The notes beneath the pieces are model-generated. The model saw only the letters and a program-made list of their open reading frames with translations, made no database searches and was not told the DNA's origin. The position numbers and the translations under genes were made by a program. Of a stretch of 64,000 nt of DNA, positions 1 through 64,000 are shown one piece after another. Position 1 is the stretch's first letter. Each line of letters opens with the position of its first letter. The stretch covers positions 1 to 64,000 of the forward strand of contig CAIOOA010000186.1 in the NCBI GenBank assembly GCA_903859815.1, read 5' to 3'. Source of the stretch: an uncultured Methylococcaceae bacterium. Its GTDB lineage: Bacteria > Pseudomonadota > Gammaproteobacteria > Methylococcales > Methylococcaceae.

Positions 1-2
1 AG

Positions 3-317
3 GCCGCCAATTATTTTGGCCTGTATGATGTGCACGGCAATGTCTGGGAATGGTGTGCTGATTGGTACGCTAGCGACTACTACACGCTACTCGCAGGCCA
101 CTCGCAGCACACTGCGAGCGCCAACCAGCAGAGTGCGAGTGGGCGCTCGCAGTGTGCGAGTGAGAATCCGAGTGGCCCTGCGACCGGCTCCATCCGTGTC
201 GTTCGCGGCGGCTCCTGGCGCAGCGACGCCAACGACTGCCGCTCGGCGTACCGCAACTACGACGACCCATCGTACCGCAACCTCTATCTCGGTTTCCGCC
301 TTTCGAGGACAGTATGA
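3..317 (+). CDS. FGE-sulfatase (SUMF1-type) domain protein, C-terminal part only
   Basis: The reading frame is open from the window edge, so the N-terminus is missing. The visible part carries the family hallmarks: a [13 protein letters not shown] stretch at the start, RVVRGGSW near residue 66, a CRSAYR segment and a terminal GFRL. These belong to the formylglycine-generating-enzyme fold, which is related to C-type lectin folds. Members oxidise a cysteine in sulfatases, serve as ergothioneine or hercynine synthase modules, or act only as binding scaffolds. The catalytic part is not visible, so the activity is unknown. Two oddities have their own entries: a short palindromic insertion before RVVRGGSW, and a C-terminal stretch that looks like a diversity-generating retroelement variable region. 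Confidence 0.85.
90..160. repeat. In-frame cluster of short palindromes inside the FGE gene
   Basis: The hexamer CTCGCA or its complement TGCGAG occurs six times in about 70 bp (at 90, 101, 113, 134, 146 and 155). They form perfect hairpins at 101-118 and 146-160. The segment encodes a His/Ser/Gln/Ala-rich stretch where family members usually go almost directly from the DYY region to [18 protein letters not shown]. It therefore looks like an in-frame repeat insertion of about 20-24 residues. Confidence 0.6.
201..299 (+). other. Candidate DGR-type variable region
   Basis: The last 33 codons before the GFR motif follow the pattern of diversity-generating retroelement variable repeats. At the 15 positions that are typically variable (S-D-A-N-D, Y, N-Y-D-D, Y, N-L-Y-L), 14 codons end in C and one in T. 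All 15 can be derived from AAC or AAT by changing only adenines. The invariant framework (RGGSW, CRSA, GFR) lies between them. No reverse transcriptase, Avd or template repeat is in the window; they could lie upstream or be absent. Confidence 0.4.
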
Positions 318-576
318 CTTGGCTTTTTTACGCTAGGGTTTTCTCTCGCGCCGGGTCAAGTGGAATAGCATCCCGGCCTGCCGGTTCCGGTTTGGAAAAT
401 TTGCGGTGATGCTGCCAAAGCCCCGCAGTCTGGAAGGCTTGGACGAAAACGCCATTGGAATTGACCGATTCGGCTTTTTCCTTGCAGGATAAGGGAGAGC
501 GGCTGAGCAGGGTTTACGGCTTTGTTTGGCAGCAGAGCGTAAGCGGGCTGTTTAACCAAGGTGCGATACACTCATT

Positions 577-750
577 CACTGATGTTACGCAGCGGCCTAT
601 GATTGGAGTGTCAAAGCTTGCACTGATGTTACGCAGTGGCCTAGGATTGGAGCGTCAAAGCTTGCTTTGACAGGCGAAGCAAGCTTCGCATTTATATTCT
701 CAAGTCAAAGCAAGCTTTGACGCTCCAATATATCGCTGCGTAATATCAGT
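577..750. repeat. MITE-like palindromic element, family copy 1
   Basis: Two 25 bp arms at 647-671 and 704-728 are perfect inverted complements (GGAGCGTCAAAGC type). Flanking outer arms, GATGTTACGCAG near 624 and CTGCGTAATATC near 736, are also inverted. A partial direct copy of the left half lies at 577-620. The rest of the 318-833 gap holds no convincing gene. Related elements occur at 35367-35444 and 42324-42422. Confidence 0.75.
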
Positions 751-833
751 CACCCATCTACCAGTTGCAGCCATGCCCCAACACTGGCATTCTGTATCCA
801 TCATTGCCCTTCAACATTAAAGACTGAGACATC

Positions 834-1478
834 ATGCAAACCCTCACGATACCCGTCACCGATTTCCAACAAAACTGCACACTGCTATGGGACGAAGAAA
901 CCATGGAGGGTGCCGTGGTCGATCCCGGCGGGGAGTTGGATTTGCTCTTGAATGCGGTGGAGATTAAAGGCATCAAACTGGTGAAGATCTTGCTGACCCA
1001 TGGGCATTTGGATCATGTGGGAGCCACGGCGGATTTGGCTGCCCAATTAGGCATACCGATTGAAGGCCCACACAGTGACGAACGCTCCCTGATTGCCAGC
1101 TTGCCGCAACAATGCGTGATGTTTGGGTTTCCACCGGTCAAAACCTTCACCCCGGATCGTTGGCTGACCCAAGGCGACACGGTGAGTTTTGGCAAACAAA
1201 CCTTGGAGGTCTTGCATTGCCCCGGTCATACCCAAGGCCATATCGTGTTTTTCCATAGGGCTGACAAATTGGCCTTGGTGGGGGATGTGTTGTTTAGCGG
1301 TTCAATAGGCCGCACCGACTTGCCGGGGGGCAATCACGGGCAGTTGCTCGCCTCCATACGCAACCGCTTATGGCCCTTGGGAGATGATGTCACTTTCATT
1401 CCGGGCCATGGCCCTCGTTCCACCATCGGCATAGAGCGTAAATACAACCCCTTTGTCGGTGAGCGGGTTGTCGTATGA
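834..1478 (+). CDS. MBL-fold metal-dependent hydrolase, YcbL / glyoxalase II-like
   Basis: A 214-residue single-domain metallo-beta-lactamase-fold hydrolase, the size of E. coli YcbL and shorter than classical GloB. The metal-binding THGHLDH motif is near residue 60. It is followed by CPGHTQGH, the GDVLFSGSIGRTDLP block with the bridging Asp, and a terminal IPGHGP. Members hydrolyse thioesters such as lactoylglutathione, or act on related sulfur compounds; the substrate cannot be read from sequence. Its stop overlaps the start of the downstream permease by 4 bp, so the two are probably translationally coupled. It lacks the long C-terminal substrate domain of GloB. Confidence 0.85.
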   Translation: MQTLTIPVTDFQQNCTLLWDEETMEGAVVDPGGELDLLLNAVEIKGIKLVKILLTHGHLDHVGATADLAAQLGIPIEGPHSDERSLIASLPQQCVMFGFPPVKTFTPDRWLTQGDTVSFGKQTLEVLHCPGHTQGHIVFFHRADKLALVGDVLFSGSIGRTDLPGGNHGQLLASIRNRLWPLGDDVTFIPGHGPRSTIGIERKYNPFVGERVVV

Positions 1479-3970
1479 AGCTCCCCATCAATATATCACT
1501 TGCCCTTAAGCTGGTTCGCCGCGATTGGAGCAGTGGGGAATTAAACATACTCGGGCTGGCGCTGATTATTGCCGTCGCCGCCTCCACGGCGGTTAGCCTG
1601 TTCGGTCATCGCCTGACTCGGACGATGGAAACTCAAGCGGCAGAGTTTCTGGCGGCTGATTTAGTGGTCAGTGCGCATGAAACCTATGCGGAAGACTGGT
1701 TTCGCAAAGCCGCAGAAATGGGTCTTGCCACCGCCAAAACGGTCGAGTTCCCTAGCGTCTTGGTGGAAAACGAAGAATTGTTGTTGACCGGGGCGAAAGC
1801 GGTCAGTGATAACTATCCACTGAGGGGATTCGTGCGGACTACGCAATCGGACTTGACCGCCGAAGTGGCGGCAACGGAAATTCCTAGCCCCGGCACGGCT
1901 TGGGTGGATAGCCGCTTGTTGCCTGCACTTAAGTTGAAACTGGGCGATTCCGTCATGCTAGGTGAAAAATCATTGAAGCTGACGCAGTTGATTACTCACG
2001 AACCTGATCGAAGGGGAGATTTGTATAGCTTGTCCCCTAGGATCATGTTCAATATGGCGGACTTGGACGCGGCTGGTGTCATCAAACCCGGCAGCAATGC
2101 CCATTATTATGCCTTGTTTGCGGGTGAACCCGTCCAAATCTTGGCATTCAAGCGTTGGCTGAAGCCGCTATTGCATCCCGGTCAACAGGTGGTGGACATC
2201 CACGAAGACCGCCCGGAATTGGGCAATGCATTGTCTCGGGCGGAACGTTATCTGGGGTTGAGCAGCATCGTCATTGTGTTGATTGCCGGGGTTGCCGTGG
2301 CGATGAGCGCCAGACGTTACAGTGAGCGGCATTATGACCTGACGGCCCTGTTGAAATGCATGGGGGCAAAAGAACGCGACGTGTTGCTGATCCATTTGTT
2401 CCAGTATTTAGTCATTGGGGTCGCGTTCAGTGTGATCGGATGCGCCCTAGGATACTTGGCTCAGGAAGGTGTGGCTTGGTGGCTGAAAGGCATTTTGCCC
2501 CATGCACTGGTGGCCCCGGCTTGGTATGCGCCCTTGTTCGGCATTGCTTCGGGCTTGTTTGTGTTGTTTGGCTTCGCGTTGCCACCCGTGTTGAGCTTGA
2601 AGCGCTTGCCGCCGTTACGGGTGCTTAGGCGCGATTTGGCCCCGTTGCCTTCCAGTGCCTTGACCGTCTATGGCTTGGCGTTTGTCACCTTGGGGCTGTT
2701 GGTTTGGCGGTATACCGGGGATGGGCGGATGACAGCCATTGTGCTAGGCATATCCTTGGCTATTTTAGGCTTGGCTGGACTCTGTGTGCTGGCTTTGTTG
2801 AAAGCATCGCGCAGGCTGATCCCTAGGCTGAGCCTGTCTTGGCGATTCGGATTGCAGAATCTGACCCGCCGCCCCCGTTTGGGCATGACCCAAATTCTGG
2901 CCTTTGGCCTGACTGCCACCGCCATGCTCGTCAGTCTGTTGGCGCGCACCGAGTTGATTCAGGAATGGCAAAGGCAACTGCCGGAGAATGCCCCCAATTA
3001 TTTCGCATTGAACCTATTCGAGGGGGAGTTACCCGCTTTCAAAGCTTATCTGAGCCAACATGGCATCGTCGCCAGCGATTTTTACCCGATCATCCGGGGG
3101 CGATTCATTGAGGTGAATGGCGTGGATGTCCACACCCTCGCGCATAAGGAATCCCAAGGCGAGGGGGCTATCAAGCGCGATTTAAGCCTGACTTCCAGCA
3201 TGATGCCACCGGATGACAATCATCTGACGGCTGGCGACTGGTGGGGGGAAAACCCTCAGCCCGGTTTGGTGTCGGTGGAGGCTAAATTGGCGGAAAGCCT
3301 GCAAATTCACCTAGGTGACAGGCTGGGCTTTTCGATAGACGGACAAAAAAGGGAGGCCGTGGTTAGCAGTCTGCGCTCGGTGCGATGGGACACCATGCGG
3401 CCTAACTTTTATATGATTTTCTCGCCGGCCAGCCTTGATGGGTTTCCCGCCCGATGGTTGACTAGTTTTTATTGCCCACCAGATAAGAAGAATGAACTCG
3501 TTGGCTTGGCGAAAGGCTTTCCGGCAGTGACATTGCTGGAAGTTGACCAATTGCTGAAGCAATTCCAAACTATCCTTAAAGAAATATCCTTGAGCATTGA
3601 TTTTGTCCTGCTTTTCGCATTGGCGGCAGGTTTTGCCGTATTGTTCGCGTCGGTCAGGGCCACGTTGGATGAACGCTTGCGAGAAGATGCCTTGTTGAGG
3701 GCCATGGGGGCGAGTCGCAAATTGTTGCGGAAAAGTTTGAGTGTGGAGTTCGTCCTGCTGGGTTTGCTGTCAGGACTATTGGCGGCAGCGACCACGGAAG
3801 CCATCGCATGGGCCTTATTTACTCAGGCTTTCGACCTCACACCGCGATTCCATTGGGAAATATGGCTGTTAGCACCCTTAGTGGGAGCCTTGGCAGTGGG
3901 TTTGTCGGGCTATGCCCACACTCGGGGCGTAGTCGATTCAAGCCCGATGAAAATCCTGCGGGAGTTATGA
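1475..3970 (+). CDS. FtsX-like ABC transporter permease, YbbP family
   Basis: An 831-residue membrane protein with a hydrophobic segment after the N-terminus (about residues 24-42), a large periplasmic domain, four FtsX-type helices in the middle (about 260-350 and 390-450) and a C-terminal FtsX block ending in SSPMKILREL. This matches the YbbP type, the permease of the YbbA-YbbP exporter associated with lipoproteins or lipids. The cognate ATPase (YbbA) is usually adjacent. It is not here, so the permease must use an ATPase encoded elsewhere. The start overlaps the preceding hydrolase stop. Confidence 0.85.
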   Translation: MKLPINISLALKLVRRDWSSGELNILGLALIIAVAASTAVSLFGHRLTRTMETQAAEFLAADLVVSAHETYAEDWFRKAAEMGLATAKTVEFPSVLVENEELLLTGAKAVSDNYPLRGFVRTTQSDLTAEVAATEIPSPGTAWVDSRLLPALKLKLGDSVMLGEKSLKLTQLITHEPDRRGDLYSLSPRIMFNMADLDAAGVIKPGSNAHYYALFAGEPVQILAFKRWLKPLLHPGQQVVDIHEDRPELGNALSRAERYLGLSSIVIVLIAGVAVAMSARRYSERHYDLTALLKCMGAKERDVLLIHLFQYLVIGVAFSVIGCALGYLAQEGVAWWLKGILPHALVAPAWYAPLFGIASGLFVLFGFALPPVLSLKRLPPLRVLRRDLAPLPSSALTVYGLAFVTLGLLVWRYTGDGRMTAIVLGISLAILGLAGLCVLALLKASRRLIPRLSLSWRFGLQNLTRRPRLGMTQILAFGLTATAMLVSLLARTELIQEWQRQLPENAPNYFALNLFEGELPAFKAYLSQHGIVASDFYPIIRGRFIEVNGVDVHTLAHKESQGEGAIKRDLSLTSSMMPPDDNHLTAGDWWGENPQPGLVSVEAKLAESLQIHLGDRLGFSIDGQKREAVVSSLRSVRWDTMRPNFYMIFSPASLDGFPARWLTSFYCPPDKKNELVGLAKGFPAVTLLEVDQLLKQFQTILKEISLSIDFVLLFALAAGFAVLFASVRATLDERLREDALLRAMGASRKLLRKSLSVEFVLLGLLSGLLAAATTEAIAWALFTQAFDLTPRFHWEIWLLAPLVGALAVGLSGYAHTRGVVDSSPMKILREL

Positions 3971-3979
3971 TGTAGCGGC

Positions 3980-4010
3980 CGGCGATGGATAGGCTATCGA
4001 TCCATCGCCG
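3980..4010. terminator. Bidirectional stem-loop between convergent genes
   Basis: Perfect 11 bp arms (CGGCGATGGAT and its complement) with a 9 nt loop lie in the 50 bp gap between two convergent genes. There is no strong T-run, so termination is inferred from position. Confidence 0.5.
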
Positions 4011-4020
4011 ACATAGGCCA

Positions 4021-4446
4021 TCAGTTTAAGTTGACTTTGGGCATCCAGCCAGTCTTTCCTGCGCATTCACCGCTTTCCAGTGTCACCTTGGCAAACGGTA
4101 TGTAATTGACCGTGGTTTCTTCATTGAATGTCCCGGTGGTGCCGGACACAACTTGCTTACAGACGATCATATCGTCTTTGTCGTTGTCGCTATCGGCCAA
4201 ACCGACTGCGCCGGGAGCCGCAAGCAGGATGGTGTTGCCGATGTTGGGATTTTGGACAGTCACCTTTTGACCGATGGTCACAGATGCCACTTTGGCCTGC
4301 GTGACTCCTTGGTCACTGCCCCCCTTAAACACCAAGAACAGTACTAGGGCAAGCGCACCGCCCAATATTGCCATAGCCTTGGGGTTGGATTTCAAGTTTG
4401 CAATAACGCCGGTGGGGCCGCTATTTGTATTATTTTCACTGGACAT
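4021..4446 (-). CDS. Membrane-anchored protein of unknown function
   Basis: A 141-residue protein with a polar Asn/Ser-rich N-terminus, one hydrophobic segment at about residues 28-42 and a C-terminal extracytoplasmic domain. The domain contains two cysteines (VCKQ, GECAGKTGWMP). The last 40 residues, with a YIPFAKV...GWMPKVNL pattern, resemble small bacterial SH3-like beta domains, but I cannot assign a family. It is monocistronic and convergent with the upstream permease gene. Confidence 0.6.
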   Translation of the reverse strand: MSSENNTNSGPTGVIANLKSNPKAMAILGGALALVLFLVFKGGSDQGVTQAKVASVTIGQKVTVQNPNIGNTILLAAPGAVGLADSDNDKDDMIVCKQVVSGTTGTFNEETTVNYIPFAKVTLESGECAGKTGWMPKVNLN

Positions 4447-4619
4447 TTGTAGTTCTACCTCTTCTTGGATTTGTCTTTGACACCGGGTATCTAAACCGAC
4501 GTTTAGTCGAACGGGAACGTTACCACAACGAGGTTAGTTTGTGCAAAGGCACAATAGTTCCCCGATTAGGTTAGAATGCACCCAATCTGTTGATAACCTC
4601 CCATTATCGTGGAGCCGAA

Positions 4620-5102
4620 TTGATACAACTTATCCTGTTAAGCATCTTGGTGCTGATTGTAGTATACAGCTTTCGCCAGTGGTTTCGATCATTGTCACCC
4701 CAAGCTTGGGCAAAAGTCCGCAAAACCTTGCCTTGGTTTGGGCTATTGGTATGTTTGGTGCTGGTCGCCCGTGCCAATTGGGTCATTCCCCTGATAGGCG
4801 CAATGGTTGCCGGGCTGGTTAGGCTTGCGCCTGTGCTGCTGACGCTGCTGCCTGGGCTGTTGAAGGCTCTTCGCCGTTCGCCTACCGGTGAGGCAGGGGA
4901 AGCACCACCCCCAAAGCCGGGAGGTGGTCGCATGACCCGGCAGGAGGCGTATGAAATCCTCGGGCTTCCCCCCGGTGCATCGAGGGATGATATTGTCGGC
5001 GCCCATCGCAGGCTCATGCAGAAAATTCATCCAGATCGCGGTGGTTCGGATTATCTGGCGATTAAAATCAACCAAGCCCGTGACACTCTTCTTTCCGGTT
5101 GA
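4620..5102 (+). CDS. Membrane-anchored DnaJ-domain protein (TIM14-like)
   Basis: Two hydrophobic segments in the first 40 residues and a further hydrophobic stretch (about 52-80) are followed by a Pro-rich linker and a C-terminal J-domain. The J-domain has the HPD motif in the context MQKIHPDRGGSDYLA. The compact C-terminal J-domain after membrane helices matches TIM14-type co-chaperones, which stimulate a DnaK-like ATPase at the membrane. I chose the TTG at 4620 because a GGAG lies 8 bp upstream; another TTG at 4590 would add ten residues. It ends 6 bp before the sigma factor gene. Confidence 0.75.
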   Translation: MIQLILLSILVLIVVYSFRQWFRSLSPQAWAKVRKTLPWFGLLVCLVLVARANWVIPLIGAMVAGLVRLAPVLLTLLPGLLKALRRSPTGEAGEAPPPKPGGGRMTRQEAYEILGLPPGASRDDIVGAHRRLMQKIHPDRGGSDYLAIKINQARDTLLSG

Positions 5103-5108
5103 TTTACC

Positions 5109-6113
5109 ATGCCTAGTCAATCAATAAGCGATCTTAGCTTGGTGAAGGAACCCGAATTAGAGGAAGACACCCCTGCTTTCATTGAAGAATTGGAGGCGGA
5201 AGAGATGGATGTTGCGGTAATTCTTGATCCAGAAGATGAAACTCTGGATGAAGAATCTAAGTCTTCGCAACCGCAAGGCAAAACTTTGGATGCCATCCAC
5301 CTGTATCTTAAAGAGGCACAACGTTCAAGCTTGCTTTGTTTCGAAGAGGAGCAACACTATGGGAAATTGTCTCAGCAAGGCGATAAGGCTGCGCGAAATA
5401 AGATGATTGAAGCCAACCTGCGTTTAGTGCTAAGCCTGTCCAAACGCTACCTAAACCGAGGGCTGCCTCTTTTGGATTTGATAGAAGAGGGCAATCTTGG
5501 CTTGATCCGGGCCGTGGAAAAATTCAAGCCTGAGCTTGGATTCCGGTTTTCGACCTATGCCACTTGGTGGATTAGGCAGAGCATTGAACGTGCGATTATG
5601 AATCAGAGCCGGACCATCAGGCTGCCCATCAACGTTCTAAAAGAAATGAATGCTTGCCTGAAGGCTTTCCGATACCTATCAGGCAATCAAGAACAAGATC
5701 CTTCAGTCGTTGAAGTGGCTAAACATATGGACAAGCCAGTGGCTACGGTTGAAAAGATGATGAAGTTAAGCGAGCGGGTGATCTCGGGGGATTTGCGGTA
5801 TGCCTTGGAAGGCGAGACCAGCCTGTTTGATACTATCATCGATGAGGAAACGCCCACGCTTCCCGATATAATGCACGAGGAAGGGATGTCCAGCCATGTG
5901 GCAAGCTGGCTCGCAAGCTTGAGTAAGCAGCATTGCGAGGTTATCTGCCGACGCTTTGGCTTGCAGGGTTATCCACAATCCACTGTTCCAGATGTTGCCA
6001 AGGCGATGAACATTAGTCGCTTACGTGTCCGGCAACTACAGGCCGAATCATTGACTTTGCTCAGGAAAATAGCATCCAAAGAAGGGTTTTCGATTGATGA
6101 GATATTCCTGTGA
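5109..6113 (+). CDS. rpoS: RNA polymerase sigma factor, RpoS-type
   Basis: A 334-residue sigma-70-family factor. After an acidic N-terminal stretch (about residues 1-50) come region 1.2 ([17 protein letters not shown]), regions 2.1-2.4 with [37 protein letters not shown] and TRTIRLPIN-type sequence, region 3, and a C-terminal region 4 ([19 protein letters not shown]). Length and the RLPI...KE signature fit RpoS, the general stress factor. It differs from typical RpoS in two ways. The gene follows a DnaJ-domain gene rather than nlpD. The region 4.2 helix reads SRLRVRQ where TRERVRQ is usual, replacing a residue that contacts the -35 element. Confidence 0.8.
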
Positions 6114-6245
6114 TGCTCCTTGGGAGGGCGAGGCCACATTTTACATGGGTTAGAAATGAACGAATTCCGATAATAACCGAAAATGATACGAGCTTTATCA
6201 AACAACTCGCTACAGCCTCTACTGTATTGCTAAGGAGAACCGCCT

Positions 6246-8186
6246 ATGTCCAACCATAAAACCTACGACATCAAACCTGAAATTGTCTCCACTGCCCATC
6301 TGGACGAGGCGGGTTACGATAAAATGTATGCATTTTCGATCCAGGAACCCGACAAATTCTGGGACGAACAGGCGAAGCAGTTTTTGGACTGGATGGAACC
6401 TTGGGAAAAAGTCAGGGAGTTCAACTATGCCACAGCGAGCATAAGATGGTTTGAGGGCGCAAAGTTAAATGTCAGTCAAAATTGCCTAGACCGGCACTTG
6501 GCAACTCGCGGCGATCAGACCGCGATTATTTGGGAAGGGGATGAACCCGGTGATGACAGGACGATAAGCTATAGGGAACTCTACAGCCTCGTGTGCCGCT
6601 TTGCCAATGCTTTGAAAGCAAAAGGGGTAAAAAAGGGGGATCGGGTTTGTATTTATTTGCCGAATATCCCGGAAGCCGCCGTCGCCATGCTGGCCTGCAC
6701 TCGCATTGGGGCCATTCATTCCATCGTCTTTGGCGGCTTCTCGGCGGAAGCCTTGAAAGACCGCATTCTGGATTGCGATTGTCATTGTGTCATTACGGCG
6801 GACGAAGGTCGTCGAGGCGGCAAAACCATACCTCTGAAAGCGAATGTGGATGAAGCCTTGACCCACTGCCCCGACGTGCGGACCCTATTCGTCGTCAAAC
6901 ACACTGGCTATGCAATTCCATGGGCGAACGGGCGTGACATTTGGTATCACGAAGCGTCCGAACAGTCGTCAGCGGAATGCCCCGCCGAACCCATGGATGC
7001 GGAAGATCCTTTGTTCATCTTATACACCTCCGGTTCCACAGGAAAACCCAAAGGTGTATTGCATACCACGGGTGGTTATCTTCTTTATGCGGCGATGACC
7101 CACTACTATGTCTTTGACTACCATAAAGGCGATGTTTATTGGTGTACCGCCGATGTCGGCTGGGTCACCGGGCATTCTTATGTGGTCTACGGTCCTTTGT
7201 GCAATGGTGGAATCACCTTGATGTTTGAAGGTATACCCACTTACCCTGCGGCGGATCGATTTTGGCAAGTGATCGACAAGCATCAAGTCAATATTTTTTA
7301 TACCGCCCCAACCGCCATCCGCATGTTGATGGGCATGGGGAATGATCTGGTCGCCGGTACCAGCCGCAAAAGCCTGCGCATACTCGGTTCGGTTGGCGAA
7401 CCTATCAACCCGGAAGCTTGGGAGTGGTATTATCATACGGTGGGTGATGCCCGCTGCCCTGTGGTCGATACTTGGTGGCAAACCGAAACGGGTGGGATTT
7501 TGATCACCCCGCTGCCGGGTGCAACCCGCCTCAAGCCAGGTTCAGCCACGCTGCCATTTTTCGGTGTGGTCCCGGTCATTCTTGACCCGCAGGGTGAAGT
7601 GATTGATGGTGAGGCTGAGGGTGTCTTAGCCATTACCGCCCCATGGCCCGGACAGGCCCGCACTGTCTATGGCGACCATCAGCGCTTTTTTGAAACCTAT
7701 TTTTCCCTTTATCCGAATAAATATTTCACTGGCGACGGCGCAAAAAGGGATTGTGATGGGTATTATTGGATCACAGGCCGGGTCGATGACGTGTTGAATG
7801 TGTCAGGGCATAGGATGGGTACGGCGGAAATTGAAAGCGCCTTAGTTTTACATGAAGCCGTGGCTGAAGCCGCAGTGGTCGGGTATCCGCATAACCTCAA
7901 AGGTCAGGGCATCTATGCGTATGTCACCCTCGTCACTGATGTGGAACCGGACGAGGCTTTGAGGCAGGCATTGATTAAATGGGTTAGGCATGAGATAGGC
8001 GCCCTTGCGTCACCGGACATAATTCAATGGGCTCCTTCCCTACCGAAGACCCGTTCTGGCAAAATAATGCGTAGAATATTGCGTAAAGTCGCCGCCAACG
8101 AAATAGACAATCTTGGCGATGTGTCCACGCTGGCCGACCCTTCGGTGTTAGATGACATCATCGAACACCGGGCAAATAAAAACTAA
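6246..8186 (+). CDS. acs: Acetyl-CoA synthetase
   Basis: A 646-residue AMP-forming acetate:CoA ligase, the usual length for Acs. The nucleotide-binding [11 protein letters not shown] motif is near residue 258, the [10 protein letters not shown] motif near 410, and a C-terminal [11 protein letters not shown] segment near 600-608. That last segment contains the catalytic lysine, which is acetylated by Pat/GNAT enzymes in other bacteria. It converts acetate, ATP and CoA to acetyl-CoA via acetyl-AMP. A strong AAGGAG ribosome site lies 5-10 bp before the ATG. It is followed 21 bp later by glnK, so the two may be co-transcribed, which is not a standard pairing. Confidence 0.97.
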
Positions 8187-8546
<360 letters not shown>

Positions 8547-8564
8547 GGATTTTGATTAACTCGT

Positions 8565-8621
8565 TCCCAAGCTCCGGCTTGGGAGCGGATTTTCCAAATT
8601 TCCCGAGTTCTGGGTCGGGAA
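8565..8621. repeat. Two stem-loops downstream of glnK
   Basis: TCCCAAGC/GCTTGGGA (8565-8584) and TTCCCGA/TCGGGAA (8600-8621) form consecutive hairpins; a short T-run follows the first. They may terminate the acs-glnK transcript or be dispersed repeats. Confidence 0.5.
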
Positions 8622-8690
8622 ATGGCATTATTGCTGCTAAACATAACGGGATGGGGCTTTGGGTTTTGATTCACAGTTTCAAAGCATAAA

Positions 8691-9131
8691 ATGATTGAAA
8701 TGCCTGAAAATTGTACGGAATGCGGCTGTGGCTTGTCTTGGGCTAGCGACACCTGTCCCAAATGTGGTTGTTATGTCGGTGCGCCGAATGTTCGTGAAGT
8801 ATGCGTTGAGCGCGAAGCCCTAATGGAACGTTATAATGAAGCTATGGATAACAATCGCAATCGTGGATGCGAAAGTAATACAAAGGCATTTGCCGAGGCT
8901 GTTGCTAAAGATTCAGTGGCGGTAATCAATTTTTGGCCTCAACTTTTATTGCAGTTTCTGCTTGATACTAATGCGTTGTACGCTAACTATGAAAACCAAG
9001 TCAGAGCAGAAATCCGTCGCCCAGCACAAAGGAAAAATGATAGAACACGCAGCGGCACGGTCGGTACCCTATTCGGCGAATATGGTAAAGATATTCGCTG
9101 TGCTGCTTTATCTTTGGACGGCATTGGCTAG
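8691..9131 (+). CDS. Zinc-ribbon protein, probably frameshifted near 9032
   Basis: The frame starts with a double CxxC zinc ribbon (CTEC at 8-11, CPKC at about 24-27) followed by a helical region. As read, it stops at 9131 with a non-descript tail. The +1 frame, however, continues to 9195 and encodes a strongly hydrophobic C-terminus (VKIFAVLLYLWTALA, GFVVLLYLIIYV). Its TGA overlaps the ATG of the next gene, which is typical operon coupling. Removing one A from the AAAAA run at about 9032-9036 joins the two frames. The likely intact product is therefore about 168 residues: zinc ribbon plus two membrane segments. I do not recognise the family. Confidence 0.55.
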   Translation: MIEMPENCTECGCGLSWASDTCPKCGCYVGAPNVREVCVEREALMERYNEAMDNNRNRGCESNTKAFAEAVAKDSVAVINFWPQLLLQFLLDTNALYANYENQVRAEIRRPAQRKNDRTRSGTVGTLFGEYGKDIRCAALSLDGIG

Positions 9132-9194
9132 AACTCCTATGGGGTTTGTAGTGTTACTTTATTTGATAATCTATGTAAGAATAAAGCAAGCCTG

Positions 9195-9554
9195 ATGGAA
9201 GAAAATTCATATAATTTCTTACGCCGCCATAAAGTATGGCCGGGGAACAACATTCCTGAAGGCTACCGTTCGGTATGGGAGGATCGCCACTGGTTGGCAA
9301 CTGTGAAGATTGCAAAGCGCTTCAACAAACATACCCAAAAGACTGAATTCGCTAAACTGCTATTACAAAGCGAAGGAGATCGTAGTGCTGATAAATTCGT
9401 TGAAGTGCATATCTACGGGAATTTTGGTAAGGAAGCTTTTGTAGGCGCAACAATTCCACTACCGGAACATGCCAAGACGGATAAAGAAGCGCACACCCTA
9501 AATGAAGTCCGTGATTTACTAGCGAGGTTGAACATTCCATGCAATCTGATTTGA
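9195..9554 (+). CDS. Unknown protein of the 8.7-11.5 kb accessory cluster
   Basis: A 119-residue soluble protein with no motif I recognise. It is mixed alpha/beta, with VHIYGNFGKEAFVGATIPLPEH in the middle. It starts at an ATG overlapping the stop of the hydrophobic frame upstream, and its end overlaps the next gene by 16 bp. It is therefore the middle gene of a tightly coupled three-gene unit. Its AT-richness matches the neighbours and contrasts with the core genes before it. Confidence 0.6.
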   Translation: MEENSYNFLRRHKVWPGNNIPEGYRSVWEDRHWLATVKIAKRFNKHTQKTEFAKLLLQSEGDRSADKFVEVHIYGNFGKEAFVGATIPLPEHAKTDKEAHTLNEVRDLLARLNIPCNLI

Positions 9555-10603
9555 TCTCTGAAGCGCTTGTAATTGGTGCCACACAAGCGGCTGTTTATTG
9601 GAATGACGCAGGTGAACAGGCAATCCGCTGGGAGGAGAGCGAAGGCTTTATCGACTGTACTCGACAAGCAACCTTATTGTTAGGTTGTACCGCTGAAAAA
9701 CGTCTTTTGGTTAATATTAGTTTAGAGCAACTACAAGATTCCTTGAAGCTATGGACCCGCCGACATCGGTTGTTACATTGGTTGATAGCTGGAATGGATT
9801 CCAGTTTATCAAAGGAAATCCGGTTATCTGGATTGAAACTGGCTGAACGGGAAATGTCTGTTGACCAAGATGCAAAGGATTTTGCTTGTAACCGTTTGAT
9901 GAGTTGCCCCTTACCGAAGGATGCCGATTTGAGTGGAGCTAAGCGGCTATGCTGTAGTTTGGAATACACCTTTTTAGACAACTGGTACTTGAGGGGATGT
10001 TCAGAAATTTACACAATTGTTTACTATGCAGAAGATTTGATAGAACCTATCTGCCGAATTCTTCGTGAATTGGTTTATTTTGATTATGATAGCGATACGC
10101 CCGACGAAGTTTATAGAACATTTGTGGATAATGGTGTAGTCGCCAAGGCTGTGTATGTTGCGTTTAATCTAGGCTATTCGTTAGATCACGAAGATCCAAA
10201 GTTTTATCCGCTAGAACTGGGTGATTGTTTAGGAAACGAACAACTACAACTATTTTGTCCACGCCTTTCCGATTTACTTAAGGATTTTACAACTAAAGTA
10301 TCGATGTTACTTGCGTCTAAATCAGCAAATCGAACAAATTGGGGATGGTCAAATGAATCCCTTGATCATTTAGCTTATTTCGTGGCGACGCAGTACGAAC
10401 CAGGTAACCCCGATTATTGGATTGGCTATGTTAAAGCTTTGTTAAACATGGAACAATGCGATGATGAAGCACTATTTTATGCTGTTGGTGAAATGCAAAG
10501 ACGATTTTCGGACAACTTAGAGTGTCAGATAGTCAGTGAATATGCCTTTATCGAATTATCAAAGACTAAATCTCAAACCTTACATCAAAAACGGATTGCT
10601 TAA
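9539..10603 (+). CDS. Unknown 354-residue protein of the accessory cluster
   Basis: A predominantly helical, acidic, cysteine-containing soluble protein with no signal peptide or clear membrane segment. Repeating hydrophobic helices in the C-terminal half (from about residue 260) recall TPR-like solenoids, but no motif is decisive. It overlaps the preceding ORF by 16 bp. Length and codon use indicate a real gene. No function is assigned. Confidence 0.65.
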   Translation: MQSDLISEALVIGATQAAVYWNDAGEQAIRWEESEGFIDCTRQATLLLGCTAEKRLLVNISLEQLQDSLKLWTRRHRLLHWLIAGMDSSLSKEIRLSGLKLAEREMSVDQDAKDFACNRLMSCPLPKDADLSGAKRLCCSLEYTFLDNWYLRGCSEIYTIVYYAEDLIEPICRILRELVYFDYDSDTPDEVYRTFVDNGVVAKAVYVAFNLGYSLDHEDPKFYPLELGDCLGNEQLQLFCPRLSDLLKDFTTKVSMLLASKSANRTNWGWSNESLDHLAYFVATQYEPGNPDYWIGYVKALLNMEQCDDEALFYAVGEMQRRFSDNLECQIVSEYAFIELSKTKSQTLHQKRIA

Positions 10604-10680
10604 TTTCCTGTGAGTGGTAAAAATAATGGACGAGGCGTGCGTAAATGCTTATTTCCACCAAATCAGCAAAAAAGTAAGTC

Positions 10681-11478
10681 ATGAAAGGCGAAGTTTTAAT
10701 CGCAATTCTGAACAACCAAGCTGATTTTCGCATTTTGTGTGAAAAATCTTGGTATCGAATTCCAACCGGCAGCGTGGAAAAATGGTTGACAAACTGTTGG
10801 CCTCCCCAATGGGTGGCTTTTTATCAAACCAAAGTTTTCCACGACGAAGCTTATGCTGTGCGGTATTACGCTGGGGTGCGTGAAATCTGCGAAGTTCATC
10901 GTCGTGAATTGTTTCCCGACGAAGCCTCTAGCCACAAACAAGATAAACAGTATTACCAGTTGTTATTGGAGCCACTACAAACCTTGACCCTACCGATTTT
11001 CAGCCGACGCCGGCGTCGAATTGTGTTCATCCCTTCAACTTGGGAAAAATTCAAGAGCGCAATGGAGATAAACGATTTGTACCATGAAAGTCCATTAGAA
11101 GACCGCCTATGGGCTGAATTCAAATATTTCCAAATCCAAGCCGAGCGCCAAGAATTGGTAACAATCAACAAAATCAATTATTTTCTGGATTTCGCAATCT
11201 ATTGCATAGCCGGCAAATTAGATGTCGAGACTGACGGAGATTCTTGGCATTTGGGTAGAGAAAAGGCCCGTATCGACAATCTGCGTGATAATGCGCTAAA
11301 GACAGAGGGCTGGAGGGTATTGCGTTTCAACACTAGGCAAGTTCAAGACCAAATGGCTAATTATTGTATTCCAATAGTGGTGGAAAATATTAACCGCCTA
11401 GGCGGGTTAAATCAAGAAAGTACTGAACCGAAAAAGATTATGCTAAATAACAAATCGTCGCAGTTTGAATTATTTTGA
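10681..11478 (+). CDS. DUF559/Vsr-like PD-(D/E)XK nuclease-fold protein
   Basis: 265 residues. The N-terminal 130 are unassigned. The C-terminal domain has the DUF559 pattern: Asp170 in YFLDFAIY, then LDVETDGDSWH (Glu183, Asp185), then an Arg/Lys/Asp-rich helix and GWRVLRFNTRQV. DUF559 proteins share the very-short-patch-repair endonuclease fold and cut or bind nicked DNA. It lies 77 bp after the three-gene unit and in the same orientation, so it may belong to the same mobile or defence-like cluster. Function is inferred from the fold only. Confidence 0.65.
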   Translation: MKGEVLIAILNNQADFRILCEKSWYRIPTGSVEKWLTNCWPPQWVAFYQTKVFHDEAYAVRYYAGVREICEVHRRELFPDEASSHKQDKQYYQLLLEPLQTLTLPIFSRRRRRIVFIPSTWEKFKSAMEINDLYHESPLEDRLWAEFKYFQIQAERQELVTINKINYFLDFAIYCIAGKLDVETDGDSWHLGREKARIDNLRDNALKTEGWRVLRFNTRQVQDQMANYCIPIVVENINRLGGLNQESTEPKKIMLNNKSSQFELF

Positions 11479-11505
11479 AACAAAGTTCGCTAGCTAGTCA
11501 ATACA

Positions 11506-11709
11506 ATGAAAATTGAACGCCAATATATAATCGATGAACATAATAATAAAGTTGCCGTGCAGCTAGATATTGAGACATTTGAAAAAATTGAAAATGTTTT
11601 GGAAAATTATGGTCTAGTAAATTTGATGCAACAGTCTAAAGAGAATGATCCGCCATACGATCTAAATCAAGCATTAGCTTACTATCAGACTTTGGATAAA
11701 GCAGGGTGA
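11506..11709 (+). CDS. RelB/Phd-like antitoxin
   Basis: 67 residues. The N-terminal beta-helix pattern (QYIIDEHNNKVAVQLDIETFEKIENVLENYGL) is typical of small antitoxins paired with RelE/ParE toxins, and the acidic C-terminal tail would wrap the toxin. Its stop overlaps the GTG of the toxin gene. The toxin is broken, so this antitoxin may be a leftover or protect against a related toxin elsewhere. Confidence 0.7.
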   Translation: MKIERQYIIDEHNNKVAVQLDIETFEKIENVLENYGLVNLMQQSKENDPPYDLNQALAYYQTLDKAG

Positions 11710-11972
11710 AGGTTTACTACAGCAAGACATTTTTAAAACAGCTTGCCAGCATACCTTCCGAAACAAGAACCAAAATAGAGAAATTTGCATTCGAAGAATT
11801 ACCAAAGACAGTTTCCTTAGGTGAATCTGGCAAGCTAGAAAAAATGTAAGGTTACAGAGGGTATTATAAAGCTCGGTTTGGCAATTATCGAGTGGGGATA
11901 AAAATTGAAAATAAAATCATGACTTTGCAAGTTGTTATGGATCGCAAGGAAATTTATAAAATTTTCTCATAA
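11706..11972 (+). pseudogene. RelE-type toxin with an in-frame nonsense codon
   Basis: From the GTG at 11706 the frame encodes a full RelE-family mRNA interferase of about 88 codons, ending in VMDRKEIYKIFS. Codon 48 (11847-11849) is TAA. The sequence on both sides is in the same frame and matches the family pattern KLEKM-x-GYRGYYKARFGNYRVGI, where the lost residue is usually Lys. A single AAG or AAA to TAA change explains it. The truncated 47-residue product lacks the catalytic C-terminal half. The antitoxin directly upstream is intact. Confidence 0.8.
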
Positions 11973-12045
11973 TAACCTCTGTTAAAGGTAGGTTCTAGAA
12001 ATCCACCAATAAATATTCAACTCAGACTACAAGAAATTACAATTT

Positions 12046-13458
12046 ATGGTATTCAGTTCACCCAGCTTCTTATTTGTTTTTCTACCGGTATTTTTTTTGA
12101 TATATTGGTTTAGCCCCGTTAAACTAAGAAATTCAATCATCTTCATTGGAAGCTTATTGTTCTATTTCACAGGCGCTGGAAACATTGCTTTTGTGCTGCT
12201 GCTTTCTGTGCCTTTGAACCAATGGCTTGGCATCCAAATTCGTAAGCTGGAATCCTCCAAATCAGCCAATATTTTGCTTTTTGTCGGAATTTGCGCCAAT
12301 CTATTTCCTTTGCTATTTTATAAGTATTATAACTTTATCACGCAGATTATTAATGATACACTAGGGTTTTTGGGAGTCTCAGGAGGATTGCCTATACATG
12401 AAGTGGTGCTGCCCGCCGGCATATCCTTTTTTACGTTCCAAGGGCTTTCTTACCTGATCGATATTCGAAAGCGCTATATCGACCCTGCACCTAGCATGGT
12501 CGATTTCGGCATGTACCATACCAGCTTTCCCCAACTTATTGCGGGTCCAATCGTTCGGTATATTGAGATTAAGGATAGCGTCGTCAATCGAATTGTTTCG
12601 ATGGAACAAGTGGAAAGTGGAATTATCCGATTCTGCTTTGGGCTAACCAAAAAAATTGTCCTAGCCGACAATATTGGGGTGGTAGCCGATGCGACATTTG
12701 GGCTTCCATCGGGGCATTTGACCCTTTGCAGTGCTTGGCTTGGGGCGCTAACCTATTCGTTACAAATCTATCTGGACTTCAGTGCCTATTCCGATATGGC
12801 GATTGGCTTGGGAGCCATGCTTGGATTCAAGTTCCCGGAAAATTTTGACCAGCCTTATCGGTCATGCAGCGTAACCGAATTTTGGCGGCGGTGGCATATG
12901 ACTCTTTCACGGTGGTTTAGAGACTACGTCTATATACCGCTTGGCGGAAATCGAATCAATCCGGTTAGGACTTACATCAATTTGTTTGTTGTTTTCGTGC
13001 TTTGTGGTCTGTGGCATGGTGCAGCTTATACGTTTGTTGTCTGGGGGCTTCTCCACGGAGTTTATCTTGTGGTGGAGCGAATTTTGAATTATCGTAACAA
13101 GGCGATGCCAAGCAACTTATTCAGTTGGATCTTGACCAGCGTATTGGTGATGGTTGCTTGGGTGTTTTTTAGGTCTCAGACAGTCGAGTCGGCCCTGTCC
13201 TATTTGTCTGTCATGTTTTTTGACGCGTCATTCGATTTGCCTGTCAGCATAAAAATCAGTCTGACCCCTGATAAGATATTTTTCATTGCTGTCGGCATAA
13301 TCGTTTCAGTGTTTCCCATTGAAAGAGTCAAATCATTATTCAACCTATGTGAAAAACCTACATTTTACTCACGTGTGGCTGCACTATCATTCTTCACTTA
13401 TTCATTAACTGTACTTGCTGATAATGGCTTCAATCCGTTCATATATTTCCGGTTTTAA
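12046..13458 (+). CDS. MBOAT-family O-acetyltransferase, AlgI-like
   Basis: A 470-residue polytopic inner-membrane protein of the membrane-bound O-acyltransferase family. The hallmark blocks are FWRRWHMTLSRWFRDYVYIPLGG near residues 283-305 and LCGLWHGAAYTFVVWGLLHG near 322-341, the latter with the catalytic His. AlgI-type proteins pass acetyl groups across the membrane to a periplasmic partner (AlgJ/AlgX) that acetylates an exopolysaccharide. Two such partners follow directly and the first overlaps this gene. No alginate synthesis genes are in the window, so the polysaccharide is unknown. Confidence 0.9.
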   Translation: MVFSSPSFLFVFLPVFFLIYWFSPVKLRNSIIFIGSLLFYFTGAGNIAFVLLLSVPLNQWLGIQIRKLESSKSANILLFVGICANLFPLLFYKYYNFITQIINDTLGFLGVSGGLPIHEVVLPAGISFFTFQGLSYLIDIRKRYIDPAPSMVDFGMYHTSFPQLIAGPIVRYIEIKDSVVNRIVSMEQVESGIIRFCFGLTKKIVLADNIGVVADATFGLPSGHLTLCSAWLGALTYSLQIYLDFSAYSDMAIGLGAMLGFKFPENFDQPYRSCSVTEFWRRWHMTLSRWFRDYVYIPLGGNRINPVRTYINLFVVFVLCGLWHGAAYTFVVWGLLHGVYLVVERILNYRNKAMPSNLFSWILTSVLVMVAWVFFRSQTVESALSYLSVMFFDASFDLPVSIKISLTPDKIFFIAVGIIVSVFPIERVKSLFNLCEKPTFYSRVAALSFFTYSLTVLADNGFNPFIYFRF

Positions 13459-14605
13459 CTTAGATAAGCTGTCTCAGTTTATCTTTATTTTTATTTTTTT
13501 CGCAATCGTCACTGCACCGGCTTTTGTGGAAGTTTTCGAGTTTCAACCTCCAGTCGAAAAGATTATTGAGAATAGAACACTGGCATTGCCTCCAAACTAT
13601 CAAGGAATTTCTAATCTCAGTGCATCTGTGGATCAATCTATCAAATGGTTTGACGATCATTTTGGATTTCGGTCACTGCTCATTCGCATAAAGAACCAGA
13701 TTGATTACTCTGTTTTTGGCACTTCCAATAGGGTACATATCGGCAAGGATGGATGGTTGTTTTATAGGAACGTGATTGATATCGAGGAACAGAGAATTGA
13801 GTCGATGACGGATGCAGACATGGACTCTGCCCTACAATTGATTGCCAATCTGCGAGATTTTCTCGCCACACGCAATATTGAATTAGTCATCATTACCAAT
13901 CAAATGAAAGACAGGTTTTATCCCGAATATCTTCCTTCCTCTGCACAATTTGCATTATCACGACACCGCTTCGATTATTTCAAAACTAAACTTAGTGAAT
14001 TAAAAGGTATCACTTATATCGATTCAACCCCATTACTGTTGCAGGCAAAAACGCAACGGCAGATTTTTCACAAGACGGATTTTCATTGGAATGATCCAGC
14101 GGCATTTGAAGTGGCGAAGGTTTTAGTCGATCAGCTTGCCGATGCCCAAAACGACCCCAATTTGAAGTGGCGCTTCCCACTAAGCATAGAAAAATCAACG
14201 TGGTTGGGAGGTGAAGCTCAGTTCATGCCTTTAATTTTTTCTCCTTTGAATGAAGAGTCACTTTTTATCGCCCCTATTCCACCAGACCAAGCAACACCGT
14301 TAGTGGTGCAAAAGCTTGATCCTTTCGAGAGTGTGTTTCATGCATCGGATTCCACCAATAGCTTACTGCCTCCCATCGTTGTGTTCGGAGACTCATTCAT
14401 GGATGGCATGGAAAGATCCGGTTTGCCTCATTACTTCAAGTCGCTATATCGCACCCGTACTTATCACGCAACAATGAATGACGTTCTTCGTTCCATGCCA
14501 TCAGATACTCGGTATTTTGTTTTTGAGTTCATAGAAAATTTATTGCCCAATTTAAGAAATATCATCGGTTTCGACCCAAAAGTAGTGGCCGAACCCAAAA
14601 CCTAA
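13424..14605 (+). CDS. AlgJ/AlgX-like SGNH O-acetyltransferase, copy 1
   Basis: About 393 residues: an N-terminal membrane anchor (about 18-37), then a periplasmic SGNH-like acetyltransferase domain. The catalytic Asp-x-His-Trp signature appears in HKTDFHWND and the nucleophile in VFGDSFMDGMERSG. It transfers acetyl from the AlgI-type partner to polysaccharide. The ATG at 13424 lies inside the 3' end of the MBOAT gene (35 bp overlap); an upstream TTG at 13415 is in the same frame. A close tandem copy follows. Confidence 0.82.
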   Translation: MASIRSYISGFNLDKLSQFIFIFIFFAIVTAPAFVEVFEFQPPVEKIIENRTLALPPNYQGISNLSASVDQSIKWFDDHFGFRSLLIRIKNQIDYSVFGTSNRVHIGKDGWLFYRNVIDIEEQRIESMTDADMDSALQLIANLRDFLATRNIELVIITNQMKDRFYPEYLPSSAQFALSRHRFDYFKTKLSELKGITYIDSTPLLLQAKTQRQIFHKTDFHWNDPAAFEVAKVLVDQLADAQNDPNLKWRFPLSIEKSTWLGGEAQFMPLIFSPLNEESLFIAPIPPDQATPLVVQKLDPFESVFHASDSTNSLLPPIVVFGDSFMDGMERSGLPHYFKSLYRTRTYHATMNDVLRSMPSDTRYFVFEFIENLLPNLRNIIGFDPKVVAEPKT

Positions 14606-14715
14606 GTCGACCTGTAGTTGTTGCGAGATTGAGGATAAATTTTTGTCGTAGTGTGGGCAAGACCAACATTGTGACCAGCGACTGCGATTTTGTTTTTGCC
14701 TCATTTTTTAATTAC

Positions 14716-14745
14716 ACTTGCTGATAATGGCTTCAATCCATTCAT
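14716..14745 (+). repeat. Leftover of the MBOAT gene 3' end in front of copy 2
   Basis: The bases from 14716 repeat those from 13413 almost exactly, including CTTGCTGATAATGGCTTC. At the first site they encode the C-terminus of the MBOAT protein. Finding them again in front of copy 2 marks the 5' boundary of the tandem duplication. The rest of the 112 bp gap shows no gene. Confidence 0.8.
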
Positions 14746-15914
14746 ATATTTCCGTTGTTAATTTAGATAAATTTACGCGATTTATCTTTATTTTCCTATT
14801 TTTCGCAATCATTTCTGTGCCTGGCTTGGTTGATATTTTCAACATCCAACCAACCGTCGAGCCTATCGTTGAAAATAGGACATTAGCACCACTTCCAAAT
14901 TTTTCTGGAATTGGAGATATTAGCAAGACCATAGATCAATCTATGAAGTGGTTTGACGATCACTTTGGACTTCGGTCACTGCTTATTCGTGTAAAAAACC
15001 AGATAGACTTTTCTGTTTTTAGTATCTCCAATCGGGTTCACATCGGAAAAGGGGGCTGGTTGTTTTATCGAAGTGTTATCGACAAATATGAACAAAAAAT
15101 TGAAGCGATGTCTGATGCAGACATGGACAACGCTGTGCAATTAATTGCCAAATTGCGCGACTACCTCACCGCCCGCAGTATAGAGTTGGTTGTCATTACC
15201 ATCCAAATGAACTATAGGTTTTATCCAGAATACTTACCTGCTTCTGCTCAGTTCGCAATTAAACAGCATCGCTTCGATGATTTCAAAGCAAAACTCAGTG
15301 CATTGCCGGGCATCACCTACATGGATACGACGCCACTGCTATTCCAGACTAAAGAAAAACGACCCATATTCCACAAAACAAATTTTCATTGGAACGATCC
15401 AGCCGCTTTTGAGGTGGCCAAGGTCTTAGTCGACCATTTAGCTGATGGCAATAACGATCCAAGTTTGAGGTGGCGATTACCATTAGACATCGAAAAAAAA
15501 CCTCTTTTTGGAGGTGTTGCCCGCTTCATGCCTTTGCTTTTCCCTTATCAGGAAGAAGAAGCCTTATTCATCGCCCCCATTCCGCCCGACCAGACAACAC
15601 CCTTAATGTATGAAAGAAATGTAGGCCCATTCGAGGTGGTGTCTCATGCATCCCAATACTCAAAAAAACTACTGCCCCCGGCCGTTGTCCTCGGGGATTC
15701 CTTCATGGATGGAGTGGATAGATGTGGACTTCCCCACCACTTCGAGTCAGAATATCGAGCCGTCATCTATCACGCACCCATGAATGATATTCTTCGTGCC
15801 ATGCCCTCTGATACCCGTTATTTCGTATTTGAGTTCATAGAGGTTGCGCTTCCAAATTTGAATAGCATTCTTAGTTTTGATCCTAAAGTAGTCGAAGAAA
15901 AACCAAAAAGCTAA
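14727..15914 (+). CDS. AlgJ/AlgX-like protein, copy 2, catalytic Asp replaced
   Basis: About 395 residues, collinear with copy 1 throughout: anchor at about 18-37, shared KWFDDHFG...RSLLIR block, VVLGDSFMDGVDRCGL, VFEFIE near the end. The Asp-x-His-Trp signature reads HKTNFHWND, so the Asp of the Ser-His-Asp triad is Asn, while Ser and His remain. The protein may be weakened, act only as a binding or bridging subunit, or have shifted substrate. The start was chosen by alignment to copy 1. Confidence 0.82.
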   Translation: MASIHSYISVVNLDKFTRFIFIFLFFAIISVPGLVDIFNIQPTVEPIVENRTLAPLPNFSGIGDISKTIDQSMKWFDDHFGLRSLLIRVKNQIDFSVFSISNRVHIGKGGWLFYRSVIDKYEQKIEAMSDADMDNAVQLIAKLRDYLTARSIELVVITIQMNYRFYPEYLPASAQFAIKQHRFDDFKAKLSALPGITYMDTTPLLFQTKEKRPIFHKTNFHWNDPAAFEVAKVLVDHLADGNNDPSLRWRLPLDIEKKPLFGGVARFMPLLFPYQEEEALFIAPIPPDQTTPLMYERNVGPFEVVSHASQYSKKLLPPAVVLGDSFMDGVDRCGLPHHFESEYRAVIYHAPMNDILRAMPSDTRYFVFEFIEVALPNLNSILSFDPKVVEEKPKS

Positions 15915-15916
15915 AT

Positions 15917-16330
15917 ATGACTGAAATCCAAGAGTCAGAATTAACAGAAACTCCCTATCAGCGCCTGGGCGGGGAAAACGTTTTGCGTCAACTTGTGCTG
16001 CGGTTTTACGATAATATGAACGAAATGCCCGAAGTTCGGGGTATTCGCAAAATGCATGGTGCGGATTTAGGCGGTGCTGCCGATAAGCTCTTTAAGTTTA
16101 TGTCCGGCTGGCTTGGAGGGCCGGATTTATTTATTCAAGAATACGGTCATCCTAGGTTACGCGCCCGTCATTTCCCGTTTCCCATAGGTGTTGACGAACG
16201 TAACCAATGGATGATGTGTATGGACAAAGCCTTGGATGAAACCCCTATGGATGGCGATCTACGCGAGCTATTGCGCCAAGCACTAGCCCAGACTGCCACC
16301 CATATGATTAATCAAGAACCTAATGTTTGA
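15917..16330 (+). CDS. Group II truncated haemoglobin
   Basis: A 137-residue 2-on-2 globin. It has the family pattern of YQRLGGENVLRQLVLRFYDNM at the start, then a GGPDLFIQEYGHPRLRARH block with the proximal His in the last motif, and FPFPIGVDERNQWM with the conserved distal-side Trp. TrHbO proteins bind O2 or NO and are linked to detoxification or oxygen supply. It starts 2 bp after the AlgJ copy 2 stop, so it is probably on the same transcript, although the functions are unrelated. Confidence 0.9.
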   Translation: MTEIQESELTETPYQRLGGENVLRQLVLRFYDNMNEMPEVRGIRKMHGADLGGAADKLFKFMSGWLGGPDLFIQEYGHPRLRARHFPFPIGVDERNQWMMCMDKALDETPMDGDLRELLRQALAQTATHMINQEPNV

Positions 16331-16345
16331 TTGTCTCCAACTCAA

Positions 16346-17194
16346 TTAGGTCGCAGGTTGTAATACCCCAGATAGGGTAGGCAGGATGTTATAGGTGTCT
16401 TCGGTTTCCAACAACCTGAATTGAACATTTCGCTGGGCATCCAGTGTCCTGATGAGATTCCGGGCATAGCCGTGATAAATTCTGGCCTTGATCGCTTTGG
16501 AAATTTGCTGTCCAATGGGAGAGAATTTGCGGTAGCCGTAGCCGATTTCAAGGCCATCCCCCCGGGTCCCCACGTCTTCCGGCAAAACTAATTCATATTC
16601 TTTATTAAAATAGCGAATTTTCAGGCTTCGCACCGATCTTGGTCGGACGGTGTGCTGTTCCTGCGCTAACAGGCCAATGTTGATGAAATGTTGGGTATAG
16701 TCCTGACCTTGCACATAACCCCACATTTCCCTGCGCGTGATGGCTTCCTCAAACACGAAGCGCCAGCCATTCTCTAAGAGGAAGGCAAACGAGCAATATT
16801 CAATAAAGGCTTTCACTTCCCAGACATCCATTCCATGCAGGGCAATCAAGCTACGCTTGTTGACGGACTCTGGATTCGCAATGTAATTGGCCAGTAGCTT
16901 AGCCCAGACCTGTTGGCAGGTTTCGTCGTTAATATCTTGAGCATATTCAATAAATTGGTTTAGCCAGTCGCGAGTTGCCGACGTGTCGTTCAAGACCTCG
17001 GGTGATTCATCGGCAGCCAATCCTACGATGCGTTCAATGTTCTGCTGGCGTTCCACGTCACGACGGGTAATCCGCTGAAGGGCACGTTCTTCCAAGGCAG
17101 CCCTCTCGGAAGTTTCTAGTAAGGCTAGGGATTGAACGCCAATAACAGGCTCTAGCGACTCTGCAAATTTTTGTTGGTATTTGGTCATATTCAT
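16346..17194 (-). CDS. DUF2806-like protein of unknown function
   Basis: 282 residues, soluble, rich in Arg/Glu helices. The central block (DDETCQQVWAKLLA-type, here NDETCQQVWAKLLANYIANP) is a recurring pattern in DUF2806/TIGR03899-type proteins, which have no established activity. The C-terminus (about 220-282) is a mixed alpha/beta region. Converges with the haemoglobin gene. An in-frame ATG at 17188 is an alternative start. Confidence 0.55.
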   Translation of the reverse strand: MNMTKYQQKFAESLEPVIGVQSLALLETSERAALEERALQRITRRDVERQQNIERIVGLAADESPEVLNDTSATRDWLNQFIEYAQDINDETCQQVWAKLLANYIANPESVNKRSLIALHGMDVWEVKAFIEYCSFAFLLENGWRFVFEEAITRREMWGYVQGQDYTQHFINIGLLAQEQHTVRPRSVRSLKIRYFNKEYELVLPEDVGTRGDGLEIGYGYRKFSPIGQQISKAIKARIYHGYARNLIRTLDAQRNVQFRLLETEDTYNILPTLSGVLQPAT

Positions 17195-17241
17195 TAAGAG
17201 GGTTAAATTAAAAAAATAAAGTGCGCATTGTATAACGATAT

Positions 17242-18528
<1,287 letters not shown>

Positions 18529-18575
18529 TTATTTGGGTAAAAATATTGTTGAGATTACATGGATATATCAAAATT

Positions 18576-19481
18576 TCAAGTCACACCAAGAACACGCATT
18601 ACGGCGGCATCCAATTGCGACCCGTTTGGCAAATTAGGACCTGAAATAAAACGTTGGGAAAACTCCTCTAGTGAAAAACGCAGGTTTCTCTTCAAAATTA
18701 AGTTACGTTGCTCACCATGATTTGTCACTTGAGATAGCTCATAGGTGTGTATTGTCAACACATCTTTCCCCGATTTTTCTAGTATTGGTATATCTTTTCC
18801 AATTATTCCTTCGAATTTATTGTACACAATATCTGGAACTACAAAATATAAACCAGATTTTACAAATTGTGAACGTGAATAGATTATTCCTTTTCGTATA
18901 ATTTGTGGAATCAACCGCTTATGAACATTTGCCCAATTCATTCCATGTCCAGAGCTTGGAATATTTAAAGTTTGATTCGTTAGGTTTTTATATGAATGCC
19001 ACGCATCCCTATAGTTGCCAGTTATATCAATACTCTGAACTTCAACGCCAACGTATTCGTTTAGCTCTCCATTTTCAATTTTTGCTAAAACCCAATCCAT
19101 AGATAAATTAGTACCGATTTTAACTTCCCTACCAGAGTTTTGACCAAGAGCAACAACACAGCATTTCAATTTATCTCTGAGAGGTATGAATTGCTCAAAC
19201 ATAAAAAAATCTAGACTTGCGTCGAAAACTTCTTGAGCAATGGTTCTTAATGCCGCATAGTTTCGTTCATATAAACGATTCGGGCAAATTATACAATCTC
19301 CATAAGCAGAGGTTACGCTACATGTACCATAAATCACGGAACCATCATGATTAGCTTTAGTGCATTTTTTGTTGATAAACGGACAGGCGGACAATTTCCA
19401 TAGACTACGGCACTGAGGCGATAAATCGTCAGGAGCATAGCCGAAAACTTCAATTAAATCCTTATTAGGACGAACATTCAT
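18576..19481 (-). CDS. NotI-family type II restriction endonuclease
   Basis: 301 residues. The N-terminus has the Cys cluster of the NotI family, which binds a metal ion: CPFINKKC (33-40), GTCSV (54), CIICPNRLYE (63-66). The likely catalytic set is PD-(D/E)xQ-like, as in NotI: Asp129 in MDWVLAKI, then VEVQ (Glu147, Gln149). The enzyme would cut unmethylated DNA at a site protected by the partner methyltransferase. NotI itself recognises an 8 bp GC-only site; the site here cannot be predicted. It starts 5 bp after the methyltransferase stop. The AT-rich composition contrasts with serS and mtnA on either side, so acquisition by transfer is likely. Confidence 0.75.
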   Translation of the reverse strand: MNVRPNKDLIEVFGYAPDDLSPQCRSLWKLSACPFINKKCTKANHDGSVIYGTCSVTSAYGDCIICPNRLYERNYAALRTIAQEVFDASLDFFMFEQFIPLRDKLKCCVVALGQNSGREVKIGTNLSMDWVLAKIENGELNEYVGVEVQSIDITGNYRDAWHSYKNLTNQTLNIPSSGHGMNWANVHKRLIPQIIRKGIIYSRSQFVKSGLYFVVPDIVYNKFEGIIGKDIPILEKSGKDVLTIHTYELSQVTNHGEQRNLILKRNLRFSLEEFSQRFISGPNLPNGSQLDAAVMRVLGVT

Positions 19482-19486
19482 GCTTT

Positions 19487-20647
19487 TTAAACCAACATCT
19501 TCATGATTTCATCTCCGATTGCCTTCCCCATTAAAGGCGGCACTGCATTGCCTATCTGTTCATATTGTTGAGTGATATTTCCTGTAAAAACATAATCATC
19601 TGGGAACGACTGTATTCTTGCTGCTTCACGCACAGAAATGATGCGGTCTTGAGTGGGATGAAAAAAACTTCCCCAATGTGGATCGCATTTGGTCAATACC
19701 GTTGAGCAGAGTGCGTCGGGGTGTAAACGTCCATAACGTTTGGTATGGTCGCTCCTTCTTGCCCTCTTCAAGCCCGCTGGTAAAAATTCAAAAGGAATAT
19801 CCCTCCAGCTTCCACCTTGCGGAATATACTTAAGCCGATTAAGATTGACCTCGCCTAGTTTAGCACAATAATGTGCCGACAAATTCACAGGGTTTTTCCT
19901 TAAGTATCCTTGGTATTCATTTTCGGGTTCTTTTGTGTATATTGAAGGACTATTAATTTCTCCATTAGCAATCTCTGGTAAATCCGACATTGCATTCCAA
20001 ACGGTGGTCTGTGGTTTAAGGTGCTGATAAAACAGAGGAGGGGTAGAGATACATAGTTCCTGTGCTCCAGTAAAGTTGGCTACAGCTTTGGCATCATAGG
20101 CTGGCTCTGGAAAAGTGATTTCCCCAGCGTAATTCTTAATTCCGATAAACACAGTTCGAAACCTCATTTGAGGAATACCATAATGTCCAGCAAACAAAAT
20201 TTTGTGCTTAACCTTGTAGCCCATTGTCTCCAACTCTCGATAGATTTGTTGGACGACAGTGCCTTTGCCAAGAGAAACAATGCCGGGTACATTTTCAATT
20301 AAAATCGCCCTAGGCAGGATTGCCGCGACAACCCGGAGAAAATCCTTAAATAGATGGTTTCTTTCATCATCCAAACTGCGGATTGGAGCATTTATTGAAA
20401 ACCCTTGGCAAGGAGGGCCACCCGCAACAAGTGCTATCTCCCCTGTTTTAATGCCTAGATATTTTTTGAGATTAATTTCACATACTTGCCGAACATCACC
20501 CACTAAAAGAGTTGTATCAGGATGATTCGCTTGATAGGTATTACCATATTCCGAAACTAATTCATTTGCGAATACTGATTTAAAGCCTGACTGTTTCAAC
20601 CCACAGGTCAACCCTCCAGCGCCTGCAAAAAGATCTATAGTTTTCAT
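19487..20647 (-). CDS. DNA (cytosine-5-)-methyltransferase of the R-M pair
   Basis: A C5-cytosine methyltransferase of about 386 residues with ordered motifs: DLFAGAGGLTCGL (I, SAM binding), GGPPCQGFS (IV, catalytic Cys), ENVPGI (VI), RFRTVFIG (VIII) and QIGNAVPPLM (X). The target-recognition domain lies between VIII and X (about 200-320). It protects host DNA from the NotI-like endonuclease that follows. I use the ATG at 20647 (MKTIDLFAG); a TTG at 20656 would add three residues. Confidence 0.92.
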   Translation of the reverse strand: MKTIDLFAGAGGLTCGLKQSGFKSVFANELVSEYGNTYQANHPDTTLLVGDVRQVCEINLKKYLGIKTGEIALVAGGPPCQGFSINAPIRSLDDERNHLFKDFLRVVAAILPRAILIENVPGIVSLGKGTVVQQIYRELETMGYKVKHKILFAGHYGIPQMRFRTVFIGIKNYAGEITFPEPAYDAKAVANFTGAQELCISTPPLFYQHLKPQTTVWNAMSDLPEIANGEINSPSIYTKEPENEYQGYLRKNPVNLSAHYCAKLGEVNLNRLKYIPQGGSWRDIPFEFLPAGLKRARRSDHTKRYGRLHPDALCSTVLTKCDPHWGSFFHPTQDRIISVREAARIQSFPDDYVFTGNITQQYEQIGNAVPPLMGKAIGDEIMKMLV

Positions 20648-20683
20648 AAGAGTCAAAATTTATATCCTATTGCATACCAGCTT

Positions 20684-20902
20684 CTATTTGATGGTAGGTA
20701 AGCAATAGTTACAATGAACAGAACTTTCTTCCAAATTACGCATCTGACCAGCCAACGCGCTCTTGTCAGTGCCGTTTGGTTTTTCTGGTTTAGGTTTGGC
20801 CCAAGTGTCGGGGATGGGTTCGGCGATTTTCTTTTCGCCGCAACTGACCATAAACAAAGCGCACACACAGGCAAATGCGCAAGCGAGTTTGGTTCTGTTC
20901 AT
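20684..20902 (-). CDS. Small putative lipoprotein
   Basis: 72 residues with a Lys/Arg start, a hydrophobic signal segment and Cys about residue 21 in LFMVSCGEKK. This is an acceptable though not perfect lipobox. The mature part is short and Lys/Pro-rich, ending in an HCNYC motif. Function unknown. Confidence 0.55.
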   Translation of the reverse strand: MNRTKLACAFACVCALFMVSCGEKKIAEPIPDTWAKPKPEKPNGTDKSALAGQMRNLEESSVHCNYCLPTIK

Positions 20903-21003
20903 GATTGCCCCACCGAAAAAGTTTAAAAAAGGTTTAAATCAATCTTGCCCGTTGATGGCAAAGACATTTTGAAAATATTCTACCCCGGATAGCCATTTAC
21001 CGC

Positions 21004-22053
21004 TTAACCATTGAGTCGCTGCATTTTGTCAGCATCAGGATTCAACACCACGCCCTTTTCGGTCACGATGGCATCAATCAGGCAGGCCGGTGTCACGTCG
21101 AAAACCGGGTTCCATGCGTCAATGACGCTATCTTCACGATGATAATACTCACTGAGCAATTCCTTGCGTTCGCGTTCTTCGATCTGAATAGCCTTGCCGC
21201 TATTGGTGTTCCAGTCAATCGTAGAGGTCGGGGCCACCACCATGAATTTCACCCCGTGAAAGCGGGCATTGACGGCATGGGAATAAGTGCCAATTTTATT
21301 GGCTGCATCGCCGTTGGCAGCGATGTGGTCAGCGCCCACGATGACCCACTGCACAGCACCAGTTTGCATCAGCCAAGCCGCAGCAGAATCGGCTATCAAT
21401 TTCGCCGGAATGTGGTCTTGATCCAATTCCCACGCCGTCAAACGGGCGCCTTGTAACCACGGACGGGTTTCACAGGCATAAATATTACGCAATCCATGCG
21501 AGTAAGCACTGCGTATCACACCCAAGGCCGTGCCATAACCGCCAGTCGCCAAGGAGCCAGTGTTACAGTGGGTTAGGACTCCCGTCGAGCCTTCTAGCAG
21601 TTCCGCGCCTAAACCGCCCATCCGGCGATTGGCGGCGATGTCATCTTCGTGTATGGCTAGTGCCAGAGTCAACAAAGGGCTAGGGTCGTCGCCAATCGAG
21701 GCTATCGCTTGGCGCATTTTGTCCAAGGCCCAAAACAGATTGACTGCCGTGGGCCGGGAAGCTGCCAGCAAATCAATATCCTGATTGATCGATTCTTTCC
21801 AATGGTTAGGGCTTTGATAGTGTCGCTGTTTAGCTGCCAGCACCACACCGTAAGCGGCTGCAATGCCAATGGCCGGCGCACCACGCACCCGCATAGACCG
21901 GATTGCCTCTGCAACCCCTGATGCACTATCGTAATCATCATAAGCCACAGAACTTGGCAATTGGCGCTGGTCTAACACACGCAAGCCCGTTCCCGTCCAT
22001 TGTAAGGCACGGACGCTATCGTTAGTGTAAGGATGCTCGCAGTGATTGTGCAT
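21004..22053 (-). CDS. mtnA: Methylthioribose-1-phosphate isomerase
   Basis: A 349-residue enzyme of the methionine salvage pathway, converting 5-methylthioribose-1-phosphate to methylthioribulose-1-phosphate. The family motifs [36 protein letters not shown] (catalytic Cys) and [21 protein letters not shown] (catalytic Asp) are present in order. The length is standard. No other mtn genes are in the window. Confidence 0.95.
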
Positions 22054-22350
22054 GATTAGGTGATGGTGTTACAGTTTTGGGCATTATAATTTATCATTAA
22101 GCCGAACATTTTATTATGGTAGGCTGGCATAAACCAAGTATGTTCTATGCCAATTGCTGTAATTATTGCATTTCTTGTCAGCCCTGCGAACAGAGTTGGA
22201 CTTTTGATTTTCCTTCCTGTTGGCTTTTCCAGACCCAATCATCACCACAATGCAGACAGTCCGGCTTATCCAGTTCATAATATTGAGTTGTGGGCCACCC
22301 GCTGACCTCAATACCCGCAGCGATACAATTGGAAAACCTAAACTAAAACC

Positions 22351-22932
22351 ATGCCTAAAGTTAGCCTAACAATGGTCATTTTGACGAGAGCGCCCGTTTT
22401 TTTTGCGGGTTTTATGCTATTGGCCTTGGCAGCCTGCACTCCGCCATCAGCCACCAAACAATATCCCCCCGAGATTATCATTCCAAAGAAACGGGTCGAG
22501 GCCCCCGTTGAACTTCCGCCCAAGGTCTATGATGAAACCAAAATGGACGAAGGGACTGCCCAAAGCGGTACTGCCCAACAAGCCCCGAAACCGCCTACCT
22601 CAACCCCACCCTCCGATTCACCTGCTGTGCTGGCTTTAATGCAAGAAGCCAATGACAATTCTGCCAGCGGGCAATTGGACAATGCTGCCGCCACCTTGGA
22701 ACGGGCCATCCGCATCCAACCTCGTAATGCGCTATTGTGGCAGAAACTGGCGGAAGTCCGGCTCAAACAGAATCAACCGGGGCTTGCGGAAGATTTGGCG
22801 AAAAAATCTAACGTATTGGCTAAGGACAATAAATCCTTGGTCGGTAAAAATTGGTCCATCATTGCCGATGCCCGTCGCCAAAGGGGGGATGCGGAGGGTG
22901 CCAGTGACGCAGACTCCAAGGCTAAGCGTTAA
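22351..22932 (+). CDS. TPR-containing lipoprotein
   Basis: 193 residues. The signal peptide ends in a clear lipobox (LALAAC, Cys29), followed by a Pro/Thr-rich linker and a C-terminal TPR pair (ALMQEANDNSASGQLDNAAATLERAI, then QPRNALLWQKLAEVRLKQNQPGLA). It is probably a periplasmic or outer-membrane scaffold. Its stop abuts the GTG of yoaA, so the two are likely co-transcribed. The 297 bp gap before it shows no gene I can support. Confidence 0.75.
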   Translation: MPKVSLTMVILTRAPVFFAGFMLLALAACTPPSATKQYPPEIIIPKKRVEAPVELPPKVYDETKMDEGTAQSGTAQQAPKPPTSTPPSDSPAVLALMQEANDNSASGQLDNAAATLERAIRIQPRNALLWQKLAEVRLKQNQPGLAEDLAKKSNVLAKDNKSLVGKNWSIIADARRQRGDAEGASDADSKAKR

Positions 22933-24852
22933 GTGTACGATCTTGCCAGCATTTTCGGACCCGGCGGTCTGCTTGAGGAGCATCTGCAAGGCTTCCGCCC
23001 GCGTCCTGCGCAATTAGCCATGGCCCAAGCTGTGCAACAGGCAATAGCCAGCAAATCGAGCCTAATCGCCGAAGCAGGCACCGGCACAGGCAAAACCTTT
23101 GCTTATCTGATCCCCGCCATTATTTCAGGTAAGCGGGTGATCGTCTCCACCGGAACCAAAAACCTGCAAGACCAGCTTTTCGGCAAAGACTTAAAACTCG
23201 TGCGCGATGCCTTGGCGGTCCCTTTTCATGCCGCTTTGCTCAAAGGCCGCAGCAATTATCTTTGTCTTTATCGCTTGGAAAATTCCCAAGGATTTCGCAC
23301 AGGGCATAGCAGACAGGATATTGCGGCTTTGGAGAGCATCAAGCGTTGGGCAAAAAACACCGAAACTGGCGATATTGCCGAGGTCGTCGATGTCAGCGAA
23401 TCGTCTCCGTTATGGCCTCATGTCACTTCCACGGTTGACAATTGTTTGGGCCAAGAATGCCCCAATCTTGCCGAATGCCTATTAGTCAAAGCAAGGCGCA
23501 ATGCCCAAGATGCCGAGGTGTTGGTCATTAACCATCATTTATTGTGGGCGGACTGGGCATTGAAAAATGACGGTTTTGGTGAATTATTGCCCGAACCAGA
23601 AGTGATTGTTGTCGATGAGGCGCATCAGTTTGCCGAAACGGCGGCGCAATTTTTGGGGCTTTCGATTGGTTCGAGACAATTGAATGAGCTTGCCAATGAC
23701 ATCGTCATGGAACAATTAAAAGATGCCAGGGACCAGCCCGAATTGGCGACCGAGGCAGAACAACTAGAAAATGCTGTGGCCGATTTACGGCTGGCTTTCG
23801 GTGTCGATGGTCGGCGGGAGGCTTGGAGTGTGGTCGAGCATGAAGAGGAAGTCGTCAAGCAAATGGATCGAGTGACCTTTCAACTGTCAGTATTGGCGGA
23901 GATGTTGAAGAAGGCCAGTGTGCGTGGCAAAGGCTTGGAATCCTGTTGGAAACGGAGCTTGGAGTCCTTGTCTAGCTTGGCTGAATTTCTTGAACAAAGT
24001 CAGAGTAATAGTGTGCGCTGGTTTGAAACCTACAAACGCAGTTTCACGCTGAATCGCACCCCGCTGGAAATTTCTAATGAATTTGCCAAGCTTCACCATA
24101 ACAGCGATGCGGCTTGGGTGTTCACCTCTGCCACGCTGAGCGTCGCCCAAGACTTTCAGCATTTTTCCGCGTCCTTAGGGTTAGCTGGGGCGACCGCAGA
24201 ATCTTGGGAAAGCCCGTTCGATTACCGCAACCAAAGCATGTTGTATGTACCCGTGGACATGCCCGAACCCTCTGATCGCAACTATGTTGCCGCCGTGGTC
24301 AACGCCGCCGTGCCGGTGTTAAAGGCCAGCCGGGGCCGGGCGTTCATGCTATTCACTAGTCACCACGCCCTGCAAACCGCCGCGACACTCTTGCCAGAAG
24401 CCATTGATTTCCCCTTGTTCATTCAAGGTAGCCAACCTAAAGCTGCTTTATTGGAAGCATTCAAGCAGGCTGGCAATGGTGTGTTACTTGGAACCGCCAG
24501 TTTTTGGGAAGGCGTGGACGTGCGCGGCGAGGCGCTTTCCTGCGTCATCATCGACAAACTCCCGTTTGCCTCCCCCGGCGACCCGGTATTGAGTGCAAGG
24601 TTGGAAGCCATCAAAAAGCAAGGCCATAGCCCCTTTGGTAGTTATCAGCTTCCCGCCGCTGTGATCGCTTTAAAGCAAGGCGCGGGGCGCTTGATCCGTT
24701 CCAGCGACGACCGGGGTGTATTGATGCTGTGTGACCCGCGCTTATTGAGCAAGCCCTATGGCAAGGTATTTCTCAACAGTTTGCCACCGATGAAACGGAC
24801 GCGAATGTTGAATCGGGTGGAGGAGTTTTTTAGGTTGGAGTCGGAAATTTAG
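22933..24852 (+). CDS. yoaA: ATP-dependent DNA helicase of the DinG/YoaA family
   Basis: 639 residues, superfamily 2 iron-sulfur helicase. Walker A is AGTGTGKT near residue 49, the first Fe-S Cys in NYLCLY near 110, the remaining Cys in CLGQECPNLAEC near 170-181, the DEAH box near 227, and SATLS near 398. The C-terminal motif QGAGRLIRS is near 578. YoaA-type helicases aid replication fork repair. The GTG at 22933 directly follows the upstream stop. In other gammaproteobacteria yoaA neighbours tsaB; here 4.3 kb of other genes separates them. Confidence 0.93.
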   Translation: MYDLASIFGPGGLLEEHLQGFRPRPAQLAMAQAVQQAIASKSSLIAEAGTGTGKTFAYLIPAIISGKRVIVSTGTKNLQDQLFGKDLKLVRDALAVPFHAALLKGRSNYLCLYRLENSQGFRTGHSRQDIAALESIKRWAKNTETGDIAEVVDVSESSPLWPHVTSTVDNCLGQECPNLAECLLVKARRNAQDAEVLVINHHLLWADWALKNDGFGELLPEPEVIVVDEAHQFAETAAQFLGLSIGSRQLNELANDIVMEQLKDARDQPELATEAEQLENAVADLRLAFGVDGRREAWSVVEHEEEVVKQMDRVTFQLSVLAEMLKKASVRGKGLESCWKRSLESLSSLAEFLEQSQSNSVRWFETYKRSFTLNRTPLEISNEFAKLHHNSDAAWVFTSATLSVAQDFQHFSASLGLAGATAESWESPFDYRNQSMLYVPVDMPEPSDRNYVAAVVNAAVPVLKASRGRAFMLFTSHHALQTAATLLPEAIDFPLFIQGSQPKAALLEAFKQAGNGVLLGTASFWEGVDVRGEALSCVIIDKLPFASPGDPVLSARLEAIKKQGHSPFGSYQLPAAVIALKQGAGRLIRSSDDRGVLMLCDPRLLSKPYGKVFLNSLPPMKRTRMLNRVEEFFRLESEI

Positions 24853-24867
24853 CCTAAAAAAAGAGAC

Positions 24868-25773
24868 ATGAGACTATCTTTTGTCTGGTGGAATACCAGC
24901 CTGTCACCAGCAGGAAGAGACAGGGCGACTGACGAGCAGCGACAATTCGTTTGCTCAATGGTGAATTTTATGCTGAACAAGATGCAAATTGACTTTTTGG
25001 CTTTGGGAGAAATTACCAATAGAGATGTCAAAGCAATCATGGAGAAATGCGAACTCGCAGAATTTGATACAGAAATGGACTTCGTCAAGAATGGAAGGTC
25101 TCGTTTTGACACTTGCTTTTTCTATAGGCGGGATAAATTGATGCTATTGGCTACGCATCCAATAACATCAAATAAGGGCAACCGTACCTTGAAAATTGCT
25201 CAACGGGCTGATTTTATGATTCCGGGTTATGGAATTCCAGTGCATGTTTTTGTCTCACATTGGCCTAGTTTGTTATGGTGTCATGAGAATTCTGCTGATC
25301 GCCATTTGCTGGGTGTCAGGTTGCGAGATTCGATAGAGGATGTAAGCCCAGAACGCGAAAAGCTTGCGAATGTGATATTGGTGGGAGATTATAATGATGA
25401 GCCATTTGATGCTTCATTGGCAGAACAATTGATGGCAACAAGAGACAGGGAGTTGGCAAAGAGAAAGCCACATTTATTATACAACCCGTTTTGGCGACAC
25501 TTGGGCTTTTCCAAACCGTATTCACCTGAGATGACTGACGACTCCATTGGGGGTACTTACTTTCATAAAAATGGCGAAATCACCCGCTGGAGAACATTCG
25601 ATCAAATCATTTTCTCCTCTGCATTTTTGGGTCAAACCGAATGGCATTTGAATGAAGAATTGACCGGGGTATTGAATTTTGAAGAATATCGAGCAAAAAT
25701 TATTGATACAAATGAAATATTTGATCACTTTCCAGTTTTTGGTGTTATTGAGGAGGTAGACAACGATGGCTAA
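24868..25773 (+). CDS. Endonuclease/exonuclease/phosphatase-fold protein
   Basis: 301 residues with DNase I/EEP-fold motifs in order: FVWWNTSLS (N-terminal Asn), ALGEI (metal Glu), VFVSHWPS (His), VILVGDYNDEPFDASL (Asp-x-Asn) and FDQIIFSS followed by FDHFPVFGVI (terminal Asp-His pair). The catalytic set looks complete, so a phosphodiesterase or nuclease activity is plausible, but the substrate is unknown. The stop overlaps the next gene by 8 bp. It is the first gene of the insert between yoaA and tsaB. Confidence 0.75.
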   Translation: MRLSFVWWNTSLSPAGRDRATDEQRQFVCSMVNFMLNKMQIDFLALGEITNRDVKAIMEKCELAEFDTEMDFVKNGRSRFDTCFFYRRDKLMLLATHPITSNKGNRTLKIAQRADFMIPGYGIPVHVFVSHWPSLLWCHENSADRHLLGVRLRDSIEDVSPEREKLANVILVGDYNDEPFDASLAEQLMATRDRELAKRKPHLLYNPFWRHLGFSKPYSPEMTDDSIGGTYFHKNGEITRWRTFDQIIFSSAFLGQTEWHLNEELTGVLNFEEYRAKIIDTNEIFDHFPVFGVIEEVDNDG

Positions 25774-26299
25774 CTTTGCAGAAGCTTATAAATTAGGATT
25801 GAATGCAGCCAATAAAGCAAAGAAAAGTAAAGAGGAAATCAATCAAATATTCTATGAACTAAAAAAACAGATTTTAGAGGCAACGGATGGAAAAATATCC
25901 GTGATGAGAACAAGATTGCCTGATCCGCCAAAACTAGGAATAATATCGCCTCTTAAGCGTAGAGTATTGGGAATGACGGAATCATCAAGTAGTTATATAC
26001 GCGAATTACATGAGATAAACAGCCAAATCGATGAAAAAGAAATTCAACATTGGGCAATTGCTGCTGAAAATTTATTGGTAAAAAATAGTGAAAAAGAACT
26101 TGCCCGATGGAGCCAAGATCGTGGCGGTTATCCATGTAAAATTATTTTGGATTCTAAGACCATGTATTGCGAGGACAAGGTGGGACTGGAAAACGCCCTA
26201 ACAAAGTTATTAAGTGATCCGGTTGTGGGGGAAACATTATATAGATTACAAAATATACCATTACCTGAGCAAGTTAGCACAGAAGCCACAACCGATTGA
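25766..26299 (+). CDS. Unknown partner protein of the EEP nuclease-like gene
   Basis: 177 residues, soluble, Lys-rich and mainly helical, AT-rich in codon use, with no motif I recognise. The N-terminal segment (FAEAYKLGLNAANKAKKSKEEIN) resembles a helical oligomerisation region. The 8 bp overlap with the EEP gene implies coupled translation, so the two probably act together. An immunity, adaptor or inhibitor role is possible but not shown. Confidence 0.6.
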   Translation: MANFAEAYKLGLNAANKAKKSKEEINQIFYELKKQILEATDGKISVMRTRLPDPPKLGIISPLKRRVLGMTESSSSYIRELHEINSQIDEKEIQHWAIAAENLLVKNSEKELARWSQDRGGYPCKIILDSKTMYCEDKVGLENALTKLLSDPVVGETLYRLQNIPLPEQVSTEATTD

Positions 26300-26366
26300 C
26301 TTGGAGGTTGAGGATTGATATGAACCTAGACATTTAGATAGCTACAAGATAAGTCGTTAATAATAT

Positions 26367-26906
26367 ATGTCGTTGGAACGCGATATGTCCAAATTACCCT
26401 ACCTAGCCCATTACCCGGAGGAACTTAAAACCCAAGTCCAGCAATTGATTGCCGAAGACCGACTGGGCAACATGCTCGCTAAGAAATACCCTGCCAGCCA
26501 TGACATACGTACCGACAAGGCCCTTTATGATTATGTCATGGAGTTGAAATACCGTTATATGCGAACATCGGACCCACTCAATAAAGTGGTGTTCGACAAA
26601 ACCCTGCATGTGATTAAAAATGCCTTGGGTACGCACACCAGCTTATCCAGAGTGCAAGGTGGCAAGTTGAAAGCCAAGCGGGAAATCAGAATCGCCGACC
26701 TGTTTAAAACCTCGCCCCCGGAGTTTTTAAAAATGATTGCCGTGCATGAACTGGCTCACTTGAAAGAGCGGGAGCATAATAAAGCCTTTTACCAATTATG
26801 CTTGCACATGGAACCGAATTATCATCAATTGGAATTTGATTTGAGGCTTTATTTGACGCAAATGGAGATTGAAGGAAAAACTAGCTTTGTTATAACAAAT
26901 CAATAA
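26367..26906 (+). CDS. YgjP-like metallopeptidase-domain protein
   Basis: 179 residues. The C-terminal half has the YgjP/WLM-type zincin motif AVHELAHLKEREHNKAFY (HELAH zinc site with a third ligand downstream), followed by the conserved helix ending at LYLTQMEI. The N-terminal part carries the RIADLFKTSPPEF-type basic stretch. YgjP proteins are found alone or beside type I restriction loci; the substrate is unknown. The preferred start is the ATG at 26367, with an alternative Met at residue 7. Confidence 0.75.
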   Translation: MSLERDMSKLPYLAHYPEELKTQVQQLIAEDRLGNMLAKKYPASHDIRTDKALYDYVMELKYRYMRTSDPLNKVVFDKTLHVIKNALGTHTSLSRVQGGKLKAKREIRIADLFKTSPPEFLKMIAVHELAHLKEREHNKAFYQLCLHMEPNYHQLEFDLRLYLTQMEIEGKTSFVITNQ

Positions 26907-27011
26907 AGATCAAAACCTTAAAAACTATGTAGAAAGTAGAATCGTATTGAATAAGCCTAGATTGTTATGTATTGCCTCTTTTTTATAATTGGTTGAAAAG
27001 CATCATATTAT

Positions 27012-28193
27012 ATGATTACTAAATCCGGATTAATCGCCCTATTGACTGATATGGAGTCAGACCGAATCGAACGGACTGTCTCGACAAATAATACTGAGAA
27101 ATTCAGCCAAGCAATCTGTGCCTTTGCCAATGATTTGCCGAATCATCGGCTACCGGGTTATTTGTTAATTGGTGTTAGGGACAATGGCGAATTATCTGGT
27201 TTAACCGTGACGGATGAGTTGCTGAAAAATCTTGGTGGCATACGTTCGGATGGCAATGTTTTACCTCAGCCGGTATTGAATGTCAGTAAATTTACCCTAG
27301 ATTCGGGTGAGGTAGCAGTCGTAGAAGTTTTTCCTTCTGATCTTCCGCCAGTTCGATACAAGGGTAGGGTTTGGATTCGAGTGGGTCCACGTAAAGCGGT
27401 TGCTAATGAGCAAGAAGAAAGAATTTTGACCGAGCGGCGTATTGCCTACGCACGTTCATTTGATGCACGGCCCTGTATTGAAGGAAATTTAAATGATTTG
27501 GCGCTAGGTCAATTTGATGCTTATCGAAGACAGGCAATAGATCCTGAGACGATATTGGCTAACCAACGCTCTATTGAGCAACAATTGGCATCACTGCGAT
27601 TGTTTGACCCGGATCGACACTGCCCAACCTTTGCCGGTATATTGTTGTTTGGGACAAACCCACGGTTTTTTTTGCCGGGTTCCTATATTCAATATTTAAA
27701 ACTGCCAGCTAAAGATTTGACTGATTTGCCAGAAGACCAAGCCGAAATTTCTGGAGATCTTTTTTCAATTCTGCATGAATTGGATACGCGCTTGAAGGTC
27801 TTGATTCAAACCAGTTTGAGGTCGTTGAGCAGTTTGCAGGAAAAGCTATTGCCAGATTACCCGGAAAAAGCATTGCGGGAATTACTAATGAATGCGGTTA
27901 TGCATCGCAATTATGACAGCAATTCGCCCATTCGGTTTTATGTTTTCAGTGACCATATTGAAATTCTGAGTCCTGGCGGCTTATATGGAGAAGCGACCCG
28001 TGAAAATTTCCCCACACGCAACAGTTATCGTAACCCTATCATTGCCGAAGCGATGAAATCCCTAGGCTATGTCAATCGTTTTGGATATGGTGTTCAGCGT
28101 GCACAAGCCCTGCTGAAAGATAATCGCAACCCGCCAGCCGAGTTTGAATTTGACGATCATGCGGTACTCGCCAAAATTTGGCGGAGGCAATGA
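27012..28193 (+). CDS. AlbA_2 (Schlafen-type) domain plus C-terminal ATP-binding-type domain protein
   Basis: 393 residues. The N-terminal domain (about 15-125) has the AlbA_2 pattern: ESDRIERTVSTNNTEKFSQAICAFAND, then GYLLIGVRDNGELSGL. The C-terminal domain has the HATPase_c_4 arrangement: LRELLMNAVMHRNYD, FSDHIEILSPGGL and the terminal RFGYGVQRA. Such proteins are often called transcriptional regulators or RecG-like, but AlbA_2 domains are nucleic-acid binding or nuclease-like. The gene ends overlapping the ParA-like gene, so they form a pair. Confidence 0.8.
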   Translation: MITKSGLIALLTDMESDRIERTVSTNNTEKFSQAICAFANDLPNHRLPGYLLIGVRDNGELSGLTVTDELLKNLGGIRSDGNVLPQPVLNVSKFTLDSGEVAVVEVFPSDLPPVRYKGRVWIRVGPRKAVANEQEERILTERRIAYARSFDARPCIEGNLNDLALGQFDAYRRQAIDPETILANQRSIEQQLASLRLFDPDRHCPTFAGILLFGTNPRFFLPGSYIQYLKLPAKDLTDLPEDQAEISGDLFSILHELDTRLKVLIQTSLRSLSSLQEKLLPDYPEKALRELLMNAVMHRNYDSNSPIRFYVFSDHIEILSPGGLYGEATRENFPTRNSYRNPIIAEAMKSLGYVNRFGYGVQRAQALLKDNRNPPAEFEFDDHAVLAKIWRRQ

Positions 28194-29188
28194 TGAAAAC
28201 TATCGCTTTCTTCAACAACAAAGGAGGAGTAGGCAAAACTTCTTTGGTTTATCATTTAGCTTGGATGTTTTCCTGTAATGGTCTACCGGTGGTGGCTGTG
28301 GATTTGGACCCACAAGCCAACCTTACATCTATGTTTTTGGATGAGCACAGGCTTGAACAGCTTTGGTCTGATGGTGATCACCCGGAAACCATTTTTGGGG
28401 CAATCCAACCTATATTAAAAGGCAAGGGAGACATTAAATGCCCACATTTGGAACGCATTACTGAAAATCTCGGTCTTGTGGTGGGTGACTTGGGACTTTC
28501 TCGTTTTGAAGACAAGCTTTCTGCCGCTTGGCCACTTTGCCATAATGAAGATGAAGCTGCATTTAGGGTTATGACGGCCTTTCATCGTGTGATAGAACAC
28601 GCAATGCATTTGCAACAGGCAGAATTAGCTTTAATTGATGTTGGCCCAAATCTTGGCGCGATAAACAGAGCAGCGATCATAGCTTCTGAACATATAGTCT
28701 TACCACTGGCTCCAGACCTATTTTCTTTGCAAGGGCTTAAAAATCTGGGCCCAACACTTCGTGAATGGCGAAAATCTTGGAAGGAATTATTATCTAAGGC
28801 GCCAAAAGATGACGATCTGTCCTTGCCTAAAGGCAATATGAAACCATCTGGATATGTAGTGATGCAACATAGTATGCGTGATAGCAGTCCAGTTAAGGCT
28901 TATCAACGATGGATGGACCGTATTCCTTTAGTCTATCGGGAAGCAGTACTTGACGTTCAATCCAAAACTTTGCCACCAGTTTCTAAAGACCCTTACTGTC
29001 TATCCACCTTGAAACACTATCGTAGTCTCATGCCGATGGCTATGGAATCTCGCAAACCCATGTTTTTTTTAAAACCGGCTGATGGTGCGATTGGCTCTCA
29101 TGTGGGGGCTGTGAAAAGTTGCTACGACGATTTTTATTCTCTTGCCTCAAAGATTGCAGAAATTTGTGGGATTAATATCGAACCATGA
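28193..29188 (+). CDS. ParA/MinD-type ATPase, orphan
   Basis: 331 residues with the deviant Walker A KGGVGKTS (about residues 9-16), DLDPQANLT, and a Walker B-like LALIDVGPNLG. There is no ParB or parS-like gene beside it, so partition is not supported. It is paired instead with the AlbA_2-domain gene. I chose the ATG at 28193 because GGAGG lies 5 bp upstream; the ATG at 28190 has too little spacing. It overlaps the stop of the gene before and its own stop overlaps tsaB. Confidence 0.78.
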   Translation: MKTIAFFNNKGGVGKTSLVYHLAWMFSCNGLPVVAVDLDPQANLTSMFLDEHRLEQLWSDGDHPETIFGAIQPILKGKGDIKCPHLERITENLGLVVGDLGLSRFEDKLSAAWPLCHNEDEAAFRVMTAFHRVIEHAMHLQQAELALIDVGPNLGAINRAAIIASEHIVLPLAPDLFSLQGLKNLGPTLREWRKSWKELLSKAPKDDDLSLPKGNMKPSGYVVMQHSMRDSSPVKAYQRWMDRIPLVYREAVLDVQSKTLPPVSKDPYCLSTLKHYRSLMPMAMESRKPMFFLKPADGAIGSHVGAVKSCYDDFYSLASKIAEICGINIEP

Positions 29189-29877
29189 AACTCCTCTCCT
29201 TAGAAACCTCCACCGAAGCTTGTTCCGCCGCTTTGTTAATAGACGGCGAAATTTCCGAACGTTACCAATTGGCTCCGCAACAGCATAACAAGCTGATATT
29301 GCCGATGATCGAATCCCTGCTGGATGAAGCCGGGTTAAGCTTAAAGCAACTGGATGCGCTGGCCTTCGGGCGCGGGCCGGGTTCGTTCACTGGGGTGCGG
29401 ATTGCCGCCGGGGTCGTGCAAGGCTTGGCGTTTGGCGCGGATTTGCCAGTCGCGCCGGTGTCCACCTTGGCGGCATTGGCTCAGGAAGCCTTCAATGAGA
29501 CAGAAGGCCAATTTGCCTTTCCCTGCCTTGATGCGCGCATGGGGGAAGTGTATTGGGGAGTGTACCGGCGAGGCGAAAATGGTTTGGCCGAATTGCTAGG
29601 CCATGAAGCCGTGGCCGATGCCGGAGCCGTTGAGTTTCCAAAAGAGGCTGTCGGTTATGCGATAGGCAGCGGTTGGGGGACTTATGAAGCAGTTTTACGC
29701 GAACATTTAGGAAGGGAAAACTTACATGGCATTTTAGCGGATCGCTTTCCTCGCGCCCGTTGGATTGCTGTGCTGGGCGAAGAGGTATTCAAGCGGGGAG
29801 AATGTGTCACTGCGGAAGATGCACAGCCCGTTTATCTGCGGGACAAGGTGGCGAAGAAAAAGGGCGGAGGATATTGA
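29185..29877 (+). CDS. tsaB: tRNA threonylcarbamoyladenosine biosynthesis protein
   Basis: A 230-residue ASKHA-fold protein, the TsaB partner that binds TsaD and TsaE in the t6A tRNA modification pathway. The family start LLSLETSTEACSAAL and the GRGPGSFTGVRIAAGVVQGLA block are clear. Start ATG overlaps the ParA stop by 4 bp (ATGA). Its usual neighbour yoaA lies upstream, now 4.3 kb away. Confidence 0.95.
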   Translation: MKLLSLETSTEACSAALLIDGEISERYQLAPQQHNKLILPMIESLLDEAGLSLKQLDALAFGRGPGSFTGVRIAAGVVQGLAFGADLPVAPVSTLAALAQEAFNETEGQFAFPCLDARMGEVYWGVYRRGENGLAELLGHEAVADAGAVEFPKEAVGYAIGSGWGTYEAVLREHLGRENLHGILADRFPRARWIAVLGEEVFKRGECVTAEDAQPVYLRDKVAKKKGGGY

Positions 29878-29906
29878 CTGCTGAATTTAGATGGCAACCT
29901 GATTGT

Positions 29907-31448
29907 CTACAAGCCCTTGATGCCCCTTTCAATCTCCCCCTGCTTGCGCAATTCCCGTTTGAGTATTTTGCCGGTGGCATTTTTTGGTAATTCCGCCAAA
30001 ATGTGAATTTTGCGGGGAACTTGGTGACTACCCAAATGCTGGCGGCAATAAGTGCGAATATCGGCTTCGGTCGTCTCGGAACCAGAAATCAAGGAGACAT
30101 AAGCCACTGGGATTTCCCCATGCAGTTCGTTGGGTTCTCCCACCACGGCAGCTTCGTTGATAGGTGCGAAACGGTATAGGGATTCTTCAATCATTCTTGG
30201 GTATACATTCATGCCGTTGACGATGACTAAGTCCTTTTTACGATCCACGATAGAAAAATAACCGTCTTCGTCCTCCGTACCCATATCGCCGGTCAAAAAC
30301 CAACTTTCACGAAACGATTCGGCAGTTTCTTCAGGCAGATTCCAATATCCTTTCATGACGTTCGACCCGCGCACGGCAATTTCCCCCACTTCGCCAATGG
30401 GCAAGGATTCCACACCTTGTTCGCCGATGATGCGCATTTCTACGTTGGGTATTGGCAAACCCACTGTCCCAGGTTTGCTCAAACCGCCGACCGGATTCAC
30501 GCAGGTGACCGGGCCACATTCGGTGGGGCCGTCACCTTCGTAGATTCTCTTGCCGAACATAGCCTCGAAGCGTTTCAACACTTCCACTGGCAATGCCGCG
30601 CCCCCGGAAATGCAAAAGCGCAAGGATTCCATCCATTGCACCCGTTCCGGCTTGAGTCGTAGCAACACCGTAAACATGCTAGGCACACCGAGAAACAGGG
30701 TGGCCTGGGTTTCATGAATGGTTTTGGCGACCAGTTCCGGCTCAAAGCGGGGTAGAGGCGCGATGGTGCATCCGTAAAGCAAAGGCGTCAGTAGCCCCAC
30801 AGTAGCGGCGAAAGCATGAAACATGGGTAAAACGACCAGCACGGTGTCTTCGCCGGGTCGCCACTTCATGGCCTCCTGCACACTAGCCACATTGGCAAGT
30901 AGATTGCCGTGCGTCAGCATCGCGCCTTTGGGTTTTCCAGTTGTGCCGGAGGTGTAAAGAATGACCGCAAGGTCGTCTTGCGGATTAAACTCGATTGCAG
31001 GCGACGGCTCGTCCGTGCCAACAATTTCGCTCCAAGCCCTAGCGCCTTCAACATCACCACCCATGCTCAAGGAAAAAGCCAAGCTTTCAACCGATTTTTT
31101 CAACAACGTGGCTTGTTCTGCAAAAGCCGCGTGAAATACCAAACCTTTGGCCCCAGCATCGGTCAGAATGAAAGCCATTTCACTGGTGTTGATCAGCAGA
31201 TTGATCGGGACGACAGTCGCCCCTGCCTTGATGATGCCTAAATAGGCGATGACAAAAAACGGGCTATTCATGCAATACAAGCCAATCCTGTCCCCTTTGG
31301 CAACCCCAAGCCTTGCCAATGCAGCGGCAAACTGACTGGATTGTGCGTCCAATGCCTGATAATCCAGTTTATTACCGTCTACAATGACCGCCGTCCGTCC
31401 TGCGTATTGGCTTACGGCTGCTCTAAAAGCGTGGGCAAGTGATTGCAT
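29907..31448 (-). CDS. Long-chain fatty-acid/acyl-CoA ligase family protein
   Basis: A 513-residue AMP-forming adenylate enzyme. The P-loop LYTSGTTGKPKGAMLTH is near residues 170-186, the YEGDGPTECGP motif near 305 and the C-terminal GKILKRELR with the catalytic Lys near 495. It activates a carboxylate to acyl-AMP and then to the CoA ester. FadD-like and other acyl-CoA ligases cannot be separated here, so the substrate chain length is inference. Convergent with tsaB. Confidence 0.88.
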   Translation of the reverse strand: MQSLAHAFRAAVSQYAGRTAVIVDGNKLDYQALDAQSSQFAAALARLGVAKGDRIGLYCMNSPFFVIAYLGIIKAGATVVPINLLINTSEMAFILTDAGAKGLVFHAAFAEQATLLKKSVESLAFSLSMGGDVEGARAWSEIVGTDEPSPAIEFNPQDDLAVILYTSGTTGKPKGAMLTHGNLLANVASVQEAMKWRPGEDTVLVVLPMFHAFAATVGLLTPLLYGCTIAPLPRFEPELVAKTIHETQATLFLGVPSMFTVLLRLKPERVQWMESLRFCISGGAALPVEVLKRFEAMFGKRIYEGDGPTECGPVTCVNPVGGLSKPGTVGLPIPNVEMRIIGEQGVESLPIGEVGEIAVRGSNVMKGYWNLPEETAESFRESWFLTGDMGTEDEDGYFSIVDRKKDLVIVNGMNVYPRMIEESLYRFAPINEAAVVGEPNELHGEIPVAYVSLISGSETTEADIRTYCRQHLGSHQVPRKIHILAELPKNATGKILKRELRKQGEIERGIKGL

Positions 31449-31506
31449 GACAGTGCCTCATTGATGGATTGCCGATTAGTGTTAGCCGCTTTGTCGCGGC
31501 TAAGCT

Positions 31507-31905
31507 TTAATTGATCACGTTATGACCGCGACCCCGCATACAGTTGTTATAAGCGCGCTTGTAATTGTTGTCCGCATCCATGCCTTGCGTGGCGCCTCCA
31601 CCAATGCCACCGATGGCCGCCCCTGCCGCCGCACCGGTCGCCGGATTGCCCCAAATCGCACCCATGGCCGCACCACCCGCCGCGCCGACTAATGCGCCCA
31701 CGCCAGCCCCCTTCAAGGTATCAGTGCCAAAACTACCCGCTTGCTTGGCAAGATTGCCACATTCAGCCTCGTCTTGCTGTAGACGGCCAATGTTAGGGTC
31801 ATTGTAAGGATCGACTGTCGGCTGATAACCTCCGTAGGTTGCGCAACCATTGGCGATCAGTGTTACGACTGCAATCAAACCCACAACCATCAATTTGTTG
31901 AACAT
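31507..31905 (-). CDS. Glycine-zipper envelope protein
   Basis: About 132 residues with a hydrophobic signal segment ending near Cys20 (LIANGC, an imperfect lipobox). It has a central glycine-zipper stretch (GVGALVGAAGGAAMGAIW...GAAAGAAIGGIGGG) of the kind that inserts in or packs against membranes. I chose the ATG at 31905 because AGGAGA lies upstream; an earlier in-frame ATG would extend it by seven residues. Function unknown. Confidence 0.72.
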   Translation of the reverse strand: MFNKLMVVGLIAVVTLIANGCATYGGYQPTVDPYNDPNIGRLQQDEAECGNLAKQAGSFGTDTLKGAGVGALVGAAGGAAMGAIWGNPATGAAAGAAIGGIGGGATQGMDADNNYKRAYNNCMRGRGHNVIN

Positions 31906-32016
31906 GTCTCTATCTCCTGGCATCAAAAAAGTTAAAGGATTTGCAAATTCAACCTTAATCCTGTGAATCTCGCAAACTATGACACCCTCAACTTAAAATT
32001 GACTTAAAAGCCTTAA

Positions 32017-32406
32017 TCACCAACTTCCTTTCTGGATAAATTCAATTTTGTAGCCGTCGGGGTCTTCCACAAATGCGATCACCGTGGTTCCATGCATCAT
32101 CGGGCCCGCCTCGCGAGTGACTTTGCCGCCGCGTTGCTTAACCATTTCACAGGCTTTATAAGCGTCGTCCACTTCCAAGGCAACATGACCGAAACCCTTG
32201 CCTAAGTCATATTTATCCACATCCCAATTGTGGGTCAATTCCAGCACAGCCCCTTCTTTTTCATCCTGATATCCGACAAAGGCCAAGGTGAACTTGCCGT
32301 CAGGATAATCATCACGGCGCAGCAGTTTCATGCCTAGCACCTCGGTGTAAAATGCGATGGACTGGTCAAGATTGCCCACCCGTAACATGGTATGAAGTAT
32401 TCGCAT
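32017..32406 (-). CDS. gloA: Lactoylglutathione lyase (glyoxalase I)
   Basis: A 129-residue VOC-fold metalloenzyme converting the methylglyoxal-glutathione hemithioacetal to lactoylglutathione. It shows the family start [28 protein letters not shown], the central LELTHNW (metal Glu), [11 protein letters not shown] (His) and the terminal [13 protein letters not shown]. Its partner hydrolase could be the GloB-like gene at 834-1478. It is transcribed in the same direction as glmM, 41 bp downstream of it. Confidence 0.93.
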
Positions 32407-32446
32407 TGGTTTAACCCTCCAACATTAAATTGCCCGTTTAACTTTA

Positions 32447-33790
32447 TCAAGCCGCGAGGGCTTCGCTTACCGCATCGGCTAGCCGTTTCGCCAAGCTTTC
32501 CACTTGATCGGCCTCCCTTCCCTCCACCATGACCCGGATCAGTGGCTCGGTGCCGGATGAACGCAGCAATACCCGGCCTGACTCCCCTAATTCATGTTCC
32601 ACTTCGGATTTGACCATCATGATGGAGGCCATTTCATCGATGTTGACTTTTTCACGGATATTCACATTAATCAGTTTCTGTGGATATTTTTCCATGCCTT
32701 GCTTAAGTTCGCTGAGCGTCTTGCCAGACTGCCTCATTTCCGTCATGACCTGAAGGGCGGCAACGATGCCGTCTCCCGTGCTGGTGCGATCCCGGCAAAT
32801 GATATGGCCGGAACTTTCACCGCCCAACACGCTTTCATACTGCAACATCATCTCCATGACATAGCGGTCACCGACAGCCGCCCGCTTGAGTACCACACCC
32901 AAGTCTTCCAAGGCATGCTCCATGCCCAAATTGCTCATCAGCGTACCGACCACCGGGCCTCGTAAATGCCCCGCATTCAAGCGGGCGCGGGCAATGATAT
33001 AGACTAACTCGTCACCATCCACAATGACTCCATGTTCGTCGACCATGATTAGACGATCCCCGTCACCGTCCAGTGCGATGCCAAAATCAGCCCGTTCGGC
33101 CAATACGGTTTGCCTTAACTTTTCTGGCTTAGTGGCCCCCACACCTTCATTGATATTCAAGCCATCGGGTTGCGTACCAATCTTGATGACCTCGGCCCCC
33201 AGTTCACGGAACACCGGAGGCGCAACATGGTAGGTGGAGCCGTGGGCGCAATCCACAACGATCTTATAGCCGTTGAAGTCTAAATTTGAAGGAACGGTGG
33301 ATTTGCAAAATTCAATATAGCGACCCGCCGCATCTTCAATGCGAGTCGCCTTGCCTAGGCGCGAAGACTCCACGGTCGTCATCGGCAAACCCAGTTGCTC
33401 CTCGATTTTGCACTCGATCTCATCGGGCAATTTCATGCCGTCTTGAGAAAAAAACTTGATGCCGTTGTCATAATAGGGATTGTGGGAAGCACTGATGACG
33501 ATGCCTGCCCGGGCGCGAAAGGTGCGCGTGAGATAGGCAATCGCCGGTGTCGGCATGGGTCCCAGCAATTGCGTGTTCACCCCGGCAGCGGACAGCCCGG
33601 CTTCTAGTGCCGACTCGAACATGTAACCGGAAATGCGCGTATCTTTGCCAATCAAGACATTATGTTGCGAGCCTTCTCGCGAAAACACCCTGCCTGCGGC
33701 CCAGCCCAGCTTTAACATAAAGTCGGGGGTGATGGGATACTCGCCCACCCGTCCTCTTACGCCGTCGGTGCCGAAAAACTCTTTATTCAC
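32447..33790 (-). CDS. glmM: Phosphoglucosamine mutase
   Basis: A 447-residue enzyme interconverting glucosamine-6-P and glucosamine-1-P for peptidoglycan and LPS precursors. The active-site serine is in [15 protein letters not shown] (about residue 102), the metal motif DGDGDRL near 243, and the phosphate loop [12 protein letters not shown] near the C-terminus. Length is standard. Confidence 0.96.
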
Positions 33791-33909
33791 TAATCAAATC
33801 TCCGCTCAAAATTCGGGTCTATTTTAACTGCGGTCCACGCCTTTGCATTGCCGTCCCCACACTTGACCGTCTATTGTAACCCAATTCAAGCTATTGGCTG
33901 ATTCAGAAG

Positions 33910-34136
33910 TCCCTCACTTCAGCAATTCTCATTATGAGGTAAAGATCTGACAAGTAACCCGTCATTCCTGCCGGGAAGCAGGAATCCAGTCACAGGGACG
34001 TGAAACTAGGATTTGCCAGTAATGCTTAATCAGACACTTATGCACCGACAAGTTACCATCCATGGCGCTGGATTCCGGCAGTCCATGCCGGAATGACGGC
34101 GTTTTAGCCAAAATGAGAATTGCTGTCCCTCACTTC
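33910..34136. mobile_element. MITE-like element with flanking direct repeats
   Basis: A 205 bp element (33921-34125) is bounded by inverted ends AGCAATTCTCATT and AATGAGAATTGCT. Inside is a second inverted pair with the common CGTCATTCC/GGAATGACG motif (33960 and 34089). An 11 bp direct repeat, TCCCTCACTTC, lies immediately outside on both sides (33910-33920, 34126-34136), as expected for a target-site duplication. It carries no gene and fills most of the glmM to DUF2959 gap. Confidence 0.7.
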
Positions 34137-34178
34137 GCGTAGAATACACAACTACACCCCATTCATTTTTTTCCAGCC

Positions 34179-34865
34179 ATGCCCAAGCAAGATTACAAAC
34201 ACGATAGTTCCAACAGCTTGCTCGCTCCTCTCATTCGAATGCTGAGCGCCCGCTTTCAACGCTTTTATTTTCGTGCCGTCGAATCCGTGGGCCACCATAA
34301 GCGCGACATACTGGTGACTCGTGTGGAAACCGCCCGTGATGGACTGGAGGAGGCCAAGGCACAATTCCAGACCGCCTTGGAAAAATTCAGTGAGTTGACG
34401 GAGTTCGATGGCGGCTCCTTGGAAGATGTCTACCGTCAACTCAAGGTCGAATTCGATTACAGCAAATCCAAGGCTTTGGCGGTGTCCGACCGCATTGATG
34501 CCGTGCAAGAAGTGGCCGAGGCGCTGTTTGCCGAATGGGAAGACGAATTGGATCAATACACCAACCGCAGCCTACGTAACACCAGCCGGATGAAACTGAA
34601 GCAGACTCAGCAAATGTATGGGCAATTACTGTCCGCCATGCGCAGGGCTGAAAACAAGATAGGGCCAGTGCTTGGCGTCTTCCAAGACCAAGTCTTGTTC
34701 CTCAAACACAACCTCAACGCCCAAGCCATTGCCCATTTGGAAAGCGAACTGGTTACCCTGACCATTGGTGTGTCAGGTTTGATCACGGCCATGGAGCGAT
34801 CCATCGACCGTGCCAATGTGTTCATGCAAAATATTGGTGGGCAGAAAGCCCTGCCCTTGGAATGA
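34179..34865 (+). CDS. DUF2959-family protein
   Basis: A 228-residue, almost entirely helical protein of the DUF2959 type. An opening RAVESVGHHKRDILVTRVE block is followed by long coiled-coil-forming helices, with RMKLKQTQQMYGQLLSAM in the middle. No catalytic motif is visible and no signal peptide is clear. Function unestablished for the family. The ATG lies 43 bp after the MITE's right direct repeat. Confidence 0.8.
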   Translation: MPKQDYKHDSSNSLLAPLIRMLSARFQRFYFRAVESVGHHKRDILVTRVETARDGLEEAKAQFQTALEKFSELTEFDGGSLEDVYRQLKVEFDYSKSKALAVSDRIDAVQEVAEALFAEWEDELDQYTNRSLRNTSRMKLKQTQQMYGQLLSAMRRAENKIGPVLGVFQDQVLFLKHNLNAQAIAHLESELVTLTIGVSGLITAMERSIDRANVFMQNIGGQKALPLE

Positions 34866-34899
34866 TGACATTTTTTTGCTTTCTCTCTCGGACTCGATC

Positions 34900-35361
34900 A
34901 TGAAGTACCCTGCATTGTTTGGAATCGGCTTGCTCATGCTGCCTTGTCTTGCCCAAGGGAATGCGCACACTGGAATCGACAAGACTATTTCCTGCCACTA
35001 TGGACAAAAGAACCCCATGGTAAGCGGCGAGGCAAAACTGAGCTTTAAGAATAAAACGATCCATCGAATTTGGTTTAACAGCTATTTTCCCGGCGGAATG
35101 GGGCAATTAGGATTTATTTGTCACATTGACATAAAACGTGGAGACAAGGCTTACGCTTGGCAAGATAACGACTTGGGACTCACCGTCACCGCCATGGAAA
35201 CTGGCGACATTCTGCAACTTAAACACGACAAGAAAGGCTATTGGCTGGACTTTGCCAAATTTAAAACCCTGTCCAAGTATTGTGGGGCGGGGGCCGATTT
35301 ACCATTGGATGTATTCATTCCATTATCGGGCAAGCTTTGTAAAATCCGACTATCGGAGTAA
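34900..35361 (+). CDS. Secreted protein of unknown function
   Basis: 153 residues. The signal peptide (MKYPALFGIGLLMLPCLAQG) is followed by a mature part rich in Lys, Gly and aromatic residues with four Cys (ISCHYG, GFICHI, KYCG, KLCKI) that could form two disulfides. I recognise no domain. A possible longer start at 34810 overlaps the upstream gene; I prefer 34900 because of the signal peptide. Confidence 0.6.
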   Translation: MKYPALFGIGLLMLPCLAQGNAHTGIDKTISCHYGQKNPMVSGEAKLSFKNKTIHRIWFNSYFPGGMGQLGFICHIDIKRGDKAYAWQDNDLGLTVTAMETGDILQLKHDKKGYWLDFAKFKTLSKYCGAGADLPLDVFIPLSGKLCKIRLSE

Positions 35362-35366
35362 ATGAC

Positions 35367-35444
35367 GGAGCGTCAAAGCTTGCTTTGACCTCAGAACAGA
35401 AAGCAATAGCTTGTTTTGCCTGTCAAAGCAAGCTTTGACGCTCC
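35367..35444. repeat. MITE-like palindromic element, family copy 2
   Basis: Perfect 23 bp arms at 35367-35389 and 35422-35444 match the arms of the element at 647-728. It lies 6 bp after a stop and 26 bp before the end of umuC. Confidence 0.75.
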
Positions 35445-35469
35445 AACCTTGGATTACCTCTGTTTCACA

Positions 35470-36756
35470 TTATGCGGAAACCACGGGCAATTCATCCCAG
35501 CGTGTGGTGTAGCAAGGCGACTTGTAGTCGGCCTTAAGCTTCCAGCGTTGCTGCAAACCCTCACCCGCCAAGCGCAAAGCACCCTTGCCCATGCGGCAGT
35601 TGACTTCGTCCAAGGTTTTCATCAAGCGCTTGCGCCTCTCCACTGCTTCGGTTTCCGGTTCGTCGAACAATTGCAGTTGGCGGCTTCTGGCAGAATCCAA
35701 TTCCAACAACATGATCCCCGCCTTTTGGTAACGGTAGCCGGGCCGGTAAAGCTGTTCCAGCCCGAACAAGGCAGCTTTCACCAAGGCCAAGGTATCGCTA
35801 GTGGGTGATAGCATCGGCACGGTCAATCCGGCCTGATATTGAGGCTCGTTGGTCTTGAAGCGGTTAGTGTTCAAAAACACATGAATGGCTCCGGCAACCG
35901 ACTGTTGTCCGCGCAGTTTCTCGGCAGCCCGCGCAGTATAAGCCATGACAGCTTCACGCAATTCTTCCACCCTGAGAACCAGCTTGCCAAAAGACCGCGA
36001 ACACATGATTTGTTGCTTGGGCGGGTTGACCTCTTCCAATGCCAAGCAGGATTCCCCGCGCAGTTCGCGTAGTGTGCGCTCCAAAGTCACCCCAAACTCC
36101 CGGCGCAAGATTTTCGGGTCGGACTCGCGCAACGCCAACACGTTGGCGATACCGCGTCGATTCAAGCGAGCGGTGATGCGTCCGCCCACACCCCAAACCT
36201 CACCCACGTCTATGCTTTCCAGCAAGACCGATTGTTCCGAAGTAGCCAGCAAGCCATAATCAAACACGCCGTCGTATTGCGGCCTTTTTTTGGCGACATG
36301 GTTGGCGAGTTTCGCCAAGGTCTTGGTCGGGCCTATGCCCACACACACCGGCAAGCCCACCCAACGGCTAATCTTGGTGCGGATGGTTTGACCGTAGCCT
36401 GTCAGATCAACCTGAGTGAATCCAGTCAAATCCAAGAAACACTCGTCAATGCTGTAAATTTCCTGCCGTGGGCTGAAACCGGCAAGGATGCCCATGACCC
36501 GGTTGGACATGTCGGCATACAGCGTGTAATTGCTGGAACGGGCGATGATGCCATGGCGCTCGGCCAATTCCTGCAACTGGAACCAAGGCGCACCCATTTT
36601 CACCCCCAGCGCCTTGACCTCGTTGGAGCGGGCCACGCAACAGCCGTCGTTATTGGACAAGACCACCACGGGTCTCCCTTCCAGCGACGGGTCGAATACT
36701 CGCTCGCAGGAAACGTAAAAGTTGTTGCAGTCAATGAGGGCGAAGTTTTGGGGCAT
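35470..36756 (-). CDS. umuC: Y-family DNA polymerase V catalytic subunit
   Basis: A 428-residue translesion polymerase. The catalytic carboxylates are in [11 protein letters not shown] and [12 protein letters not shown], and the palm/finger region ([30 protein letters not shown]) and HhH motifs follow. A beta-clamp-binding QLQLF is near residue 360. Polymerase V works as UmuD'2C with RecA and is mutagenic. umuC normally follows umuD in one operon. Here umuD is 5.1 kb upstream at 41880-42305, so umuC needs a new promoter or read-through across the cassette block. Confidence 0.95.
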
Positions 36757-36784
36757 TAGCGATTCTTATACGATTTTATCGACA

Positions 36785-36922
36785 ACACTACCGCCTTTTC
36801 ACCGTGACCCTATCGACCGGATACTGATTGCCCAATCGCATAATCATCAATGTCACTTATTGACGGTTGATGACAAGATTGCCGGGTATCAAATGCCTTA
36901 TATGATACTTGCAAAAGCCTAA
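36785..36922 (+). pseudogene. VapC-type PIN toxin, C-terminal remnant
   Basis: About 46 residues in an open frame match the end of VapC-type PIN toxins: LPPFHRDPIDRILIAQS, then HLLTVDDKI. The N-terminal two thirds, including the first active-site Asp, and any partner antitoxin are missing. The frame overlaps the umuC upstream region on the opposite strand. It is most likely a fragment left by deletion. Confidence 0.55.
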
Positions 36923-37014
36923 ACCTTGAAATGGAGTGATGCGGAACTAAGAGCCATAAGATGCACCGACGAAGAAAACACATCGGTCGCAATTGCAGTG
37001 TGCACACGTTCATG

Positions 37015-37090
37015 GCACTTCGCCACCCCGCGAAACCTGAAAACACCAAGCCGCTATGTGGCGCGGGTACGCTGGAATGGTTCGTTAGGC
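37015..37090 (-). other. attC-like site after the Fic gene
   Basis: On the minus strand it begins with the attC core GCCTAAC (37090-37084), which contains the TAA stop of the fic gene. That is how cassette genes often end. It continues with an imperfect palindrome that is clearly homologous to the site at 38257-38352 (shared AGCGGCTTGGTGTTTTC and GCGGGGTGGCG-type blocks). The distal GTTRRRY core is degenerate or lost. Confidence 0.5.
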
Positions 37091-37681
37091 GCGGCTAAGT
37101 ATTCGCATAAAGATATTGGTTAGGCTTTGGTATTGAACGTTAAAGCCATCTATGTTCGCTTTAATCCACTCGTCTTGAGAAATTAATGACCAATCCAAAA
37201 CGTAACCATTGTAAGCCGCTAAATGTTCAAAAAACAAACGCTGAACACGCCCATTTCCTTCTCTAAATGGGTGTATAACGTTGAATTCTGCATAATATTC
37301 CGCAAGCTTTTTGGCAAATTCATTGCCAGCCACATTTTTCAAATATTTTTCTGTTTTCAGTTGGCTAAATATCTTTTCAATTTCTGGAATTATTCGGTAA
37401 GCAGTGCAGAATCTTGTCCCTCCTTTTGAGATATCAACATCGCGAGTTTTACCAGCCCACTCATAAAGCTCAGAGAACAAAGTTAAATGCAAATTTTTGA
37501 AGTATTCTATATTATAGGGTGGATCAGAATAGCTAATATTTCTGATTGATACCGATGTTATTTCTCGCTCTGCATTTTCTAAAATACTTTCATCCTTTAT
37601 GTTAAGTTTATTTTTCAGTACTGAAGTGCCGGGGTAGCAATAATAATCGTTGCCTGTATCATATTTATCCACTTGTATCAC
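37085..37681 (-). CDS. Fic-domain AMP-transferase-type toxin
   Basis: 198 residues. The N-terminal YCYPGTSVLKNKL block and the full catalytic motif HPFREGNGRVQR (residues 137-148) are present, with the flap region SKGGTRFCTAYRI near 85-97. Fic proteins transfer AMP or other nucleotidyl groups to hydroxyl side chains of targets. The GTG start lies in a GTGA overlap with the stop of the upstream antitoxin-like gene. This is the arrangement of class I Fic modules, where a separate protein holds the inhibitory motif. The stop lies in an attC-like core, making this a probable integron cassette. Confidence 0.85.
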   Translation of the reverse strand: MIQVDKYDTGNDYYCYPGTSVLKNKLNIKDESILENAEREITSVSIRNISYSDPPYNIEYFKNLHLTLFSELYEWAGKTRDVDISKGGTRFCTAYRIIPEIEKIFSQLKTEKYLKNVAGNEFAKKLAEYYAEFNVIHPFREGNGRVQRLFFEHLAAYNGYVLDWSLISQDEWIKANIDGFNVQYQSLTNIFMRILSRA

Positions 37682-38193
37682 CGGAACCGATATTTTTTAA
37701 GAACTTCTTCCATACTTCTTGATACCAAATTCTCGCTGATTTGTATCCCTTCCAGTTTGGAACTGCTAATAAAATTTCTAATTTTATTTTTCTCAAACAA
37801 CTCGTGCCTATTGGTCGAGTCACACCCATTAAATGCCTTAAATATCATGCTTAACTTGAGCTTTAAGCCTTTCCAGCTACTAGCCTTTATTTGAAACGAG
37901 AAAATGTTAGAGACTTTCTTTTTGACCTCAGAGAAACACCCAATCTCTTTAATATATTCTTCTTCTTCAAGAATACGGGTTATAAAATCATAATTTCTGT
38001 TAATACATGTCGATATTTCTTTAATTTTATTGAACAGTTGCACCCATCCATTAGCTCTAAGGGGCAAGCCAATAGTTTTATCAATGCCTAATTTTACTTC
38101 TCTATAGGCACCAATGGCCTTTAGGCTATCTATGTCGTTGATATGGCTGAGAGGAGGTATTCTTAAATCGCTGGAAATACATATTTTATTCAT
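37678..38193 (-). CDS. Probable Fic antitoxin with unusual long N-terminal domain
   Basis: 171 residues. The C-terminal 30 residues look like VbhA/YhfG-type Fic antitoxins: SSKLEGIQIS has the (S/T)xxxE(G/N) inhibitory motif at Ser144-Glu148-Gly149, followed by a helix (SMEEVLKKY). The Glu would block the ATP gamma-phosphate position in the partner. Known antitoxins of this class are about 50-70 residues; here 110-140 extra N-terminal residues of unknown fold precede it. The stop overlaps the Fic GTG. Confidence 0.65.
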   Translation of the reverse strand: MNKICISSDLRIPPLSHINDIDSLKAIGAYREVKLGIDKTIGLPLRANGWVQLFNKIKEISTCINRNYDFITRILEEEEYIKEIGCFSEVKKKVSNIFSFQIKASSWKGLKLKLSMIFKAFNGCDSTNRHELFEKNKIRNFISSSKLEGIQISENLVSRSMEEVLKKYRFR

Positions 38194-38256
38194 TTTATGG
38201 CTCGAAAACGGTCAAGCAAAATTAGTTGGCTAAAGCTTCAATACTACATTGCAAGA

Positions 38257-38352
38257 GTCTAACGCTCACGATCAGCGTCCCGCACCACCCCACAGAACTT
38301 GAAAATACCAAGTCGCTTCGTGGTGCGGGTGCAATTGAACGCAATAATAGAC
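38257..38352 (-). other. attC-like recombination site, 96 bp
   Basis: On the minus strand the site runs from a degenerate core GTCTATT at 38352-38346, which overlaps the upstream gene's TAG, to a perfect GTTAGAC core at 38263-38257. A 10 bp perfect stem CCCGCACCAC/GTGGTGCGGG encloses a CTTG...CAAG loop. Length, symmetry and terminal cores fit integron attC sites. Confidence 0.65.
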
Positions 38353-38549
38353 TAGGGTTCAGCAACTTCTAACTTGTTTATATTTAGAGACTTCAAAAGC
38401 AATTTAGGCCCAGGATTTAATTTAATGCGACTTGACTCTCTTTCTTTTTTCCTTAGTGCCTCTACAATTCGGTTTAGGTCATTTCCATACCGTGCAGCGT
38501 GTTCTTTTCTATAGCGACGGACTTCATCAACGATTGGGTCGTTAATCAT
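38352..38549 (-). CDS. Antitoxin-like protein of a PIN-type module
   Basis: 65 residues. The start NDPIVDEVRRYRKEHAARYGNDLNRIVEALRKKER is the standard pattern of small antitoxins encoded beside PIN-domain toxins. It overlaps the end of the PIN-like gene by 8 bp. The C-terminus is longer than usual, running into the attC-like core. Confidence 0.7.
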   Translation of the reverse strand: MINDPIVDEVRRYRKEHAARYGNDLNRIVEALRKKERESSRIKLNPGPKLLLKSLNINKLEVAEP

Positions 38550-38769
38550 CTGACATTCCTCCTAACTCTTTGGGTGAACATAACTGTGGACATACATAAC
38601 CGCAGGATTCCACAAGCCGTGTAATAGCCGCCTTTGTCTCAGCGTTATTTATGTGCTTAAAGTTCCAAGTGAGCAAAAAATCCGCTTCTTGTGCGTCCGC
38701 AGAAACGCGGTGTTGTGTTTGGTCATCATTGGGACGATTGAAACAGCACATATCCAGATAGATTCGCAT
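38542..38769 (-). pseudogene. PIN-domain toxin with large internal deletion
   Basis: 75 residues that join the family N-terminus (MRIYLDMCCFNRPNDDQTQHR, first active-site Asp) directly to a family C-terminus (ADFLLTWNFKHINNAE...CSPKELGG). Complete members are about 150 residues. The central region with the remaining acidic active-site residues is missing, yet the frame is kept. The product is probably inactive, or binds the antitoxin only. Confidence 0.6.
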
Positions 38770-38840
38770 GGTTCACCTGATTAGCACAACAAGTAAGGGC
38801 GAAATAGCGATACGTATATTCCGCTGAATGTTTCCATTTT

Positions 38841-38895
38841 CCCATTCGGCGCAATACGCGGCGGAGCCGCTATTGCTCCCTACGAATGCGCCTTA
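38841..38895 (-). other. Degenerate attC-like palindrome
   Basis: On the minus strand the TAA of the upstream gene is followed by GCAATAGCGG...CCGCGTATTGC, a stem with an extra-helical base as in attC sites. The half CCATTCGGCGCAATACGCGG is shared with the site at 39602-39658. The terminal GTTRRRY core is not recognisable. Confidence 0.4.
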
Positions 38896-39348
38896 CAGCG
38901 TTGGCCAACGGTTTTTATAGTCCTTAATTTGAGAAACATTAATGGCGCATCCGACCCAACCTTTAGGATTAGAATCCCAAGGTTCCCAGTACACCGTATT
39001 TTCCTCGTTTATCTTTGCGCCGTCAGTTCTGCCTTTTACAATCTTCTTCACAACTTTTTTCCAAGCAGCAACATCCAAAACGTAAAAATCCGGCAATTCG
39101 TTCATATCCTTGTTTTTAAAATCAACAAAAACCAAAAGATAGCCTTCAGTCCAGATCCCAGAAACTTTTGGCCATTGATTGCCAGTTTTCGCTTTGACAG
39201 ATACCCTAAATAAATGCTCAGGCGTTTCTACAAGAATATCTGTCTTTTTGTGGTTTCCTAGCGTTAACTGGGCATAAAATCCTCGTTTGCACAGTTCGAA
39301 GGCAACGGCATATTCTCCGGCCAAACCAATGGTTTCCTTGTTGATCAT
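38893..39348 (-). CDS. PD-(D/E)XK-like cassette protein
   Basis: 151 residues. The first 60 have the layout of small restriction-endonuclease-like folds: GLAGEYAVAFELCKRG (helix with Glu), then KKTDILVE (Asp) and RVSVKAKTG (Val-Lys-x-Lys). The rest is aromatic-rich and unassigned. It lies between two attC-like sites and starts 22 bp after a perfect GTTAGGT core, so it is a typical cassette gene. Nuclease activity is a guess from pattern only. Confidence 0.55.
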   Translation of the reverse strand: MINKETIGLAGEYAVAFELCKRGFYAQLTLGNHKKTDILVETPEHLFRVSVKAKTGNQWPKVSGIWTEGYLLVFVDFKNKDMNELPDFYVLDVAAWKKVVKKIVKGRTDGAKINEENTVYWEPWDSNPKGWVGCAINVSQIKDYKNRWPTL

Positions 39349-39369
39349 TGTTTAACTCTCTGTGAAAGC

Positions 39370-39459
39370 ACCTAACGCCCCCGTTCAGCCGCCCGCGCAA
39401 GAGGGGCTAGAAAAATGAGCCAAACGTCTTCGCGGGTCGGCTGGAACGGCGGGTTAGCG
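39370..39459 (-). other. attC site, 90 bp, most complete of the array
   Basis: On the minus strand the site starts with CGCTAAC and ends with GTTAGGT. Inner arms GTTCCAGCCGACCCGCG and CGCGGGCGGCTGAAC pair with one or two extra-helical bases, the hallmark that guides integrase strand choice. The next gene begins 22 bp beyond the GTTAGGT core. Confidence 0.75.
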
Positions 39460-39601
39460 GAGTGACCGCCCCAGCGGAAGGCGTTGCCAAGAAGCATGCC
39501 TGAAATATGGTTATAAAATATCAATGACTTGCATTTGCTTCTTGAGAGGCCGGTGGGCAGTGAGACAATGCCGGGGATTCATGAATTTTGCTCTTTTTAT
39601 C

Positions 39602-39658
39602 CATTCGGCGCAATACGCGGAGTACCGATATTGCACCGCGTTGAGCCCCGGGTTAGGC
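39602..39658 (-). other. Partial attC-like site after the HEPN-like gene
   Basis: The GCCTAAC core at 39658-39652 contains the gene's TAA stop. GGTGCAATA and TATTGCGCC pair across a short loop. No distal core is seen before the next complete site, so about 140 bp of non-coding DNA lies between them. Confidence 0.5.
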
Positions 39659-40939
39659 ATCTTGCTCAATCTTCAAACCTGGTTGATCTTGAAGCCACTT
39701 CGGGCCAGGAAGACCAGATACTGAATAAACCTCTTTAATAGCATCTTCTAAAACTTTTGGAAGCTTTTCGATTAACTCACAACTAAGTGTCATTTCCATC
39801 TTTGAGGCTGCGATACCATTAAGTACCTTGCACTTATTAAAATCATTCTTGAAATGAATCATTTCATTCCTAGATGTTACCATCTTAGATACAAATTGAA
39901 ATGGGTGCTTTGAAGTATCATAGATGGTGCTTGGATTTGAAAATATATGTATAAATTTTAGTTTTTCGTTTAAAGTTAGCTTTTCAAGTGTTGCCCAAAT
40001 TTGATTGAATTTCATTCCGCCTATTTCATTTGCAATGGCCTCAAGGCAGGCTACCGCCATTATAATAGATTGTGCACGCTCTTCGTATATTTCATCAAGG
40101 ACATGTGGTTGAACGCCTTGGTGTTTTTTTGTAATTTCTTGTGATTTGCAGCAATGCTTGATTGCTGCTCTGAAAAAAATAGGAGCCATAAAGCATGCTG
40201 TATATATGTCACCTTTCTCTATTCGCATTGTCTCAAAGTTGGAAAGTGCTGGTGGCTTATAAGCAACAAGTTTACTCCTGCTTGTGGTGTCACTTTTTTT
40301 GAAAGTTTCGTGTGCGTTTAAAAGTTCAGTGAATGCTTTGAGTCTGAATGATTTTAATTTTTCGATGTATAACTCGGCCTTATGCGTATAAATTTCTATT
40401 GGCGAATCACTATTAGATTTGAGGCGCATGAGATATTGAAATTCATCATTCGTTGAATCAAATTCACTTAAGTCAACAAAATCTGAAACCCATCGACCGT
40501 AATTCCGATTTGCTACGCCCTCGAAACGTGCTATTTCCCACTGATAAAGAACCCCTTCGTCCAATACCTGAATGTGAGAGTTGAAAGTTTCGATAGGGTC
40601 ACAAACATTAATTGGATTGTTAAGGAATGGAAAGTGATGCTTTGAAACGATTCCATTCGGTATTATGGCTGAAACATCATTGTCTACAATTGGCTTGAAT
40701 ATTGGACTAAATAAACTAATTAATGTCCTGTTGCAAAAAGTTGCAGGATCGATATTTTGAAATATTCGCCCATACGAAACAACTTTATAAAATTTAATGG
40801 CTTCGTTGATTTGTTCCTCTGATAATAGATCGAGGTTTATCTCAGCAAGGCGTGTGCCTTTTTTGAAATCTCGACACGGTAAATATTCAATGGCGATGGC
40901 TTCTTTCCACCACGATGGTATGTTTGAATCATCTGACAT
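39653..40939 (-). CDS. HEPN-like protein in a cassette
   Basis: About 428 residues, AT-rich. The N-terminal 250 residues are unassigned. The C-terminal part (about 285-380) has a HEPN-like layout: a helix with MAVACLEAIANEIGG, an LNEKLKFIHIF helix and SRNEMIHF, which contains the RNxxxH motif typical of HEPN ribonucleases. I chose the ATG at 40939 because GGAG lies 9 bp upstream; the ATG at 40954 adds five residues. The stop lies in an attC-like core and an attC core (GTTAGGC) precedes the start. Confidence 0.6.
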   Translation of the reverse strand: MSDDSNIPSWWKEAIAIEYLPCRDFKKGTRLAEINLDLLSEEQINEAIKFYKVVSYGRIFQNIDPATFCNRTLISLFSPIFKPIVDNDVSAIIPNGIVSKHHFPFLNNPINVCDPIETFNSHIQVLDEGVLYQWEIARFEGVANRNYGRWVSDFVDLSEFDSTNDEFQYLMRLKSNSDSPIEIYTHKAELYIEKLKSFRLKAFTELLNAHETFKKSDTTSRSKLVAYKPPALSNFETMRIEKGDIYTACFMAPIFFRAAIKHCCKSQEITKKHQGVQPHVLDEIYEERAQSIIMAVACLEAIANEIGGMKFNQIWATLEKLTLNEKLKFIHIFSNPSTIYDTSKHPFQFVSKMVTSRNEMIHFKNDFNKCKVLNGIAASKMEMTLSCELIEKLPKVLEDAIKEVYSVSGLPGPKWLQDQPGLKIEQDA

Positions 40940-40961
40940 CAATTTACGCTCCATTTTTACA

Positions 40962-40999
40962 GCCTAACTTTAGTGTTAGACATCAAAAAGATGCCTAAC
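40962..40999 (-). other. Clustered attC core motifs at the array's upstream end
   Basis: On the minus strand GTTAGGC, GTCTAAC and GTTAGGC follow each other within 38 bp, and the last ends 8 bp before an ATG of the next gene. They look like remnants of an attC deletion or a recombination boundary. No intI or attI is visible beyond them. Confidence 0.5.
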
Positions 41000-41245
41000 C
41001 CGTCTTAAATTTGATGCATAATCCTGTAAAAACAGATTCAAGTCAATGATATTCTTGGCACCAAGACAAAGAAACCATATTTTCGACAAATAAAACAAGT
41101 CACCCTCACCACAATCTTCTGGAAGAGGCTGAACTCGCCATTCGGTATAGAATGATCCATTACTTGTAGTGTCGGCGGATGCGCACCATAATAGTCTAAT
41201 AGTCTGAAATGCTCAGTTAATAATTCACCCAAGGAAAACACCCTC

Positions 41246-41818
41246 ATGTCCACCGCAAAAGATGAAATCTGGGAAATCCTGAACAGACTCGCCATCAGTT
41301 CCGAGGATACTGACCGGAAAATCAAAGAAATGGGCGCTCGATTGAGTGCCAGTTCCGAAGCGACTGACCGCAAGATCAAAGAAGTGACCGCCGCCATCGG
41401 GCGTCTTGGCAATCGTTTGGGGGAGTTTGTCGAGGAAATGGTGCGGCCCGCCGTGGTGAGGCTGTTTCAAAATCGCGGCATCGCGGTGCATCAAGTCTTT
41501 CAGCGGGTTTACGCCGAGCGCGACGGCGATGCAATGGAGATTGATCTGTTGGTGGTCAACAGTTCGGATGCGATTTTGATTGAGGTCAAGAGCGAGTTGA
41601 AAGTGGATGATATCAAAGAACATATCAGTCGTTTGTCCCGTTTCAAGAAGTTATGTCCGCAATATGCAGGGTTTAAGGTTATGGGGGCGGTGGCTGGCAT
41701 GGTTGTACCCGATGATGCCGCCCGTTTTGCCTATCGGCAAGGTTTATTCGTACTGGCTCAAAGTGGCGAGTCAGTGACGATTCGCAACGACGCAAACTTT
41801 CAACCTGGCGTTTGGTAG
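41246..41818 (+). CDS. DUF3782-like PD-(D/E)XK nuclease-fold protein
   Basis: 190 residues. An N-terminal coiled coil contains two similar heptad segments (SSEDTDRKIKEMGARLS, SSEATDRKIKEVTAAIG). A C-terminal restriction-endonuclease-like domain follows, with MEIDLLVVNSSDAILIEVKSELK, where Asp and Glu-x-Lys form the expected active site. Such proteins are common in multiple copies in aquatic bacteria; their role is unknown. It is convergent with umuD and lies between umuD and the cassette array. Confidence 0.7.
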   Translation: MSTAKDEIWEILNRLAISSEDTDRKIKEMGARLSASSEATDRKIKEVTAAIGRLGNRLGEFVEEMVRPAVVRLFQNRGIAVHQVFQRVYAERDGDAMEIDLLVVNSSDAILIEVKSELKVDDIKEHISRLSRFKKLCPQYAGFKVMGAVAGMVVPDDAARFAYRQGLFVLAQSGESVTIRNDANFQPGVW

Positions 41819-41830
41819 TTTCATGCCTAG

Positions 41831-41850
41831 CGAATCGTAAGAACGATTCG
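41831..41850. terminator. Stem-loop between convergent genes
   Basis: CGAATCGT/ACGATTCG with a 4 nt loop, followed on the plus strand by GTTTTGG, lies between the DUF3782-like gene and umuD, probably ending both transcripts. If it works on the minus strand it would separate umuD from umuC. Confidence 0.6.
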
Positions 41851-41879
41851 GTTTTGGAAGCCGAGTCGGTCTTCTGTGA

Positions 41880-42305
41880 CTATAGTGCATGTATGACATA
41901 CGTCGCCACACCCCAGACTAATAACTCCCGATCTTGCTTAATCCGTATCACCGAATAGGCCGGGTTTTCCGGGTGCAAGGCAAGCTCGTTGCCGTGCAGT
42001 CGCAATCGTTTCACCGTCAACTCGCCATCCAAAGCCACGACGACCACACGCCCGTCGGTGGCTTCCAAGGCGCGGTCAACAATCAGCAAATCGTTGGGGT
42101 GTATGCCCGCGCCGCGCATGGAATCCCCTTTCACCCGTACAAAAAAACTCGCCTCCGGGTGGCGGATCAGATGTTGATTCAAATCCAAGCGCCGTTCCAC
42201 ATAATCGTCCGCCGGCGAGGGAAAGCCGGCGGCGACTCGATCCAGATAAAGCGGCAGCGTCTTTGGCTTGGATTCCAAATCGACTGTGTAGAGTTCGGTA
42301 GGCAT
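41880..42305 (-). CDS. umuD: DNA polymerase V accessory protein
   Basis: A 141-residue S24-family self-cleaving protein. The cleavage site is Ala26-Gly27 (VAAGFPSP), the nucleophile Ser62 (VKGDSMRGAG) and the base Lys99 (LTVKRL). RecA-stimulated cleavage gives UmuD', the polymerase V subunit. It is the natural partner of umuC at 35470-36756, now split away by the cassette region. No E. coli-type LexA box (CTGT-N8-ACAG) is visible upstream; instead a MITE lies at 42324-42422 and a shared palindrome at 42628. Confidence 0.94.
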   Translation of the reverse strand: MPTELYTVDLESKPKTLPLYLDRVAAGFPSPADDYVERRLDLNQHLIRHPEASFFVRVKGDSMRGAGIHPNDLLIVDRALEATDGRVVVVALDGELTVKRLRLHGNELALHPENPAYSVIRIKQDRELLVWGVATYVIHAL

Positions 42306-42323
42306 TGCTTTCTAATGAGTAAT

Positions 42324-42422
42324 ACTGTTACGCATGGACGCTAGCAAGGCGGGAGCGTCAAAGCTTGCTTCGCCTGTCAAAGCAAGCGTTGACGCTCCAA
42401 TTCTATAACCATTGCGTAACAT
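42324..42422. repeat. MITE-like palindromic element, family copy 3
   Basis: Inner arms 42352-42370 and 42380-42398 match the family (GGAGCGTCAAAGCTTGCTT). The outer arms GTTACGCA and TGCGTAAC are the same terminal sequence seen around copy 1. It lies between the 45-residue ORF and umuD, probably inserted into the 5' region of the umuD transcript. Confidence 0.75.
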
Positions 42423-42453
42423 CAATTTCTAATTAGCTGGGGTTCGCACCGCT

Positions 42454-42591
42454 TCAAAGCAAGCGCATCCGCGCCAACCGGGTTATTTCCATCTTGGCGC
42501 AGCGCAGCGAGCGTTCACGGCGTTTCCGTTCACTATTCCGATTCATGCGGATTTGCAATTGTTCGAGTCGAATGATGAGTTTTTCCAACAT
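42454..42591 (-). CDS. 45-residue basic protein upstream of umuD
   Basis: A short ORF: ATG at 42591 with AGAGGT 7 bp upstream, TGA at 42454-42456. The product is helical and Arg/Leu-rich (starting MLEKLIIRLEQLQIRM, then SERKRRERSLRC), with about one third basic residues. An 18 bp palindrome shared with the adjacent repressor gene sits 37 bp upstream of its start. It may be a regulatory or DNA-binding micro-protein in the umuD transcript. I do not recognise a family. Confidence 0.5.
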   Translation of the reverse strand: MLEKLIIRLEQLQIRMNRNSERKRRERSLRCAKMEITRLARMRLL

Positions 42592-42627
42592 GGCTTTTAC
42601 CTCTTTAGTTGTAGTAACTTAAGATAA

Positions 42628-42645
42628 TAACTATTTTAATAGTCA
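42628..42645. promoter_or_regulatory. Operator-like palindrome before the 45-residue ORF and umuD
   Basis: TAACTATTTTAATAGTCA is a near-perfect 18 bp inverted repeat. The same pattern, T(G/A)ACTA-N6-TAGTCA, occurs at 43329-43346 in front of the S24 repressor gene, so both are probably bound by that repressor. Confidence 0.6.
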
Positions 42646-42662
42646 TTACCGACAAAAAATTT

Positions 42663-43289
42663 TCAGTCAAAATCCATCACCATCTGCCGCACCACGCCGC
42701 AGACGGTGGCACTCTCGCGGATTTCCATCAATGGATAGCGTGGGTTCAACGGTTTCAAATAACGTGTACCGCCGTCGATGACCAATTGCTTGAACGTCGC
42801 CTGTTCGGCCTCGTCCAAGCGCACCACGACATAGCTGCCTTGGCGCGGTTCCACTGCCGGATCGACGATGATGATGCTGCCGTTGGGAAACACCGGTTCC
42901 ATGCTGTCTCCCTGCACCCGCAAGGCGTAAGCGTTAGGCCCGACCCGGCAAGTGGCTGGAACCATCGCCTCGCCGTCACCCGGCGGGTAAGGGTCGGCCA
43001 CGTCGCGCCAACTGCCGGCCGCAACCCAAGAAATCAAAGGGACATGACCGGTGATGGCGGGTCCGTCGGCAACATTCTCCTCGTCTTGCGCTTCGCCCTT
43101 GCCCGTTGCCAGCCAGCGCGGATTGACCCGCAACACCTCGGCCAAGCGAAACACTTCGGTGGTCGATTCCACCAAGCCGTTTTCCAGCTTGGAAATCAAC
43201 TGCTGGCTCAAGCCCGACCGTTTCGCCAACTCGCGCTGGCTGATGCGGGCTTGTTCTCTGGACTGTTTCAATCTTAATGCTAGGGACAT
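42663..43289 (-). CDS. S24-family transcriptional repressor with XRE HTH
   Basis: About 208 residues. The N-terminal helix-turn-helix (residues 10-55, ISQRELAKRSGLSQQLISKLENG) is followed by a LexA/CI-type autoprotease domain: cleavage site Ala91-Gly92 (SWVAAGSW), Ser129 (VQGDSMEPVF) and Lys167 (ATFKQL). It resembles phage CI and SOS-responsive repressors that cleave themselves on activated RecA. It is encoded directly upstream of the umuD transcript and the same palindrome precedes both, so it probably controls umuD and itself. I prefer the ATG at 43289 over the GTG at 43307. Confidence 0.85.
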   Translation of the reverse strand: MSLALRLKQSREQARISQRELAKRSGLSQQLISKLENGLVESTTEVFRLAEVLRVNPRWLATGKGEAQDEENVADGPAITGHVPLISWVAAGSWRDVADPYPPGDGEAMVPATCRVGPNAYALRVQGDSMEPVFPNGSIIIVDPAVEPRQGSYVVVRLDEAEQATFKQLVIDGGTRYLKPLNPRYPLMEIRESATVCGVVRQMVMDFD

Positions 43290-43328
43290 GGGTTCTCTCG
43301 TTGCCACCGCGAACCGGTTTGGGTGGAG

Positions 43329-43346
43329 TGACTACTATGATAGTCA
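43329..43346. promoter_or_regulatory. Operator-like palindrome before the S24 repressor gene
   Basis: TGACTACTATGATAGTCA, an 18 bp imperfect palindrome 40 bp upstream of the repressor start, matches the one at 42628-42645. Autoregulation is inferred. Confidence 0.6.
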
Positions 43347-43389
43347 TTTAACGGGGGATGTCAACAATAATTTGCTTAGCGCTTGAACC

Positions 43390-43761
43390 CTAGTGAATCG
43401 CCTTCTCCAAAGACTCCACCACCGCCTTGGCGGCAGCCAAATTCAACCCGGATTCTTCCCTAAGCCGCTTGATGGCTTCAATCTTCTGATTGCCCATAAT
43501 CAAGGCTTGGACTTCCTCCATCACGGTAGGTGCAACTTCGACCATTTTGCCGTTGACGACTAGGCTGACACCTGCTGGCTTCGCATCGGATACTGCATGG
43601 GCAATGGAAGGCGAATCGTCCAATTCGACGCCGGGGCTTGCCGGTCGTTGCCGACCCAATATCCAACCCAGCACCAAGCCCAAAACCAAACCGATCAACA
43701 AATAAACGATTCCGGTGGGTAGGTTTAAAGATCCGGCTATTGCATCAATCGTTTCACACAT
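43390..43761 (-). CDS. Membrane protein with ribosomal L7/L12 C-terminal-like domain
   Basis: 123 residues: an N-terminal hydrophobic helix (about 15-37, GIVYLLIGLVLGLVLGWILG), a linker, and a C-terminal domain (about 80-123) with the L7/L12 signature KIEAIKRLREESGLNLAAAKAVVESLE. In L12 this domain recruits translation GTPases; in membrane-anchored stand-alone forms the role is unknown. Monocistronic between the repressor and a methyltransferase. Confidence 0.75.
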   Translation of the reverse strand: MCETIDAIAGSLNLPTGIVYLLIGLVLGLVLGWILGRQRPASPGVELDDSPSIAHAVSDAKPAGVSLVVNGKMVEVAPTVMEEVQALIMGNQKIEAIKRLREESGLNLAAAKAVVESLEKAIH

Positions 43762-43779
43762 AGAGTTCCCCTGAATTCA

Positions 43780-44700
43780 TCATAAAGGCTTCTTGGCCCT
43801 GAACAGGCAGTAACGGACCAAGCCATGATGGAACACTTTCCATTGGGCCACCGCGACTTTGTAGTTGGCGGTTTGGGCCTTTTTCCGCAAACCCAAATAA
43901 TGCATGACCCACTGCATGGGCGCGGTCCACATCGCCGTCAAATACATCCGGCGGGAAGAAGGCAAACTCTCTTTAGTGGCCTCGGTGATATGCACATCGG
44001 TGAACCCGCATTCCTTCATGCCGTCTTCAAACTCCTCCGCCGTGGAAAGATTCGGCACGGCCCAGCCGTTCAGGCAATCCATGACCCACTGCCATTCCTC
44101 GTCGTTGAATTCCCGGCGGGTGGCGTAGCCGTCACAGGCCATCAAGGTGCCACCCTTCTTCAATACTCGAAACGCCTCGCGGAAGAAATCCCGCTTGTCG
44201 GTGGCGTAGCAACTGCTTTCGATGGCCCAAACCACATCGAAAGTTTCGTCAGGGAACGGGGTCTTGCAAAAATCGGACACTTGAAAATCCACCTTGTCGG
44301 CCACGCCGTGGCGTTGGGCGTTGCGCTTGGCGTGTTCCACTTGTTGGGCGCTGACGGTAATCCCCGTGGCGCGGCAACCCGCATTCTTGGCCAGCCATAT
44401 CGAACTGCCGCCAATGCCGCAACCGGCATCCAGCACGTGATCCTCCGGCTTGATGCCGGCAATGTGACACATAATGCGATTTTTGTTTAACAAGGCTTGG
44501 CTATGAGTTTTAATGCCCTCTTCCCAATGGCCGTAGTGCAAGGCTAGGTTTTCATTGTCGAACCAAGCGGTGCGGTAATCCCAGTAACAATCGTCATAAT
44601 GCTTGGCGGTATCCACGCGGATGTCTTCTTCGGTGAATTCAGCGCCATGGCGAAGGGTGTCGGTACGGTAGTCTTGATTGGCTTCCAGATAATGCTGCAT
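43780..44700 (-). CDS. SAM-dependent class I methyltransferase
   Basis: About 306 residues. Motif I is VLDAGCGIGGSSIWLA, followed by GITVSAQQVEHA, DFQVSDF and FDVVWAIESSCYATD (post-I and motif II), and LKKGGTLMACDGY (motif III). The pattern is of the sterol/tocopherol/sarcosine methyltransferase branch, so a small-molecule or lipid substrate is likely; more cannot be said. The ATG at 44700 (MQHYLEANQDYRT) gives the usual length; a TTG/GTG-type start upstream would add 20 residues. Confidence 0.8.
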   Translation of the reverse strand: MQHYLEANQDYRTDTLRHGAEFTEEDIRVDTAKHYDDCYWDYRTAWFDNENLALHYGHWEEGIKTHSQALLNKNRIMCHIAGIKPEDHVLDAGCGIGGSSIWLAKNAGCRATGITVSAQQVEHAKRNAQRHGVADKVDFQVSDFCKTPFPDETFDVVWAIESSCYATDKRDFFREAFRVLKKGGTLMACDGYATRREFNDEEWQWVMDCLNGWAVPNLSTAEEFEDGMKECGFTDVHITEATKESLPSSRRMYLTAMWTAPMQWVMHYLGLRKKAQTANYKVAVAQWKVFHHGLVRYCLFRAKKPL

Positions 44701-44932
44701 AGGATTATGGTTTTGATTCGTGGATAAAATACGGGTAAAAGTGGTGGATAGGCAATGCACTTTGAATGTGCTTCAAACTTATAGTCTTGACCGATGCTTG
44801 TCTTAACACTACTTAACGCCGAGCTAAAAAATAATCCACAATTTTACCGTGATAAACGCTTGGGAGATAGGGCTAAGGATACGCCGCCGCAGGAATTAGA
44901 TTATTTGGCTTGCCTATTGCCCTACAAATTTT

Positions 44933-45433
44933 CTAGCTTTGTTGGCACGCCCGCTTGCGCCTGACCTGATAACCGATCATACCAAACCCGATTAAGAACA
45001 TGGCATATTCCTCTGGTTCAGGGACAGGAGGCGCGATATTGCCCACATTGGTATTCTCTTTGTATGCGCCTAGCGAATAATAGAGTCCCGCGATAGTGGT
45101 GACCCCATTAACAGTAAAAGAATAAACTTGCACAATGTCAATTTGACCGGGTTTGCTGGGATTAAACATCCAAGCAAAACTAGAATGGGCACCCTCTTTT
45201 GCGTTTGTCCAATAGATGCCTTTAAATTCACTTGTCTCTTTGAATCTACGCAGATTAAGAGAATCGTAAGGCCGTAGTCCTGAGTATTCCACCATGACCG
45301 CGAAAGATCTGCCTTCATCTCCTAACCCATGTTTAATGGCAAGTCTGGCAGCGGCATTCCCAGCAGTTGGAGCAAGCAAAATGGCTAAAATAACCATGAA
45401 CCGTGAGATCAGATAAGATTTATCGAAATTCAT
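44933..45433 (-). CDS. PEP-CTERM sorting-signal protein
   Basis: 166 residues: signal peptide (about 10-28, RFMVILAILLAPTAGNAAA), a beta-rich extracellular region, and a C-terminal tripartite sorting signal: VPEPEEYAMF, a hydrophobic segment (LIGFGMIGYQV) and RRKR. Exosortase processes such proteins, so the genome should encode an exosortase/EPS locus. Function of the exported domain is unknown. Confidence 0.85.
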   Translation of the reverse strand: MNFDKSYLISRFMVILAILLAPTAGNAAARLAIKHGLGDEGRSFAVMVEYSGLRPYDSLNLRRFKETSEFKGIYWTNAKEGAHSSFAWMFNPSKPGQIDIVQVYSFTVNGVTTIAGLYYSLGAYKENTNVGNIAPPVPEPEEYAMFLIGFGMIGYQVRRKRACQQS

Positions 45434-45669
45434 TGGATTGGCCCAGTGCTCGTCTTCGTTGATGTAAATGGAAAAAGACTAACTTTAACCCCAAAATGGC
45501 GAATGCATGAAGTGGATGCCCCGTTCATTTGAAATGGCGCAAAGAGCCAACTTTGTTTCCAAATTCAACGGAAGCGGTTTTCATGCGCTCATAAACTATA
45601 AGAGCCTTATTTTTTCAGAAATACTTCGCAATGTGCGAAATATTTAATTATTACCCTATAAAGCTCAGC

Positions 45670-45948
45670 CTATCTCCAGCCATAATAACGCGGTGGCGGG
45701 GGTGGAGGTGGCATCCGCCAAACCGGTGGCGGGGGAGGCAAATAGCGCGGCGGAGCGGGATAATAAACCACCGGGGGCGGAGGTGGGTAATAGGGGCGCT
45801 GCCGACCATAATATCCATGATGGTGAGGTGGACGCCAATAGCCATAACCTCCGTCATAATCATGGGCAACTGCGGCAAAGCTGCAAGCCATCCCAAATAG
45901 GATGGCAAAAGACCATAGGGTAATGTTAAGTTTTCGCACGGCGCTCAT
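45670..45948 (-). CDS. Small secreted Pro/Tyr-rich protein
   Basis: 92 residues: signal peptide ending near AVAHD, then a low-complexity mature region of repeated PPPPP, YYPPP and PPPRYY blocks with Gly/Tyr/His. Such sequence is typical of envelope or matrix proteins and has no domain. The ATG at 45948 has GAGGA upstream; an earlier start adds ten residues. The 236 bp gap to the PEP-CTERM gene holds nothing I can identify. Confidence 0.65.
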   Translation of the reverse strand: MSAVRKLNITLWSFAILFGMACSFAAVAHDYDGGYGYWRPPHHHGYYGRQRPYYPPPPPVVYYPAPPRYLPPPPPVWRMPPPPPPPRYYGWR

Positions 45949-46130
45949 GAATTCCTCGCTTGTTAGGAAAAAGGACAATTTTCTCCGATGCCAGTATTTA
46001 TTGGCGGTTTCGCCAAATGACCGACTCCTTGGTGGATATTGTTGCCCCTAATCGCTTAAAACAAACTTAAAACTCAAATGGGTGATTCCCGTACTCGACA
46101 TTGTTGACCCCAAGTATCCGTGGGTTAAAC

Positions 46131-47252
46131 TTATCGCACATACCGATGCGCAACGAATGGCAAATCAACCACTTCCCCTAGCAGGGGCTTCCCTCGGACA
46201 ATCAACTCTACCGGCGTACCGGTGACCGCAAAGGCACTTTCGACATAAGCCATCGCTATTGGGCCCGGCACACTAGGCCCATAGCCGCCACTGGTCACCA
46301 CGCCTATGCAACGGCTGGCAGAATGGATTTCCGTACCCTCGCGGGCAATCGCTTTGCCTTCAGGCCGGATGCCTACCCGCTTGCGCACCGGTCCCTCGAT
46401 CAATTCATGCCGGATAATGGAATAGCCGGGGAAACCGCCTTCTTCCCTTCGCCGTTTGCCGATAACCCAGGTCAAACTGGCATCGACTGGGGTGATTGTC
46501 TCATCCAAATCGTGACCATAAAGCGGCATTCCGGCTTCCAAACGCAAGGAGTCGCGAGCCCCCAGCCCAATCATCATGACTTCGGGGTTTGACAGCAAAG
46601 CGAGCGCAAAGGCTTCGGCATTTGCTGCGGGAAGCGAAATTTCAAAGCCATCTTCCCCGGTGTAGCCCGTGCGGCTGATGATGAACTCACCGAAGCCCTC
46701 AACGGCAAATATTCCACTTTGCATAAATTTGAGTTGGTCAGCCGCCCCGCAATAATGCGACAGAATAGATGCCGCTTTTGGGCCTTGCAGCGCAAGCAGG
46801 GCGAGGTCTTCCAACAGTTCCACCGTCGCCTTGCCCTCCAGTTTGGAGCGTAGGTGTTCGAAATCGCCTACCTTGCCCCCTGCGTTCACGATCAAAAACA
46901 AGTGGCTCCTGTCGGTATCATCGGCAGGGCGCGTGACCATGATGTCGTCGATGATGCCGCCTCGGTCGTTGAGTAGCATAGAATAGCGAACTGCGCCCGG
47001 TTGCAATCCTAAAATGTCCCCAGGCACCAAGGATTCAAAACGAGCATATAAGTCGGAATCCCCTTCAATGCGTATCGTACCCATGTGTGAAACATCAAAC
47101 AGGCCGGCCGCTGATCGAGTATGCAGATGTTCATTGAGAATTCCCGGCTCATAGCGAACTGGCATCTGATAACCGGCAAAAGGTACCATCGTCGCACCCA
47201 GTTTATTATGCAAACTGACTAGAGGGGTGAATTTAAGATTGGTTTCGTTCAT
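46131..47252 (-). CDS. gcvT: Glycine cleavage system T protein (aminomethyltransferase)
   Basis: A 373-residue folate-dependent enzyme, transferring the methylene group from lipoyl-GcvH to tetrahydrofolate and releasing ammonia. Family blocks: TPLVSLHNKLGATMVPFAGYQMPV at the start, VSHMGTIRIEGDSD, and GLGARDSLRLEAGMPLYGHDLDE near 235-260. Length is standard. gcvH and gcvP are not in the window, so the system is split. Confidence 0.95.
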   Translation of the reverse strand: MNETNLKFTPLVSLHNKLGATMVPFAGYQMPVRYEPGILNEHLHTRSAAGLFDVSHMGTIRIEGDSDLYARFESLVPGDILGLQPGAVRYSMLLNDRGGIIDDIMVTRPADDTDRSHLFLIVNAGGKVGDFEHLRSKLEGKATVELLEDLALLALQGPKAASILSHYCGAADQLKFMQSGIFAVEGFGEFIISRTGYTGEDGFEISLPAANAEAFALALLSNPEVMMIGLGARDSLRLEAGMPLYGHDLDETITPVDASLTWVIGKRRREEGGFPGYSIIRHELIEGPVRKRVGIRPEGKAIAREGTEIHSASRCIGVVTSGGYGPSVPGPIAMAYVESAFAVTGTPVELIVRGKPLLGEVVDLPFVAHRYVR

Positions 47253-47324
47253 GGCGTTTAGACTCGTAGGAACAGGGGTGAATGAAAAGACAGCAGGGAA
47301 ATAATGCCAAACCGCATTCCTACT

Positions 47325-49010
47325 TCATATCCGCGTATAAGCGGGTATCCATTGGCTGGCGATCACCTTTTCGCGCAGGGCTTGCCCGTCAGTGGGGACA
47401 GCAACCCCCACCCGTTGCGCCTCGGTCCCGACGGCAACGGCAACATCAATGGCCACCTTCCGAATATCGCTGATCGAAGGCAATAAAGAGCCATTAGGAT
47501 CGTGCAAGGCAGGTGAATTCTCACCCAAGGCCCGGGCAGCAGCCAACATCATACCATCTGTGATGCGACGGGCACCCGATGCGATGACACCAAGTCCGAC
47601 GGCAGGAAAGATAAATACATTATTGCATTGGCCTATGGGAATCGTGCGGTTTCCATAGGCAACCGGCGCAAATGGAGAGCCGGTGGCAACGAGTGCGCGC
47701 CCTTCCGTCCATTGTATCAAGTCATCGGGACGGGCTTCCGCACGATCCGTGGGATTGGATAGCGGAAAGATAATTGGGCGGGAAACGTTCGCTGCCATGC
47801 CACGGACTAGGCTTTCGGTGAAGGCCCCCTTTGCAGTGGATAAGCCAATCAGAATGGTCGGCTTTACCTGATTGATAACATCGGCAAGACCCAATGTCCC
47901 TTGGGCAGGAGAAGGCCAACTGGCTATTCTTTCAGTCGGTTGAGCATAAACCCGTTGTTCTGGTGTCAGATCGCCCCGTCCGTCATGCAGCAAGCCATCC
48001 TTATCCACGATCCAGAACTGGGATCTTGCTTCCTGTTCCGTCAAGCCATCGGCCACCATCGCTGAACGAAGATAGTCAGCCACGCCAATGGCCGCCGAAC
48101 CCGCACCGAGAAAGGCTATGCGCTGCCCACTCAATCTTCCCCCCGCAACCTTGATGGCCCCGATAAGCGCGCCTAGCACCACAGCGGCAGTGCCTTGTAT
48201 GTCATCGTTGAAAGTCAGCAGTTGGTTCCGATACCGTTCAAGTATGGGACGTGCATGAGGTGTCGCGAAATCTTCCCATTGCAGGCAAACATTCGGCAAG
48301 ACCTCTTTGACCGCTTGGACAAACTGATCGATAAAGTCAAAATAGTCCTGCCCGGTCACCCTTTCATTACGCCAGCCAAGGTATTCCGGGTCCCGCAAGC
48401 GATCTTGATTATTCGTGCCTACGTCCAGCACCATCGGTAAAGTCCGTGCTGGATGGACACCACCGATCAGGGTGTAGAGGGATAGCTTGCCAATTGGAAT
48501 ACCCAAGCCACCCGCGCCTTGGTCGCCGATACCTAGGATGCGTTCGCCATCAGTGACCACAATCACATCAATATCCGAATGCGGACGGTTGCGCAACAAT
48601 GTTCTTATCCGAGTGCGCATGGGATAGCTGATAAAAAGCCCCCTTGGGCGACGGTAAATATGGCTGAACTGCTCGCACCCCAAAGCAACAACAGGCGTAT
48701 AAATGATGGGCATCATTTCTTCAGCATGATCCAGCAGCAAACGGTAAAACAGGACCTCATTGTTATCTTGCAGGGCTCGCAAGTAAATGTGGCGCTCCAA
48801 GTCGGTTTGCTTTAGCAGAAACGCTTCATAAGCGCGGGAGACTTGAATTTCAAGCGTTTCTATCTGGGGTGGCAAGAGTCCATGCAGGCCGTGCTCCGTC
48901 CGTTCCACTTGAGTGAACGCCGTACCTTTGTTCAAAGTAGGCGTACTCAACAGCAACATGCCGCGAAGTTGAACCTGCCTCATTCTCGTATAGTCATAAC
49001 TTGTATCCAT
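47325..49010 (-). CDS. NAD-dependent malic enzyme
   Basis: About 561 residues, the SfcA/MaeA length. The malate site is in SDIDVIVVTDGERILGIGDQGAGGLGIPIGK, the first nucleotide site is TFNDDIQGTAAVV and the Rossmann GAGSAAIGVADYL. It decarboxylates malate to pyruvate and CO2. The start at 49010 (MDTSYDYTRMRQ) follows the usual length; a TTG/GTG extension upstream adds 39 residues of atypical sequence and is rejected. Confidence 0.9.
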   Translation of the reverse strand: MDTSYDYTRMRQVQLRGMLLLSTPTLNKGTAFTQVERTEHGLHGLLPPQIETLEIQVSRAYEAFLLKQTDLERHIYLRALQDNNEVLFYRLLLDHAEEMMPIIYTPVVALGCEQFSHIYRRPRGLFISYPMRTRIRTLLRNRPHSDIDVIVVTDGERILGIGDQGAGGLGIPIGKLSLYTLIGGVHPARTLPMVLDVGTNNQDRLRDPEYLGWRNERVTGQDYFDFIDQFVQAVKEVLPNVCLQWEDFATPHARPILERYRNQLLTFNDDIQGTAAVVLGALIGAIKVAGGRLSGQRIAFLGAGSAAIGVADYLRSAMVADGLTEQEARSQFWIVDKDGLLHDGRGDLTPEQRVYAQPTERIASWPSPAQGTLGLADVINQVKPTILIGLSTAKGAFTESLVRGMAANVSRPIIFPLSNPTDRAEARPDDLIQWTEGRALVATGSPFAPVAYGNRTIPIGQCNNVFIFPAVGLGVIASGARRITDGMMLAAARALGENSPALHDPNGSLLPSISDIRKVAIDVAVAVGTEAQRVGVAVPTDGQALREKVIASQWIPAYTRI

Positions 49011-49610
49011 TGCTAATACACGTCTCCTCGTTAAATTCAATTTAAGGACAATATTACTCCAGAAATCCCTGTCAACCTCATTCAATTCAAAGGGAAAGGA
49101 GTAAACACTCAGATAACCGAAAACCACGCATGGACTAGCACACCGCTAGTAGGACAACTATGGCACCCGCCCAAACAGTGGCTGTCAATGGCTCCAGATG
49201 ATCCGAAATTTCGCTATCTACAAGCTCCATCCCGTCAGGCAATGGAAAATTTTCCATAGTCTATGGAATCCAGTCCTGAATCGGGTAGGGCTTCCATGAG
49301 TCGAGGTTCCAAGCCGATGCAAGATGCAACTGAAGCCATCTCCAGAGACCCTTGCCAAATTGATCGCAGTTATTGAACGCTTTATGGAAGTCCATCAATT
49401 ATTATATACTTATCATATATCTAGCTTGATTCGCTTAGTTTGGTTCGGAAAAAACGAACCACGCAATCAATGCGACAACAGGCTAAAACCCGCTTTGGCA
49501 TGTTTGTTGTTATTAATTAAGACAAGCAGCAACCCGCTGCAGAAAGAAGAACCAATGACACATCCGTCATTGGGGATAATTTAATAACCAAAGTGAAGGA
49601 GTATGTCATC
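49011..49610. other. Intergenic region before gvpA
   Basis: About 600 bp with no gene I can support. A short frame at 49324-49584 has no recognisable features. The 3' half is AT-rich and holds a possible sigma-54 promoter. Confidence 0.5.
49495..49511 (+). promoter_or_regulatory. Possible sigma-54 promoter of gvpA
   Basis: TTGGCATGTTTGTTGTT matches the -24/-12 consensus (TTGGCACG-N4-TTGC) except for T in place of C at one position in each half; GG and the -12 G are at the right spacing. It lies 100 bp before the gvpA start. Confidence 0.35.
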
Positions 49611-49829
49611 ATGGCAAAAGTACAAAAATCAACTGACTCTTCAAGCTTAGCTGAAGTTGTAGACCGCATTCTGGACAAAGGCATCGTGATTGATGCATGG
49701 GTAAAAGTATCATTGGTAGGTATTGAACTGCTGTCCGTCGAAGCTCGCGTCGTTGTTGCTTCCGTCGAAACCTATTTGAAATATGCTGAAGCAATTGGCT
49801 TGACCGCCAGTGCAGCCGCTCCAGCCTAA
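49611..49829 (+). CDS. gvpA: Gas vesicle structural protein
   Basis: A 72-residue protein with the strongly conserved GvpA core: [54 protein letters not shown]. GvpA polymerises into the ribbed wall of gas vesicles, which give buoyancy. The ATG at 49611 follows AAGGAG by about 11 bp. No other gvp gene (F, G, J, K, L, N) is nearby, and a terminator follows directly. Either the remaining genes are elsewhere or this is an orphan shell gene. Confidence 0.93.
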
Positions 49830-49847
49830 AACGTAGAAAAAAACGGA

Positions 49848-49876
49848 ACCCGCCGCTGCTAAGACGGACGGCGGGT
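49848..49876 (+). terminator. GC-rich hairpin after gvpA
   Basis: ACCCGCCG/CGGCGGGT arms with a 13 nt loop start 18 bp after the gvpA stop. An A-run precedes it; the T-run after is weak. Confidence 0.6.
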
Positions 49877-49956
49877 GATGTCTTCATCGGCCTGTTTATC
49901 CGCAATCCGGCAACCACCCCCCGTGCCAAGAATGGCGCAAAAAAACCGGGCTGTCA

Positions 49957-50110
49957 GTTTGCCTAAGTCCCCCAACACGTCGAGACACCTTGGCGTAGGA
50001 GAGTGAGGTAGGCAAATTGAAAAAGATTTAGGTCTGAGTAGACGTTGAATGCACAAGGAAGAGCTTTGAAACGCCCTATGTTTCCTCAAACGGCATAGGG
50101 CGTTTTTGTG
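49957..50110 (+). ncRNA. Candidate structured small RNA
   Basis: Between the gvpA hairpin and a strong terminator lies about 150 bp with no ORF and clear pairing: GTTTGCCTA near 49957 with TAGGCAAAT near 50010, enclosing a GC-rich segment. It ends in the rho-independent terminator at 50070-50108. A promoter is not obvious. It could also be a leader or 3' UTR fragment. Confidence 0.35.
50070..50108 (+). terminator. Rho-independent terminator
   Basis: Perfect 11 bp arms AACGCCCTATG/CATAGGGCGTT followed by TTTTTG. It is not near the end of a plus-strand ORF: gvpA ends 240 bp before, beyond its own hairpin. Confidence 0.75.
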
Positions 50111-50367
50111 TCCATCAACGACTGAAATCCACCGCCAGCCTCCCCCCTTACCCAACCGGAAAGCAATTCATCGGCATTGTCACTTGCTTTTGTCGGAACT
50201 CATCTCGGGTTTTGTCTGTTGCATAATCTTATCGAATGCATTTAGGTCCGAATTGAGCGTTGCTTGTCCTTCACCAAAAAGCAGTTTGGGCGAAGGCTCG
50301 GAATTTGTTGGCATGTGAGAGCCGTTCTTGATCGAATTTACTCAATTGAAAATTAAGGCAGGATGGG

Positions 50368-50393
50368 GTGGGCAAGCTTTATTGCTTGCCCAC
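50368..50393. repeat. Palindromic repeat
   Basis: GTGGGCAAGC/GCTTGCCCAC with a 6 nt loop, in the gap before the peroxidase gene. A T-run follows on the plus strand. Confidence 0.5.
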
Positions 50394-50424
50394 GATTTTG
50401 CTAAAAGCCGAGGTCTATAGGGTT

Positions 50425-50447
50425 GGGGTGGGTTTAGAACCCGCCCC
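50425..50447 (-). terminator. Hairpin at the 3' end of the di-haem peroxidase gene
   Basis: GGGGTGGGTT/AACCCGCCCC, with one G-T pair and a 3 nt loop, starts 10 bp beyond the stop of the minus-strand gene. Confidence 0.55.
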
Positions 50448-50456
50448 TAGCAAACC

Positions 50457-51497
50457 TTACTCGTAGTCGAAGGTCTTGCCAGTGTAGCCTGGCAGTTGTG
50501 GCATGGCCTGTTTCGGGAACTCGCCGGTCAGGCCGTCTAGGAAGGCGGCAATGTCAGCCGCTTGTTGCTCAGTCAAATCCTTGCCAAGCTGGGTCTTCGC
50601 CATGATGGTGACGGCTTCGGTCAGCGTTTTCACCTTGCCGTTGTGGAAATACGGCGCGGTCAACGCAATATTACGCAAAGTAGGCACTTTGAAGAAATGC
50701 TTGTCGGCATCGTTCTTGGTGACTTCAAAGCGGCCCACGTCCTTGGTGAAGCCATACTGGGCTTCCAGTGCGGCATTCTCGATGGTCGGGAACTTCATGT
50801 AAACACCCGTCGCAGCCTGCCCGTTTTGAGAACCATTGAAGCCTGCGCCGGAGTGGCAAGCTGCACAGCCAGTGTCTTTGAACAATTGCATGCCACGGGT
50901 TTGTTGCTCGTTAAGGGCTTTCAAATCGCCATTGGCAAACTTGTCATAAGCACTGTTTGGCGTGATCAAGGTGCGCTCATAAGCGGCGATGGCCTTGGCG
51001 GCATTGTCGGCATTGACCGCGTCAGCCCCGCCGAATGCCTTGGCAAATAATGCAGTGTAACCGGGGATGGCCTTTAAGCGAACTACCACATCATCCCAGC
51101 TCTTCATGCCCATTTCGATGGGGTTGGTGACCGGGCCTTTGGCTTGGGCTTCCAATGAAGGCGCGCGCCCGTCCCAGAATTGAGTGGCATTGAAAGCCGA
51201 GTTCCATACGGTCGGTGCGCTGCGTCCGCCGACTTGGGCTTTGACACCCACTGAACCGCCCCGGTTGTCCTCGCCACCGGCCATGACATTATGGCAGGAT
51301 GCGCAAGACACCGTGCCTGAGGATGAAAGGCGCGGATCGTGGTAAAGAATCTTACCCAGTTCCACTTTTTCAGGCGTGGTGGGGTTGTCAGCGGGTTCCG
51401 GGGCTTTGGTCGGCAGGGCTTGCCATTCGCCGGCCATCGCCATGGTGGATGCTCCCGCGAAGGCGAGGGCGCCAATGAGTGAAACAAGTTTGTACAT
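50457..51497 (-). CDS. Di-haem cytochrome c peroxidase (CcpA/MauG family)
   Basis: A 346-residue periplasmic protein: signal peptide (about 1-22, ending AMAG), then two CxxCH haem sites, SCASCHNVM near residue 65 and GCAACHSGAGF near 215. Sequence NATQFWDGRAPSLEAQAKGPVTNPIEMG is typical of the bacterial CCP core. It probably reduces H2O2 in the periplasm using electrons from cytochromes; MauG-type oxidative maturation is an alternative. Confidence 0.9.
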   Translation of the reverse strand: MYKLVSLIGALAFAGASTMAMAGEWQALPTKAPEPADNPTTPEKVELGKILYHDPRLSSSGTVSCASCHNVMAGGEDNRGGSVGVKAQVGGRSAPTVWNSAFNATQFWDGRAPSLEAQAKGPVTNPIEMGMKSWDDVVVRLKAIPGYTALFAKAFGGADAVNADNAAKAIAAYERTLITPNSAYDKFANGDLKALNEQQTRGMQLFKDTGCAACHSGAGFNGSQNGQAATGVYMKFPTIENAALEAQYGFTKDVGRFEVTKNDADKHFFKVPTLRNIALTAPYFHNGKVKTLTEAVTIMAKTQLGKDLTEQQAADIAAFLDGLTGEFPKQAMPQLPGYTGKTFDYE

Positions 51498-51602
51498 ATT
51501 CTCGCTCCTAGGTTGGTGTTATGACAGTGTCTGACGTTTTATTAGCATTTCGCGTGAACGAATCTTATAGTGAAATGAAGGCACACTCAACCGCGTTGTC
51601 AA

Positions 51603-52967
51603 TTAATTTTTGTGCAGTGCCTTGTCTTTGACCATCTTGGCATCGGCAACCTTGAGCAAGGCGGCCAAGCTTTGACCGTCATCGGGAAACGTCGCAAGCC
51701 CTATGGCGGCCCCCACGCGCAGTTGCAGTTCCCCGCAGTAGATTGGCAGTTCGATTTGATGGCGGAGATTTTCGGCAATGATAATCGCTTGGTCGTGTGG
51801 GCATTCATCCAGCAGGATTAAAAACTCATCACCCCCCCACCGGGTGACCGTGTCGCAGTGACGGATCAAGCCGATTAAGCGCTTGCCAATGCCCGCCAAC
51901 ATCATATCCCCGACTTTTGTGCCGTGGCTCTGGTTGATCTTGCTGAATTCGTTAAGATTGATGAACAGAGTGCTGAATTTGCCTTGGTTGCGTTTGGTGC
52001 GTCGAATCACTTGCTTCAATCGGTCAAGAAACAAGTGTCGGCTTGGTAGCTCGGTCAATCGGTCATACAGGGCCAAATCGTCCAGTTTCCGCTTTAAGGT
52101 CCACAAAGCCAACGCCAATGCGGCAAATGCCGCGGCAAAAATCCAACCCAGCACACGGAAGAACAATGGCCAATATGATGGCGGGGTTTCGCCGCTGGCC
52201 TTGAGCGCCAATTGCCAAGTGTCACCAAGGAGGGTCATGCTCGACACATTGGCCTTGGGGTCGTCAAACAACCCATCTGAACCAAGAATTGCAGCAGACT
52301 TCAAGCCCTCTTTGCGTTGAATGCGCAGGGAATATTGGTATTCCCCGGTGGTTTGGGTCAATCCCGCCGTCGATAATAACGAAGAATCGTTGATGAGTGT
52401 GCTCAGCAAGCCCCAAAACTGCCCGTCCTCGAAGATGGGTGATAAATAGGTTAACCTCCGTTCCGGTGGGTTTGTCCATGCCAGCAAGGGTGTCCGTGTT
52501 TCTAAGTTAGCTTGTATCCATGGCAATTGATTGATTAGGCCCTTGTAATCGTAGTCAATGGTTTGACCATCGTCGTCCGGGGGGAAAACGTAGGCGATGC
52601 GATAAGCCTTGGTGATGGCGAAACTTTGCACATGGCGACTGAGCCGGAAGGTGTCCGTAAAAAACTTTCCCATTTTGTCGGGATCGGGCAAATCTTGGCG
52701 AATCGCCGGGTTTTCGGCAATCGCATTGGACAAATAAATGACCGTATTTAACTCTGCCTGTAGACGCGCCAGCAGGGTCTCGGCACGGTTGGCATCTATG
52801 GCCTTTGCCCATGCGGATTGTTGTTGGCGATACTCGAAGAGCATCCATTCAACACCAGAACCCAAGCACAAGAACAGTAGCAAACAGGCAATGACAGGCA
52901 AGATGGGCCTTAATTTAGGGGGGGAGATAGTCTGCATATCCCCTGCCAATGATTGCGGTTTCTTCAT
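51603..52967 (-). CDS. CHASE-domain sensor with GGDEF domain
   Basis: 454 residues. The first membrane helix (about 21-37), a periplasmic CHASE-type sensor (about 55-240, HVQSFAITKAYRIAYVFPPDD), a second helix (about 267-290), then a GGDEF domain with RWGGDEF (378-382) and an RHCD inhibitory site (369-372). The first GGDEF metal motif reads INLNEF (Asn337, Asn339) instead of the usual D-x-D, so Mg binding may be impaired. It would be a c-di-GMP synthase or a GTP-binding sensor. The start overlaps the next gene's stop by 4 bp. Confidence 0.8.
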   Translation of the reverse strand: MKKPQSLAGDMQTISPPKLRPILPVIACLLLFLCLGSGVEWMLFEYRQQQSAWAKAIDANRAETLLARLQAELNTVIYLSNAIAENPAIRQDLPDPDKMGKFFTDTFRLSRHVQSFAITKAYRIAYVFPPDDDGQTIDYDYKGLINQLPWIQANLETRTPLLAWTNPPERRLTYLSPIFEDGQFWGLLSTLINDSSLLSTAGLTQTTGEYQYSLRIQRKEGLKSAAILGSDGLFDDPKANVSSMTLLGDTWQLALKASGETPPSYWPLFFRVLGWIFAAAFAALALALWTLKRKLDDLALYDRLTELPSRHLFLDRLKQVIRRTKRNQGKFSTLFINLNEFSKINQSHGTKVGDMMLAGIGKRLIGLIRHCDTVTRWGGDEFLILLDECPHDQAIIIAENLRHQIELPIYCGELQLRVGAAIGLATFPDDGQSLAALLKVADAKMVKDKALHKN

Positions 52968-53689
52968 GATAAGTGGGTTTTTCTAGCCAGAAGCGAAATA
53001 TTTGGTAGCCATTGTCCTTGGTTTACGGGCATGGTTTCAACTTGCAAGCCGAGTGATTGCAGTAGGATTTTCCAATCCTCCCCGCTTCTGGGGTGTAGGG
53101 ATTGGTGTCGGTTCCCAAAAAACAGACCGAAAACATTGCCAGGAAGCCTAGCCATGGCGCGGTAGGCGAAATTGGCCGCGTCAGGTTCATGGAGGATGAT
53201 GCAGCCCCCGACTTCCAAACAGGAAGCAATCCGACTTAAGAGTGCTTCCTGTTCGTCGGTTTCCAAGAATAGCAGGACATTTTGCAAAATCGCCACATGA
53301 CATTCGGGCAAGCTGAACGTTCGCAGATCGCCCGTGAAAATCTCAGCTTCATCGGTTAAAGCCAAGCTTGCCGATTTGACCGCCTCTGGATCGGCATCAA
53401 TGCCGATTAGTCGCATTTTTGTTCCTCGCTTACTCCCGCCGATCATGCCCAGCGCCATTGCGCGAGACCAAAATGCCAGCAAAACGCCCCTTCCACAGCC
53501 CAAGTCAATGGCCACGCCCTCAGTTGGCAATCGACCCGTACCGAGCAGACTACGATAGAACGGATCGCTAAGCAGTTTGTCCCGAACTTTCCAGCGGATG
53601 AAAACGCCTTGCGAGCGAAATAGCCAAGCGGTGGCCTCCGCGAGGAAGCGAAACCGGTTGCTTAGGTTCTGTGAGTCAGGGGCGCTCAT
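52964..53689 (-). CDS. Class I SAM-dependent methyltransferase, UbiE/COQ5-like fold
   Basis: 241 residues with motif I AIDLGCGRGVLLAF (about 59-72), a second acidic motif LIGIDADPEAV, and VAILQNVLLFLETDEQ/VGGCIILHEPD. Substrate unknown. It overlaps the CHASE-GGDEF gene by 4 bp, so the two are co-transcribed. The pairing with a GGDEF protein is unusual and may be incidental. Confidence 0.75.
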   Translation of the reverse strand: MSAPDSQNLSNRFRFLAEATAWLFRSQGVFIRWKVRDKLLSDPFYRSLLGTGRLPTEGVAIDLGCGRGVLLAFWSRAMALGMIGGSKRGTKMRLIGIDADPEAVKSASLALTDEAEIFTGDLRTFSLPECHVAILQNVLLFLETDEQEALLSRIASCLEVGGCIILHEPDAANFAYRAMARLPGNVFGLFFGNRHQSLHPRSGEDWKILLQSLGLQVETMPVNQGQWLPNISLLARKTHLS

Positions 53690-53735
53690 GATTGAATAAT
53701 CCGCGTTTGGCAGAGGGCAATGAACGACATGGCTG

Positions 53736-55091
53736 TCATCGCATCATGATAAAAAAGGCAGCATCGCCTCGCTGCACATTGAGCAAGATATCACGACCCC
53801 CTGATGCGGCCCGTTTCATGTCACTCAGCGAGGCTATTGGCTGGCGGTTGACGCTGATGATGATGTCCCCCGGTCTCAACCCGACCTGAAAAGCATAAGA
53901 GCCTGTGTTGATTTTTTCTATCCTGACTCCTTCATTCGGATCGTTGGGGGAGGTGTTACCCAGCAATATGCCTGCCAGCTTGGGATGGATCTTCTGGCCT
54001 TCTTCTTGGACGATTTTCGGGGTGCCGATTTCAGCGGTGACGGTTTGAGCCTCGCCTCGGCGCAGGATTTCGATTTTAACTTCCTCGCCTATCGGTAACA
54101 TGCCGATCAAATTGCGGATTTCTTGACTGCTTTTGATGTGCTTGTCATTGATGCTGAGAACGATGTCGCCCGCTTCAAGCCCGGCCTTGTCGGCAGGTGA
54201 TTTAGGCTGGACGTTGGCGATGACCGCCCCTTGGGTTTGCTCCAGACCAAATGCTTGGGCGAGTTCGGGGTTCAAGTCTTGTATGCTGATGCCCAGTTGA
54301 CCCCGTTTCACCGATCCATGCTCCAACAGCGTGTTTTTGATATTGGTCGCCATGTTGGATGGGATGGCAAAGCCAATTCCGACATTGCCGCCGCTAGGTG
54401 CCAAGATGGCGGTGTTGATGCCGATCAATTCACCGTTAAGGTTAACCAGTGCCCCGCCTGAGTTGCCGGGGTTGATGGAAGCATCGGTTTGGATAAAGTC
54501 TTCGTAACCCTCGATGCCTAGGCCAGAGCGCCCCAGTGCGCTGACGATGCCGGAGGTGACGGTTTGCCCCAGACCGAATGGGTTGCCAATGGCGACGACA
54601 AAGTCGCCCACTTGCACGTGCGAGGAGTCGGCCACCGGAAGTTCAGTCAGGTTTTTCGGGTCAACTTTGATCACTGCGACATCCGATTCGGGGTCGGTGC
54701 CGATTAGCTTGGCGCTCAATTGCCGGGAGTCATTTAGCGTCACTTGAATTTGATCTGCCTTGTCGATGACATGGTTGTTGGTGATGATGTAACCATTTTT
54801 GGCGTCGACAATGACCCCGGAACCTAGGCTTGAAGTTTCCCGATGACGCGGCATGTTGGGAATCTCAAAAAAATGCCGGAACACCGGGTCTCGCATCAGC
54901 GGGTGTTCCGCGACTTCGATTTTGGTTTTCGTTGATATGTTGACCACGGCCGGCATCGCCTTTTTCAGCATGGGGGCGAGCGAGGGCAGTGCCTGTCCAT
55001 CAACGCTTAAGGGCCATGTTGCCCAAGCGGGTTGCCCACCTAGGAGGGCAATTGACAGCAGAAAAGCCGATAAAAGTCTCCACGTTAACAT
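53736..55091 (-). CDS. Periplasmic serine protease, DegP/DegQ-type
   Basis: A 451-residue trypsin-like protease plus two PDZ domains. The signal peptide ends near ATWP. The triad is His107 (TNNHVID), Asp137 (ESDVAVIKVD) and Ser211 (PGNSGGAL). PDZ1 is at about 250-350 (GQLGISIQDLN) and PDZ2 at 370-451 (GVRIEKINTG). It degrades or chaperones misfolded envelope proteins. DegP has a longer LA loop, while DegQ is shorter; the length here favours DegQ. Confidence 0.93.
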   Translation of the reverse strand: MLTWRLLSAFLLSIALLGGQPAWATWPLSVDGQALPSLAPMLKKAMPAVVNISTKTKIEVAEHPLMRDPVFRHFFEIPNMPRHRETSSLGSGVIVDAKNGYIITNNHVIDKADQIQVTLNDSRQLSAKLIGTDPESDVAVIKVDPKNLTELPVADSSHVQVGDFVVAIGNPFGLGQTVTSGIVSALGRSGLGIEGYEDFIQTDASINPGNSGGALVNLNGELIGINTAILAPSGGNVGIGFAIPSNMATNIKNTLLEHGSVKRGQLGISIQDLNPELAQAFGLEQTQGAVIANVQPKSPADKAGLEAGDIVLSINDKHIKSSQEIRNLIGMLPIGEEVKIEILRRGEAQTVTAEIGTPKIVQEEGQKIHPKLAGILLGNTSPNDPNEGVRIEKINTGSYAFQVGLRPGDIIISVNRQPIASLSDMKRAASGGRDILLNVQRGDAAFFIMMR

Positions 55092-55526
55092 TGTTCGATA
55101 CCTTGACTGATTTTATACAAAGGTTCACGCAGCAATTGATGAGGCTGCGTCGCTCATTGATATAAAATAAGGGTTGTAACGGAAGAATAAAAGGGGTCTT
55201 GAAACTCAAATGGCGTAGAAATAAACGCGCATTATGAACAATAGGTCGGCAAGCCTTGATCCCCAAGCATGGAAGGCGACCCATATTAACGGATATGAAA
55301 CGCTCACCCCCCATCCCTTCTTAACAAAGGGAAGGGAGGTTTCACAATACCGCCTAGTGGCAGGATTCCATCATCAAAAGCGAAATCATTGCTTGAGTTG
55401 CACGTCAGTTTGAGTCCGGCAAGGGCTCATCTCCGCCACCGTTGGGTCACAATGACCCTCACCCATGGCATGGAAGGCAAGCTTTTATCCACGAATTAAG
55501 CCGAAACCCCCCGATGGATCAAGGGT
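55092..55526. other. Intergenic region without recognised features
   Basis: 435 bp between degQ and rpmG. I see a weak inverted repeat near 55310-55340 (CCATCCCTTC/GGGAAGGGAGG) and no gene. Confidence 0.5.
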
Positions 55527-55682
55527 CTACTTGATCTTGCCTTCTTTGTACATGACATGCTTACGAACGACCGGGTCGTATTTTTTCATTTCCAACTTTT
55601 CCGGTTTAGTACGCTTGTTCTTGGTGGTCGTATAGAAATGACCTGTTCCCGCACTGGAGATCATTTTGATTTTATCGCGCAT
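55527..55682 (-). CDS. rpmG: 50S ribosomal protein L33
   Basis: 51 residues with the family sequence [20 protein letters not shown] and [20 protein letters not shown]. The zinc Cys pairs found in some paralogues are absent, the C-minus form. It is encoded directly after rpmB, the usual bacterial order. Confidence 0.96.
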
Positions 55683-55701
55683 GGTGCTGTCTCCTGTTCG
55701 A

Positions 55702-55938
55702 TTAAATGCTTCTGCCGCGTTTACGGATATCGACCAAAACGGCATCAATGCCCTTTTTGTCAATGATGCGCAACCCATGGCAGGAGACACGCAGGCTGAT
55801 CCAGCGCTTCTCACTCTCCACCCAGAAGCGGCGCTCATGCAGATTCGGATTGAAAATTCTTTTGGTCTTGTTGTTAGCGTGCGAAACGTTATTGCCTACA
55901 ATACGTCGCTTGCCTGTTACCTGGCATTCTCTGGACAT
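55702..55938 (-). CDS. rpmB: 50S ribosomal protein L28
   Basis: 78 residues, starting [24 protein letters not shown], with [21 protein letters not shown] and the terminal [15 protein letters not shown]. Standard length and order with rpmG (19 bp gap), indicating an operon. Confidence 0.97.
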
Positions 55939-56093
55939 GGTTAACCTCGGTTACTTGTGCCGCTCGGCAGGGTTTATCAAACCTACCTTTATAATTGATT
56001 TCTTAATTTAAAGTCAAGGGCTAGATGCCGCGAAATTTACAAATAGGCCATCGACTTCGTATTATTCACGCTAAATAGTCGAGAAGCCTTGTC

Positions 56094-56157
56094 ATGTCAA
56101 AGCTTGTGTACGAAGATGTTGGCTTGCGCAAGCGAGCTACAACGGCAAGCTTGACAT
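56094..56157. repeat. Inverted repeat upstream of gshB
   Basis: ATGTCAAAGCTTG and CAAGCTTGACAT form 12-13 bp arms (one mismatch) around an inner GGCTTGCGCAAGC palindrome. It shares the TCAAAGCTTG core of the family copies at 647, 35367 and 42352 but is otherwise different. Confidence 0.5.
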
Positions 56158-56204
56158 TTCAACTGCAAGCCTATCACACCCAAAAATTTTAGGAATACCC
56201 ACTT

Positions 56205-57161
56205 ATGAGTCTCAAACTTGGCATCGTCATGGACCCCATCAGCGCCATCAATATCAAAAAGGACACGAGCTTTGCCATGTTGTTGGAAGCACAGGCGCGA
56301 GGCTATGAACTATGGTACATGGAATTGAATGACTTGTATCTGCGTGACGGGCGGACTTTTGCCCGCATGAGGAAGCTTGAGGTCGCCCGCGACCCATCGA
56401 ACTGGTTTGCTTTCTTGGGCGAAAGCGATGAGCCGATTGATGGCTTGGATGTGGTGCTGATGCGCAAAGACCCACCATTCGATCAAGAATACATTTATGC
56501 CACTTATTTGCTGGAATGTGCCGAAAGCCGGGGGCTGTGCGTGGTCAACAAGCCCCGCTCGCTGCGTGATGCCAACGAAAAATTGTTCACCGCTTGGTTT
56601 TCCCATTGCTGCGCCCCGACCCTTGTGGCGCGCGAGGCCAGCCGGTTCAGGGCGTTTCTGCGCGAACAGGGCGAAATTGTATTGAAACCCTTGGACGGCA
56701 TGGGCGGTGCTTCGATCTTTCGCGTGGCTGAAAACGATCCAAACCTGAGTGTTATTCTGGAGAACATGACCCAGCACAACAGCCGGTTTGTCATGGCGCA
56801 ACGCTATCTCCCCGAAATCGTGGATGGCGACAAGCGCATTCTAGTTGTCAATGGCGAGGCGGTACCTTATTGCTTGGCCCGAATTCCCCAAAAAGGGGAG
56901 AGTCGTGGCAATCTAGCCGCTGGCGGGCGTGCCGAAGGCCGCGAACTGACGGATCGCGACCGCTGGATTGTCGGGCAAGTGGGTCCGACCCTACGAGAAA
57001 AGGGGTTGGTGTTTGTCGGTTTGGATGTGATCGGCGATTATTTGACCGAGGTGAATGTCACTAGCCCGACCTGTGTGCAAGAGTTGGACAGGCAGTTTGG
57101 GCTGAACATCAGTGGATTGTTGCTTGATCATGTGCAGTCTGAGGTGGGCAAGCGGGGTTGA
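56205..57161 (+). CDS. gshB: Glutathione synthetase
   Basis: A 318-residue ATP-grasp ligase joining gamma-glutamylcysteine and glycine. Typical blocks: VMDPISAINIKKDTSFAMLLEAQ, LRKDPPFDQEYIYATYLLE (here MRKDPP), VLKPLDGMGGASIF, and the terminal VNVTSPTCVQELDR. Its TGA overlaps the ATG of the tonB gene. gshB-tonB-yqgE is a conserved gammaproteobacterial cluster. Confidence 0.97.
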   Translation: MSLKLGIVMDPISAINIKKDTSFAMLLEAQARGYELWYMELNDLYLRDGRTFARMRKLEVARDPSNWFAFLGESDEPIDGLDVVLMRKDPPFDQEYIYATYLLECAESRGLCVVNKPRSLRDANEKLFTAWFSHCCAPTLVAREASRFRAFLREQGEIVLKPLDGMGGASIFRVAENDPNLSVILENMTQHNSRFVMAQRYLPEIVDGDKRILVVNGEAVPYCLARIPQKGESRGNLAAGGRAEGRELTDRDRWIVGQVGPTLREKGLVFVGLDVIGDYLTEVNVTSPTCVQELDRQFGLNISGLLLDHVQSEVGKRG

Positions 57162-58249
57162 TGGGTAAGATGATGCAGGTCGATTGGAAAAGGCATGATC
57201 GTTTGCTCGTTGCGCTCATCATAGCGGCTTTTTTGCATGCTTTGATTATTCTTGGCATAAGTTTTGACTTGCCCAAACCCAAGGAAATTGACAAATCCCT
57301 TGATGTTGTCTTAGTCGTCAAGCCAGCTTTGAAGCCGCCCGTCCGGGCCGAATTCTTGGCGCCGGAACCCCAAAAAGGGGGCGGCGAAGCGGTCAAGAAA
57401 GCGCTGCCCATGGCCATCCCCAACCCTGTGCCGGCGGTTCAGCCGCAACCGGACGTTCCAAAGATAGCCCCGCCGCCCCGCCACATTGCCGAAAAGCAAC
57501 CGTTACACCCTAAGCCAGAGCCAATGGTGGAACCAGAACCGCAGCCGGTGGCTACCGAAGAGCCAGTGACTGAGGAAAGGCCGATTCCACAGGAACAACC
57601 AGTGGTTAAAGAAAAGGCAATAATCAAGGAAAGACAGATCGTGAAGAAACCCGCGATGGAAGCAAGTCAATATGCAGAGGAATCGCCCAACACCCACTTA
57701 GACAGTGAACCTACGCCCGTCATGACACAGGCTAGGTCGGAAAAGAAAATTACGGCCAGCGGTGGCGAAAAAGGCCAAGCCGAAGCGGCTTCCGTGCCTA
57801 AGCATTTGTCTGCCGATTTACTTAGCCAACAGATTGCAGAGGTCACCACTGAATTCAACAAATCTAGGGAATTGCAAGCCAAACAGCAAAGGATCGTCTA
57901 CATCAACTCAGTGAACGCCCATAAATACAACGCGGCGGCTTATGAGTCCGATTGGCAGGATAAGGTGGAACGGATTGGCAACCTCAATTACCCCGATGAG
58001 GCGAGAAAGCAAAACCTCACAGGAAGCTTGTTGCTGGCGGTAGGCATCAACGCGGATGGCAGCATTTACAGCATCAAGGTTCGCCAGTCGTCCGGTGAGC
58101 CGGTTTTGGACGAGGCAGCCGAGCATATTGTCAGGATGGCCGCCCCCTTCGCAGCCTTCCCGCCCGAGTTGAGAGAGGAGGCCGATGTCCTGGTAATTAC
58201 CCGGACTTGGCGCTTTTCTGTAGGAAATCGCATTGATACGGGCCGTTAA
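57161..58249 (+). CDS. TonB-family energy-transducing protein
   Basis: About 362 residues: an N-terminal membrane anchor (about 16-34), a long Pro/Glu/Lys-rich periplasmic spacer with alternating Pro pairs (about 40-200), a coiled segment (about 205-240) and a C-terminal TonB domain (RIGNLNYPDEARKQNLTGSLLLAV, RQSSGEPVLDEAAEHIVRMAAPFAAFPPELRE). It links the ExbB-ExbD motor to outer-membrane receptors, or works in a related transport or envelope role. The ATG overlaps the gshB stop. Confidence 0.88.
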   Translation: MGKMMQVDWKRHDRLLVALIIAAFLHALIILGISFDLPKPKEIDKSLDVVLVVKPALKPPVRAEFLAPEPQKGGGEAVKKALPMAIPNPVPAVQPQPDVPKIAPPPRHIAEKQPLHPKPEPMVEPEPQPVATEEPVTEERPIPQEQPVVKEKAIIKERQIVKKPAMEASQYAEESPNTHLDSEPTPVMTQARSEKKITASGGEKGQAEAASVPKHLSADLLSQQIAEVTTEFNKSRELQAKQQRIVYINSVNAHKYNAAAYESDWQDKVERIGNLNYPDEARKQNLTGSLLLAVGINADGSIYSIKVRQSSGEPVLDEAAEHIVRMAAPFAAFPPELREEADVLVITRTWRFSVGNRIDTGR

Positions 58250-58298
58250 GCTTAATTTGTGCTTGCAGGCTTGACGCTATAGCCTGATACTAACACCT

Positions 58299-58865
58299 AT
58301 GATCGAACAAACTGACAATCTGACCAATCATTTCCTCATCGCCATGCCCGGCTTGGCTGACCCGTTTTTTGCCAAGACGGTGACTTACCTGTGCCAGCAC
58401 AGCCGCGAAGGTGCCTTGGGGATCATCGTTAACCGCCCGTCTGATTTGACGCTGGGAGACATCATGCAGCAGATGGACATTGACATCACTGAGACTGAAG
58501 TAGGGAGGATGCCGATTTATTTCGGGGGTCCAGTCCAGCCGGAACGTGGTTTTGTGTTGCATGAGCCTTGTGGTCAGTGGGATTCAACCCTGCGGGTCGC
58601 GCCTACCATCTCATTGACCACCTCGCGAGACATATTGGAAGCCATCAGCGTGGGCAAAGGGCCCCGCAAAGCCTTGGTGGCATTAGGGTACGCGGGTTGG
58701 GGGCAGGGGCAATTGGAACGTGAAATGGTCGACAACGCATGGCTCAGCGCCCCCGCCGACAAATCCATACTTTTTGATGTGGCTTCCGCGCAGCGCTGGA
58801 AAGCGGCGGCGGAATTGATGGGGATCGACATTTCCTTGCTGACATCACAGGCAGGGCATAGCTAA
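58299..58865 (+). CDS. yqgE: YqgE/AlgH family protein
   Basis: A 188-residue DUF179 protein with the family start FLIAMPGLADPFFAKTVTYLCQHSREGALGIIVNRPSDLTL and VYFGGPV-type block (here IYFGGPVQPERGFVLH). Members are conserved near gshB and yqgF; in pseudomonads the homologue is AlgH. Biochemical role unsettled. The usual following gene yqgF is absent, replaced by the convergent Wsp operon. Confidence 0.92.
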   Translation: MIEQTDNLTNHFLIAMPGLADPFFAKTVTYLCQHSREGALGIIVNRPSDLTLGDIMQQMDIDITETEVGRMPIYFGGPVQPERGFVLHEPCGQWDSTLRVAPTISLTTSRDILEAISVGKGPRKALVALGYAGWGQGQLEREMVDNAWLSAPADKSILFDVASAQRWKAAAELMGIDISLLTSQAGHS

Positions 58866-58911
58866 AGTGGCAACCTTAGCATCCGTGCGTAAAAACAGTT
58901 AGGTGATTGAC

Positions 58912-59940
58912 TCATTCGCCAGTTAAATGTGCGAGGTGAAATTGGTTGCGCCCGGATTCTTTCGACTTGTTCAGGCAGTTCTCCGCCAACTTGAGCAACA
59001 TTTCGACATTTGCGCCGCGTTCGGGTGTGCCGCCGGCGACCCCAAGGCTAATGGTCAGATGGCAGGCGACTTCGCTTTTTGGGTGGGGAATCTGTAGGCT
59101 TTCAACCCCTGTGCGCACCAACTCGGCGACATGGGCGGCCCCTTCGGGTTGCGTGGCTGGCAGTAAGGCGATGAATCTTTCATCACTAAATCGGGCCACA
59201 ATATCGGAAAGTCGGCGTATCCTTTGCCGAAACACTTGGCTCGCTGCCTTGATGGACTCGTCACCCTTGGGATGCCCAAAATGTTCATTGAAGGCGCTTA
59301 AACGATCAAAATCCATCATCAGCAGTGAAATGGGAATATTGTTGCGGGTAGCCAGGCTCCAAAGCTCTTCGCAGCGTTGCTCAAAGCCGTTACGGTTGAC
59401 TAGGCCAGTAAGAATGTCACGGTTGGAGATTTTCGACATTTCCAAATAAAGCTCGCCCATCTTGGTTTCGTTGGCACGAAGGGCAGCGCTTGCTTTGTCC
59501 CTTTCCTTCTTGCTGAGGTAGGCATAGGAGTGATACCGCACTTTGGCGAGCAATTCCATTTTGTCTGGCAATTTGATCAGATAATCGTTGGCACCCGCCG
59601 CAAAGGCTTGTGCCTTGATCGTCGATTCGGTGGAGCCGGAGAGCATGATGACAGGCATTTCTCGGGTTCTCGGGTGGGCGCGTAAAAACCGGCACAAAGT
59701 GAACCCATCCATCTCCGGCATTAGCACATCGAGCAAAATGACCGTGGGGTCGACCCTTTCCGCCATTTCCAGCGCATTGTAAGGGTCTGGGCAGTAATGC
59801 AGGCTGATGTCGGCCTCGTCGCTCACCAGACGCTGTATAGCCTCGGCAATAAAAGGCCGGTCATCCACCAGCATGATCACAAAAGGGGGCTTGTCCAAGT
59901 CTTGCAAGCTTGCACAGGGCAGGATCAAATCGCTGGACAT
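58912..59940 (-). CDS. wspR: WspR-like response regulator with degenerate GGDEF domain
   Basis: About 342 residues. The receiver domain is complete: MLVDDRPF, phospho-acceptor Asp71 (LLDVLMPEMDG), LSGS and Lys123. The GGDEF domain that follows (about 175-335) keeps the DFD metal motif (Asp210) and the RLSD inhibitory site (243-246), but the active site reads RFSDERF where RYGGEEF is expected. Both glycines are lost and one acidic residue is Arg. It is therefore unlikely to make c-di-GMP but could still bind it. The start at 59940 has GAGGG 9 bp upstream and lies 7 bp from the wspF stop. It is the usual last gene of a wsp operon. Confidence 0.87.
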   Translation of the reverse strand: MSSDLILPCASLQDLDKPPFVIMLVDDRPFIAEAIQRLVSDEADISLHYCPDPYNALEMAERVDPTVILLDVLMPEMDGFTLCRFLRAHPRTREMPVIMLSGSTESTIKAQAFAAGANDYLIKLPDKMELLAKVRYHSYAYLSKKERDKASAALRANETKMGELYLEMSKISNRDILTGLVNRNGFEQRCEELWSLATRNNIPISLLMMDFDRLSAFNEHFGHPKGDESIKAASQVFRQRIRRLSDIVARFSDERFIALLPATQPEGAAHVAELVRTGVESLQIPHPKSEVACHLTISLGVAGGTPERGANVEMLLKLAENCLNKSKESGRNQFHLAHLTGE

Positions 59941-59947
59941 GTCTGTT

Positions 59948-60976
59948 TTACCCTCGCATCGGCCCAGATAACTGGGATTTGACAAAACTCATTAATTCCT
60001 CAGCAATCCCTGTAGGCGGGAGGATTTTTTTGGCTGCGCTCAATTCTATCGCAGCTTTGGGCATTCCATAAACGGCGCAACTATCCTTGTCTTGGGCAAT
60101 GGTAAGCCAGTTGGCGTTATATAGCTTCAATAAACCGGATGCACCGTCCCTGCCCATGCCGGTAAGCAGAACCGCCACCGAGGGTTGGGGCCAGTTTTGT
60201 GCGACACTTTCAAAAAAGACATCCACCGAAGGGCGGTAAGGATATGCCACTGGCTCGACTGTGTAAGCGATGGTTCGTTCGGCGGTTAGCACCATGTGGT
60301 CGTTGGTGCTTGCCAAGAAAACGTGCCCTGGCAGCGGTCTGTCGCCCGTGCGGGCAATATCCACAGGCAATTGGCAGTTTTGGCCTAGCCAACGGGCGAT
60401 CCCATCGGCGAACTGCTGGTCCACGTGTTGCACGACGAAGATGGCGGCGGGGAAATCCTTCGGCAACGAGGATAAAATGGTCACAATGGCATTCGGCCCG
60501 CCGGTTGACGCTCCGATGACCACCAACACAGGCAGTCGGGTTTCTTTCGCTATTTTCTGGATAGAGTTCCCTTTCCCAGCCGTGACGGAAGCAGCAACGC
60601 GTTTTCCAATGGCCTCGACTTTGCGGAGCAATTCGTGTGCACCTAGCTCGTTTCCGGGCAAGGGGACATTGACTACGTCCAATGCGCCCGCCCCCATCAC
60701 CTCAAAAACTTCGGAAATCTGCCTTTCGTAATCCACCGCCACCACTAGGATGGCGCAGGGTGACATTTTCATAATCCGCAGTGTGCAGGCGGTTGCGTCT
60801 GCAACTGGCATCAGCAAGCCCATCAGCAACAGGTCAGGTTTGTCTTGCGCACACATTCGCACTGCCTCGGCGGCATTCTTGGCCACCCATGACAAAACGT
60901 GATGTGGCGCACGGGACAAGATCATGCGGAGGGTCACGACGGCCGACGGTGGCGTGTTGGCGATGGCAATGCGCAT
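59948..60976 (-). CDS. wspF: WspF-like CheB methylesterase with degenerate receiver
   Basis: 342 residues. The C-terminal methylesterase domain is intact: Ser157 (GASTGGP), His184 (VQHVD), Asp277 (TGMGRDGA). The N-terminal receiver aligns with WspF along its length, but the phospho-acceptor Asp is Gly53 (LLLMGLLMPVAD) and the acidic pocket residue before it is Thr (IANTPPSAV). It cannot be phosphorylated in the normal way. CheB-type enzymes remove methyl groups from the chemoreceptor and dampen signalling; this one would be regulated otherwise or constitutively. Two bp separate it from wspE. Confidence 0.87.
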   Translation of the reverse strand: MRIAIANTPPSAVVTLRMILSRAPHHVLSWVAKNAAEAVRMCAQDKPDLLLMGLLMPVADATACTLRIMKMSPCAILVVAVDYERQISEVFEVMGAGALDVVNVPLPGNELGAHELLRKVEAIGKRVAASVTAGKGNSIQKIAKETRLPVLVVIGASTGGPNAIVTILSSLPKDFPAAIFVVQHVDQQFADGIARWLGQNCQLPVDIARTGDRPLPGHVFLASTNDHMVLTAERTIAYTVEPVAYPYRPSVDVFFESVAQNWPQPSVAVLLTGMGRDGASGLLKLYNANWLTIAQDKDSCAVYGMPKAAIELSAAKKILPPTGIAEELMSFVKSQLSGPMRG

Positions 60977-60978
60977 AC

Positions 60979-63234
60979 TTAAGCTTCTCCAATTAAGCTG
61001 GTGACAACGTCAAGCAAAGCCTCGTCATTAAAATTGCCCTTGGTGAGATAATAATCGGCCCCGGCATCCAGGCCCCGCACCCGATCTTCTTCCCGATCTT
61101 TGTAAGACATGATTACCACTGGCATGGATTTCAAAGCCGCATTCTTTTTGATTTTGGAAACCAACTCGATCCCGTTCATCCTAGGCATGTCGACATCAGT
61201 GATGACAAGGTCGAAAGCGCCGCCCCGGGATGCATTCCAACCGTCCATCCCATCAATCGCCACTTCCACCTGATAGCCTTTGTTTTCAAGCAATTTACGC
61301 TCCACTTCCCGGACGGTGAACGAATCATCCACCACTAAAATGCGTTTGACCCGCTTGACATGAGTGGCTGGGGTGGCAAGTTTCCCATGCCGCAGACGGT
61401 TTCTACCTATCAGCCGGTCGATGGACCGGGTCAAATCATCCACATCGATGATCAATGCCGGTGTGCCGTCCTCCAACAAGGTTTCGGCGGCAATGTCGTG
61501 CAACTTGCCCAACCCGGCGTCCAACGGCCTGACGACCAAATTGCTTTCGCCGACAAAACAATCGACCGTGATTCCAAAACGCCCATCCCGGTCACTGACC
61601 ACGACTACATTATAGCGATCACTCGCATCCATGGATGGGGGTAATTCAAGCACTTGGGAAGCGGCTACGATGCCGACAGGTTTGCCGTTGAAATAAAAAA
61701 AGTCATGCCCTTGCAATGAGGATATTTCATGCTGCTCCAAAATCAAAGCCCTTTCCACCCGTGCCAGAGGAAAAACGTAAGCCTCGCCGGCAATTTGGGT
61801 CACAAGCCCCCGCATGACCGACAGGGTCAGCGGCAGTTGGAGTTGGAAATGAGTGCCGTGCCCAATTTCGGAATGGGTCCTGATCGAGCCGCGAATCTGT
61901 TGAAGCGTGTTCAAGACCACATCCAAACCAACCCCACGCCCCGAAATTTCGGTGACCTTGTCCTTAATGGTGAAACCGGGCAGAAACAGAAAGTCGTAAA
62001 GCTCGTTATTGCTCAGACCCGTAGCCACCTCCTCGGGGACCAAGTTGCGTTTGACCACGGTCTTGCGCAATAGCTCGGGGTCTATGCCTCTACCGTCATC
62101 GTCGATGGAGACAAACAACATGCCAGCTTGATGGCGGGCCTCCAGTCGGATGATGCCTTCATCGGGTTTGTCTGCGGTGAGTCTTTCTTCGGGAAGTTCG
62201 ATGCCGTGGTCTATGGCATTGCGCAACAGATGATTCAGCGGCGCTTGCAGTATCTCCAAAATGTCCCGATCCACCAAGGTGTTGAGTCCCGCTATGTCCA
62301 AGCGAACATGCTTGCCCAGTTCACCGGCAATGTCCCTGACCATGCGAGGGAAGCTCGCCACGCCTTCGGCAAAGGGGCGCATCCGGCTGGTGGTGGCTTC
62401 TTTGTAAAGTTGCCGGGACAATTGGTTGGAACGCCGCTCAAAGCCTTCCAGCGAGCGCCACTGGGTGGCAATATTGACGGCGTTGTCAGCACTTTCCCGC
62501 TTGGCAGAGCGCAACAATTCAAGTTCACTGTCTTCCAAGCCGATTTCCTTTAGCCGCCGCTCCAAGCTTTCCAAGTGGTTGGTCAATTCATTTTGACGAC
62601 GGACAATCCGCAACAAGGTATGCACGAAAGGGCCGAGCCGGCGTGATTCGACTAAGAATTCAGCGGCAAGCCCAATCAAACGATCTAGGAGTTCGGCGTT
62701 AATCCGTAGTGCTTTTTCCTCGACCGCATCAACCGCAGCCTGCGGTTCGGAGGGGGGGGGTGGAACGGGTTTGCTTAATTCAACCGCATTCAGGGCCGAG
62801 GCCGGTATAATTTCCTTGGCGGCTAGTTCTTCTTGGCCCAGGCTCATGGAGTTGCGGATGGAGTTTGCCAACTCACTATAAGTGTTGGTGTTTTCAACTA
62901 TCCAGCTTGTAATTTTGGTTTCATCCAATAGGGCAATGCGCGCCAAATGGTCTGCCCCTTTCAGCAGAATATCGATATGTGGGCGCTTCAGTTTCAAACC
63001 CTTCTGAGCCGCTGAAAAACAATCCTCCATGGCATGAGCCAGCACCACGGCGTTAGGGAGGTTGACGATACGGGCGGCACCTTTGATGGAATGGGCTGCC
63101 CGCATCAATGACTGGAGTAATTTTGGATTCAGGTTGTCTCGCTCCAATTCGAGCAAGCCCTTAATGATTTCAGCCGCTTGGTTCTCCACCTCGACACGGA
63201 ACAATTCCACCATGGAAAGGTTGGCCTGGTTCAT
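60979..63234 (-). CDS. wspE: WspE-like hybrid CheA-CheY histidine kinase
   Basis: 751 residues: HPt domain with phosphorylated His48 (MRAAHSIKGAARIV), a Pro-rich linker (about 157-170), dimerisation and ATPase domains (LLRNAIDHGIELPEERL, SIDDDGRGID, ISGRGVGLDVV), a CheW-like domain, and a C-terminal receiver with Asp680 (VITDVDMPRMNG) and Lys (YLTKG). It is the kinase of a Wsp-type pathway, phosphorylating itself on signal from WspA and passing phosphate to WspR and WspF. The linker is encoded by a run of nine C. It overlaps wspD by 4 bp. Confidence 0.92.
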   Translation of the reverse strand: MNQANLSMVELFRVEVENQAAEIIKGLLELERDNLNPKLLQSLMRAAHSIKGAARIVNLPNAVVLAHAMEDCFSAAQKGLKLKRPHIDILLKGADHLARIALLDETKITSWIVENTNTYSELANSIRNSMSLGQEELAAKEIIPASALNAVELSKPVPPPPSEPQAAVDAVEEKALRINAELLDRLIGLAAEFLVESRRLGPFVHTLLRIVRRQNELTNHLESLERRLKEIGLEDSELELLRSAKRESADNAVNIATQWRSLEGFERRSNQLSRQLYKEATTSRMRPFAEGVASFPRMVRDIAGELGKHVRLDIAGLNTLVDRDILEILQAPLNHLLRNAIDHGIELPEERLTADKPDEGIIRLEARHQAGMLFVSIDDDGRGIDPELLRKTVVKRNLVPEEVATGLSNNELYDFLFLPGFTIKDKVTEISGRGVGLDVVLNTLQQIRGSIRTHSEIGHGTHFQLQLPLTLSVMRGLVTQIAGEAYVFPLARVERALILEQHEISSLQGHDFFYFNGKPVGIVAASQVLELPPSMDASDRYNVVVVSDRDGRFGITVDCFVGESNLVVRPLDAGLGKLHDIAAETLLEDGTPALIIDVDDLTRSIDRLIGRNRLRHGKLATPATHVKRVKRILVVDDSFTVREVERKLLENKGYQVEVAIDGMDGWNASRGGAFDLVITDVDMPRMNGIELVSKIKKNAALKSMPVVIMSYKDREEDRVRGLDAGADYYLTKGNFNDEALLDVVTSLIGEA

Positions 63235-63926
63235 TTCAGGTTGTCCTCCATGGCTGTGAACATGACTTCCTCATCAATCAGGCCGATGCTTTTATCGCCA
63301 TCCTGTATTATCCCCCGCGTGAATTTAGTCAAGCTGCGGGAAAGCGAAGCGGGTACGGGCAGAACGTCATCGGGCGCATGACGGTGGTAGCCAAGCACCT
63401 CGTCCACTAGCAATGCGAAGCGGCTTTCTTTGCGGCGCACGACCATCATACGCGGAAACACGCGACGCTTCTCGTCCGGCGTATAGTGGGAATCTTCTAT
63501 GCCTAGCAATTCAGCCATGGAAAAACAAAGTCGCAACTGACCGTGGATGTTGACAATACCCCTTAATATGGCGGATGCGTAATGGGGAAGGCGATGGATC
63601 ATCTCAGGTTGGCAGATTTCGTCAATCAGGCTGATGGGGAGTGAAAGGGCCTCGTTACCCACCCTAAACACCAGAGTCGAAGAATGGGCCAGCCCCCGCT
63701 GTGTTTTTAATGGCTCGGCATAATGGCGACACCACTCGTCAAGATAATCCGGGGGCAAGGAGCGGGATTCGAATATCTTACGCGCCGCCGCCGCAAAATC
63801 AGGACAATTACGGCAATGGACCGTCTCAAGCAATTTGGGGCAACGGTTGGAAGTGTGGCTCCAAACACCGATCCGATTCCAACAATCGTCAATGTCGGCG
63901 CTATGACTGTCCCTATGTTTGTGCAT
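63231..63926 (-). CDS. wspD: WspD-like CheW coupling protein
   Basis: 231 residues. The N-terminal Cys-rich extension (DDCWNRIGVWS, CPKLLETVHCRNCPDF) is characteristic of WspD, and a CheW domain follows (TLVFRVGNEALSLPISLIDEICQ, ILRGIVNIHGQLRLCFSMAELLGI). It links the chemoreceptor to WspE. The ATG at 63926 overlaps the end of the upstream gene by 14 bp. Confidence 0.9.
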   Translation of the reverse strand: MHKHRDSHSADIDDCWNRIGVWSHTSNRCPKLLETVHCRNCPDFAAAARKIFESRSLPPDYLDEWCRHYAEPLKTQRGLAHSSTLVFRVGNEALSLPISLIDEICQPEMIHRLPHYASAILRGIVNIHGQLRLCFSMAELLGIEDSHYTPDEKRRVFPRMMVVRRKESRFALLVDEVLGYHRHAPDDVLPVPASLSRSLTKFTRGIIQDGDKSIGLIDEEVMFTAMEDNLK

Positions 63927-64000
63927 CGTAGCCTCTGGCTAACTTTTCTTCGGCTCGGCGAACTCGTTGGCGGTACAAATCAGCAGCCTTTGCATCGCCT
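63913..64000 (-). CDS. wspC: WspC-like CheR methyltransferase, C-terminal end only
   Basis: The last 29 codons of a gene entering from beyond the window. They end in a helical GDAKAADLYRQRVRRAEEKLARGYDAQT and a TAG at 63913-63915. This fits the TPR-like C-terminus of WspC, which precedes wspD in standard wsp operons. Identification rests mainly on position. Confidence 0.55.
   Translation of the reverse strand, partial: GDAKAADLYRQRVRRAEEKLARGYDAQT

Follow-up and report, generated by a model that had tools for sequence, protein, structure and literature searches.

Wsp chemosensory systems, signaling arrays of the surface-sensing type, have been described as two types, the R-system and the H-system, and a published survey reported them from Beta- and Gammaproteobacteria only (PMC8552884). 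In the R-system of Pseudomonas, Lysobacter and Betaproteobacteria, wspA to wspF are syntenic and wspR comes last; in the H-system of Burkholderia, WspR is replaced by WspH, a response regulator without any GGDEF domain (PMC8552884). In Lysobacter WspF, D53A raised biofilm and turned Wsp on, D53E lowered biofilm, and S155A or H182A behaved like a wspF deletion (PMC9758175). A GGAAF mutant of Pseudomonas aeruginosa WspR has been characterized as catalytically dead (PMC2270323) and, according to unpublished data mentioned there, still binds added c-di-GMP. Response regulators that combine a degenerate GGDEF domain with an I-site include Caulobacter PopA and Campylobacter jejuni CbrR; the latter (SAEKI motif, with Lys at position 4) binds c-di-GMP through its I-site and gave traces of c-di-GMP in E. 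coli (PMC8779298). In the HptB-HsbR-HsbA pathway of P. aeruginosa a receiver controls a PP2C phosphatase whose target is a STAS-type anti-anti-sigma factor (PMC5085249), and Stage-1 F7 chemosensory clusters contain a serine phosphatase along with antagonists of anti-sigma factors (PMC7184735).

The locus reported here lies at the end of the window, the whole 64,000-nucleotide stretch analyzed (positions 1-64000 of the 88.7-kb contig C186), and its host genus is Candidatus Methylumidiphilus (Methylococcaceae), lake methane-eating bacteria. It shares with the R-system the wspA-F synteny, a terminal wspR and an intact kinase and methylation module, but differs in a WspF without the acceptor Asp, a WspR without an active site, two WspA paralogues and a divergent Rec-PP2C/STAS pair. 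Like WspH, its last response regulator is predicted to lack cyclase activity, although a degenerate GGDEF domain is kept where WspH has none (PMC8552884). Its degenerate active site and intact I-site are of the PopA/CbrR type; CbrR, however, has two receivers and no Wsp array, and its c-di-GMP binding is demonstrated, whereas binding by the WspR of this locus would be a prediction from sequence (PMC8779298). The Rec-PP2C adjoins a STAS gene, a putative parallel to HsbR and HsbA, but HsbR doubles as the HsbA kinase and is fed by HptB, while Rec-PP2C lacks a kinase domain and is encoded beside a Wsp array (PMC5085249). Stage-1 F7 clusters, in turn, belong to the F7 lineage with CheY and CheD and not to Wsp, and their phosphatase is not described with a Wsp-type receiver (PMC7184735). 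The initial annotation, made from the window alone, knew of no description of such a variant; a search of literature that included few subscription journals likewise turned up no account of a WspF or other CheB lacking the acceptor Asp, of a WspR with a dead cyclase, or of a Wsp system with PP2C output.

Operon layout and the two altered proteins

With the contig read past the window end, the gene order is wspA1-A2-B-C-D-E-F-R, a full Wsp-type chemosensory set in a single operon whose wspA-F synteny and wspR-type gene place it among Wsp systems. It reaches C186:68792, past the window end, which corrects the initial annotation. The genes and their divergent neighbors are:

58912..59940, minus strand: wspR, Rec-GGDEF protein of 342 aa with a degenerate active site (P. 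aeruginosa WspR 3bre, 288 bits; structure model)
59948..60976, minus strand: wspF, receiver-CheB methylesterase of 342 aa (CheB_methylest, PF01339, E 5e-59; alignments; structure model)
60979..63234, minus strand: wspE, Hpt-CheA-CheW-Rec hybrid kinase (Hpt His, N-box, G-boxes and receiver intact)
63231..63926, minus strand: wspD, CheW-like
63913..64000, minus strand: 3' end of wspC, CheR-TPR (entire gene C186:63913-65187)
C186:65194-65676, minus strand: wspB, upstream, beyond the window
C186:65686-67176, minus strand: wspA2, 4HB-MCP, upstream, beyond the window
C186:67305-68792, minus strand: wspA1, 4HB-MCP, upstream, beyond the window
C186:68914-70188, plus strand: Rec-PP2C, divergent from wspA1 (Response_reg and SpoIIE domains)
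C186:70248-70610, plus strand: STAS protein with a Ser site, beside Rec-PP2C
C186:71532-72644: PAS-PP2C phosphatase, close to the Rec-PP2C/STAS pair

WspE and WspD had been called complete from the window, in agreement with their Pfam domains and the WspE motif residues. Both receptors, WspA1 and WspA2, carry a methylation consensus (receptor site ATIEEQAASS), the CheR methyltransferase (wspC) is present and intact, and the receptors and coupling proteins are intact, so that esterase triad, methyltransferase and methylatable receptor, as in the R-system, are all present as judged from sequence. The residues that set the last two gene products apart, or that bear on their function, are:

60818..60820, minus strand: Gly53 codon of WspF (alignments; PMC9758175)
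59728..59730, minus strand: D71, phospho-acceptor of the WspR receiver (kept in 6/6 species)
59173..59187, minus strand: S252-D-E-R-F256 of WspR, replacing GGEEF (fourth residue Lys or Arg in 6/6 species)
59203..59214, minus strand: I-site R243-L-S-D246 of WspR, equivalent to R242xxD245 of P. aeruginosa WspR (kept in 6/6; PMC2270323)
59344..59346, minus strand: R199 of WspR, equivalent to R198 of P. aeruginosa WspR, the second I-site arginine (kept in 6/6)

The initial annotation had read WspF as carrying Gly53, no acidic pocket and an intact esterase triad, and alignment bears out all three. Gly53 stands in place of the acceptor Asp, at the position of D53 in Lysobacter WspF. The canonical WspF receiver pattern in the alignment is VND, MDLIMP and T; here the pocket reads N7-T8 instead of VND and the beta4 Thr is Ala. 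Since the receiver Lys is already missing from the majority of WspF proteins, only the acceptor, the pocket and the beta4 Thr count as genuine losses. The receiver scores under the Pfam cut-off, the esterase triad S157/H184/D277 is intact, and in a structure model built on shallow alignments both CheB-type domains are predicted to stay folded. WspF is thus, as far as its sequence and model tell, a protein with a folded yet non-phosphorylatable receiver and a retained methylesterase; phosphorylation on a receiver Asp (D53), an R-system trait, would be lost. In a canonical array such a phosphate-blind WspF would mean an array stuck on, because Lysobacter D53A activates Wsp (PMC9758175). Conservation of the alpha4-beta5 face was considered as proof of an interdomain role of WspF and set aside as weak, this face being conserved in intact families also.

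Translation of WspR starts at the ATG at 59940, which its orthologues share, and not at the TTG that opens the longest ORF; the stop lies at 58912. Pfam finds a normal Response_reg and GGDEF, and the best solved relative is 3bre. Alignment to 3bre upholds the earlier description of a normal receiver (D26/D27, D71, S101 and K123 present), an SDERF motif and a retained RxxD I-site. Orthology to WspR is indicated by the Rec-stalk-GGDEF architecture and by a quick tree in which the receiver clusters with Competibacter WspR (SH-aLRT 97). The GG(D/E)EF motif and catalytic residues of R-system WspR are, however, missing: besides having SDERF, the protein has lost Lys215 (PleD K332), which corrects the initial annotation, and also D187, E193, R196, D219, D320 and Y324. 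Altogether 17 of 45 conserved GGDEF positions are changed and 28 unchanged, the three I-site residues among the latter. At that background the chance of keeping 3/3 I-site residues is about 0.23 (p), and I-site retention was therefore rejected as proof of c-di-GMP binding. Structure models, also from shallow alignments, match 3bre and 3i5b and predict that the GGDEF fold is kept (TM 0.93 to the WspR GGDEF of 3i5b). In Ca. M. alinenensis the WspR receiver has Phe for the Ser/Thr at residue 101 and Glu for the first pocket Asp (residue 26), and its phosphorylation may, on sequence grounds, differ from that in sister species.

Distribution and maintenance of the changes

The operon was found in six Candidatus Methylumidiphilus species, and all carry Gly53 and a degenerate WspR motif (SDERF in three, SDEKF in one, TGEKF in two). 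Aligning the Wsp operons of relatives was a check proposed with the initial annotation, and both changes co-occur in 6/6 species. All six genomes are at draft level and those bearing a name are MAGs; the relatives compared were Ca. Methylumidiphilus and uncultured Methylococcaceae MAGs; in a seventh member of the genus the operon was not found, only a distant CheB. Five of the six species have lost the equivalent of K332 and one has lost the metal Asp; the guanine-binding N218/D227 with K327, as well as Glu254, the third motif residue, are kept in 6/6. All wspF and wspR reading frames are open and full length. Pairwise dN/dS was mostly 0.05-0.25 for the WspF receiver and 0.07-0.19 for the WspR GGDEF domain, rough values in that many synonymous distances are near saturation. 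Both altered domains are thus under purifying selection and therefore not decaying, and the possibility held open with the initial annotation, that the changes are confined to one decaying strain, does not apply. Within the genus the WspF receiver is less conserved and faster-evolving than the esterase domain.

Competibacter, the sister and nearest outside lineage, has neither change (WspF DLFMP, WspR RYGGEEF). A survey of relatives, order, class and phylum plus named loci yielded 82 usable WspF loci. Among the 59 WspR-type outputs beside them, the 53 outside the genus all have GGEEF and every catalytic residue, so degenerate WspR stands at 6/6 in the genus vs 0/53 elsewhere. Asp53 is absent in 18/82 loci, all Methylococcaceae: the six of this genus and twelve with a Rec-PP2C output. 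Loci with Asp53 have an active WspR (53), a PP2C (5) or no scored output (6); those without it have a PP2C (12), a dead WspR (6) or an active WspR (0), so that 18/18 lack an active cyclase. In the esterase-domain tree Methylumidiphilus groups with Competibacter (96/79), apart from the PP2C-type Methylococcaceae clade, from which it follows that Asp53 disappeared on three or more occasions; we count 3-4 independent losses, of which just one coincides with cyclase loss. The association of Asp53 loss with cyclase absence is complete, but an independent-pairs test has 3 pairs on supported branches, at which no significance is attainable.

Other Methylococcaceae genera have Wsp-type operons in which wspF is followed by a Rec-PP2C instead of wspR. 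In 12 such loci the acceptor Asp of WspF is gone (MGLD, MGLS, MAMH, MGMQ), independently of the window genus. Wsp-like operons with Rec-PP2C-type receivers after wspF were also seen in Verrucomicrobiota (two loci) and Desulfosudis, on MAG contigs whose labels depend on binning.

Output of the array

Rec-PP2C, which like the repeated Asp53 losses was outside the view of the initial annotation, is transcribed away from wspA1 in each of the five loci whose flanks extend far enough, and STAS adjoins it in four; the window layout is repeated in four further species, one of them without STAS beside Rec-PP2C. Its receiver is of the Wsp receiver family and in a quick tree clusters with wspF-linked Rec-PP2C of other bacteria. 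Domain search detected only Response_reg and SpoIIE in Rec-PP2C, with no HATPase or serine-kinase domain. Between wspA1 and Rec-PP2C (C186:68793-68913) lies a block, AAGTCGTTTATTATAGTGC, that is near-identical in 3/5 species and conserved in part in one more; it is a candidate for a promoter or operator common to the two directions, and the divergent intergenic region gave no match to a sigma-54 or sigma-70 consensus. The STAS protein may also be a target of the nearby PAS-PP2C.

That the altered genes have lost functions and yet been kept suggests that the array has been rewired to another output, probably the neighboring phosphatase. The reading we favor, and hold to be reasonably probable, is that the phosphate-dependent brake and the cyclase were dropped together, that the live output is probably Rec-PP2C, and that WspR is a non-catalytic phospho-receiver. 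On the Ca. Methylumidiphilus stem the diguanylate cyclase output would have been decommissioned and WspF uncoupled from phosphate. WspE would phosphorylate both Rec-PP2C and WspR; Rec-PP2C, as the catalytic output, would dephosphorylate its STAS partner; WspR would have a non-catalytic role, serving as an adaptor or competing for phosphate, which c-di-GMP at the I-site might set; and WspF would set receptor methylation at a fixed rate, not via phosphate feedback. With no cyclase left to run out of control, loss of the brake would be tolerable. In favor of this reading count, besides the survey, selection, Rec-PP2C and Lysobacter results above, the intact kinase, receptor methylation site and methyltransferase, and the absence of both changes from Competibacter. 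Against it, Rec-PP2C could belong to another kinase. Because the Methylumidiphilus cyclase was lost on the same branch and the other Asp53 losses fall in a cyclase-less clade, we infer that phosphate feedback on WspF is required only where the array drives a cyclase, and the same need is predicted for Asp53 itself.

The model put forward in the initial annotation, in which the main output is WspR, as a c-di-GMP receptor gated by phosphorylation, and WspF is simply freed from feedback, is a possibility to be taken seriously, albeit short of probable. A Wsp variant with phosphate-blind WspF and non-canonical WspR does hold at the sequence level, the two changes co-occurring and being maintained, and c-di-GMP binding by WspR is plausible from its sequence: the receiver Asp and I-site R243/D246/R199 are kept in 6/6, GGAAF WspR retains binding (PMC2270323), CbrR SAEKI binds by its I-site (PMC8779298), and about 20 canonical or near-canonical GGDEF domains besides WspR in the genome could supply ligand. 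Against this, I-site retention is not above background, no downstream partner is known, and the model ignores the adjacent Rec-PP2C.

Two further readings are rather doubtful. WspR might do no more than drain phosphate from WspE or act as its scaffold, without any function that involves nucleotides, its GGDEF serving as a dimerization module, as would fit a kept receiver and GGDEF fold with active-site and other conserved positions lost; however, N218/D227, K327 and the I-site persist in 6/6 species, and Phe at S101 in one species is odd for a dedicated sink. With similar reserve we consider that one WspE may feed two receiver outputs: the partner switch of Rec-PP2C, and a cyclase-dead WspR that draws on the same phosphate and is adjusted by c-di-GMP through its I-site. 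In that case c-di-GMP would have turned from the usual product of Wsp into its input, and WspF would be a phosphate-blind set-point esterase. Residual c-di-GMP synthesis, weak or as a heterodimer with another cyclase, is quite unlikely: although Glu254 and the guanine-binding residues are kept, and a Lys at motif position 4 may leave a little activity, given that CbrR SAEKI made c-di-GMP traces (PMC8779298), the fourth motif Glu is Lys/Arg in 6/6, the K332 equivalent and metal Asp are lost in five species and one, and GGAAF WspR is described as dead (PMC2270323). Decay by accident of one lineage, which active-site drift between species (the three motifs; K/R/S/G at the K332 position) and the faster WspF receiver might suggest, is highly improbable and was, like assembly error, rejected on the strength of six species, open frames, kept synteny, low dN/dS and strongly conserved WspE and receptor signaling domains.

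On the favored reading, of a brake and cyclase dropped together, this lineage would be added to the R and H types (PMC8552884), and beside it, in the same family, stands a phosphatase-output Wsp type that has lost the WspF phosphate site too. It would be a natural counterpart to laboratory Wsp work, in which the pathway switches on once control by WspF is lost, except where WspR has been disabled. Takeover by another WspR was also considered and rejected: no second Wsp operon was seen in the genome, the nearest canonical Rec-GGDEF (contig C258) sits among unrelated kinases, and a GGDEF protein on contig C67 is without a receiver and located in a chemotaxis cluster. The same genome encodes a second degenerate GGDEF domain (C227:22373-22852), which reads FGENEY and has no RxxD.
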